DNA of 43,112 bases from Rhodospirillales bacterium 69-11 (GTDB lineage: Bacteria; Pseudomonadota; Alphaproteobacteria; Acetobacterales; Acetobacteraceae): assembly GCA_001898425.1 (NCBI GenBank), contig MKTV01000071.1:12993-56104 (forward strand). The letters are read 5' to 3'. Position 1 is the stretch's first letter, and every line of letters begins with the position of its first letter. The translations under genes and the position numbers were made by a program. The notes below the pieces were generated by a model that had not been told where the DNA came from, ran no database searches, and saw nothing but the letters and a program-made list of their open reading frames with translations. Shown here piece after piece: positions 1 through 43,112 of the stretch.

Positions 1-307
1 GGTCGGCGCACCACTCCCACAGCTGGCGGCTGAGCTCGACATTGGTGGCCCAGGTATGATCGCCGTCCACCGCGGTGGTCTCGCTGACGGCGCCCAGGTG
101 GAACACCATCTCGAGTGGCGGGCGGCTCGCCAGGAACGCTTCCAGTTCGGAGGGGGGAAGCAGCCGTCCCGGCGGATGTTTCGCGAGGTTGCGCCACTTG
201 CCACCCTGGCCCAGCCAGTCGACCACGACCGTCTCGTGCCCGCGTCGCGCCAACGCCGCCTGCAGAATGGAGCCGATGAAGCCGGCACCGCCAGTGACCA
301 GGATCAT
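1..307 (-). CDS. hldD: ADP-L-glycero-D-manno-heptose 6-epimerase, 5' part of gene (cut by window edge)
   Basis: About 102 residues of a short-chain dehydrogenase/epimerase are present; the rest lies left of the window. The start is the ATG at 305-307 and the protein opens with the Rossmann motif MILVTGGAGFIGS (GxxGxxG, NAD(P) binding). The following VVDWLGQGGKWRNLAKHPPG, FHLGAVSETT and TNVELSRQLWEWC are typical of HldD/RfaD, which epimerises ADP-D-glycero- to ADP-L-glycero-manno-heptose for the lipopolysaccharide core in the cytoplasm. It is divergent from ubiK with a 68-bp gap. No clear ribosome-binding site precedes the ATG. Another NAD-dependent sugar epimerase is possible, but the WLGQGGKWRN stretch argues for HldD. 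Confidence 0.85.
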   Translation of the reverse strand, partial: MILVTGGAGFIGSILQAALARRGHETVVVDWLGQGGKWRNLAKHPPGRLLPPSELEAFLASRPPLEMVFHLGAVSETTAVDGDHTWATNVELSRQLWEWCAD

Positions 308-375
308 GGCGGCACGTTATAGGGACATGGAGCCGGCCGCGGAAGGCTGCCGGCGAAAGAAGGAGACAACCGGCC

Positions 376-672
376 ATGAGCGACCGCCCACGTTTCTTTG
401 ACGACCTGGCCGGCGTGGCCGGAGGCGCCATTTCGGCCCTGGCCGGCCTGCGGGAAGAGGCCGAGTCGCTGGTGCGCGCGCGCATCGACGATGCGGTCCG
501 CAAGCTGGACCTGTTGCGGCGGGAAGAGCTGGATGCCGTGGCGGAAATGGCCGCGAACGCGCGATCGGAGCAGGAGAATGCGGCGGTGAAGCTCGCGGCC
601 ATGGAGGCGCGGCTGGCGGTGCTGGAAGCGCGCCTGGCCGCGCTGGAGACGGCACCGCGGCAGGAAAACTGA
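376..672 (+). CDS. ubiK: UbiK accessory factor family protein (BMFP/DUF526)
   Basis: This 98-residue protein begins RFFDDLAGVAGGAISALAGL, the amphipathic N-terminal segment of the UbiK/YqiC family. A middle part containing REEAESLVRARID and LLRREELDAVAEMAANA follows, then a C-terminal coiled coil (residues about 65-92, MEARLAVLEARLAALE) that trimerises in characterised homologues. In the family, UbiK is a lipid-binding accessory factor of aerobic ubiquinone synthesis that interacts with UbiJ. It is the first gene of a rightward run, and a COQ9-like gene lies 1.5 kb downstream, which fits a quinone role. Length matches the family. The start is supported by the conserved N-terminus. Confidence 0.85.
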   Translation: MSDRPRFFDDLAGVAGGAISALAGLREEAESLVRARIDDAVRKLDLLRREELDAVAEMAANARSEQENAAVKLAAMEARLAVLEARLAALETAPRQEN

Positions 673-802
673 CGCTTGCGGCACGCAGCGACACGTCTAT
701 AGGCTCCCCTTGTGGCGAGCCCCGGGCGACTCCGCAAGATATCGGGGTCAGGTGCGCGGGGCGGACGTCACGCCCGGCCTTCCTAACGATGGGAGACCCC
801 GC

Positions 803-1306
803 ATGTCAGCGACGCTGGCCACCACCTACGAACAAGCCGCCAATCCCCTCGACGTGATGGAGCAAATCGTCAGCGCGAACGACTGGGCGTTCGACCGCCG
901 CAGCGAGTCGGAGATGGCGGCGGAGGCGCCGGGCCGCTGGTGCGATTACGGTCTGTACTTCAACTGGTCGCACGAAATCAGCGCGATGCACTTCACCTGC
1001 ACCTTCGACCTGAAGGTGCCGGAGAAGCGCCGCGGCATGCTCTACGAGCTGCTGGCGCTCGCCAACGAGCGGCTGTGGATCGGCCATTTCGGCCTGGACA
1101 GCGACGACGGCATGCCGGTGTTCCGCCATGCGGTGCTGCTGCGCGGCGCGCCGGGCGCCTCGGCCGAGAGCCTTGAGGACATGGTCGACATCGCCATCAC
1201 CGAATGCGAGCGCTTCTTCCCCGCGTTCCAGTTCGTGCTGTGGGGTGGCCGCACGCCGGCGGACGCGTTGCAGGCGGCGATGCTCGAATGCGTCGGTGAG
1301 GCATGA
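803..1306 (+). CDS. YbjN-domain protein
   Basis: A 167-residue protein of YbjN type. The start chosen is the ATG at 803, preceded by GGGAGA at 791-796; the frame is open from a GTG at 710 but that extension has no family character. Recognisable parts are NPLDVMEQIVSANDWAFDR near the N-terminus, a central beta-rich stretch with WCDYGLYFNWS and MHFTCTFDLKVP, and a C-terminal helix with ECERFFPAFQFVLWGGRTP. YbjN domains have a type III secretion chaperone-like fold; their biochemical role is poorly known and no secretion genes are nearby. The stop overlaps the proC start (ATGA), so the two are probably translationally coupled. Confidence 0.75.
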   Translation: MSATLATTYEQAANPLDVMEQIVSANDWAFDRRSESEMAAEAPGRWCDYGLYFNWSHEISAMHFTCTFDLKVPEKRRGMLYELLALANERLWIGHFGLDSDDGMPVFRHAVLLRGAPGASAESLEDMVDIAITECERFFPAFQFVLWGGRTPADALQAAMLECVGEA

Positions 1307-2115
1307 CGGCGGGGCGCCTTCCGCCGCTCCTGCTGGTCGGGTGCGGCCGGATGGGCGGCGCGATGCTGGCGGGATGGCGGGAAAACGGCCTAGCGCCGTC
1401 CTTCGCGGTCGACCCGGCGCCCGCCGCCGCGGAGTTGGCCGGGCCTGACCTGACCGTCGTCGCGGGACCGGAGGCGATTCCCGACGACTTCGCCCCGGCC
1501 GCGGTCGTGCTGGCCGTCAAGCCGCAGAACGCGGCCGACACCCTGCCCACCTACCGCCGCTTCGGCGGCAGCGCGGTGTTCCTGTCGATCATGGCGGGCC
1601 GCACCACGGCGGGAATGCGCCGGCTGCTGGGCGACGAGGCGGCGATCGTCCGCGCCATGCCCAACACACCGGCCGCGATCCGCCAGGGCATCACGGTCGC
1701 GTTCCCGACCGACGCGGTGAGCGCGGCGCAGAACGCGTTGTGCGACCGGCTGCTGCAGGCGATCGGCCAGGTCGCCTGGGTCGAGGACGAAGCGCTGCTC
1801 GACCCCGTCACCGCCGTCTCGGGCAGCGGTCCCGCCTATGTTTTCCTGCTCGCCGAACTGATGGAACAGGCCGCGCTGCGGGAGGGAATTCCCGCCGATC
1901 TCGCCCGCCGGCTGGCACGGCAGACCGTGGCGGGCGCTGGCGCGCTGCTCGCCGCGAGCCCCGAGGATGCGGCCGCGCTCCGCCAGGCCGTCACCAGCCC
2001 GGGTGGCACGACGGCCGCGGCACTCCATGTACTGATGGATGCCGCCGCCTGGCCGGACTCCATGACCCGCGCCATCGCGGCGGCGACGCAAAGGTCCCGC
2101 GACCTCGCGGGCTGA
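1303..2115 (+). CDS. proC: Pyrroline-5-carboxylate reductase
   Basis: The 270-residue cytoplasmic enzyme catalyses the last step of proline synthesis, NAD(P)H-dependent reduction of 1-pyrroline-5-carboxylate. The N-terminal Rossmann motif is LLLVGCGRMGGAMLAGW (residues about 9-25). AVKPQN and RAMPNTPAAIRQG follow in the middle. The C-terminal dimerisation domain carries the family signature VTSPGGTTAAALHVL near residues 229-243. Length is normal. The ATG overlaps the upstream stop by four bases and has no separate strong ribosome-binding site, which suggests coupling to the YbjN gene. A 63-bp gap separates it from the COQ9-like gene. Confidence 0.93.
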   Translation: MTAGRLPPLLLVGCGRMGGAMLAGWRENGLAPSFAVDPAPAAAELAGPDLTVVAGPEAIPDDFAPAAVVLAVKPQNAADTLPTYRRFGGSAVFLSIMAGRTTAGMRRLLGDEAAIVRAMPNTPAAIRQGITVAFPTDAVSAAQNALCDRLLQAIGQVAWVEDEALLDPVTAVSGSGPAYVFLLAELMEQAALREGIPADLARRLARQTVAGAGALLAASPEDAAALRQAVTSPGGTTAAALHVLMDAAAWPDSMTRAIAAATQRSRDLAG

Positions 2116-2178
2116 GCGTGACCGGCGCGGGCACCAGCCTTCGCCGGCGGCGCGGTGAGACAACGACGGAGCGGCGGC

Positions 2179-2952
2179 GTGAGCGACTCGGAACTGGACC
2201 AGGCTGTGGTCTCGGCGGTCTTCCGGATGGCGGAGGAGCGCGGCTGGAACAGGGTGAACGTGCCGGCGGCGGCGTTGGCGGCGGACCTTCCGCTGCCGCG
2301 TGTGCGGGCGCGGTTCCCGACCCGGCTGCACGTGCTCCATCGATTCGGCACGCTGCTGGACCAGGCCGCGCTGGACGGCGCGAGTTCCGAGGGTCCGGTG
2401 CGCGACCGGTTGTTCGACCTGCTGATGCGCCGCTTCGACGCCTTGCAGGCGGAACGCGGCGGCGTGCTCGCGCTGCTGCAGGCGCTGCCCTTCAATCCCG
2501 CGACCTCGGTCCTGCTGTCCTGCGAGACGCGACGGAGCATGCGTTGGCTGCTGGGGGCGGCCGGTGCCGGAACCGGCGGCGTGCGGGGTGAAGCGCGCGT
2601 CCAGGGACTGACGGCGGTCTGGCTCTGGGGCATGCGCGCCTGGCAGCGCGACGAGACGACGGACCTCTCCACCACGATGGCGGCGGTCGACTCGGCGCTG
2701 GGCCGTGCCGAACAGGCAGCGGGCTGGCTGGGCGGCTTGCGCGGCGGATCGGACGCGGCGACCGACCCGGCACCGGATGCCTCGGGCCTGGGCACGACCG
2801 ACACCGGCCTGGAAACGGCGGCGGAGGACGCCCCGGCCATGCCGACCACACCCGCGCCGCCGTCAGGGACACAGGCGCCCAAGCCACAAGCGGGTCCCGG
2901 CGGACCGGAGACGAGCGACGAGTCCGGGGCGGCGCCTTCGCCCATCGGCTGA
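2179..2952 (+). CDS. COQ9-like / TetR-fold protein
   Basis: The preferred start is the GTG at 2179 (VSDSELDQAVVSAVFRMAEERGWNRVNV), giving 257 residues; an in-frame GTG at 2155 would add eight. The N-terminal part resembles a TetR-type helix bundle, and FPTRLHVLHRFGTLLDQAAL and RDRLFDLLMRRFDALQ follow. The segment LWGMRAWQRDETTDLSTTMAAVDSALGRAEQ (residues about 147-177 in part) is characteristic of COQ9, a lipid-binding protein that assists COQ7/UbiF hydroxylation in ubiquinone synthesis. The last 60 residues are a low-complexity Ala/Pro/Thr/Gly tail without homology I recognise. Annotation pipelines may call it TetR, but the C-terminal half argues for COQ9. Placement near ubiK supports a quinone role (inference). 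Confidence 0.65.
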   Translation: MSDSELDQAVVSAVFRMAEERGWNRVNVPAAALAADLPLPRVRARFPTRLHVLHRFGTLLDQAALDGASSEGPVRDRLFDLLMRRFDALQAERGGVLALLQALPFNPATSVLLSCETRRSMRWLLGAAGAGTGGVRGEARVQGLTAVWLWGMRAWQRDETTDLSTTMAAVDSALGRAEQAAGWLGGLRGGSDAATDPAPDASGLGTTDTGLETAAEDAPAMPTTPAPPSGTQAPKPQAGPGGPETSDESGAAPSPIG

Positions 2953-3000
2953 TCCTGTCGCCCTCGGGTGATCGGGCGGGTCTCGGGGAATGCGGCGAGC

Positions 3001-3201
3001 GGAACCGCTGATCCACGCCGATGCACGCTGATGGGCCGGTGTGTGCCGTAACGGCGAGCGTCCCGCCGTCCCGTCAGCCAGGAAAGCGCGCGCAGCACCC
3101 TCATCTCCGACGCGACAAGCGGTGACGACCGAGCGGTGGAGGCGCCGAGGCTTCCGCCGCCCCAGTCCCATCCGCGTTCATCTGCGTGCATCTGCGGTTC
3201 C
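3001..3201. repeat. 201-bp element with 35-bp inverted termini built of 10-bp units
   Basis: Bases 3001-3035 and the reverse complement of 3167-3201 match at 30 of 35 positions. Each arm is roughly three copies of a 10-bp unit (CGCNGATGNA). The 131 bp between the arms carries no convincing gene. It lies between the COQ9-like gene and the DUF6065-like gene, which converge on it, so it could form a long cruciform or a hairpin in RNA read from either side. Units of this kind (GATG-ACGC periodic) occur as dispersed repeats in many unrelated bacteria; this copy looks like a non-coding miniature form. The 2953-3238 gap holds nothing else I can support. Confidence 0.7.
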
Positions 3202-3238
3202 AACGAACGAACCGGCCGCTGGGCTCCGATGCGGGGGG

Positions 3239-4021
3239 CTAGCCGGCCGCATGGACCACGGGACATCCCCCACCCCGCTGCCGCTTGCGCGATGCCACCG
3301 CATATTCCCCCTTCGCCCGCAACGGTCGGCTCGACGGCTCGACGAACCGCGCCTCCCACGCTTCCCAATCGGCCGCGGTCATGTCCGCCAGCGTGCCGGC
3401 CTGCATGTCCGCCATGGTCGCGGGCTGGTAGAGCCATTGCGGCACCGGCTGGGCCTGCACCAGAGGCGCGCGGGCGTGCAGACGTACCGGCGCGTGCGTG
3501 CGGGTCAGCCGCAGGTTGATGAACAGCGGCGCCCGCCAGGTATCGGTCTCGACGATGCCCTCGAGCACGTCGTAGCCGCCGAACAAGGGCACGTTCGCAG
3601 GACGGCGCAGCAGCAGCGACCAGCCGGCGGCGGTGGCGGCGATCACGCCCAGCGACACCTGCACCACGCCCGGCTCCTGCATCGCGGTGAACAGCGCGCC
3701 GCCCACCGGCTCGAGTCCGGCCGGCGCGTGCGCCGCGATCGCATCGCTCATGCCCGGAAAGGCGCAGGAATCGTCGAGCGGCGCGTACTCCTCACCATCG
3801 AAGGAGTAGAACACCGACCCGCCGTCCCAGAGCAGCCAGGCATCCATCGGAGGGTATAACCACCAGCCGAAGCCGCAGGCGCTGGTCACCGCCTCGCAGT
3901 AGCGCGCCGCCCGGATCGGGAGGGAGCCGCCGGCGTCGCGCAGGGCCGGACGGGGTGCCATCGGGAGATCGGTGTAGCTCATGAACCGAGCGGCCGGGCC
4001 GCGCGCGGCAATGGGGGGCAT
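3239..4021 (-). CDS. DUF6065-like protein, putative partner of the repeat peptide
   Basis: A 260-residue protein. The start chosen is the ATG at 4019-4021 (MPPIAARGPAARFMSYTDLP), with GGAG seven bases upstream; an ATG at 4120 would add 33 residues translated from repetitive DNA. Landmarks are ARYCEAVTSACGFGWWLYPP (residues about 37-56), WLLWDGG, EPGVVQVSLGVIAATAAGWS, RRPANVP, LEGIVETDTW and PLFINLRLTRTHAPVRL. The GWSLL...PAN...EGIVETD...LTR order resembles what I know as DUF6065, a family without assigned function. The basic tail ends RQRGGGCPVVHAAG. It has no signal peptide and no membrane segment, so it is probably cytoplasmic. It lies 105 bp downstream of the repeat-peptide gene on the same strand, presumably in one transcript. 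Confidence 0.6.
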   Translation of the reverse strand: MPPIAARGPAARFMSYTDLPMAPRPALRDAGGSLPIRAARYCEAVTSACGFGWWLYPPMDAWLLWDGGSVFYSFDGEEYAPLDDSCAFPGMSDAIAAHAPAGLEPVGGALFTAMQEPGVVQVSLGVIAATAAGWSLLLRRPANVPLFGGYDVLEGIVETDTWRAPLFINLRLTRTHAPVRLHARAPLVQAQPVPQWLYQPATMADMQAGTLADMTAADWEAWEARFVEPSSRPLRAKGEYAVASRKRQRGGGCPVVHAAG

Positions 4022-4033
4022 GGGGAGTCTCCG

Positions 4034-4095
4034 ACGCGAAAATGGGCCCACGCGGAACGGGCCAACGCCAAAAGGGGCCAACGCGAAAGGGGCGG
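4034..4095. repeat. Four degenerate 15-16-bp tandem repeats
   Basis: Units start at 4034, 4050, 4065 and 4081 and follow the pattern ACGCGRAAANGGGCC with small variations (lengths 16, 15, 16, 15). They fill the leader of the DUF6065-like gene, between the precursor hairpin and the ribosome-binding site. In the frame of that gene they would read as PF-x-VG/LA repeats. I take them as untranslated spacer because a good ribosome-binding site and ATG lie downstream. Confidence 0.6.
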
Positions 4096-4117
4096 CCGGC
4101 ACGTAGCGGTGCCGGCC
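4094..4117 (-). terminator. Hairpin between peptide gene and DUF6065-like gene (attenuator-like)
   Basis: GGCCGGCAC and GTGCCGGCC form a perfect 9-bp stem with a 6-base loop, starting 9 bases after the stop codon of the peptide gene. No T-run follows in the direction of transcription, so it is probably a partial terminator or 3'-end stabiliser. Hairpins in this position commonly give a precursor gene more transcript than its downstream enzyme gene. Confidence 0.5.
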
Positions 4118-4126
4118 CATGTGCGC

Positions 4127-4318
4127 TCAGCCGATGACGCGGTAGCCCCCGCCGATCGTGCGATATCCCCCGCCGATGGTGCGGTAGCCGCCACCGATGG
4201 TGCGGTACCCGCCACCGATCGTTCGAGGAGCGCCGGCGTCGACGGCCCGGACGGGATCGGTCGGCGCCGCGGCCGCGGTATCGATGCGGGCGACGAAGCT
4301 GGGCGTACGGAAGCGCAT
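4127..4318 (-). CDS. Heptad-repeat peptide, candidate RiPP precursor
   Basis: A 63-residue ORF starting at the ATG at 4316-4318, with AGGAG eight bases upstream. Residues 1-31 (MRFRTPSFVARIDT, then Ala/Pro/Asp-rich) look like a leader. Residues 32-59 are four exact copies of the heptapeptide RTIGGGY, and the protein ends RVIG, a fifth partial copy. DNA of the repeats varies at third positions while the peptide stays identical, which points to selection on protein sequence. Short length, leader plus repeated core, a hairpin after the stop and a conserved-looking partner gene downstream are the usual layout of ribosomally made, modified peptides. No protease, transporter or known RiPP enzyme (YcaO, radical SAM, LanB, DUF692) is adjacent. 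A structural or regulatory role is also possible. Confidence 0.6.
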   Translation of the reverse strand: MRFRTPSFVARIDTAAAAPTDPVRAVDAGAPRTIGGGYRTIGGGYRTIGGGYRTIGGGYRVIG

Positions 4319-4387
4319 GCTGATGTCTCCTGCCGTGTCCGGCGCGCCCATGCGGGCCGGATCCACCCCGCGCAGTGCGGGGCGGAG

Positions 4388-4431
4388 GGATGGACCTGTG
4401 TGTCGGACGGGGCGCCGAGCGGATGGACCTG
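4388..4431. promoter_or_regulatory. Pair of 11-bp direct repeats in peptide leader region
   Basis: GGATGGACCTG occurs at 4388-4398 and again at 4421-4431, 33 bp apart start to start, about three helical turns. They lie between the candidate peptide promoter and the peptide gene, in the 402-bp gap between that gene and selO. They could be tandem regulator sites, but chance is not excluded. Confidence 0.3.
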
Positions 4432-4528
4432 ACCCAACGGCGAACGCGATCGGCGCCGGGGCGCGATCGGGATTCACGTCATGCTGGTTTGGGGAGCAGG
4501 CACACGTCTCCCGTGCGCTGCATTGGTG

Positions 4529-4555
4529 ACTATAGGAAAAAATACACGCGGTCAA
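4529..4555 (-). promoter_or_regulatory. Candidate sigma-70-type promoter for the peptide operon
   Basis: On the minus strand TTGACC (4555-4550) and TATAGT (4534-4529) are separated by 15 bases, shorter than ideal, inside the only clearly AT-rich patch of the neighbourhood (about 4529-4570). It would give a leader of about 200 bases before the peptide ATG. The same patch may serve the divergent selO gene. The remainder of the 4319-4720 gap holds only the direct repeats listed separately. Confidence 0.35.
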
Positions 4556-4720
4556 CGAAAATTTTCTTGCCACGCGAGGCCGGGCAAGTTCCCCATCGCC
4601 GGGCGGTGGGACGACCGGAGAAGGAGCGCAGGCTGCACCGCCCCTTGCGGGCGCCCTGCCCCGACGCGATGTCAGGCCGATGCGCCCCGCGACCCCGAAA
4701 CACCGGAAGGACCGCCCCGC

Positions 4721-6196
4721 ATGATCGCGTTCGGCTTCGACAACACCTACACGCGCTTGCCCGACCGGTTCTATGCGCGGCTCGCGCCCACCCCGGTCGC
4801 GAACCCCGCCCTGGTGCGCCTCAACGCGCCCGTGGCGCGGATGCTGGGCCTGGACCCGGACGCGCTGACGGGGCCGGAGGGCGCGGCGGTGTTCGCCGGC
4901 AATGCCGTGCCGGCCGATGCCGATCCGGCCGCGCTCGCCTATGCCGGTCACCAGTTCGGCTACTTCTCGCCGCAACTGGGGGACGGCCGCGCGCTGCTGC
5001 TGGGGGAGATCGTCGGCCGCGACGGGGTGCGCCGCGACGTCCAGCTCAAGGGCAGCGGCCCCACCCCCTTCTCCCGCAACGGCGACGGCCGCGCGGCGCT
5101 CGGCCCGGTCCTGCGCGAATACCTGATCAGCGAAGCGATGGCGGGGTTCGGCATTCCGACCACACGCTCCCTCGCCGCCGTGACGACCGGAGAGCCAGTG
5201 TACCGGGAAACCGCCCTGCCCGGCGCGGTGCTCACCCGTGTCGCGGCGAGCCACATCCGCGTGGGCACGTTCCAGTATTTCGCCGCGCGCCAGGACATCG
5301 AAGCGGTGCGGCTGCTGGCCGACTACACGATCGGTCGCCACGATCCCGAGGCGAAGGGGACCGCCGACCCCTATCGCGCGATGCTCGCGGGCGTCGTCGC
5401 GCGGCAGGCGGATCTCGTCGCGCAATGGCTGCTGGTGGGCTTCATCCACGGCGTCATGAACACCGACAATGCGGCGGTGTCGGGTGAGACGATCGATTAC
5501 GGACCCTGCGCGTTCATGGACGCGTACGATCCAGGCACGGTGTTCAGCTCGATCGACGAGCTGGGCCGCTACGCCTACGCCAACCAGCCCGGCATCGCGC
5601 ACTGGAACGTGACGCGGCTGGCCGAGGCGCTGCTGCCGCTGCTCGCCCCCGAGACGGACGCGGCGGTCGAGATCGCGAAGGAGGTGCTCGCCGGGTTCGG
5701 CCCGCGCTTCGAGGCCGCCTATCTCGGCGGGCTGCGCCGCAAGATCGGGCTCGCCACGTCCGAGGACGGCGATGGCGCGCTGATTAAGGACCTGCTGTCG
5801 CGCATGAAGGACAACGCGGCGGACTTCACGCTGACGTTCCGGCGGCTTGCCGCCGCTGCCTCCGGGCCGGAGGGCGATGCGGCGGTGCGTAGCGAATTCA
5901 CCGATCCCGCCGCCTATGACGGCTGGGCGAGCGCATGGCGTTCGCGGCTCGCGCGGGAGCCGGGCGCCCCCGCCGCGCGCCGCGCCGCGATGGAGGCGGT
6001 CAACCCGGCCTACATCCCCCGCAACCATGTGGTGGAGGAGGCGCTGCAGGCCGCGGTGTCCCGCCAGGATTACGGCCCGTTCGAGGCCATGCTCGCCGTG
6101 GTCGTACGCCCGTTCGAGGAGCGGCCCGGCCTCGAGCGCTACGCGACCCCGCCGCTGCCCGACCAGCGCGTGCTGCAGACCTTCTGCGGCACCTGA
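4721..6196 (+). CDS. selO: Protein adenylyltransferase SelO (YdiU/UPF0061)
   Basis: A 491-residue pseudokinase-fold enzyme that in characterised members transfers AMP from ATP to Ser/Thr/Tyr of protein substrates, with links to redox stress. The start is the ATG at 4721 with GGAAGG at 4705-4710. Family hallmarks are the N-terminal FDNTYTRLP, YAGHQFGYFSPQLGDGRALLLGE, LKGSGPTPFSRNGDGRA, SEAMAGFGIPTTRSL, HGVMNTDN and DYGPCAFMD (DFG-like metal site), with NPAYIPRNH and RPFEERPG near the C-terminus. The C-terminus is FCGT: a cysteine at the position where eukaryotic homologues carry selenocysteine nearby. It is divergent from the peptide operon; a functional link is not shown. Confidence 0.93.
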   Translation: MIAFGFDNTYTRLPDRFYARLAPTPVANPALVRLNAPVARMLGLDPDALTGPEGAAVFAGNAVPADADPAALAYAGHQFGYFSPQLGDGRALLLGEIVGRDGVRRDVQLKGSGPTPFSRNGDGRAALGPVLREYLISEAMAGFGIPTTRSLAAVTTGEPVYRETALPGAVLTRVAASHIRVGTFQYFAARQDIEAVRLLADYTIGRHDPEAKGTADPYRAMLAGVVARQADLVAQWLLVGFIHGVMNTDNAAVSGETIDYGPCAFMDAYDPGTVFSSIDELGRYAYANQPGIAHWNVTRLAEALLPLLAPETDAAVEIAKEVLAGFGPRFEAAYLGGLRRKIGLATSEDGDGALIKDLLSRMKDNAADFTLTFRRLAAAASGPEGDAAVRSEFTDPAAYDGWASAWRSRLAREPGAPAARRAAMEAVNPAYIPRNHVVEEALQAAVSRQDYGPFEAMLAVVVRPFEERPGLERYATPPLPDQRVLQTFCGT

Positions 6197-6218
6197 CGCG
6201 GCGGAGCGCCTTCCCGCG

Positions 6219-7700
6219 TCAGTGCGATTGCTTCAGCGCGGGCTGCGACTTGTCGTGGGTGGCGAACCGCTCGACCATCGTGGCGCTCGCATCGTTGAGC
6301 CCCGCGACCTCGACCTCCCGCCCGTGGCGCCGCGCCTTCAGCACGATGCGGTCGAGCGCGCCGATCGCCGAGATGTCCCAGAAATGCGCGCCGCTCACGT
6401 CGATGACCAGGCGCTCCACCGGCTCCGTCACGTCGATTGCATCCGCGAACGTGCCGGCGGAGGCGAAGAACACCTGCCCATCGACGAAGTAGGTCCGCGT
6501 CTTGCCGTCCTCGGACAGGACGGACGTCACGCGGCTCAGTCGTGAGACCTTGCCCGCGAAGAACACGCCGGACAGCAGCACGCCCACCAGCACGCCCTTG
6601 GCCAGATCCGCGGTCGCGACCACGGTGCCCACCGTCGCCAGCATCACGACGGAAGACGGCAGCGGATTGCTCCGCAGCCGCGCGATCGAGCGCCAGGAGA
6701 AGGTGTTGATCGACACCATGATCATCACGGCGGTCAGGGCCGCGACGGGAACGATCGCCAGCAGATCCTGCAATGCGACCAGCAGGACCAGCAGGAACAC
6801 ACCCGCCACCAGGGTCGACAGCCGCCCGCGCGCGCCGGACGTCACATTGATCACCGACTGCCCGATCATCGCGCAGCCGCCCATGCCGCCGAACAGGGCC
6901 GAGGCCACGTTGGCAATCCCCTGCCCCACGCACTCCCGGTTCTTGCCGCTCGGTGTGTCGGTCATGTCGTCGACGATCTGCGCCGTCAGCAGCGATTCGA
7001 GCAGGCCGACGGCCGCGAGGGTCAGCGCGATCGGCGCGATGATCCGCAGCGTCTCGAGCGTGAACGGCACGTCGGGGACGCCGAAGCTGGGCAGCGCGGA
7101 GGGCAGTTCGCCCAGTTCGGCGACGGTGCGCACCGGCAAATGCGCGACACTCGCGATCACGGTCAGGACCACGATGGCGACGAGCGGCGACGGCACCGCG
7201 GTGGTGAGCCGGGGAAAGAGGTAGATGATGCCGAGGCCGAGCGCGATCAGCGCGTAGGTGGCGGGAGTCACGTCGACCAGTTGGGGGAGCTGCGCCATGA
7301 AGATCAGGATCGCGAGCGCATTCACGAACCCGGTCATCACGGACTGCGACACGAAGCGCATCAGGCGCCCGAGCCGCAGCGCGCCTGCGATGATCTGGAA
7401 GACGCCCATGAGGATGGTCGCAGCGAACAGGAACTGCACGCCGTGGTCATGCACGATGCCGGTCATCAGCACGGCCGTGGAAGCGGTCGCTGCCGAGACC
7501 ATCGCGGCACGGCCGCCGGTGAAGGCGATCACGGTCGCGATCACGACCGAGGCGTAGAGCCCGACCTTGGGGTCGACGCCGGCGATCACGGAGAAGCCGA
7601 TCGCCTCCGGGATGAGCGCGAGTGCGACGACCACTCCGGACAGGGTTTCGGCACGCAGATTGGGACACCAATCGCGCGCGATCGAGGACATGGAAGGCAT
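6219..7700 (-). CDS. SulP family anion transporter with STAS domain
   Basis: An inner-membrane protein of 493 residues, start taken at the ATG at 7698-7700 ([11 protein letters not shown]); an ATG three codons later is possible. The membrane domain (residues about 15-390) opens with [37 protein letters not shown], the SulP signature region, and contains [25 protein letters not shown]. The C-terminal STAS domain (about 405-485) contains [15 protein letters not shown] and [19 protein letters not shown]. The family moves sulfate, bicarbonate or dicarboxylates; this architecture often marks bicarbonate or sulfate uptake, but the substrate cannot be read from sequence. It converges with selO, stops 22 bp apart. 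Confidence 0.88.
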
Positions 7701-8045
7701 GTAAGGGTCCGCCCCTGGGTGGCGGCGCCGGCCCGATGGGCCGGTCGATCCCGGCACCCGATTACATTGTCCGGCGGATCGGCGGCCGGAAGAGCCACCC
7801 GGGGTTTCACCGGGTCCTGACGAGTAGCGCGATTAGGCCGCATTCCATGCTGCGTTGCAACACGCATCATGGATAAGGCGGGGTGAAGCGGGAGAAATCG
7901 GGTTCACCCTCCCGTCAGTCCCCGCCGCGCGAGCGGGCGGAAACGCGGCGTGCTGCACCGGCCGGATCGCCGCCCGGCATCCCCGCGTTAGCCAATCCTT
8001 CAGGAATGCTCGGGAGACTATCCCTTTCTCATGAGGGAAATTCCC
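7701..8045. other. 345-bp divergent intergenic region, no gene seen
   Basis: Between the starts of the SulP and chemoreceptor genes. It holds a short hairpin CCGGCCC-GAT-GGGCCGG near 7729-7745 in the SulP leader, a palindrome GTTGCAAC at 7854-7861, and GGGTGAA...TTCACCC near 7882-7910. I see no convincing promoter and no open frame with coding character. Confidence 0.5.
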
Positions 8046-9728
8046 ATGTCGTTCCTGAGTAGACTCGGCGTCGGAGGGCGTTTTCGGCTGGCGTTCGGCG
8101 CCTTGGTGGCGGCCGTGGTCCTGGTGGGCGGCATAGGCCTGTCCCAGGCATTCCGGATGGACGACGTCGCATCCGACCTGGCGAACAACCGCATTCCCAG
8201 TCTCACGCTCGTCGGCCGACTGGCGGAGGGTGTCGCCCGATACCGGCAACTCCAGGGGTCCCTGCTGCTGGCCTCCGCGAAGGACCGTGCGGAGATCGAG
8301 CAGCGCATGAAGCAGACGGAGTCGGATATCGAGGCGACGCGACACTCGTATGAACCCCTGATCGACCCGGGAGAGGAAACGACGGTGCTGTTCCCGGCCA
8401 TCGTGTCGTCCTGGGCGGAGTACAAGCGCGTTAGCGCCGCTTTGGCGGCGCCCGGACTCGATCCGCAGGCAGCGGCCAACATCTATCTCAACGAGATCTA
8501 CCCAGCCTTCATGAAGCTGCGGGAGGCGATCCAACGCGATCTCGCGCACAACCGAGCGGCTGGCGAGGCTGGCGCGCGCAACGCGAATGATGCGTTCACC
8601 TCCGCTATCTGGATGACGGGCGGCGTGACCATCGTCGCCATCGTGATCGCGCTCGCGATGGCGAAGTGGCTGAACGCCAGCGTGACGGCCCGCGTGATCC
8701 GCCTCTCGCAGGCGATGCGCCGCCTCGCGCAACGCGATTATGGGTTCGAGCTTCCCAGCGGCGCCATGCACGACGAGATCGGGGACATGACCCGCGCGGT
8801 GGATGAGTGCCGGACGGGGCTGAAGGCGGCGGATGCGATCGCGGCGACGACGGCGGCCGAACAGGAGGTCAAGGCGGAACGCGCGCGCCGGCTCGACGCG
8901 CTTACCCGCGACTTCGAGAACAAGGCGGGTCACATGGTGACCGTGCTGTCCTCCGCGGCGGCCGAACTGCAGGCGACCGCGCAGACCATGTCGGGCACCG
9001 CGGGGCGCACGGCGGAAGGGGCGCAGGCGGTGAGTACGGCAGCCTCGCAGGCCAACGGCAACGTGCAGACGGTGGCCGCGGCCGCGGAGGAACTCGCCTC
9101 GTCCGTCTCGGAGATCACGCGCCAGATCACCCAGTCGGCGACCGCCGCGAACAAGGCCTGCGACCAGGCGGCGCAGACGCAGAGCATCGTCCAGAAGCTG
9201 GCGGACGGGGCGGAGCGCATCGGCACGGTCGTCAGCATCATCAGCGACATCGCCGGCCAGACGAACCTGCTCGCGCTGAACGCGACGATCGAGGCCGCAC
9301 GCGCCGGGGATGCCGGGAAGGGCTTCGCCGTCGTCGCCTCGGAGGTGAAGACGCTGGCGTCCCAGACCGCGAAGGCGACCGAGGAGATTTCGACCCAGAT
9401 CGCCCAGATCCAGACCGCGACGCGCGATGCGGTCGGCGCGATCGGGTCGATCACGGGCATGATCGAGCAGGTCAGCCAGACGACCGCGGCCATCGCAGCG
9501 GCGATCGAGGAGCAGGGCGCCGCGACGCAGGAGATCGCCCGCAACGTGCAGCAGGCGGCCGACGGGACACGCGACGTGACCAGCAATATCGGGATGGTCG
9601 GCACCGCCGCGGAGGAGACGGGCGCCGGGGCGCGCAACGTGCTTACGGCCGCGCACGACCTCTCCCAGCAGGCGGAGAGCCTCAATGGCGAGGTGCAGAC
9701 CTTCCTGAGCGGCGTCCGCGCGGCGTGA
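8046..9728 (+). CDS. Methyl-accepting chemotaxis protein
   Basis: A 560-residue receptor. The start chosen is the ATG at 8046 ([11 protein letters not shown]) with AGGG upstream; an ATG at 8031 is possible. Order: TM1 (about 14-34), periplasmic four-helix-bundle-type sensor region (about 36-185), TM2 (about 188-208), HAMP (about 209-262), then the signalling domain. The conserved hairpin tip is [21 protein letters not shown] (about 401-421 in part), followed by [15 protein letters not shown]. There is no C-terminal NWETF-type CheR tether. It relays ligand binding to CheA/CheW, but no che genes are in the window, so it is an orphan receptor. The ligand is unknown. Confidence 0.92.
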
Positions 9729-9812
9729 TGGAGGGAAGCCGGGGTGGTGCGGGCGGCGACGTGCGCGCCATCCCGGAACGATTCAGGGGGACGTTTCAGG
9801 CGAAGCTGGGGA

Positions 9813-9888
9813 TGGTGAGCCCGCTGGGACTCGAACCCAGGACCCCAAGATTAAAAGTCTCGTGCTCTACCGGCTGAGCTACGGGCTC
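9813..9888 (-). tRNA. tRNA-Lys (anticodon TTT)
   Basis: Read on the minus strand, the acceptor GAGCCCG pairs with CGGGCTC. The D-arm region is GTAGCTCAGCCGGTAGAGC, the anticodon loop CTTTTAA gives TTT, the T-arm contains GGTTCGAGTCC, and a discriminator A and encoded CCA follow. Total 76 bases. All stems close without mismatch that I can see. Confidence 0.96.
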
Positions 9889-9985
9889 GGTCATCGCGGG
9901 TTGAACGCCAAGGGCGGCGCGAGGTCAAGCGCTCCGTGCGGCCGGACGGCGCGTCCGCTGCGCCCATCGCCCTCGCAGGCACCGC

Positions 9986-10011
9986 CGCCTGGATCGCAGA
10001 GGATCCAGGCG
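9986..10011. terminator. Perfect 10-bp hairpin downstream of the gyrA-coaD-cyclophilin string
   Basis: CGCCTGGATC and GATCCAGGCG pair perfectly around a 6-base loop, 56 bp past the cyclophilin stop and before the tRNA-Lys gene. No T-run follows on either side, so termination is plausible but unproven. Confidence 0.4.
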
Positions 10012-10066
10012 CGTGGGAGCCGACGTGAGGTGTGCGCTCACGCCGGTCGTCCCTTCATCCGATGCG

Positions 10067-10654
10067 TCAGGACTTGACGTCGGCCGCCACGCGCATGTGG
10101 ACGATCCGGTCCGGGTTGCTGACCGATCCGCTGCCGCCGCTGCCGCGCTTGATCGCGTCGACATAGTCCATGCCGGACACCACCTGCCCCCAGATCGTGT
10201 ACTGTCCGTCCAGATGCGGCGCGGGTGCGAACATGATGAAGAACTGGCTGTTCGCGCTGTTCGGATTGGCCGTGCGGGCCATGCCGCAGGTGCCGCGCAG
10301 GAAGTGGCGCTTGTTGGTGAACTCCGCCGGCAGGTCGGGCAGCTTGCTGCCGCCCGTGCCGGTGCCGGTCGGATCGCCGCCCTGGGCCATGAAGCCCTCG
10401 ATGACGCGGTGGAACGGGGTGTTGTCGTAGAACCCCTCCCGCGTCAGCTGCTTGATCCGCTCGACATGCTTGGGGGCGATGTCGGGGAACATCTGGATCA
10501 CGACCCGCCCCGACTTGAGATCCATGTACAGCGTGTTCTCGGGATCGAGTTGCGGCTGTGCGTTTGCGGTTTCGCCCATCAGGGTTCCCTCTACCAAGGT
10601 TGCGATCGCGAGGCTCGAGGGTACGAAACCCTTGAGCAGGGTACGGCGTTGCAT
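10067..10654 (-). CDS. Cyclophilin-type peptidyl-prolyl isomerase, exported
   Basis: A 195-residue protein, start ATG at 10652-10654 with GGAG six bases upstream. Residues 1-33 form a twin-arginine-like signal (RRTLLKG followed by a hydrophobic stretch, probable cleavage near ANA-Q). The cyclophilin domain contains FHRVIEGFMAQGGDPTGTGT, GMARTANPNSANSQFFI and HLDGQYTIWGQVVSGMD, including the catalytic Arg of FHRVI and the Trp used by cyclosporin-binding members. It catalyses cis-trans isomerisation of X-Pro bonds, presumably on periplasmic proteins. It is the third gene after gyrA and coaD, 32 bp from coaD, and is probably co-transcribed. Confidence 0.92.
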   Translation of the reverse strand: MQRRTLLKGFVPSSLAIATLVEGTLMGETANAQPQLDPENTLYMDLKSGRVVIQMFPDIAPKHVERIKQLTREGFYDNTPFHRVIEGFMAQGGDPTGTGTGGSKLPDLPAEFTNKRHFLRGTCGMARTANPNSANSQFFIMFAPAPHLDGQYTIWGQVVSGMDYVDAIKRGSGGSGSVSNPDRIVHMRVAADVKS

Positions 10655-10686
10655 GGCCCCTCCGGGAGATGCGGCGATGCGAGAGG

Positions 10687-11206
10687 TCAGCCGCGGATCC
10701 GCTGCAGCACACGCTGCAGGGTCGTCGGCGGCACGAAGGAGGTGATGTCGCCGCCCAGCATCGCGACCTCCTTCACCAGGCGGGAGGCGATGAACTGGTG
10801 CCGCTCGCTGGCCATCAGGAACACCGTCTCGATGTCCGGCGCCATGCGGTAGTTCATCCCCGCCATCTGGAACTCGTAGTCGAAATCCGACACCGCGCGC
10901 AGACCGCGCACGATCATGCTGGCGCCGACCTTGCGGGCGAAATCGATCAGCAGCGTATCGAAGGGCATCACCTCGATGACCATGCCGTGCTTGTCGGCGA
11001 TGGGCGCGATCTCGGCGGTGACGAGCTCGACGCGCTCCTCCAGCGAGAACATCGGCCCCTTGCCGCTGTTGATCGCGACCCCGACCACGAGCTTGTCGAG
11101 CTGTCGCGCGGCCCGGCCGATGATGTCGAGATGGCCGTTGGTGACGGGGTCGAACGTGCCCGGATAAAGGCCGATGCGGCGCTTGTGCCCTGCGTCGGAC
11201 GCGGTG

Positions 11207-11214
<8 letters not shown>
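10687..11214 (-). CDS. coaD: Pantetheine-phosphate adenylyltransferase
   Basis: A 175-residue cytoplasmic enzyme of CoA synthesis that transfers AMP from ATP to 4'-phosphopantetheine. The start is the ATG at 11212-11214 with a GGAAGG ribosome-binding site. The nucleotidyltransferase motif is [18 protein letters not shown] (GTFDP and TNGH, residues about 15-32), and [20 protein letters not shown] and the C-terminal [12 protein letters not shown] are family-typical. The start lies inside the 3' end of gyrA (8-bp overlap), indicating coupled translation. Length is slightly above the usual 160 because of a short N-terminal extension. Confidence 0.95.
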
Positions 11215-14113
<2,899 letters not shown>

Positions 14114-14412
14114 ACTGGGCTCTGTCGGTTCAGCGGGACGGCCGGAAGGCCAGCCCCGAACGGCGCTGCATCATGGCCGCTAGATAGGCTGATTCTGCCC
14201 GCAAGGCGAGAGCCGCCCCAAGCAGCCCAGTTGCCCGGCAGGATCGGGTCCCCGCGGCCCCGCGCCGCCCGCGAACGGGCGCGGTTCGGCGCCATCCGGC
14301 CGCCCCCGACCGGAGGGCGGCGCGCGGCGCCGGCCGGTCCTCGTTCGGGAGCGTCGGCCGACCGCGCGCCGTCGCTGCCCGAAGGCCCGCGTGCACGGCC
14401 GGCCGTGGCGGG

Positions 14413-15336
14413 TCAGGCCGCCTTGCGGAAGGTCGGCGGCAGGCCGGCCTTCGCCAGCTGGCCCTGCATCGGTTCGGCCGGCAGGCCCTCGTGCAGCACC
14501 TTGCGCGCCTCGAACAGCTTCGTCAGGTCGATCCCGGTCTCGAACCCCATGCTCTCCAGCATGAACACCAGGTCCTCGGTCACCACGTTCCCCGACGCAC
14601 CCGGCGCATAGGGGCAGCCGCCCAGCCCGGCCAGGCAGGAATCGAAGGCGCGGATCCCCTCCTCCAGCCCGGCGAGCGCATTGGCCACGCCCAGGCCGCA
14701 CGTGTCGTGGAGATGCAGCCCGTACAGGACCGGCCCGATCGCCTCGCGCGTCGCGCGCACGACCTCCTTCACCTGGGCCGGATGGGCGTAGCCCACCGTG
14801 TCGGCCAGCATGATCTCGTCCACGCCGGCATCGGCCAGGCCCTTCGCCATCGCCACCGTCTGCACGGTCGTCACCACCCCGTCGATGGAACAGCCGAAGG
14901 CGGTGGAGCAGCCGGCCACGACCGGCACCTTGCGCGGCTGGTCCCTCAGCCAGGCCATGATCTCGCGCATCATCTCGATCGACTGCGCCGGCGCGCGGTT
15001 CAGATTGGCGCGGCTGTGCCCCTCGCTGACCGAAACCGGAATGCTGATCTTGTGGACGCCGGCGTTGTACGCGTTCTGCACGCCCCGCAGGTTCGGTGCG
15101 AGCGCCTGGACGGTCAGGTTCGGCACCTCGGCCAGCACACGGGCGACGATCTCCGGCGTGTCGGCGAGCTGCGGGATCACCCGCGGCGGCACGAAGCTGC
15201 CGACCTCGATCTCCCGCACCCCGGCCGCCGCGATCGACTTGATCCAACGGACCTTGTCGTCCGTCGTCATGCGGGTCTTGGCGATCTGCAGGCCGTCGCG
15301 CGGTCCGACCTCGCAAATGGAAACGAAGGTGCTCAT
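14413..15336 (-). CDS. Hydroxymethylglutaryl-CoA lyase family protein
   Basis: A 307-residue TIM-barrel lyase. The start is the ATG at 15334-15336 with AGGA eight bases upstream. EVGPRDGLQ (residues about 9-17) carries the metal- and substrate-binding Arg-Asp. SFVPPRVIPQLAD, HKISIPVSVSEGHSRAN, GCSTAFGCSIDG, DTVGYAHP, HLHDTCGLGVAN (metal-binding HxH) and the signature GLGGCPYAPGASGN with its catalytic Cys follow. The family cleaves HMG-CoA to acetyl-CoA and acetoacetate in leucine breakdown; close relatives act on other hydroxyacyl-CoAs. No other leucine-degradation gene is adjacent. It lies divergent from the RND efflux operon. The 299-bp gap to gyrA is GC-rich with small hairpins and no gene. 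Confidence 0.88.
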   Translation of the reverse strand: MSTFVSICEVGPRDGLQIAKTRMTTDDKVRWIKSIAAAGVREIEVGSFVPPRVIPQLADTPEIVARVLAEVPNLTVQALAPNLRGVQNAYNAGVHKISIPVSVSEGHSRANLNRAPAQSIEMMREIMAWLRDQPRKVPVVAGCSTAFGCSIDGVVTTVQTVAMAKGLADAGVDEIMLADTVGYAHPAQVKEVVRATREAIGPVLYGLHLHDTCGLGVANALAGLEEGIRAFDSCLAGLGGCPYAPGASGNVVTEDLVFMLESMGFETGIDLTKLFEARKVLHEGLPAEPMQGQLAKAGLPPTFRKAA

Positions 15337-15484
15337 GGGGCGATCCTTTCGGGAGTTCCGGCCGAACCCGGCTTGCATGCCTCTGGCCGGCGACGTTGCC
15401 GTGTCCTGGCCGGAAGGTGCGACGCGGCCGCCCCCCGCGCAAGGTCCGGCGGGTGCGCGGCAGTCCTCGCACGAACGCGCACAC

Positions 15485-15503
15485 TGACCGAACCGATCGG
15501 TCA
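15485..15503. promoter_or_regulatory. 19-bp palindromic operator at RND promoter
   Basis: TGACCGAACCGATCGGTCA has perfect 7-bp arms (TGACCGA / TCGGTCA) and one further matching pair, typical of a TetR-family site. It abuts the -35 box of the efflux promoter on its 5' side and also lies about 150 bp upstream of the divergent HMG-CoA lyase gene. No TetR-type gene neighbours it. Confidence 0.65.
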
Positions 15504-15532
15504 TTGACGGAGGCCACCCGGATTTCTATTGC
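15504..15532 (+). promoter_or_regulatory. Sigma-70-type promoter of the RND efflux operon
   Basis: TTGACG (15504-15509) and TATTGC (15527-15532) are separated by exactly 17 bases. Initiation near 15539 would leave a leader of about 60 bases before the adaptor ATG. Confidence 0.65.
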
Positions 15533-15597
15533 CAGCACGCGCCGCGGCCCTACTTTCCCACTGCGCCCCGCAGGCGCCCCGAATTGAGGATTGCCGA

Positions 15598-16758
15598 ATG
15601 TCACCGCGCCTGCCGACGCTCATGCTCGTCCTGTCGCTGCTCGCGCTCGCCCCCGCGGCCCGCGCGCAGATGCCAGGCGGCGGGCCGCCGGCCGTGGGCA
15701 TCGCGCGGGTCGAGCACACGGCGATCACCGAAACCTCGGAATTCGTCGGCCGCGTGCAGGCCATCAATCGCGTCGCGCTCACCGCGCGCGTCACCGCCTT
15801 CCTGGAGCAGCGGCTGTTCACGGAAGGCACCGAGGTGCAGCAGGGCGATCTGCTCTACCGGCTCGAGCGCGGCCCGTTCGAGGCCGCAGTCTCCCAGCAG
15901 GAGGCGGCGGTCGCCGACGCCTCGGCGCGGCTCGCCAACGCCAACATCCAGCTCTCGCGCGCCCAGTCGCTGCTGAACACACCGGCCGGCCAACGCTCCT
16001 CGGTCGATGACGCCCTGGCCAACCAGCGCTCCCAGGCGGCGCAGCTCATGTCGGCGCAGGCGCAGCTCAAGGCGGCGCAGATCAACCTCGCCTATACCGA
16101 GATCCGCGCGCCCGTCGCGGGCAAGATCAGCCGCACCGCGATCACCATCGGCAACGTCGTCTCGCCGAGTTCCGGCTCGCTCGCGACGATCGTCAGCCAG
16201 GATCCGATGTACGTGCTGTTCCCGGTGGCAACCCGGGTGCAGGACGAGCTGAAGAACCGCTACGCCGACCGCGGCGGCCTCGGTGCCGCCGTCGTGAAGC
16301 TGCGCCTCGCCAACGGCTCCATGTATGGCCAGGAAGGCAAGATCGACTACGTCGATCCGACGGTCGCCACCAACACCGACACGGTGCTGATCCGCGCCAA
16401 GATCGGCAATCCGCCGCGACGCCCGGTGGAGCCGAACGAGCCGGTGGACCGCCAGCTCATCGACGGCGAGTTCGTCACCGTGCTGGTCGAGGGGATGGAG
16501 CCGATCCAGGTGCTGGGTATTCCGCGGCGCGCGGTGCTGTCGGACCAGCAGGGCGACTACGTCTACGTGGTCGGCGCCGACAACAAGGTAGAGCAGCGCC
16601 GCATCCATCTCGGCCAGTCGACGCCCAGCGTCGCGGTGGTCGACAATGGCCTGAAGGAAGGCGAGATGGTCGTGGTGGACGGGATCCAGCGCGTCCGCCC
16701 CGGCATCACCGTCTCACCCGGACCGGCAAGCCCGCCGCCCTCCGGTCCCAGCCGGTAA
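15598..16758 (+). CDS. RND efflux periplasmic adaptor subunit
   Basis: A 386-residue membrane-fusion protein. The start is the ATG at 15598 with GAGGA upstream. Residues 1-23 are a Sec signal ([17 protein letters not shown]), with no lipobox cysteine, so the protein is probably soluble or loosely attached in the periplasm. The lipoyl half-motif [20 protein letters not shown], a helical hairpin with [15 protein letters not shown], the return half-motif [15 protein letters not shown], the beta-barrel and the membrane-proximal domain (VPIRRAVL-type, here [19 protein letters not shown]) are in the usual order of AcrA/MexA proteins. The tail is Pro-rich. It bridges the pump to an outer-membrane channel; 16 bp separate it from the pump gene. 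Confidence 0.93.
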
Positions 16759-16774
16759 GCGGAGCGAATCCCGG

Positions 16775-19700
16775 ATGATCTCCGCCGTCTTCGTCGACCG
16801 CCCGCGGCTTGCGATCGTCATCGCCATCCTGATGACGCTCGCGGGCATCCTGTCGCTCGAGCGGATCCCCGTCGCGCAGTTCCCCGACATCGTGCCGCCG
16901 CAGGTAAGCGTCGGCACGAGCTATCCCGGCGCCTCGGCGGCAGTGGTGGAAGCGACGGTCGCCCAGCCGCTGGAAGCGCAGATCGTCGGCGTCGACAAGA
17001 TGATCTACATGAAGTCCAACAGCGGCAACGACGGCAGCTACGGGCTGACCGTGACGTTCGCGCTGGGGACCGACCCCGATATCGCGACGGTCAACGTCAA
17101 CAACCGCGTGCAGCAGGCGCTGGCCAAGCTGCCGGCCGAGGTGCAGCGCCAGGGCCTGACGGTGCGCAAGCGTTCCTCGGCGATCCTGGAATTCCTGCAG
17201 TTCTACTCCGAGGGCGGCAAGCAGGACCCGCTGTTCATCAGCAACTACGTCACGATCAACGTGCTCGACCGGCTGGCGCGCACGCCCGGCGTGGGCGACG
17301 CGACGCTGTTCGGCAAGCTCGACTACTCGATGCGCATCTGGTTCGACACCGGGCGGCTGACCAGCCTCGGCCTCGCGCCGTCGGACGTGGTCGACGCAAT
17401 CCGCGCGCAGAACGTGCAGGCGCCGGTCGGCCGGCTGGGCTCCCGCCCGACCAGCGACGCGACGCAATTCCAGCTCAACGTCCAGACCCAGGGCCGTCTC
17501 ACGACGCCCGAGCAGTTCAACGAGATCGTCATCCGGGCGAACCCGGACGGGTCGGTGCTGCGAGTTAAGGACGTGGCGCGCGTCGAACTGGGCGCGGCCA
17601 ACATGGACACCGAGAGCCGGCTGAACGGCAACCCAGCCGTCTCGATCGGCCTGTATCTCGCGCCCGGCGCGAATGCGGTGCAGACCTCCGCGCGGGTGAA
17701 GGCGGCGCTCCAGGAACTCTCGACGCGGTTCCCCGAGGGGCTGAAGGCGCGCGTCTTCTACGACAGCTCCTCCTTCGTCTCCTCGACCATCGACGAGGTG
17801 GTGTGGACGCTGGCGATCGCCTTTGCGCTGGTCGTGGTGGTGGTCTACCTGTTCCTGGGCAGCCTGCGCGCGACGATCATCCCGGTGGTGGCCGTCCCGG
17901 TCAGCCTGATCGGCACGTTCGCAATCCTGCTACTCGCCGGCTATTCGGCCAACACGATCTCTCTCCTCGCCATGGTGCTGGGCATCGGCGTGGTGGTCGA
18001 CGACGCCATCGTCGTGGTCGAGAACGTCGAGCGCGTCATGGAGGAGGAACCGGAGCTCTCGCCAGGGGACGCGACGAAGAAGGCCATGGCGCAGATCACC
18101 GGCCCGGTGATCGCGATCACGCTCGTGCTGCTGTCGGTGTTCGTGCCGATCGCCTTCATCCCCGGCGTCTCCGGCTCGCTGTTCCGCCAGTTCGCGGTGA
18201 CGATCAGCGTTTCCATGCTGCTCTCGGCAGTCAATGCGCTGACGCTCTCGCCTGCGCTGTGCGGCGTGTTCATGCGCCATCGCGGCAAGCCGCGCGGGCC
18301 GATGCGCTACGTGCTGGGCGGCATCGACCGCGTGCGCAACGGCTACTCGGCCGTCGTGCAGCGGCTGCTGCGCGTCTCGCTGCTCGCGGTCGTGCTGATC
18401 GCGGCGGCGGGCGTCGGCATCTTCCTGGTCGGCAAGAAGACGCCGACCGGGTTCCTGCCCGAGGAGGACCAGGGCGCGTTCTTCATCTCCGTGCAGCTGC
18501 CGGACGGCGCCTCGGTGAACCGCACGCGCGACGTGATCAAGCAGCTCGAGGGCCTCGTGCAGCCGATGCCGCAGGTCGAGGGCGTGCTGTCGATCGTGGG
18601 CTTCTCCCTGCTCGACGGGGTGAACGAGCCGAACTCGGCCTTCGTCGTCGTGCGGCTGAAGCCGTTCGAGGATCGCACCGCGGCCGCCGATCGCGCGCAG
18701 GCGGTGATCGGGCGCGTGTTCGGCGTGGCGCAGCAGGTGCGGTCGGCGGTGATCTTCCCGTTCAACCTGCCACCGATCATCGGCCTGTCGACCAGCGGCG
18801 GCTTCGAATACCAGCTCGAGAACCTGGAAGGCCGCGACCCGAACGAGATGGCGAGCGTCATGCAGGGCCTGGTGGCCGCGGCCAACCGCGACCCGCGCCT
18901 TGCCCGCGTGTTCGGCACGTTCACCGCGTCGAACCCGTCCATCTGGCTCGACATCGACCGCGAGAAGGCGCAGGCGCTGGGCCTGTCCATGGCCGACGTG
19001 TTCAGCACCCTGCAGGACACGCTGGGCGGCTACTACATCAACGACTTCAACCTGTTCGGGCGCACCTGGCAGGTGAACATCCAGGCCGAGGCGGCGGACC
19101 GCGCGGACGTGTCCGCGCTCAATCGCATCTACATCCGCAACCGCGACGGCGGAATGGTCCCCCTGCGCGCCATCGCCAATTTCAGCGTCACGCTCGGACC
19201 GCAGGTGATCAGCCGCTACAACAACTACCGGGCGGTCACCATCAATGGCGGCCCTGCGCCGGGCGTCTCGTCCGGTGAGGCGCTGGCGGCCATGGAGCAG
19301 ATCTCCAAGGCGACGCTGCCGCCGGGCTACGCGTTCGAATGGTCCGGCACGGCGTATCAGGAGAAGGCGGCGGCGGGGCAGACCGGGGCGATCCTCGCGC
19401 TGGCGGTGTTGTTCGCCTACCTGTTCCTGGTCGCGCTCTACGAAAGCTGGATGATTCCCATCCCCGTGCTGCTGTCGGTCACGATCGGCGTGCTGGGCGC
19501 GTTCTTCGGGCTGCTGATCTCGGGGCTTTCGCTCGACCTCTATGCCCAGATCGGCATGGTGGTGCTGATCGCGCTGGCGGCGAAGAACGGCATCCTGATC
19601 GTGGAATTCGCCAAGGAGCAGCGGGAGGCCGGGCACTCCATTGAGGAGGCCGCGATGCTGGGCGCGCGGCTGCGAATCCGCGCCGTGCTGATGACGTCGA

Positions 19701-19909
19701 TCGCGTTCATCTTCGGCCTGATCCCGCTGGTCTGGGCCGAGGGCGCGGCGATGCTGAGCCGCCGCGGCGTCGGCACGGCGGTGTTCGCTGGCATGATCGC
19801 CGCGAGCACGATCGGCGTGTTCCTGATCCCGATGCTCTACGTGGTGTTCCAGCAGACCCGCGAACGGACGAAGGCGTTCTTCCGCCGCCGGTCCGCCCCG
19901 GGGCACTGA
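16775..19909 (+). CDS. RND efflux permease, HAE-1 (AcrB-like) family
   Basis: A 1044-residue inner-membrane pump, proton-driven and trimeric. It starts [18 protein letters not shown] with TM1, followed by the porter domain with [19 protein letters not shown] and [14 protein letters not shown]. The proton relay is present: Asp409-Asp410 in [15 protein letters not shown] and Lys937 in [13 protein letters not shown]. The second porter half begins near residue 560 ([21 protein letters not shown]). Length is standard. Substrates are typically lipophilic drugs, dyes, bile salts or solvents and cannot be predicted. No TolC/OprM-type gene follows, so the channel must be encoded elsewhere. Confidence 0.95.
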
Positions 19910-19987
19910 GGGAGCGGGCGCGCGCCCGTCGCCCACCCGGTGTCACGGCTGGACTCGACCCGGCACTGACGCGTCGTGCTGGTGGGG

Positions 19988-20011
19988 ATGGCCGGCTCGA
20001 CGGCCGGCCAT
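19988..20011. terminator. Hairpin after the efflux operon
   Basis: ATGGCCGGC and GCCGGCCAT form a 9-bp stem with a 6-base loop, 79 bp past the pump stop. No T-run follows. It is a probable terminator or processing barrier between the convergent pump and BNR genes. Confidence 0.4.
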
Positions 20012-20052
20012 GACGGTGTATGGGGGCGCCCCTCCCCGCCGGCACGCACTCG

Positions 20053-20171
20053 CCCGATACCCCGCAGGCCCCCGCCCGTTACGCTTCGCCCGCTACTCCC
20101 AGGCTTTGCCCGCTTCTCCCAGGCTCGACCCGCGAGCCGCAGGCCGCCGACCCGCTACCCGCAGGCCACCG
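20053..20171. repeat. Tandem 20-22-bp repeats running into the BNR gene 3' end
   Basis: Four clear units start at 20089, 20109, 20129 and 20151, each beginning CCCGCT/G and containing CAGGC, with a weaker unit at 20053. The last unit contains the stop codon (20155-20157) and final codons of the BNR-repeat gene. The array fills most of the gap between that gene and the efflux operon (19910-20154), which otherwise holds only the hairpin at 19988. Confidence 0.55.
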
Positions 20172-21198
20172 CGTAGATGTCCTTCACGCCATGCGGCAGG
20201 CGCGCGGACTGCCACGTCTCGCCACCATCCTCGGTGCCGTAGATCTCCCCGTCGTATCGCGCGCCCAGATACACGGTCCGCGGGTCACGCGGATGCAGGG
20301 CCACCGACATGATGGTCCCGTGCACCTGCACCTTGTCGAACCGCCGCCACGTCTTGCCGGCATCGGTGCTGCGATACAGCCCGCCATCGTGGCTCGCTGC
20401 CGCGACGCTCAGCGCGGCATAGAGCGTGTTCGGATCGGCGGGGGAGACCCGGATATCGCGCCCGTACGTCACCGGGGAAAACCGCCCGACCTCCAGGTCT
20501 TGCCACGTCTTCCCCTGGTCGGCGCTGCGGAACAGGCCCATGCGCACCGCGATCGTCACCGCATCGGGATCGGCGGGCGTCGTGATGATGGCGTGCCCGT
20601 CCAGCATGCCCTCGGCGAAGCTGTCGCTCACGATCTTGCTGCGCAGATGCGGCAGGTTGGACAGCCGGATCAGGTCCTCGCTGCAATCCTCCCACGTCTC
20701 GCCGCCATCGGCGCTGCGGATCACGCCCGCGACCTCGAGCGCCGCGTAGATCTCGCCGGGTCGCGACGGATGCTGCGCGAGGCGCATCACGCGCGCGGCG
20801 AACGGGGCCTTGCAGCGCTCCGGCACCTGCGGGTTCGGCAGCTTGCGCCAGGTCGCGCCGCGGTCCTCGCTGCGATACAGGTCGATCGGCGAGCCGCCGG
20901 CGTAGACCAGGTCCGGATTGCCGGCATCGACCAGGAACGACCAGACCTGCTTGCCCGCATCCGGGAACTGCATGCGCTGGAAGCTCTTGCCCTGGTCGCT
21001 GCTGCGCCACACCCCATCCGAGGTGCCGGCGAACACCGTCGCCGGGTCCTTCGGATGCACGAGGACGGTATAGGCCTCCAGGTCGTCGAGCACATGCGTC
21101 CAGGTCGCGCTGCCGTCCGGGCGGCAGAACACGCCTGTGCCCCCCTTCTGGTCCGGCCGGCCGACATAGCCGGCCACGGCGGCATAGAGATGGGTCAT
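20155..21198 (-). CDS. BNR/Asp-box repeat beta-propeller protein
   Basis: A 347-residue protein made of Asp-box (SxDxGxTW) repeats. Six boxes are visible: SSDQGKSF, SEDRGATW, SADGGETW, SADQGKTW, STDAGKTW and TEDGGETW, each paired with a preceding P-x-D/N-P-x-x-V/L-Y-A-G strand such as HPKDPATVFAGT and HPRDPRTVYLGA. This predicts a beta-propeller like those of exo-alpha-sialidases and photosystem II assembly factor Ycf48, but sialidase catalytic arginines are not evident. It starts MTHLYAAVAGYVGRP at 21198, has no signal peptide, and is presumably cytoplasmic. The function is unknown. It is divergent from the Ldh-type gene with a 127-bp gap. Confidence 0.8.
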   Translation of the reverse strand: MTHLYAAVAGYVGRPDQKGGTGVFCRPDGSATWTHVLDDLEAYTVLVHPKDPATVFAGTSDGVWRSSDQGKSFQRMQFPDAGKQVWSFLVDAGNPDLVYAGGSPIDLYRSEDRGATWRKLPNPQVPERCKAPFAARVMRLAQHPSRPGEIYAALEVAGVIRSADGGETWEDCSEDLIRLSNLPHLRSKIVSDSFAEGMLDGHAIITTPADPDAVTIAVRMGLFRSADQGKTWQDLEVGRFSPVTYGRDIRVSPADPNTLYAALSVAAASHDGGLYRSTDAGKTWRRFDKVQVHGTIMSVALHPRDPRTVYLGARYDGEIYGTEDGGETWQSARLPHGVKDIYAVACG

Positions 21199-21325
21199 CT
21201 TGTCCGCTCCTTCTCCCTGCGCGAACGCTAGACCCGCACCCGCGCGGAGGCAAAATCCTCCCGCCCTTGGCCGCGTCCGGCCGGGGGACTAGCCTTCCCG
21301 GCACATCGACCGGGGAGGACGAACA

Positions 21326-22375
21326 ATGCCGACCGTGCCAGCGGAAAGACTGATCGACATCGCCAAGGGTCTGCTGATCGCCGCGGGCGCGTCGGAGGAG
21401 GAAGCCGCGATCGTCGCGCGCTACAACATCGGGGCCAACCTGGTCGGCCACGACTCGCATGGCATCATCCTGATCCCGCAATATATCGAGCGCATCAAGG
21501 CCGGCCACATCATGCCGCAGGCGCCGTGGACCATCGTGGAGGAATCGCCGACGACGACGGTCATTGATGGCAACTGGGGCTTTGGCTACGCGGTGACCGA
21601 CCGCGCGATGCGCCACACCATCGCCAAGGCGAAGACGCAGAACGTTGCCGCTGCAACCGTCTACCGGCAGAGCCATATCGGCCGCCTCGCCTCCTATCCG
21701 CTGCTTGCCGCGGCCGAAGGCATGATCGCCATGATCACCGCCGATTCCGGCCGCAGCCCCAAGCACGTCGCCCCGTTCGGTGGCGCCAAGGCGCGGCTGG
21801 GCACCAACCCGATCTGCTTCGCGGTGCCCTCCCATCTCGAGGGCCCGCTGGTGTTCGACATGGCGACCTCCGCCGCCGCGGCCGGCAAGATCAACGTCGC
21901 GACGGCGCGCGGGGAGCCGGTGCCGAGCGGCTGGCTGATCGATGCGGAGGGGAGGCCGAGCACGGATCCGCGGGTGTTGAAGCAGGGGGGCGCGCTGCTG
22001 CCGCTGGGCGGGACGGAGGGCTACAAGGGCACCGGCCTCGCCGCGATCGTCGAGATTCTGTCGGGCCTGCTGACCGGTCTCGGCTTCGGCGTGGAGCCGA
22101 CGGGGCGGCACAATGACGGGTGCTTCATCGCCGTGTTCAACGTCGCGGCCTTCCGCAAGCTGGAGACGTTCAAGCAGGAAGTGACGGCCTTCGCGCAGTA
22201 CCTGAAGGCGACGCCGCCGGCGGAGGGGTTCTCGGAGGTGTTCTATCCGGGCGAGATCGAGTTCCGGAAGGAGCAGCAGCGCCGTCGCGAGGGCGTGCCG
22301 ATCGAGGACGCCACCTGGAACAAGCTGCGCGATCTCGCCCAGGGTTATGGTATCGCTGACCGCCTGGGCTTCTGA
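21326..22375 (+). CDS. Ldh family (malate/L-lactate/ureidoglycolate-type) oxidoreductase
   Basis: A 349-residue NAD(P)-dependent dehydrogenase of the type-2 malate/lactate dehydrogenase family. The start is the ATG at 21326 with GGGGAGGA eight bases upstream. GHDSHGIILIPQYIERIKAG (residues about 47-66), the catalytic-His region RQSHIGRLASYPL, ARLGTNPICFAVPS, FDMATSAAAAGKI and PLGGTEGYKGTGLA are family landmarks. Members reduce 2-oxoacids such as oxaloacetate, delta-1-piperideine-2-carboxylate or oxalurate-type substrates; the exact one cannot be read from sequence. It lies 15 bp ahead of the molybdopterin subunit gene and is probably co-transcribed, which hints at a shared catabolic pathway. 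Confidence 0.88.
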   Translation: MPTVPAERLIDIAKGLLIAAGASEEEAAIVARYNIGANLVGHDSHGIILIPQYIERIKAGHIMPQAPWTIVEESPTTTVIDGNWGFGYAVTDRAMRHTIAKAKTQNVAAATVYRQSHIGRLASYPLLAAAEGMIAMITADSGRSPKHVAPFGGAKARLGTNPICFAVPSHLEGPLVFDMATSAAAAGKINVATARGEPVPSGWLIDAEGRPSTDPRVLKQGGALLPLGGTEGYKGTGLAAIVEILSGLLTGLGFGVEPTGRHNDGCFIAVFNVAAFRKLETFKQEVTAFAQYLKATPPAEGFSEVFYPGEIEFRKEQQRRREGVPIEDATWNKLRDLAQGYGIADRLGF

Positions 22376-22390
22376 TCGCGGCGGAACGGC

Positions 22391-24691
22391 ATGGCGCATA
22401 TCGGGCAATCGACGAAGCGGTTCGAGGACCTGCGGTTCCTGACCGGCACCGGACGCTACGTCGAGGACGTCGACCGGCCCGGCCAGGCCTGGGCACACGT
22501 GGTCCGCTCGCCCCACGCGCATGCCGTGATCCGGGCGATCGACGTGTCCGAGGCCCGTGCCGCGCCCGGCGTGCTCACCGTGCTCACCGCGGACGACATC
22601 GCCGATCTCGGGTCCCTGCCCTGCCTCGTGCGCGTTGCGGGCGACCCGCCGATGGTGGTGCCGTCGCGGCCAGCGCTTGCGGGTGACCGCGTCCGGCACG
22701 TGGGCGAGCCGGTCGCCTTCGTGGTGGCCGAGACGCGCCGCGACGCGATCGCCGCGGCCGAACGGGTGGTGGTGGAGTACGACACGCTGCCCGCCGTGGT
22801 AGACGGGCCTGCGGCTCTCGGCGACGGAGCGGCGCGCCTGTGGGACGAGGCGCCCGACAACCTCTGCTTCCGCTTCCGCGCCGGAGATGCCGAGGCGGTA
22901 TCCGCGGGCTTTGCCCAGGCCGCGCATACCGTGTCCCTGCGCCTGGTGAACAATCGCCTCGTGATCGCGCCGATGGAGACGCGGGCCGCGATTGCCGAGG
23001 CCGGGCCGGACGGGCTCGACCTGCTGTGCACCGCGGCCGGCGTGCATGCGCTGCGCGACCAGATTGCCGACGTCTTCCACCTGCCGCGCGCGCAGGTGCG
23101 TGTCTCCGCGCCTGATGTCGGCGGCGGGTTCGGGATCAAGAACGCGCTCTATCCCGAATGGGTGCTGTTGCTGCGGGCCGCGCAGCGCATCGGCCGCCCC
23201 GTCAAATGGGTGAGCGAACGGATGGAGGATTTCGTCTCCACCGCGCAGGGCCGCGACAATGTCACCGAGGCGCGGCTCGCGCTGGATGCGGACGGCCGTT
23301 TCCTGGCGCTGGCGGTCGAGACCGTCGCCAATCTCGGGGCCTATGCGTCCGGGTTCGGGCCGGGCTGCTCCACCTCCGCCCCGGCGACGGCGATGGGCGG
23401 CGGCTACGTCATCCCGGCGATCACCATGGACGTGCGCGGCGTGTTCACCAACACGGTGCCGATCGACGCCTATCGCGGGGCCGGCAAGCCCGAGGCGAAC
23501 TACCTGATCGAGCGACTGATCGACGAGGCCGCACGGCGCTGCGGCTTCGACCGGATCGCGCTGCGGCGGCAGAACCTGGTGCACGCGTTCCCGTACGCGA
23601 AGCCGCTGGGCACCACGATCGACTGCGGCACATTCGCCGGGCACATCGACCGGGTGCTCGCCGCCGCGGACCATGCGGGCTTCGCGGCCCGCTGCGCCGC
23701 CTCCGAAGCGCGCGGGCTCCGCCGCGGCCTGGGCATCGCCTGCTTCCTCGAGACCGCGCGGGGCGCGCCGGACGAGGGCGCCGAGATCCGCTTCGAGTCC
23801 GACGGCCGTGTGACGCTGCTGATCGGCACGCAGTCCAACGGCCAGGGGCACGAGACCACCTACCCGCAGATCGCCGCAGATCGCCTCGGCCTGCCGCTGG
23901 AGGCGTTCCACTACGTACAGGCCGACACGGCCCAGGTCCGCGCGGGCAACGGCCATGGCGGCGCGCGCTCCATGCACCAGGGCGGCGCGGCGCTGTCCGA
24001 GGCGATGCGCCGCGTGATCGCGAAGGGCACGCGGATCGCGGCGCACCTGCTGCAGGCGACCGAGACGCAGGTCGTGTTCCAGGACGGCCGCTTCGTCGTG
24101 CAGGCGGTGCCGGAGCGCAGCATCGGAGTGCTGGAGGTTGCCGCCGCCGCACGCGACCCGGCGAACCTGCCGGCGGGCGAGACGCCCGGCCTCGATACTT
24201 ACGTCTGGAACGAGTTGGCGCTCATCACCTTCCCGAACGGCTGCCACGTGGCGGAGGTGGAAGTGGATCCGGACACCGGCGTCGTGACGCTCGCGCGCTA
24301 CACCGCGTCCGACGACTACGGCACCGCGATCAATCCGCTGCTGACGATCGGCCAGGTGCAGGGCGGGTTGGCGCAGGGCATCGGCCAGGCGCTGCTGGAG
24401 CACACGGTGTACGATCCTGAGAGCGGGCAGTTGCTGAGCGGGTCGTTCTCCGACTACGCGCTGCCGCGGGCCGACGACCTGCCGCTGCTCTCGGTGCGGC
24501 TGGACGGCGTTCCGACGACGGCGAACCCGCTGGGGGTGAAGGGCGCGGGCCAGGCGGGGGCGATCGCCGCGCCGCAGACGGTGATGTCCGCGATCCTGGA
24601 CGCGCTCGGCCCGCTGGGGGTGACGGAGCTCGACATGCCGGCGACGCCGGAGCGGGTCTGGCGGGCGATCCAAGCGGCGCGGGTGGGGTGA
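22391..24691 (+). CDS. Xanthine dehydrogenase family molybdopterin-binding subunit, Gln at catalytic Glu position
   Basis: A 766-residue large subunit of the molybdenum hydroxylase family (xanthine dehydrogenase, aldehyde oxidase, CoxL type). The N-terminal domain begins RFEDLRFLTGTGRYVEDVDRPGQ, and HVGEPVAFVVAETRRDA follows. The cofactor-binding part contains SAPDVGGGFGIKN, AYRGAGKPEANYLIERLIDEAA and GTQSNGQGHETTYPQIAAD. Near the C-terminus, where the family usually has KGVGEAG with the catalytic glutamate, this protein reads KGAGQAG: Gln721, codon CAG at 24551. No FAD or 2Fe-2S subunit gene adjoins it, so electron-transfer partners must be elsewhere or absent. The substrate is unknown. It follows the Ldh-type gene by 15 bp. 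Confidence 0.88.
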   Translation: MAHIGQSTKRFEDLRFLTGTGRYVEDVDRPGQAWAHVVRSPHAHAVIRAIDVSEARAAPGVLTVLTADDIADLGSLPCLVRVAGDPPMVVPSRPALAGDRVRHVGEPVAFVVAETRRDAIAAAERVVVEYDTLPAVVDGPAALGDGAARLWDEAPDNLCFRFRAGDAEAVSAGFAQAAHTVSLRLVNNRLVIAPMETRAAIAEAGPDGLDLLCTAAGVHALRDQIADVFHLPRAQVRVSAPDVGGGFGIKNALYPEWVLLLRAAQRIGRPVKWVSERMEDFVSTAQGRDNVTEARLALDADGRFLALAVETVANLGAYASGFGPGCSTSAPATAMGGGYVIPAITMDVRGVFTNTVPIDAYRGAGKPEANYLIERLIDEAARRCGFDRIALRRQNLVHAFPYAKPLGTTIDCGTFAGHIDRVLAAADHAGFAARCAASEARGLRRGLGIACFLETARGAPDEGAEIRFESDGRVTLLIGTQSNGQGHETTYPQIAADRLGLPLEAFHYVQADTAQVRAGNGHGGARSMHQGGAALSEAMRRVIAKGTRIAAHLLQATETQVVFQDGRFVVQAVPERSIGVLEVAAAARDPANLPAGETPGLDTYVWNELALITFPNGCHVAEVEVDPDTGVVTLARYTASDDYGTAINPLLTIGQVQGGLAQGIGQALLEHTVYDPESGQLLSGSFSDYALPRADDLPLLSVRLDGVPTTANPLGVKGAGQAGAIAAPQTVMSAILDALGPLGVTELDMPATPERVWRAIQAARVG

Positions 24692-24834
24692 GACGCTGGG
24701 GTGTCGTGAGGCGTTCCGCTTCCGGGTTTGGACCAGCGGCACGCCGCCGCGACGGCTTCCCGGGCCGGTAAGGACGCGAGATTCCCGTGATGGACGCGCC
24801 TGGGCGGAGACGGTAAGGACGGGTTTGCTGGTCA

Positions 24835-24922
24835 GGATGGGTGGCCGAGCGGTTTAAGGCAGCGGTCTTGAAAACCGCCAACCCGCAAGGGTTCGTGGGT
24901 TCGAATCCCACCCCATCCGCCA
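24835..24922 (+). tRNA. tRNA-Ser (anticodon TGA)
   Basis: Acceptor GGATGGG pairs with CCCATCC. The D-arm is TGGCCGAGCGGTTTAAGGCA, the anticodon stem GCGGT/ACCGC encloses CTTGAAA giving TGA, a long class II variable arm is formed by AACCCGCAAGGGTT, the T-loop is TTCGAAT, and discriminator G and encoded CCA follow. Total 88 bases, as expected for tRNA-Ser. Confidence 0.97.
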
Positions 24923-25059
24923 CCCCGCACGAACGCCGCCCCGTCCCCCACTCGACACCGACACCGACACCGGCACTGGCAAGCCAGGAAGCTCACCGGT
25001 GTCCCACAGTCCTTACTCCGCCCAGTTCGGGAGACCTACGGCAGCCCCTCGAGCGAAAC

Positions 25060-26844
25060 CTACAAATCGATCCGATCGACCCCCCAGTCGATGTTGGCGA
25101 TCTGCGGCATCTCGCGCCCGTCGTCCTTGCCCATCTCGTCCTTAATGATCGCTTCCAGCTTCCCGTTCATCGTCATGATGAGTTCGGCGTTTTTCTGCCG
25201 ATCCACCGCCAGGTTGACCATCTCGCCGGGGTCACTCGCGAGATCGTACAGCTCGACGTCGTTCCACTTGAACAGCTCCTCCATCGTCTTCGGGCTGTTG
25301 CGATCGATCGGCGCGCAGTAGCGCGAGAAGCGATACCGCCCGTCGAACGCGCTGCGCACGGTGCCGCGCTTCTTGAGGTCGGGCTTGAAGCCCTGCTTCT
25401 TCGCCTCCTCCTTCGGATCCTTCCCGGCCGCGAACGCCTTTGCCGCGAAGTCGAACACCGCCGCATCGTTGGAGGCCAGGCCGCTATAGGTGAACAGCGT
25501 CGCCTCTCGCGCCGCGTTCACACCCTGGCTGCCCGAGTTGGAGAGCAGCGGTGACAGCACCTTCCCCGGCAGCGCGCGGCCTGCGATATCGCCCATCTGG
25601 CTCGCGCCGACACCCGCCATGTCGAGCAGGGTGGGCGCGAAGTCGATATGGCTCGTCAGCGCCTTGCACTCCTGCCCGCCGCGGACGTCCGGGTGGATCA
25701 TGTAGAACGGCAGGTGCGTGGTCTCGGCGTAGGTGAACGGCCCCTTGCCGCGCAGACCGTGGCTTCCCGCCGCCTCCCCATGATCGGACGTGTAGATGAC
25801 GATCGTCGTATCGGCGAGGCCGAGCGCGTCCAGTTCGGCGAGGAGAGCGTCGATCTGCTGGTCCACGTTGCGGACGCAGTTGATGTAGTAGTCGTTGAAG
25901 CGCTTCCAGCGCACGTCCTCGAGCGGGACGTTGCCGAGGATGTAGTCCCAGATCCGATCGAACTCGCCGTGCGCCGCTGGACGGCCGGGTGCATTGAACG
26001 GCTGGCGCAGGCTCGCGGGAACCGCGACGTCCCAGTCGGCCTTATACAATGCGTGCTCCGGCGCGCGCGCCGCATGCATCCGCAGCTTTCCCCTGTCCTG
26101 CACCCGCTCGCCGGGCGCATCAGTGTTGAAGTACATCACGTCGTGTGGGTTGACGAAGCTCGCCACCATGCACCAGGGCTGGCCATCATCGGCGAGCGGC
26201 CGCCCCTTCGTCCGGAGCCAGTTGACCGCGCTGCCGGCGATGATCTGGTCGAAGCTGTAGCCGCCCAGGGTATGGCCGATCAGGTCACCCGGGGAGAAGT
26301 TGTCGGCAAAGCCGTACTTCTCCATCTCGGGTGTCATGTACTTTTCCATCGTCTTGGTATTGGCTTCCGCCGAGAGATGCCATTTCCCCTTGTAGGCCGT
26401 GTAGTATCCGGCCTTGCGCATCATGTGCCCGATCGTCGGGGTCGTCAGCGGCAGATCGCGCATCCACGGCACGTCGAGATTCTCGAACATGCCGTTATCC
26501 GGCGTCTGCAAGCCGGTCATCATCACCGCGCGGGACGAGGTGCACATCGTCGCCGGGCACTGGTGGTTGGTGAACGTGACGCCGGATTTCTGCAGCCGGT
26601 CGTGACCCGGCAGCGACACGCCGGGCGCCCAGCGCGTCTGGAACCGCTCCTGGTCCGTGAACACGAACAGGATGTTCAGCTTCCGCTGGCCAAGTCCGCT
26701 TCCCACGGCCGGGGCCGTTCCGCCCTGGGCCGCCGCGCTCTGCGCGTGCGCGGGGCTCGCCGATCCCACGGCCGCGAGCACCGCACCGGTCGCTCCCGCC
26801 GCCATCCGCAAGAACTGCCGCCGCGTGTCCGCAGCCCCGCGCAT
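25060..26844 (-). CDS. Tat-exported sulfatase-like hydrolase
   Basis: A 594-residue alkaline-phosphatase-superfamily enzyme. The start preferred is the ATG at 26842-26844 (MRGAADTRRQFLRM) with GGGAG five bases upstream; an ATG nine codons earlier lacks a ribosome-binding site. Residues 1-35 are a twin-arginine signal (TRRQFLRMAAGATG, cleavage near AHA-Q), so it acts in the periplasm, folded before export. The formylglycine motif reads CTSSRAVMMTG with Cys101; the usual motif is CxPSR, so Ser replaces Pro. Metal ligands occur in FVFTDQER, YKGKWHLS and YTSDHGEAAGSHGL. It likely hydrolyses a sulfate ester (or phosphonate/phosphate ester); the substrate is unknown. Divergent from tetR. Confidence 0.88.
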   Translation of the reverse strand: MRGAADTRRQFLRMAAGATGAVLAAVGSASPAHAQSAAAQGGTAPAVGSGLGQRKLNILFVFTDQERFQTRWAPGVSLPGHDRLQKSGVTFTNHQCPATMCTSSRAVMMTGLQTPDNGMFENLDVPWMRDLPLTTPTIGHMMRKAGYYTAYKGKWHLSAEANTKTMEKYMTPEMEKYGFADNFSPGDLIGHTLGGYSFDQIIAGSAVNWLRTKGRPLADDGQPWCMVASFVNPHDVMYFNTDAPGERVQDRGKLRMHAARAPEHALYKADWDVAVPASLRQPFNAPGRPAAHGEFDRIWDYILGNVPLEDVRWKRFNDYYINCVRNVDQQIDALLAELDALGLADTTIVIYTSDHGEAAGSHGLRGKGPFTYAETTHLPFYMIHPDVRGGQECKALTSHIDFAPTLLDMAGVGASQMGDIAGRALPGKVLSPLLSNSGSQGVNAAREATLFTYSGLASNDAAVFDFAAKAFAAGKDPKEEAKKQGFKPDLKKRGTVRSAFDGRYRFSRYCAPIDRNSPKTMEELFKWNDVELYDLASDPGEMVNLAVDRQKNAELIMTMNGKLEAIIKDEMGKDDGREMPQIANIDWGVDRIDL

Positions 26845-26923
26845 ACCGCTCCCGCCTCGAGAGATGGACATGGACGCTATCCCCTGATCGATCCGTGTTG
26901 TAGGACAGCAGGCTTAGGACGTT

Positions 26924-26940
26924 AATGACGAAACTGTCAA
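26924..26940 (-). promoter_or_regulatory. TetR-type operator overlapping sulfatase -35 box (site 1)
   Basis: On the minus strand the site reads TTGACAGTTTCGTCATT; TTGACA is a perfect -35 box and TGAC...GTCA forms a dyad. It matches site 2 at 27649 at 15 of 17 positions. It lies 12 bp before the tetR start and 80 bp before the sulfatase start, so one bound dimer could control both. Confidence 0.6.
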
Positions 26941-26952
26941 TTCGGATTTTGG

Positions 26953-27615
26953 GTGAACCGCGAAACCGGAACCGTGCCACAGCCATCCCGACCCAAGCGC
27001 ATCAACGAGCGTAAGCGCGAACAGACGCGCGCCGCCCTTCTCGACGCCGCGATGCAGGTGATCGCGCGCGCCGGCCCCGACGCCGCGACCGTCGACGCCA
27101 TCATCCAGCAGGCGGCCGTCTCGCGCGGCACCTTCTACAACTACTTCGAGAGCCCCGAGACGCTGCTCACCGCACTCGCGACGAAGCTCAGCGACGAGCT
27201 GCTCGCGCACATCGGCACCGTGCGCCTGCTGCCCGATCCCGCCGACCGCATGGCCTGTTCCGTGCGGACCTTCATCCGCACCGCGGCCGCAGACCGCACC
27301 TGGGGCTGGGTTATCGTCCGGATCGCCCTGGTGGCAGCCCCGCTCGGAGCGACGATGCGCGCCTTCCTGACGGCGGATATCGAGGAGGGCAGAGCGGCCC
27401 GCCGCTTCACCGTGCCCTCCATCCAGGTCGCCGCCGACATCGTTCTCGGATCGGCACTGATGGGTATGCGCTCCGTCCTGCGGGGTGAGGCCGGGATCAG
27501 CCACGCGGAAGCGATCGCGAGCGGCATCCTGCGCGCGCTCGGGGCCGACGATCCCGACGAGCTGGTCACGCGCCCCTTGGACGCGGATGGGATCGCCGCG
27601 CGCTCCCGCCCCTGA
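26953..27615 (+). CDS. TetR/AcrR family transcriptional regulator
   Basis: A 220-residue regulator read from GTG at 26953 (MNRETGTVPQPSRPKRI); a GTG seven codons later is also possible. The N-terminal helix-turn-helix domain spans about residues 22-68: REQTRAALLDAAMQVIARAG, then ATVDAIIQQAAVSRGTFYNYF, the TetR recognition helix. The C-terminal ligand domain has WGWVIVRIALVAAPLG. It sits between the divergent sulfatase and the downstream outer-membrane protein gene, and 17-bp dyad sites of one sequence lie at both promoters, so it probably represses both and itself. The ligand is unknown. The distinct palindrome at the RND promoter is not of this type. Confidence 0.9.
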   Translation: MNRETGTVPQPSRPKRINERKREQTRAALLDAAMQVIARAGPDAATVDAIIQQAAVSRGTFYNYFESPETLLTALATKLSDELLAHIGTVRLLPDPADRMACSVRTFIRTAAADRTWGWVIVRIALVAAPLGATMRAFLTADIEEGRAARRFTVPSIQVAADIVLGSALMGMRSVLRGEAGISHAEAIASGILRALGADDPDELVTRPLDADGIAARSRP

Positions 27616-27648
27616 CGCCGGACGCATCGCGCCGCCGCCACAAGCTTA

Positions 27649-27665
27649 TTGACACTCTCGTCATT
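27649..27665 (+). promoter_or_regulatory. TetR-type operator overlapping outer-membrane protein -35 box (site 2)
   Basis: TTGACACTCTCGTCATT differs from site 1 at two of 17 positions. TTGACA again serves as the -35 box, and a weak -10 (CGATAT, 27672-27677) follows at 17-bp spacing. It lies 34 bp past the tetR stop and 56 bp ahead of the barrel gene start. Confidence 0.6.
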
Positions 27666-27720
27666 TTTCCTCGATATGGCGGCGCAACGCATCAAGCGGG
27701 CCTGCATCATGGGGGAGCCG

Positions 27721-28509
27721 ATGAACCGACCAACTCACGCGCGGCCGAGACGTCGCGCCGGCCTGCCGCTTCTGCTCGGCGTCCTCGGCCTCTGCACGGC
27801 CCGACCCGCATGGGCGGAGGATCAGGCGCCGTCGCAATGGCACTTCGACCTGACCCCATATCTCTGGGTGGCCGGCGTCACCGGTTCGGTTTCCACCAAG
27901 CTCTCACGCGTCCCCACGCAGACCGTCTCCGCGGATTTCGGCGACGTGCTGACGCATCTCAACGCGATCCCGGTCATGGGCGCGCTGGAGGTGCGGAACG
28001 GGCGCTACGGGCTCCTGACCGACCTCATCGCCATCTCGGTCAAGACGGACATTTCGACCAAGGGCGTGCTGTACAGCGGCGGCAGCGCGCAACTGACGCA
28101 GTTCGTCGGCACGGCGATCGGTGCCTACCGGGTGCTGTCCGACGCCGATCAGACGCTCGACATGGGCGTTGGTGTGCGCGCCATCGGCCTCTCGACCGAG
28201 TTCACGTTGAACGGCAACCTGCTCGGAGGGCGCACGGCGTCCCCCGGCGCGAGCTGGGCCAACGTGATTGGTGCCATCCGATACAGGTACAGCTTCTCCC
28301 CGGACTGGAGCGTGACAGCCTACGGCGATGTCGGGGGCGGTCCATCCAGCGCCTTCACCTGGCAGGTGCTCGGAACCGTCGATTACCAGCTGAGCAAGTC
28401 GACTACGCTGCGGGCCGGCTATCGGTACCTCGCGATTCAATACGGCAGCGGGATCTACCAGAATGTCGGGCTGGGCGGTCCGCTGCTCGCCGCGACGATC
28501 CGGTTCTGA
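27721..28509 (+). CDS. Outer-membrane beta-barrel protein, function unknown
   Basis: A 262-residue protein, start ATG at 27721 with GGGGGAG upstream. The signal peptide has a basic start (RPRRRAG), then LPLLLGVLGLCTARPAWA with cleavage before EDQ. The mature part is beta-rich with alternating hydrophobic residues: WHFDLTPYLWVAGVTGSVS, YGLLTDLIAISVKTD, NVIGAIRYRYSFSPDWSVTAYGD and TLRAGYRYLAIQY. It ends LLAATIRF, a terminal aromatic typical of BAM-assembled barrels. It belongs to a group of uncharacterised proteins with a WxFxLTPYLW-type opening. Shared operator sites link it to the TetR regulator and the sulfatase, so it may admit or anchor the same substrate (inference). Confidence 0.75.
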   Translation: MNRPTHARPRRRAGLPLLLGVLGLCTARPAWAEDQAPSQWHFDLTPYLWVAGVTGSVSTKLSRVPTQTVSADFGDVLTHLNAIPVMGALEVRNGRYGLLTDLIAISVKTDISTKGVLYSGGSAQLTQFVGTAIGAYRVLSDADQTLDMGVGVRAIGLSTEFTLNGNLLGGRTASPGASWANVIGAIRYRYSFSPDWSVTAYGDVGGGPSSAFTWQVLGTVDYQLSKSTTLRAGYRYLAIQYGSGIYQNVGLGGPLLAATIRF

Positions 28510-28572
28510 CGACGACCCTCAGCTCGAACGGCGGTGCGCGGTGACCCGCATGGGGAGACGGTGAGGTCAGCC

Positions 28573-29286
28573 CTACCCTTCCCGCCGGGGCCAGCCGTCC
28601 CGCGCCACCGCCGCATCGATCACGCTGCGATCGAACACGCCGCACGGGCTGTCGGTGCCCGGCAGGAAGCGGCGGAACACTGCGAAACGCTCCTGGCTGA
28701 CCGCGTAGAGACGCCGCAACTCGCGGAGCGGATCGGGATGGTCGTCGGTCCGGATATCGAGATCCGGATACGGGTCGCGCGTCGCCACTTTCAGCGCCGC
28801 GGATTGCTTGCCGCGTTTGTCGCCACCCGCCGCCTCTCCCGCCTCGAGCGCCGCGAGCAGCCGTTCCGCCATGGGGCCCTGCGCCGCGGCGAACGCGTCG
28901 AGTGTCGCTGCCACGACACTCGGCCCCGCGAGCATGTTCCCGGCCACCGAGATGTCGGTGCCGCGCACCGACCCGCACCAGCCGACGCACGACGCTCCGG
29001 TGTGCGCGGCGATGCGCCCAGCGGCGTCCAGCACATGAATCTGCCGATGCGCGCGCCCGGCATCGCCCGCGAGCAGGGCTTCGATCACCGCCTCTGGCCC
29101 GGTGCCGGCGCGCAAGCGGGGCATGCCATGCACGGCATACATCGGATTGATCAGCGCCTGGGTCGCCATTGCACCGACGCCGCCCTCGACGTGGATCGCG
29201 AGGGCGCCGACGGCAAAAAATCGAGTGGCAACGGCGGCGCCCAACGTGCCGGAGGCCGCGTCGCGAGCAAGGATGGACCAGGTCAT
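28573..29286 (-). CDS. DUF1028 domain protein (Ntn-hydrolase-like)
   Basis: A 237-residue protein starting at the ATG at 29284-29286 (MTWSILARDAASGTLGAAVATR). The opening TWSILARD...GxLGxAVATRFFAVG, then GVGAMATQALINPMYAVHGMPRL and GASCVGWCGSVRGTDISVAGNMLAGPSVV, are typical of DUF1028, a family with an Ntn-hydrolase-like fold and no settled substrate, often found with peptide or amide catabolism genes. A conserved tail follows with DPYPDLDIRTDDHPDPLRELRRL. It converges on the barrel gene (63-bp gap) and is divergent from the coiled-coil gene. Confidence 0.85.
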   Translation of the reverse strand: MTWSILARDAASGTLGAAVATRFFAVGALAIHVEGGVGAMATQALINPMYAVHGMPRLRAGTGPEAVIEALLAGDAGRAHRQIHVLDAAGRIAAHTGASCVGWCGSVRGTDISVAGNMLAGPSVVAATLDAFAAAQGPMAERLLAALEAGEAAGGDKRGKQSAALKVATRDPYPDLDIRTDDHPDPLRELRRLYAVSQERFAVFRRFLPGTDSPCGVFDRSVIDAAVARDGWPRREG

Positions 29287-29761
29287 GGCACATCTTCGCG
29301 CGCTCCGCGCCGGCTGGAAAGCAGGCACCCGTCTATCACGTTTGCGCGATTTCAAGCGGCGGAGCGGGCTCCTCGGAATGCCCGGATCCCGCGAAACCTC
29401 AATCGGCCGAACCCACTAACTCATCGTGCTGACGGGGGAACGGGCCTGTGCTTGCAACGATCCGCCACGACTGCTCCCCGCACGCTTGGAGGCGTTGCGC
29501 AAGACGATCAGTCGGCCCTGCCTGCTCCACGGCGGGATCGTCTCGGCCGTTCGGCGAAGGCGTCGGCCGGGCCATAATTCCATGACGGCAACCGTCAGGC
29601 CCTGGCCGGGGCACCCGGAACCGCCGCTCGCCCGCGATGCCGGTGAGGCAGCGACACGCTCGGCGCCGCTGAGGCCGGCCTGAAATCTCGGCTTTGCACC
29701 GAGCGCCGCCGCCGTGTCATCAACTTGCACACGCACTCCCCCGAGTCGCGGAGCAAACCCG
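29287..29761. other. 475-bp divergent intergenic region, no gene seen
   Basis: It lies between the DUF1028 start and the coiled-coil protein start. It contains the inverted repeat TGACGG-CAA-CCGTCA at 29583-29597, a possible regulator site, just after CCATAATT. No frame shows coding character together with a ribosome-binding site. Confidence 0.4.
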
Positions 29762-30544
29762 ATGATTCGTAGCGCGCTGTGCCTGGCCCTCCTGCTTTCC
29801 AGCATTTCCGGCCCCGCGCCGGCGGCAGAGACCCGTCATAAGAGCGGGTCGCCCCGGCACCATCATCATCACGGCACTCCGGCGAAACGCCCCTCCGCGC
29901 CAGCCGCGCCCTCGGCGCTTCCCCCCGCCTCGGCAGCCCCGAGCACGCCGGAGGCGCCGCCACCGCCGCCGATCGGTGAGATCCGCACGGAAGTGGCCGC
30001 GATCGCCGACGCGCTGACCTCGCTCCAGCAGGACGTGCGCGGCCTGGTCGAGCGCGCCGCATCCGAGAGCACCCAGGCGAAGCTGCAGGCCGCCGGGCAG
30101 TTGCGGCAGGTCACCTTGCTGAACGCCCAGGTCGAGGCGCTCGCGAACCGGGTCGAAGCCGTCGATCGCGATCGTCGGCTCGACCAGACGGTCCTGGAGC
30201 GCCGCATCGGCGGGCAGGAGGAACACGGCCAGGCGCTGGAGCGTCGGCTCGCCGCACTGGCTGCGGAGCGGACCGCGGCGCCCGCGTTCACGGCCATGGG
30301 CCTCGCGCTGATCGGCATCCTGGCCGGGGCTGCCGGGATCGGCATCGCGCTGCGCGTCCGGCACCAGGCCGTCGAGGCGGCGGAGGCGGCGGCAGATCGC
30401 CTGTTCCGCATCCACCGGCTGGAATTCGCCGCTGCCATGGCCGGCTCGTCGGGCAACCTGACGGGAGAGGACGCCCAACCCCGCAGCGCCGAACCGGTCC
30501 TGCGCGAACCACAGCCGTTCGCCGCGCGTTTCCCGATCGCATGA
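29762..30544 (+). CDS. Exported or anchored coiled-coil protein, unknown function
   Basis: A 260-residue protein I do not recognise. The ATG at 29762 begins a signal peptide (MIRSALCLALLLSSISGPAPAAE). A His-rich patch with five consecutive histidines (about residues 33-37) and a Pro/Ala-rich linker to about residue 70 follow. A long coiled coil (about 73-175: EIRTEVAAIADALTSLQQ, LNAQVEALANRVEAVDRD, ALERRLAALAAE) comes next. A membrane segment (about 180-200, AMGLALIGILAGAAGIGIAL) precedes a cytoplasmic-like tail. This suggests a periplasmic helical stalk anchored in the inner membrane; the His patch might bind metal. It is followed 11 bp later by a 38-residue membrane smORF. Confidence 0.6.
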   Translation: MIRSALCLALLLSSISGPAPAAETRHKSGSPRHHHHHGTPAKRPSAPAAPSALPPASAAPSTPEAPPPPPIGEIRTEVAAIADALTSLQQDVRGLVERAASESTQAKLQAAGQLRQVTLLNAQVEALANRVEAVDRDRRLDQTVLERRIGGQEEHGQALERRLAALAAERTAAPAFTAMGLALIGILAGAAGIGIALRVRHQAVEAAEAAADRLFRIHRLEFAAAMAGSSGNLTGEDAQPRSAEPVLREPQPFAARFPIA

Positions 30545-30555
30545 AGGAGGTCGGG

Positions 30556-30672
30556 ATGAGACAGCAAGGACGCCGCGGCTACGCGGACGTGGCGGTGGTT
30601 TTGACGATGGTGACGGCTTTGCTGGGGTGGATGGCGGTTCAGGCCTTCCCGGACCCGCCCGCCTCGCCCTGA
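30556..30672 (+). CDS. 38-residue single-pass membrane smORF
   Basis: The ATG at 30556 is preceded by a near-perfect ribosome-binding site AAGGAGGT (30544-30551). The peptide has a basic, soluble N-terminus (MRQQGRRGYAD), one hydrophobic helix (VAVVLTMVTALLGWMAVQAF, about residues 12-31) and a short Pro-rich end (PDPPASP). It starts 11 bases after the coiled-coil gene stop, so the two are probably co-transcribed. The function is unknown; it could be a small partner of the membrane-anchored coiled-coil protein. The strong ribosome-binding site is the main evidence that it is real. Confidence 0.55.
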   Translation: MRQQGRRGYADVAVVLTMVTALLGWMAVQAFPDPPASP

Positions 30673-30684
30673 TCGGGCGGGCGA

Positions 30685-30966
30685 TCAGCCGACGGACACG
30701 TCTTCCCAGAATCCGAAGCGGCCACCGACCGCGGCCATCGCGGGACGTGGCCGCTCGTAGCACCAAGCCGCGCGGACGTGCCGCCGGCCATCGACCACGA
30801 CGTCATAGAACTGAACGCCGTGCGGGCAGGCATGATCGTCGGGCGTCTTCGGCGCCATCTCCAGGCACTCCCGCCGCACGGCATCGGCGGGAAAATAGGC
30901 ATAGCCGCCGGTCTCGACGATGTCGTCGCTTTCGGCGATGGTCTGGCCGTCCACGGTTGCGCGCAT
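30685..30966 (-). CDS. DUF427 domain protein
   Basis: A 93-residue protein, start taken as the ATG at 30964-30966 (MRATVDGQTIAESDDIVE); a GTG 20 codons earlier is possible and neither has a clear ribosome-binding site. The DUF427 pattern is present: GYAYFPADAV, CPHGVQFYDVVVDGRRHVRAAWCYERP and the closing GRFGFWEDVSV. The family is small, cytoplasmic and of unknown function. It converges on the smORF (12-bp gap) and is divergent from ruvA; the 223-bp gap to ruvA shows no ruvC, which commonly precedes ruvA. Confidence 0.8.
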   Translation of the reverse strand: MRATVDGQTIAESDDIVETGGYAYFPADAVRRECLEMAPKTPDDHACPHGVQFYDVVVDGRRHVRAAWCYERPRPAMAAVGGRFGFWEDVSVG

Positions 30967-31189
30967 GCCCGCAGCATAGCCGCGCCCGTCGCCCCGCGGT
31001 ATGCCGAAGATGAAGCGCCCGGGCACGAGGGCGTGACAGGCTCCATCGGGCCGTCGCGCGGCGACACGATGATCGGCATCCCACCGACTCCGCCTGTTCG
31101 CCTATATCCCGACCCGATCATCCCGGACCAACCGAACAGGATCCGCCGCGCGCCATGCCGTCCGCCCGCAGCATCGGGACGCAAGCACC

Positions 31190-31798
31190 GTGATCGCCCA
31201 GCTCACCGGCCGGGTCGACGCGCTGGAGGACGGGCGCTGCGTCGTCGACGTGAACGGTGTCGGCTACCTGGTGCATGCCTCGTCCCGCACGCTCGCCGCG
31301 CTGCCCGCGCCCCCGGCCGTGGCGCGGCTGCTGGTGGAAACCCAAGTGCGGGAGGACGCGATCACGCTGTACGGGTTCGCCGACGCGACCGAACGGGACT
31401 GGTTCCGCGTGTTGACCACGGTGCAGGGGGTCGGGGCCAAGGTCGCGCTGTCGGTCCTGTCCGCGCTGTCCCCGCGCGACCTCGTGGCTGCCATCGCCGC
31501 CGGTGACCGCGGCAGCCTGACCCGTGCCCCCGGTGTCGGACCGCGCCTTGCAGTGCGGCTGCTGTCGGAGCTGCGGGAGAAGGCCGGCGCCATGCCGGCT
31601 GGCACCGGGGTCGGGCTGCCCGCCGCCCCTGCCCCACCCGCCGGCCCGGCGGAGGATGCGCTCTCCGCGCTGGTCAATCTCGGCTACCGCCGGCCGGAAG
31701 CACAGGGCGCGATCGCCCGCGCCCTGGAGCGGATCGGCGAGGACCAGCCGCTGGACGCGATCATCCGCGCCAGCCTGCGTGAGCTCGCGCCCGGATGA
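31190..31798 (+). CDS. ruvA: Holliday junction branch migration protein RuvA
   Basis: The 202-residue protein starts at GTG 31190 ([15 protein letters not shown]). Domain I is an OB-fold (residues about 1-64, [14 protein letters not shown]). Domain II has tandem helix-hairpin-helix motifs ([16 protein letters not shown] and [16 protein letters not shown]). Domain III follows a Pro/Ala linker (about 145-202, [24 protein letters not shown]) and contacts RuvB. The RuvA tetramer grips four-way junctions and loads RuvB rings. The stop overlaps the ruvB ATG by four bases (ATGA), so translation is coupled. Confidence 0.95.
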
Positions 31799-32907
31799 GC
31801 CGCTCCCCGCGCGCCGCGGATCGCGCCGGCGATCCGCCCGAACGAACCGTGTCGGCTGCACGGCAGGAGGACGATGCCGCCGAGGCGTCGCTGCGGCCGC
31901 AGACGCTCGACGACTTCGTCGGCCAGAAGGCCTCGCGCGAGAACCTCGCCGTGTTCATCCAGGCCGCCCGCGCCCGCGGCGAGGCGCTGGACCACGTGCT
32001 GCTGCACGGGCCCCCGGGCCTCGGCAAGACGACGCTCGCGCAGATCGTCGCCCGCGAACTGGGCGTCGGGTTCCGCGCGACCTCCGGGCCGGTGATCGAC
32101 AAGGCGGGCTCGCTCGCCGCGATCCTGACCAACCTCCAGCCACGCGACGTGCTGTTCATCGACGAGATCCACCGGCTGCAGCCGGCGATCGAGGAAATCC
32201 TCTATCCCGCGATGGAGGATTTCCAGCTCGACCTGATCATCGGCGAAGGTCCTGCCGCGCGGTCGGTGCGCATCGAGCTTCCCCCGTTCACCCTGGTCGG
32301 CGCCACGACGCGCGCCGGCCTGCTGGCGACGCCGCTGCGCGACCGGTTCGGCATCCCGCTGCGCCTCGTGTTCTACACCGCCGAGGAGCTCGAGCAGATC
32401 GTCGCCCGCGCCGCCCGCAAGCTGGGCTTCGCGCTCACCCCGGACGGTGCCGGGGAGATCGCCCGCCGCTCCCGCGGGACACCCCGCATCGCCGGCCGGC
32501 TGCTGCGCCGGGTGCGCGACTTCGCCGCGGTCGCGGGGAACGGGCCGGTGGACCGCGCCACCGCCGATGCGGCCCTGACCCGCCTGGAGGTCGACCGGCT
32601 CGGCCTCGACGCGATGGACCGCCGCTATCTGCGCCGCATCGCCGACCACCATGCCGGCGGTCCCGTCGGGGTGGAGACCCTGGCGGCGGCCCTGGCGGAG
32701 GCGCGCGACACGCTGGAAGACGTGGTCGAGCCGTTCCTGATCCAGGAAGGGCTCGTCCTGCGGACCAGCCGCGGCCGCATGCTGGGGGAGCCGGGCTGGC
32801 GGCATCTCGGCCTCATCCCGCCGCGCGGCGCGACGGCGCAGCTCGATCTGCTGCGCGGCGCCGAAAGCGGGCCGGGGCCGCGCTTCGGTCCGGAGGGCGA
32901 TGAATGA
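31795..32907 (+). CDS. ruvB: Holliday junction ATP-dependent helicase RuvB
   Basis: A 370-residue AAA+ motor that pumps DNA through the RuvA-bound junction. Walker A is GPPGLGKT (residues 72-79), Walker B is LFIDEIHRL, sensor 1 lies in [11 protein letters not shown], and the arginine-finger and sensor 2 region is [20 protein letters not shown]. The C-terminal winged helix contains [12 protein letters not shown] and [16 protein letters not shown]. The N-terminus is about 20 residues longer than the E. coli protein. Its stop overlaps the ybgC start (ATGA), so ruvA, ruvB and ybgC form a tightly coupled operon leading into tol-pal. Confidence 0.97.
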
Positions 32908-33374
32908 TTGCTCATCCGCACGCAATGCCGCCGGACGGCCGACACCGTTATGCCATCCGGGTCTACTACGAGGACACCGATGCGGGCGGGGTCGTGTACC
33001 ACGCCAACTACCTGCGCTACGCCGAACGCGCCCGCACCGAAGCCCTGCGCGCGGTGGGAATCCCGCATGCCGAGATGGTGGAGCGGTTTGGCGTGATGTT
33101 CATGGTGCGGCGGGCCGAACTGGATTATCTGCGTCCCGCGCGCCTGGACGATTCGCTCGTGGTCGAGACCGAGGTCCTGGCCGTGGGCGGCGCCACCACG
33201 TCGTTGCGCCAGGCAGTCCACGGCCCACTCGGGCTCTGCGCCGACATCACGGTGCGGCTTGCCTGCGTCAGGACGGGCGACGCGCAGATCGGGGGAAGCA
33301 AGCCGGGACGCATTCCGCCGCGCTGGCGGGAGACACTGGCGGCCATGCGGGACGCCGCAGGGCACACGACCTGA
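32904..33374 (+). CDS. ybgC: Tol-Pal-associated acyl-CoA thioesterase
   Basis: A 156-residue hotdog-fold protein. The catalytic signature is [25 protein letters not shown] (positions about 22-46 in part), with the Asp of DTDAGG as nucleophile or base. YbgC homologues hydrolyse short acyl-CoA thioesters or interact with phospholipid-synthesis enzymes at the inner membrane; the link to Tol-Pal function is loose although the gene order is widely kept. The ATG overlaps the ruvB stop. A 74-bp gap precedes tolQ. Confidence 0.93.
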
Positions 33375-33448
33375 CCGAGCGGGCAGTGTCGGGGCAAGAG
33401 CCCCGGCATGAACGGGTCCGGCAGGGCATTGGGGCTGAGGAGTAGCAG

Positions 33449-34165
33449 GTGGATCGGACAGTCGAGGCGGTGAACCTGGCGGCAGCGGGGGGCGACCTGT
33501 CCCTCTGGGGCCTGTTCATGCAGGCCGACATCGTCGTCAAGCTGGTCATGATCGGCCTGCTCGGCGCCTCCGTGTGGGTCTGGGCGATCGTGTTCGAGAA
33601 GTGGTCGAGCATCCGGCGGGTGAACCGCGATGCCGACGGGTTCGAGGACCGGTTCTGGTCCGGCGGCAGCCTGGATGAGCTGTTCGAGGCGGAAGGCGGC
33701 AACCCCACCCATCCGATGGCCGCGGTGTTCGCCGCCGCCATGGGCGAGTGGCGCCGCTCCGTCCGCGTCGCCGGCGCGGATGTCAGCCATACCAGCGTGC
33801 GCGAGCGCATCGACCGCGCGATCACCGTGACGGTGGGCCGCGAGATGGACCGGCTGGAACGCTGGATGGTGTTCCTGGCCTCGGTGGGTGCCACCGCGCC
33901 GTTCATCGGCCTGTTCGGCACGGTGTGGGGCATCATGCACAGCTTCTCGGCCATCGCGGCGATGCACAACACCAACCTCGCCGTCGTTGCCCCCGGCATC
34001 GCGGAAGCACTGTTCGCGACCGCGATCGGCCTGGTCGCGGCGATCCCGGCGGTGCTCGCCTACAACAAGATCAGCACCGACCTCGCCCGCTTCGCCGGGC
34101 GGCTGGAAGCCTTCGGCAGCGAGTTCAGCGCCATCCTGTCGCGCCAAAGCGAAGAGCGGGGCTGA
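33449..34165 (+). CDS. tolQ: Tol-Pal system protein TolQ
   Basis: A 238-residue inner-membrane proton-channel subunit (MotA/TolQ/ExbB family). The start is GTG 33449 with GAGGAG at 33437-33442. TM1 lies near residues 26-48 (VVKLVMIGLLGASVWVWAIVF). TM2 and TM3 lie in the C-terminal half with LASVGATAPFIGLFGTVWGIMHSF (about 147-170) and ALFATAIGLVAAIPAVLAYN. With TolR it harvests proton-motive force to drive TolA. The tolR ATG is three bases after the stop. Confidence 0.95.
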   Translation: MDRTVEAVNLAAAGGDLSLWGLFMQADIVVKLVMIGLLGASVWVWAIVFEKWSSIRRVNRDADGFEDRFWSGGSLDELFEAEGGNPTHPMAAVFAAAMGEWRRSVRVAGADVSHTSVRERIDRAITVTVGREMDRLERWMVFLASVGATAPFIGLFGTVWGIMHSFSAIAAMHNTNLAVVAPGIAEALFATAIGLVAAIPAVLAYNKISTDLARFAGRLEAFGSEFSAILSRQSEERG

Positions 34166-34168
34166 CCG

Positions 34169-34723
<555 letters not shown>

Positions 34724-34801
34724 AAGTCGACCCCCGTGCTGCAACAGGTGTTGCGCGGCACAGGCCGCGAGGCCGGTCCCGGTCCCGGCCGCCGGAGCGG
34801 C

Positions 34802-35875
34802 ATGAGCCCGCATATGCGGCGCGCCCTCGCGGTGTCGGCCGGCCTGCATGCCGTGCTGCTCGCCGCGCTGGTGATCGGCATTCCGATCATCGTGCCGCCG
34901 GAACCCGAGGAGCCGCCCGAGACGGCCGTCGCCATGGTGTTCGAGGCGCCGTCGCAGACCAGCGCCAAGGCCCCGACCGCCACTCCCACGCCGGCGCCGC
35001 GCGCCGAACCCAGCCCGCCGGCCCCGCCGGTGGTTCAGCCGCCCAAGCCCACGCCCGTGGAGGAGGCACCGCCGCCGCCGCCACCCCCGCCGCCGCCACA
35101 GCCGCAGCCGGTGCAGACCCCGCCGACGCCGGCGCCGCCCGCGCCCTCGCCGCCGCCGCCCGCTCCGACCCCGCCGACCCCGGCGCCGCCCACGCCTGCG
35201 CCGCCGCCGACGCCGGAGCCGACGCCGCTGCCCACGCCGCCCCCGCCTCCGCCGGCGCCACCCTCCCCGCCACAGCCGGCGCCGCCGACGCCGACGCCGC
35301 CCGCGCCGCAGACCTCGGCGCAGAGCACGCCCACGCCCTCGCCGCCGCTTCCGGTGCCGCCGCCGCCCGTGCCGCCGCCGCCGGCACCGCCGAGCACGAC
35401 GGCGCAGCCGAATCCGACGAAGAACCCGGCGCCGAACAGCGAGGCGCTGGAGAACACGCTCGACAAGCTGCGGGCGTTGGCGCGCCAGTCCGCGCCGCCC
35501 AAGGCGCAGCCCAATCCGCGGGCCGGCGGGCAGCCGCAGGGCGGCGGCAACCCGCTGGGTAACGACACCGCCGCGCTCAGTGCCGAACAGCGCGGCGCGA
35601 TCGGCGAACATGTCCGGGAGTGCTGGACCAAGGATGCCGGCGCGCTCGACATCGACAAGCAGCGCGTGCTGCTGACCGTCACGACCGACGCCGCCGGTAC
35701 CGCACGCCAGGCCGTGGTCGCCGGCGAGGACGTGGCGCGCATGGGCGATCCGCGCTTCCGCGCCTTCGCAGAACGCGCGATCCGCGCGGTGCTCGACGTG
35801 CGCTGCGCCAACCTGCCGATGCCGAAGGCGATGATCGGCAAGGTGAACGTGCTGACCTTCCGGTTCACGCCGTGA
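34802..35875 (+). CDS. tolA: TolA / TonB-like energy transducer with polyproline stalk
   Basis: A 357-residue protein. The start preferred is the ATG at 34802 (MSPHMRRALAVSAGLHAVLLAAL) with GGAG five bases upstream; a GTG at 34736 would add 22 residues. A single membrane helix (about 8-30) is followed by a very Pro-rich stalk (about 31-205) that includes ten consecutive prolines, then a C-terminal domain (about 255-357: AEQRGAIGEHVRECWTKDAGA, FRAFAERAIRAVLD) of TolA/TonB type ending KVNVLTFRF. E. coli TolA instead has an Ala-rich helical stalk. It transmits TolQR movement to TolB-Pal at the outer membrane. Confidence 0.88.
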   Translation: MSPHMRRALAVSAGLHAVLLAALVIGIPIIVPPEPEEPPETAVAMVFEAPSQTSAKAPTATPTPAPRAEPSPPAPPVVQPPKPTPVEEAPPPPPPPPPPQPQPVQTPPTPAPPAPSPPPPAPTPPTPAPPTPAPPPTPEPTPLPTPPPPPPAPPSPPQPAPPTPTPPAPQTSAQSTPTPSPPLPVPPPPVPPPPAPPSTTAQPNPTKNPAPNSEALENTLDKLRALARQSAPPKAQPNPRAGGQPQGGGNPLGNDTAALSAEQRGAIGEHVRECWTKDAGALDIDKQRVLLTVTTDAAGTARQAVVAGEDVARMGDPRFRAFAERAIRAVLDVRCANLPMPKAMIGKVNVLTFRFTP

Positions 35876-36035
35876 CCCGCAAGGGCCTCCGTCAGGCTCA
35901 CGCCGCGACCGGCGGGGCCCCTCGCCTGCGCCGGACCTCTCCATGGAGTGAGGGCGGCGTCACGTTCCACACATCGTCGCGACCGCGGCACGACATCCGT
36001 TGCCTGCCGACCGCCAAGCATAGGAAGACACGGCC

Positions 36036-37439
36036 ATGATCGAACTGCCCGCCCCCATGATCGGCCGCCGCGGCCTGATCGCCGGCGCCGCCGGGTCCGC
36101 CGCCCTGCTCGCCGCCGCCCAGCAAACCCCGGTCTACGCGCAGAGCGTCGCGCCCCCGGCGTCCGGCGCGGGCACCGGCGCCAAGAGCGCGGTGATCGAC
36201 GTCACCCGCGCACGCGCCGAACCGATCCCGGTCGCGATCCCCGATTTCGGCGGCGACTCGCAGCTGGGCCGCGACATCGCCGGGGTGATCTCGGCCGACC
36301 TCGCCCGCTGCGGCCTGTTCCGCCTGATCCCGTCCTCGAGCTACGTGCAGTCGGGCCCGTCCGAGGCCGGGGCGCCGAATTTCGCGAACTGGCGCGGCAC
36401 CGGCGCGCAGGCGCTGGTGACCGGCCGCGCCGAGGCGCAGGGCGGCGGCAACGTGCGCGTCGAGTTCCGCCTGTGGGACGTGCTGCCGCAGACCCAGATC
36501 CAGGGCACCGCCTACACGACGACGCAGGCGAACTGGCGCCGCATCTCGCACATCATCGCCGACGTGATCTACGAGCGGCTGCTGGGCGAGAAGGGCTATT
36601 TTGACACGCGCATCGTCTACATCTCGGCCACCGGCCCGCGCGACCGCCGCACCAAGCGGCTCGCGATCATGGACCAGGACAGCCAGAACAACCGCTTCCT
36701 CACGGACGGCTCGTGGCTGGTCCTGACCCCGCGCTTCCATCCGACGCGCGACGAGATCGCGTTCATGAGCTACGCGAACAACCGGCCGCGGGTGTACCTG
36801 TTCAACCTGGGATCGGGGCGGCAGACGGTGCTGGGCGACTTCGCCGGAATGACCTTCGCCCCGCGCTTCGCCCCCGATGGCGGCAGCGTCGTCATGGCGG
36901 TGGCGGACGGCAACGGCTCCGACATCGTCTCGGTCGACCTGTCGAGCCGCGCCAGCCGTCGACTGACCAACTCGGGCGCGATCGACGTCAGCCCCTGCTA
37001 CTCGCCGGACGGCTCGCAGATCGTGTTCGCCTCGGATCGCGGGGGCGACCAGCAGATCTACGTCATGGGCGCGGGCGGCGGCGGTGCGCGGCGCATCAGC
37101 TTCGGATCGGGCCGCTATGCGACGCCGGTCTGGTCGCCGCGCGGGGACCTGATCGCCTTCACCCGCTACGGCGGGGAGACCGCGAATTTCGCCGTGGGCG
37201 TGATGCGGCCCGACGGGTCGGGTGAGCGCATCTTGTCGGAAGGCTGGCTGGTCGAGGGACCGACCTTCGCCCCGAACGGCCGCGTGCTGATGTTCTGGCG
37301 TGAGACACGCGCGGGCGATGCGCGGGGCGCAGGCTTCTCCTCGAGACTCGTGTCGATCGACATCACCGGCTTCAACGAGCAGGTGGTGCCGACGCCGACG
37401 GACGCCTCCGACCCCGCTTGGTCGCCCCTGTCGGCCTGA
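36036..37439 (+). CDS. tolB: Tol-Pal system periplasmic beta-propeller TolB
   Basis: A 467-residue protein, start ATG at 36036 with AGGAAG upstream. The signal peptide (residues about 1-36) has a twin-arginine-like [20 protein letters not shown] core ending VYAQ. The N-terminal domain contains [37 protein letters not shown]. The C-terminal six-bladed propeller has repeated [22 protein letters not shown]-like WD-type blades ([40 protein letters not shown]). It binds Pal and TolA. The 160-bp gap after tolA shows no terminator that I can see. Confidence 0.95.
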
Positions 37440-37566
37440 AACGCGGCGTCGCCGCGCGCGCCTTGACCCTCGGACCGTGTTAGGGCAGCAACACGACCGA
37501 GAACTGTTCGGGGGCGTGCGCGGCGCGCTTGACCGGGTTCGTCGCGAAAGGGTAATCGCAAGCGCA

Positions 37567-37590
37567 GGCGCAACGGGTTACCGTTGCGCC
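37567..37590. promoter_or_regulatory. Perfect 10-bp hairpin in the tolB-pal gap
   Basis: GGCGCAACGG and CCGTTGCGCC pair perfectly around the loop GTTA, ending 52 bp before the pal ATG. No T-run follows, so a simple terminator is unlikely; it may be an RNA 5' structure of a pal transcript, a processing site or an operator. Confidence 0.5.
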
Positions 37591-37642
37591 CGATGAGACA
37601 CGCGTTCTCCCCCGCAGCACCCTTTTCAGGGACGAAGAGTCA

Positions 37643-38113
37643 ATGAACACCAAGATCCTCGGCGCTTTCGCCGCCGTCGCCCTGTTGGCGGCGTGCGCGA
37701 ATCAGAACACGGCCCAGACGGGTTCGGGCGCCACCGCCGCCACCACGGGTCCGGTGCCGGGCAGCCAGGAAGACCTGGTGGCCAATGTCGGCGATCGGGT
37801 CTTCTATGACTTCAACCAGTCCATCGTCCGCCCCGATGGGAAGGCGACCCTGGACAAGCAGGCCGCCTGGCTCGCGAAGTATCCCGCCGTCAACGTGCAG
37901 GTCGCCGGCAACTGCGACGATCGTGGCACGGAAGAGTACAACCTCGCGCTCGGCCAGCGCCGCGCCAACTCCGCCGCGTCCTACCTGAAGGCGCAGGGCG
38001 TCTCCGCCGCGCGGATCACCACGATCAGCTACGGCAAGGACCGCCCGACCGCCATGGGCGACAACGAGCAGGCCTGGGCGCAGAACCGCAACGCGATCAC
38101 CTCGGTTCGCTGA
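37643..38113 (+). CDS. pal: Peptidoglycan-associated lipoprotein Pal
   Basis: A 156-residue lipoprotein. The signal ends in the lipobox LLAAC with the lipidated Cys at residue 18, so it is anchored in the outer membrane. A Thr/Ala/Gly linker precedes the OmpA-type peptidoglycan-binding domain (about 50-156): VFYDFNQSIVRPDG, then VQVAGNCDDRGTEEYNLALGQRRA, the diaminopimelate-binding segment (Asp and Arg of CDDRGT), and RNRNAITSV-like end. GN replaces the more common GH before CDDRGT. It ties the outer membrane to peptidoglycan and is recycled by Tol. An intrinsic terminator follows. Confidence 0.95.
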   Translation: MNTKILGAFAAVALLAACANQNTAQTGSGATAATTGPVPGSQEDLVANVGDRVFYDFNQSIVRPDGKATLDKQAAWLAKYPAVNVQVAGNCDDRGTEEYNLALGQRRANSAASYLKAQGVSAARITTISYGKDRPTAMGDNEQAWAQNRNAITSVR

Positions 38114-38140
38114 GGCCAGACCGCACCGACCTGGTTCGAG

Positions 38141-38173
38141 ACCGGCGGCCCCAGCGGCCGCCGGTTTCGTTTT
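38141..38173 (+). terminator. Rho-independent terminator after pal
   Basis: ACCGGCGGCC and GGCCGCCGGT form a 10-bp stem with loop CCAGC (38141-38165), followed by TTTCGTTTT. This is a convincing terminator between pal and ybgF, so ybgF probably has its own promoter in 38174-38367 or depends on readthrough. Confidence 0.8.
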
Positions 38174-38367
38174 CAGCCGGCGGCGGACCCTCCGCAGGCG
38201 GCGCATCGACTCGGCGATCCGGCGTCGCATCGGCCTCGGCCGACGAATGCCGACGCGAAAGATCCGATTCGCATCAGGCTCCGGTCGCCAATCCTGCGAA
38301 GCGGCCTTGAGAACGCCACGGAACCAGTTCATCCATCCGCGTCCACGACCGACGAGGAGATATCCGC

Positions 38368-39249
38368 ATGCGCCGGCTGACCCATCGCTCCTGGAGCCGC
38401 GCGGGACTCGGCCTGCTGGCCCTCGGCCTCGCCGGGGCTGCCACGATCGCCCCCGCCGCCGCGCAGATCGACAGCCGCGAGGGGATCGCGCTGCAGAACC
38501 AGATCTATGCCCTGCGCCAGGAGATGCAGCAGTTGCGGGACCAGCTCGCGCGCGGTGGCGGCGGCGGCAGTTCGGTGATCGCGCCGCGCAACTACCCCTC
38601 CGCGGCGCCCAACGACCTCGTCGCGCAGCTCCTCACCCGCGTCGACGCGCTCGAGGAGCAGGTGCGCCAGCTCCGCGGGCAGGAGGACGAGACGCGCTAC
38701 GCCCTGCAGCGCCAGGGCGCGGAGCTCGGCAAGCGGATCGACGACCTGGCCTTCCAGGTGAACCCGCAAGGCGCCGGCGCCACTGCCGGAGCGACGGGCG
38801 CCCCCACCCAGGCCGCCCCGGCCGCCCCGCCGCCGCCCCAGGCACCGGCCGCGCCCGTGCGGCGGACGCCGGAGCTCGCGCTGCAGGAGGGCAACAACGC
38901 CCTTGCCCGCCGCGACTACACGGCCGCCGAACAGGCGGCGCGTGAAGTCCTGAACACCGCTCGCACATCCCCGCGCGCCTATGACGCACAATACCTGCTG
39001 GCAGAGGCGCTGGCCGGCCAGCGGCAATATCCGCAGGCGGCGATCGCCTACGACGACGCCTACAACCGGAACCGCAAGGGGGCCCGCGCGCCGGATGCGC
39101 TGCTGGGGCTCGCCAACGCGCTCACCGCGCTCAATGAGAAGCGCGCCGCCTGCGACACGCTCACCAAGCTGGGCAGCGAGTTTCCGCAGCTCCGATCGGA
39201 TCTGCAGGCCTCCGCCGCTTCGGTCCGCCAGCGCGCCGGCTGCAAGTAG
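38368..39249 (+). CDS. ybgF: Tol-Pal system protein YbgF/CpoB
   Basis: A 293-residue periplasmic protein, start ATG at 38368 with GAGGAGA upstream. The signal peptide (LGLLALGLAGAATIAPAAAQ) is followed by an N-terminal coiled coil that trimerises in homologues (IALQNQIYALRQEMQQLRDQLAR; VDALEEQVRQLRGQ), a Pro/Ala linker near residues 135-165, and C-terminal TPR repeats (LALQEGNNALARRDYTAAEQAA, AQYLLAEALAGQRQYPQAAIAY, PDALLGLANALTALNEKRAAC). CpoB coordinates outer-membrane constriction with peptidoglycan synthesis at division. tilS starts 20 bp downstream. Confidence 0.93.
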   Translation: MRRLTHRSWSRAGLGLLALGLAGAATIAPAAAQIDSREGIALQNQIYALRQEMQQLRDQLARGGGGGSSVIAPRNYPSAAPNDLVAQLLTRVDALEEQVRQLRGQEDETRYALQRQGAELGKRIDDLAFQVNPQGAGATAGATGAPTQAAPAAPPPPQAPAAPVRRTPELALQEGNNALARRDYTAAEQAAREVLNTARTSPRAYDAQYLLAEALAGQRQYPQAAIAYDDAYNRNRKGARAPDALLGLANALTALNEKRAACDTLTKLGSEFPQLRSDLQASAASVRQRAGCK

Positions 39250-39269
39250 CGCCGCCGCGCGACGGGGCG

Positions 39270-40568
39270 GTGGTCCCCCCGCCCGTGGGCGAGGCCGTGG
39301 GCGTGGCCTTCGCGGCGGAGGCGCTCGACGCAGCGTTCACCGCGGCGATGGGGCGACTGGGTCCGTTCGAGCCCGCGCCGCTGCTGGCCGTGGCCGTGTC
39401 CGGGGGATCGGACAGCATGGCACTCGCCCTGCTGGCCGACGCATGGGCGCGCGATCGCGGCGGGCGCATCCTGGCGCTGATCGTCGATCACGGGCTGCGG
39501 CCGGCCTCGGCGGTGGAGGCGGCGGTGACGCGCGATCGCTTGGCCGCTCGCGGCATCGCCGCGCGGGTGTTGGTCCTGTCGGGTCTCGGGCCGGGGACGC
39601 GGCTTGCGGAACGCGCGCGGGCCGGCCGTTACGCCGCGCTCGAAGCCGCCTGCGCCGAGGCCGGATGTCTCCATCTGCTCACCGGACACCAGCGGCTCGA
39701 CCAGGCCGAAACGCTGATGATGCGGGCACTCGGCAGCAGCGGGAGCACGGGGCTCGCCGGCATGGCCGCCCTGACGGTGCTTGGCACGGTGCGCCTGCTG
39801 CGCCCCCTCCTCGGCCAGCCTCCCGCCATGCTGCGGGCCTGGTTGCAGGATCGCGGCGTCGACTGGGTGGAGGATCCGTCCAACGTCGATCCCAGGGCGC
39901 TGCGTGCCCGGCTCCGCGTGCCGGCACGGCGGGCGGACATGGCCCTGGCCCAGGCCGCGCGTCGCGCAGGTGTCGCCCGCGCGCGCAGGGAGCGCGCCAT
40001 CGCAGCGGAGCTCGCCGCCCATGTCTCGCTACGGCCGGAAGGCTTCGCCCTGCTCGCCCCCGTGCGGCCGAGCGGGCGGTTCCGGCCCGAGGCGCTGGCC
40101 GCGGTGATCCAGGCGGTTGCCGGAGCGCCCTTCCCGCCGGCCTCGACCGCGCTGCTGTCCCTGGCGGCCGATCCACGGCCCGCCACCCTGGCGGGCGTGC
40201 GCCTGCTGCGGGCGGGCCGCTTCGGCCCCGGCTGGCTGATGGTCCGGGAGCCGCGCGCCGTCGCGCCGGCCGCACCGGTGCGGCCGGGCCTGCTGTGGGA
40301 CCGGCGCTTCCGGCTGACCGGAACCGCCCCCAATTCCTGGCATGTCGCCGCGCTCGGGGCCGCGGCCGCGCGGTTCGGGCGGCAGGCCGGGCTGCCCGGC
40401 GCCGTGCTCCGCACGCTGCCCGCGGTGTGGGATGGCAATTCCCTGGTGGCGGTCCCACATCTCCTGTATCGTGCCCAACCGATTTCCGACCTGTGCCTGA
40501 CGTTCGAACCAGGACGACCGATGGCGGGGGCGCCGTTCACGCCCGATGCTGGTCTGCCGCTCGAATGA
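39270..40568 (+). CDS. tilS: tRNA(Ile)-lysidine synthetase
   Basis: A 432-residue enzyme that modifies C34 of tRNA-Ile(CAU) to lysidine, so it reads AUA. The start is GTG at 39270. The N-type ATP pyrophosphatase PP-loop is AVSGGSDS (SGGSDS, residues 44-49). ALIVDHGLRP, RLAERARAGRYAALEAAC and GHQRLDQAETLMMRALGSSG follow; the usual motif is HHADDQAET, so the first Asp region is altered while DQAET is kept. LRPLL and WVEDPSNVD match the family. The C-terminal tRNA-binding region is short and weakly conserved. tilS next to ftsH is a widespread order. Confidence 0.92.
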   Translation: MVPPPVGEAVGVAFAAEALDAAFTAAMGRLGPFEPAPLLAVAVSGGSDSMALALLADAWARDRGGRILALIVDHGLRPASAVEAAVTRDRLAARGIAARVLVLSGLGPGTRLAERARAGRYAALEAACAEAGCLHLLTGHQRLDQAETLMMRALGSSGSTGLAGMAALTVLGTVRLLRPLLGQPPAMLRAWLQDRGVDWVEDPSNVDPRALRARLRVPARRADMALAQAARRAGVARARRERAIAAELAAHVSLRPEGFALLAPVRPSGRFRPEALAAVIQAVAGAPFPPASTALLSLAADPRPATLAGVRLLRAGRFGPGWLMVREPRAVAPAAPVRPGLLWDRRFRLTGTAPNSWHVAALGAAAARFGRQAGLPGAVLRTLPAVWDGNSLVAVPHLLYRAQPISDLCLTFEPGRPMAGAPFTPDAGLPLE

Positions 40569-40692
40569 TCAGGCGGGATGCCCGGCCTGGCCTCGCCCAC
40601 CGATCAGACGGCCGCTTCCCCGCTGCGGGGCGGCTTCCAGATGGTGCCATGACGGGGACGACCCGCCTCGGGGCGGGGCGGAGTCCAATGGA

Positions 40693-40708
40693 TGCGCCAA
40701 TCGGCGCA
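40693..40708. promoter_or_regulatory. Short palindromic hairpin upstream of ftsH
   Basis: TGCGCC-AATC-GGCGCA is a perfect 6-bp inverted repeat, 131 bp before the ftsH start in the 270-bp tilS-ftsH gap. It may be a regulator site or a minor RNA structure. I see no convincing heat-shock promoter in the gap. Confidence 0.3.
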
Positions 40709-40838
40709 CGGCTGGGGATGCGGGACAGCTTCGGGCACCCTATGTTGTTGTGGTTGCCATCGTTGCAGCCGCACGCCTGCCCACGGGACGATCGGGTCGG
40801 CGCGCCACGGAAGGACCTATGGACGTGAGCTTGGAGAG

Positions 40839-42767
<1,929 letters not shown>

Positions 42768-42788
42768 GGTAGAACGGCCAGCACGAAC

Positions 42789-42815
42789 AAAGGGGCGCCT
42801 AGCGGCGCCCCTTTT
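42789..42815 (+). terminator. Rho-independent terminator after ftsH
   Basis: AAAGGGGCGCC and GGCGCCCCTTT form a perfect 11-bp stem around the loop TAGC and end in TTTT, 21 bp past the ftsH stop. The stem's A/T base pairs also make it usable from the opposite strand. Confidence 0.93.
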
Positions 42816-42878
42816 GCGTTGCGGGGCGTTCTACGTTGCAGGGTGTTATACGTTTCGAGGCCGCTGCACGGCACCCGA

Positions 42879-42977
42879 CCCGTGTCATGGCCGCGCTTGT
42901 CGCGGTCATCCACGACGTCTGCCGCACGCTCCTGCGCAAGTCGTGGATCCCCGCGACAAGCGCGGGGATGACACGGG
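42879..42977. repeat. 99-bp palindromic intergenic repeat
   Basis: The left arm begins CCCGTGTCATGGCCGCGCTT and the right arm, reverse-complemented, reads CCCGTGTCATCCCCGCGCTT; both continue TGTCGCGG...ATCCACGAC. The arms are about 38-39 bases with few mismatches, and the inner GCGCTTGTCGCGG motif makes secondary hairpins. This type of palindrome (CCGCGCTTGTCGCGG) is familiar as a dispersed repeat of alphaproteobacterial intergenic regions. It lies between the convergent ftsH and hydrolase genes. Confidence 0.75.
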
Positions 42978-42984
42978 GGGAGCC

Positions 42985-43112
42985 CTACACCCCGTGCGAC
43001 GCCAGGAACCCGTGGATCGCCTGCGACATCAGCCCCGGCGTCTGGATCGACGCGAAATGCCCGGAGTTCAGCTCCAGGAACTCCGCCCCGGGAATCCGCC
43101 GCGCCATCGGCT
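42985..43112 (-). CDS. Alpha/beta hydrolase, C-terminal fragment (cut by window edge)
   Basis: Only the last 42 codons are inside the window. They read RRIPGAEFLELNSGHFASIQ, then TPGLMSQAIHGFLASHGV and a TAG stop at 42985-42987. IPGAEFxELxSGHFxxxQTPxLxxxxIxxFL is the usual C-terminus of alpha/beta hydrolases, with the catalytic His in GHF. Substrate and exact subfamily cannot be judged from this part. Confidence 0.7.
   Translation of the reverse strand, partial: PMARRIPGAEFLELNSGHFASIQTPGLMSQAIHGFLASHGV

Follow-up and report, generated by a model that had tools for sequence, protein, structure and literature searches.

A conserved repeat-peptide gene paired with a DUF6065-type protein of predicted dUTPase-like fold in Acetobacteraceae

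Background

Multicore RiPP precursors, such as those of the cyanobactin, microviridin and graspetide types, are small genes of repeated units lying ahead of a larger gene. A small precursor-like gene stands beside a larger gene in the same way in Rhodospirillales bacterium 69-11, within the 43,112 nt stretch of contig MKTV01000071.1 analysed here (positions 12,993 to 56,104; henceforth the window). The larger gene encodes a protein with the core of DUF6065 (PF19541), sharing the pattern GxxETDxW...N with the canonical members of that family. The preliminary description of this locus proposed it as a candidate RiPP-type system. Neither a description of the pair nor any mention of DUF6065, PF19541 or four strings of the repeat unit was found in the literature searched, and no model in Pfam or NCBIfam was reached by any of the peptides tried. 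The repeat peptides form a family that neither of these databases covers, and together with their partner they make up a two-gene module of a new kind.

Results

The peptide gene (P0001, 63 aa) lies at 4127..4318 on the reverse strand, with its ATG at 4316-4318 and a likely ribosome-binding site, AGGAG, picked out by eye at 4327..4331. Its product consists of a 31-residue non-repetitive N-terminal part (4226..4318), with AVDAG near its end, four exact RTIGGGY heptads (4142..4225) and a partial fifth unit, RVIG (4130..4141); coordinates and translation agree with the preliminary description of an ORF with a good ribosome-binding site and a non-repetitive leader ahead of identical heptads. Its remark that third codon positions vary between copies of a constant peptide was likewise borne out, the six pairwise comparisons of the heptads containing 23 synonymous and no non-synonymous codon differences. 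Downstream on the same strand is the partner gene (P0002, 260 aa; 3239..4021), with its best start at 4021, its stop at 3239 and a likely ribosome-binding site, GGAGA, at 4028..4032 (by eye). The hairpin reported between the genes is present on this strand as a 9 bp stem with a 6 nt loop at 4094..4117, but no terminator-like site was found between them, and the hairpin was ruled out as a special feature of the window, the intergenic stretch folding no more stably than shuffled sequences (z -0.13). The genes flanking the pair are of housekeeping type, with a pyrroline-5-carboxylate reductase and SelO recognised by Pfam and the rest named by eye.

The pairing was surveyed across 87 loci, comprising 80 fetched neighbourhoods, six related-locus matches (including one from Bradyrhizobium, L036, and one from an Acidobacteriota MAG, L037) and the window itself; 86 of these are distinct, L055 being the same as L035. 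An upstream repeat peptide accompanies the partner in 81 of the 86, detected in 71 by a unit profile built from regular-expression matches in 55 of the surveyed loci and in ten, the window among them, as diverged forms recognised by eye. The same profile matches only five of 954 background windows of 1.5 kb, one of which contains a clear second peptide gene (L067), and the two genes are therefore not chance neighbours. Partners without a peptide nearby, the case that the preliminary description had counted against its proposal, do occur: no adjacent peptide was seen in the five remaining loci (L037, L057, L090, L094 and L100), nor, unlike in the peptide-associated subfamily, at any of 16 canonical DUF6065 loci within the upstream stretch scanned, where the best unit score was 5.9 bits and the upstream ORFs held no unit-like repeat.

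The association extends to loci outside the set from which the profile was made. All four full-length partners of this kind in a sample of 289 genomes of the class, from two other families, are accompanied by a peptide (one by profile at over 9 bits, three by eye). Similarly, a Rhizobium plasmid, the one read of two matched, carries the pair with three DDGKVHIANKSPAFDI-type units. Querying viral contigs with an alignment of partners (A4) retrieved 19 loci from IMG/VR, an earlier query with a single relative having matched none; leaving aside five contigs with under 60 nt upstream, a peptide is present in 13 of the 14 with at least 170 nt (12 by profile and L177 by eye, L175 being the miss). 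No partner was found at 1e-20 in a phylum-level sample of 298 other genomes.

The partner is matched at E values up to 0.001 in 102 of the 299 genomes sampled from the GTDB family of the window, and strongly in 97; about one genome in three of this sample has a dedicated partner. When the peptide was searched for at E values up to 0.01 using a profile based mostly on these same genomes, and the five genomes with only weak partner matches (E above 1e-6) were not counted as having the partner, 90 genomes have both genes, seven the partner only, nine the peptide only and 193 neither (Fisher p 1e-56). Three of the nine peptide-only genomes were examined (G082, G083 and G191), and in each the locus ends at a contig edge. 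Four of the partner loci without an adjacent peptide (L057, L090, L094 and L100) are split pairs, their genomes (G014, G133, G233 and G154) encoding a peptide of matching class at another site. Lone peptides, including L144 and L155, have no partner alongside, and G125 has two extra lone peptide genes (L148 and L149) and a single partner match.

The two genes have also diverged in concert. In four genomes with diverged paralogues, and with two recent duplicates of G176 set aside, all nine peptides are nearer to the peptide of the closest foreign partner than to the peptide of the other paralogue within the same genome. Across 70 loci the partner and peptide distances are correlated (Mantel r 0.55, with none of 2000 permutations as high), and the correlation falls to 0.23 for pairs whose partners are less than 60% identical.

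The usual repeat unit is (D-x-G)-[KR]-[VI]-R-[LIF]-G-[GA], with a core of [KR]-[VI]-R-[LIF]-G-[GA]-x, after which F, Y, W or M is frequent. Peptides contain from one to at least 18 copies, most commonly at periods of 17-20 residues, the heptads of the window and its nearest two relatives, L033 and L034, being shorter. Taking one unit from each of 83 loci (71 distinct loci of the family survey and 12 from IMG/VR), D is found in 100%, the following G in 92%, [KR] in 87%, [VI] in 98%, R in 87%, the second G in 100% and [AG] in 94%, values that selection by profile inflates; when all variants of the unit are considered, no residue is invariant. At most 24 of 72 loci counted encode a single unit, for instance L056 and L061, this number being an upper bound as L089 was counted as one despite having three diverged units and L073 was masked. 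The preliminary description suggested measuring selection on the repeats, and their protein sequence is indeed constrained by purifying selection: the aggregate pN/pS is 0.31, and of 48 multi-unit peptides 47 have pN lower than pS. Taken together, the pair is a genuine one that is conserved, co-evolves and is selected at the protein level.

The general unit profile does not detect the window peptide, the best upstream segment (2.9 bits) falling outside it. Nevertheless, the RTIGGGY heptad is best read as a contracted form of the general unit: although the profile gives no support, homology is suggested by the position of the gene, by its partner, and by the AVDAG that precedes the first heptad, or AIDSG in L033 (AIDSG-DRTLGGGYR), which resembles the D-x-G opening of units elsewhere. 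L033 and L034 both have like repeat peptides upstream of the partner with the repeat ORF intact; the stops in close relatives that the preliminary description had considered were not seen there. Another contraction, with a 14-residue period counted by eye, is found in L123. The genome of the window also harbours a second pair (L039; G000:C60), with a partner of 44% identity and at least eight units of the KVRLGAFAPTLPQPDAT kind; there are therefore two classes of system in one genome. Peptide arrays are found at contig ends in L141-L143, L146, L150-L154, L156, L157, L159 and L181, and it is therefore probable that the repeats break assemblies, in which case arrays may be both longer and commoner than they appear.

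The 'DUF6065-like' character given to the partner holds for part of the protein. Residues 117-224 match the Pfam model (E 1.1e-10; score 41.9 bits, cut-off 26.6), and no other family was found for it in Pfam or NCBIfam, but the full-length protein falls in a subfamily distinct from the canonical members, the two groups being split with full support in a tree with five canonical rows. In this tree the partner of the window groups, with support, with those of L033 and L034, on a long branch whose join with L110 is flagged by the program as possibly false. Some canonical DUF6065 cores appear to be fused to what we take to be other domains, cupin_8/JmjC-like in L134 (4718-6389, reverse strand) and SapC-like in L125 (4487-6260, reverse strand). 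In 70 aligned partner proteins R139, N143, E154, E158, N169 and R171 are invariant (L038, L055 and, on grounds of length, L049 being left out of the partner set). The E-T-D/W...N pattern of this site is present in 83 of 87 partners and also in 14 of 16 canonical proteins without a peptide; the site may therefore serve something other than the peptide.

A model of the partner from 24 sequences (pLDDT 85.5, pTM 0.79), which replaced one from a shallower alignment (pLDDT 57.9), predicts a dUTPase-like fold. Among the matches listed by Foldseek for the PDB, all 50 are dUTPase entries (best E 5.6e-5), and in BFVD the matches are unnamed phage proteins and viral dUTPases. The link comes from the template-free predicted fold, sequence searches having found none to dUTPases or to any solved structure; one weak solved-structure row (E 0.14), an unrelated-looking binding protein, was dismissed. 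When compared by sequence, the G-[IV]-V-E-T-D-x-W segment of the partner recalls what we take to be the dUTPase motif GxIDxDYxG, with a glutamate presumably where the catalytic aspartate would be; a GxVExD resembling motif III is present, and the other dUTPase motifs appear diverged.

The commonest neighbour is a BTAD-type regulator gene, found in 61 of the 86 distinct loci (one member tested by Pfam) and seen neither in the window nor in the available stretches around L033 and L034. It lies beside the lone peptides L144 and L155, though not beside L145, L147, L148 or L149, and none of the four split partner loci has it; the regulator may therefore travel with the peptide. A response-regulator-like gene, as at 6781-7260 on the reverse strand of L074 (Pfam E 7.9e-6, just under the cut-off), points towards the 3' end of the partner gene; a related ORF was found in 22 loci by a first clustering, and 33 loci match the form in L172. 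Apart from these two, no cluster of neighbours, as named by eye, recurs in more than 11 of the 87 loci, an ABC-type ATPase-like ORF being found in eight.

Some of the settings are phage-like. The pair is situated between endolysin and integrase genes in L177 (4173-7338), and near terminase and portal genes in L178 (4950-10558); in L172 (1-5450) the partner is at the contig edge, again close to terminase and portal genes. The L172 type of terminase is present in 16 of the 19 IMG/VR contigs (L161-L175 and L179), a collection biased towards such genes, and in four of the 80 fetched family neighbourhoods (L053, L061, L074 and L089), mostly accompanied by portal and scaffold genes in what may be prophages or gene-transfer-agent-like regions. 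In PHROGs, phrog_7084, a family of unassigned function, matches L036 at 1.2e-6 and the window partner weakly, at 0.0076. A phage origin was rejected as a general explanation, as the window partner matches none of 50,697 phage records at E 1e-5 and the terminase is found in so few of the family neighbourhoods.

Discussion

That the two genes work together, which the preliminary description had proposed from their adjacency, is now well supported by that adjacency across loci, by co-occurrence, by co-evolution and by the retention within one genome of genes that have moved apart. How they do so is a more tentative matter. The reading favoured over modification of the peptide is that of a dedicated peptide ligand, each unit of which would act on a protein of dUTPase fold: the two would form a cognate pair, the peptide being a chain of short units, each able to gate or complete the pocket of the partner, although even this is held at slightly less than an even chance. 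The peptide would be made first, probably in excess, inside the cell, and would not be chemically changed. Each unit would bind the partner on its own, most likely docking as a strand and then a glycine turn on the dUTPase-like domain, where it may gate or complete the pocket carrying E-T-D-x-W...N-x-R. As single-unit peptides occur, one unit seems to work alone, and further units would represent more dose rather than a defined assembly; where the BTAD-type regulator is present, it probably sets that dose. In 33 of the 74 loci measured, the sequence following the peptide gene folds more stably than its shuffles (z below -2), which is consistent with the production of more peptide than partner; the window is not one of them. 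Less easily accommodated are the Acidobacteriota locus L037 and contig L175, which have a partner and no peptide seen, the lone peptides such as L144 and L155, the nine family genomes with a peptide match but no strong partner match, the low correlation among the more diverged pairs, and a dUTPase link that is predicted from fold with no sequence match.

The main rival, considered less likely, is that the partner introduces chemical changes into every unit of a multicore precursor, from which a protease encoded elsewhere frees the product. The precursor-then-partner order, which stood from the original RiPP proposal, fits such a scheme, as do the stable folding downstream of the peptide gene in many loci, the presence of lone peptide genes where the partner lies elsewhere in the genome, an MFS transporter gene overlapping the partner gene by 4 nt in the Rhizobium plasmid, and an enzyme-like predicted fold with invariant polar residues; an enzyme with many substrates would also suit the peptide-first order, the extra lone peptides of G125 and the long arrays. 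The rest of the proposal fared less well. A conserved leader and variable core would be expected, but the opposite is seen, with the repeats conserved and the N-terminal parts, judged by eye, varied, and no protease or exporter gene recurs among the 87 neighbourhoods. As had been noted at the outset, there is no known RiPP enzyme nearby: NCBIfam and Pfam give no fitting RiPP model and place the partner in no known modifying enzyme family, and we know of no RiPP enzyme matched by the predicted dUTPase-like fold. The locus is at most a candidate RiPP system. The ligand reading is favoured over that of a substrate because the polar site is common to proteins without a peptide and because no unit residue is constant over all variants, a pattern more in keeping with binding than with a reaction at a single side chain.

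It is less likely that a dUTPase-fold family has had its flexible, pocket-closing C-terminal arm moved to a separate gene, the tandem arm-like units of a microprotein completing the pocket in trans, with the activity of the pocket then being set by unit number and by a dedicated regulator. The partners do lack the canonical DUF6065 tail, and the unit appears to be a basic strand with a glycine turn, frequently with F, Y, W or M after it, and may resemble dUTPase motif V. However, the unit is not detectably related to the canonical tail: its profile has no convincing match in 16 canonical proteins, and descent from that tail (KLRL against KVRL) was rejected as 287 of 1000 shuffles did as well.

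Still less probable is a module of phage-host conflict, carried either by phages or by their hosts, in which the peptide restrains the partner or arms it on infection. The loci beside endolysin, integrase, terminase and portal genes, the frequency of the terminase in the IMG/VR contigs and the phrog_7084 matches point in this direction, but PADLOC has no match for partner, peptide or regulator, the phage records have none for the window partner, and 76 of the 80 family neighbourhoods contain no such terminase within the bases fetched. Finally, although high-GC DNA yields many open frames and the general profile does not score the window peptide, the idea that the repeat ORF is a functionless DNA repeat beside the partner by chance is contradicted by selection, co-occurrence, enrichment and paralogue matching, and can be set aside.

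The pair gives DUF6065 a testable role and provides a way to study how a dUTPase-like fold can be put to use together with, or upon, a short peptide motif. Whether it represents a trans-acting arm, a new peptide-modifying enzyme or a phage-borne switch, it stands outside the families searched.

In comparison with multicore RiPP precursors, it is here the whole unit that is conserved and not, as judged by eye, the leader, with no known RiPP enzyme and no recurrent protease or exporter. A gene related to the BTAD/SARP-type regulators accompanies most of the distinct loci, but not the window. Canonical DUF6065 proteins have a C-terminal tail, H..[TIQSL]K[LVR], in 15 of 16 cases and in none of the 87 peptide-associated partners, 84 of which end instead in G.[YFHV][AG]...[RK], both patterns having been written after the sequences had been seen. 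From trimeric dUTPases (e.g. 3ecy and that of M. tuberculosis) the partner differs in its approximately 10% identity, in its extra N-terminal and helical parts and, by eye, in having no Gly-rich C-terminal arm; it resembles them in its predicted fold, which aligns to a dUTPase chain with a TM score of 0.78 on the target.
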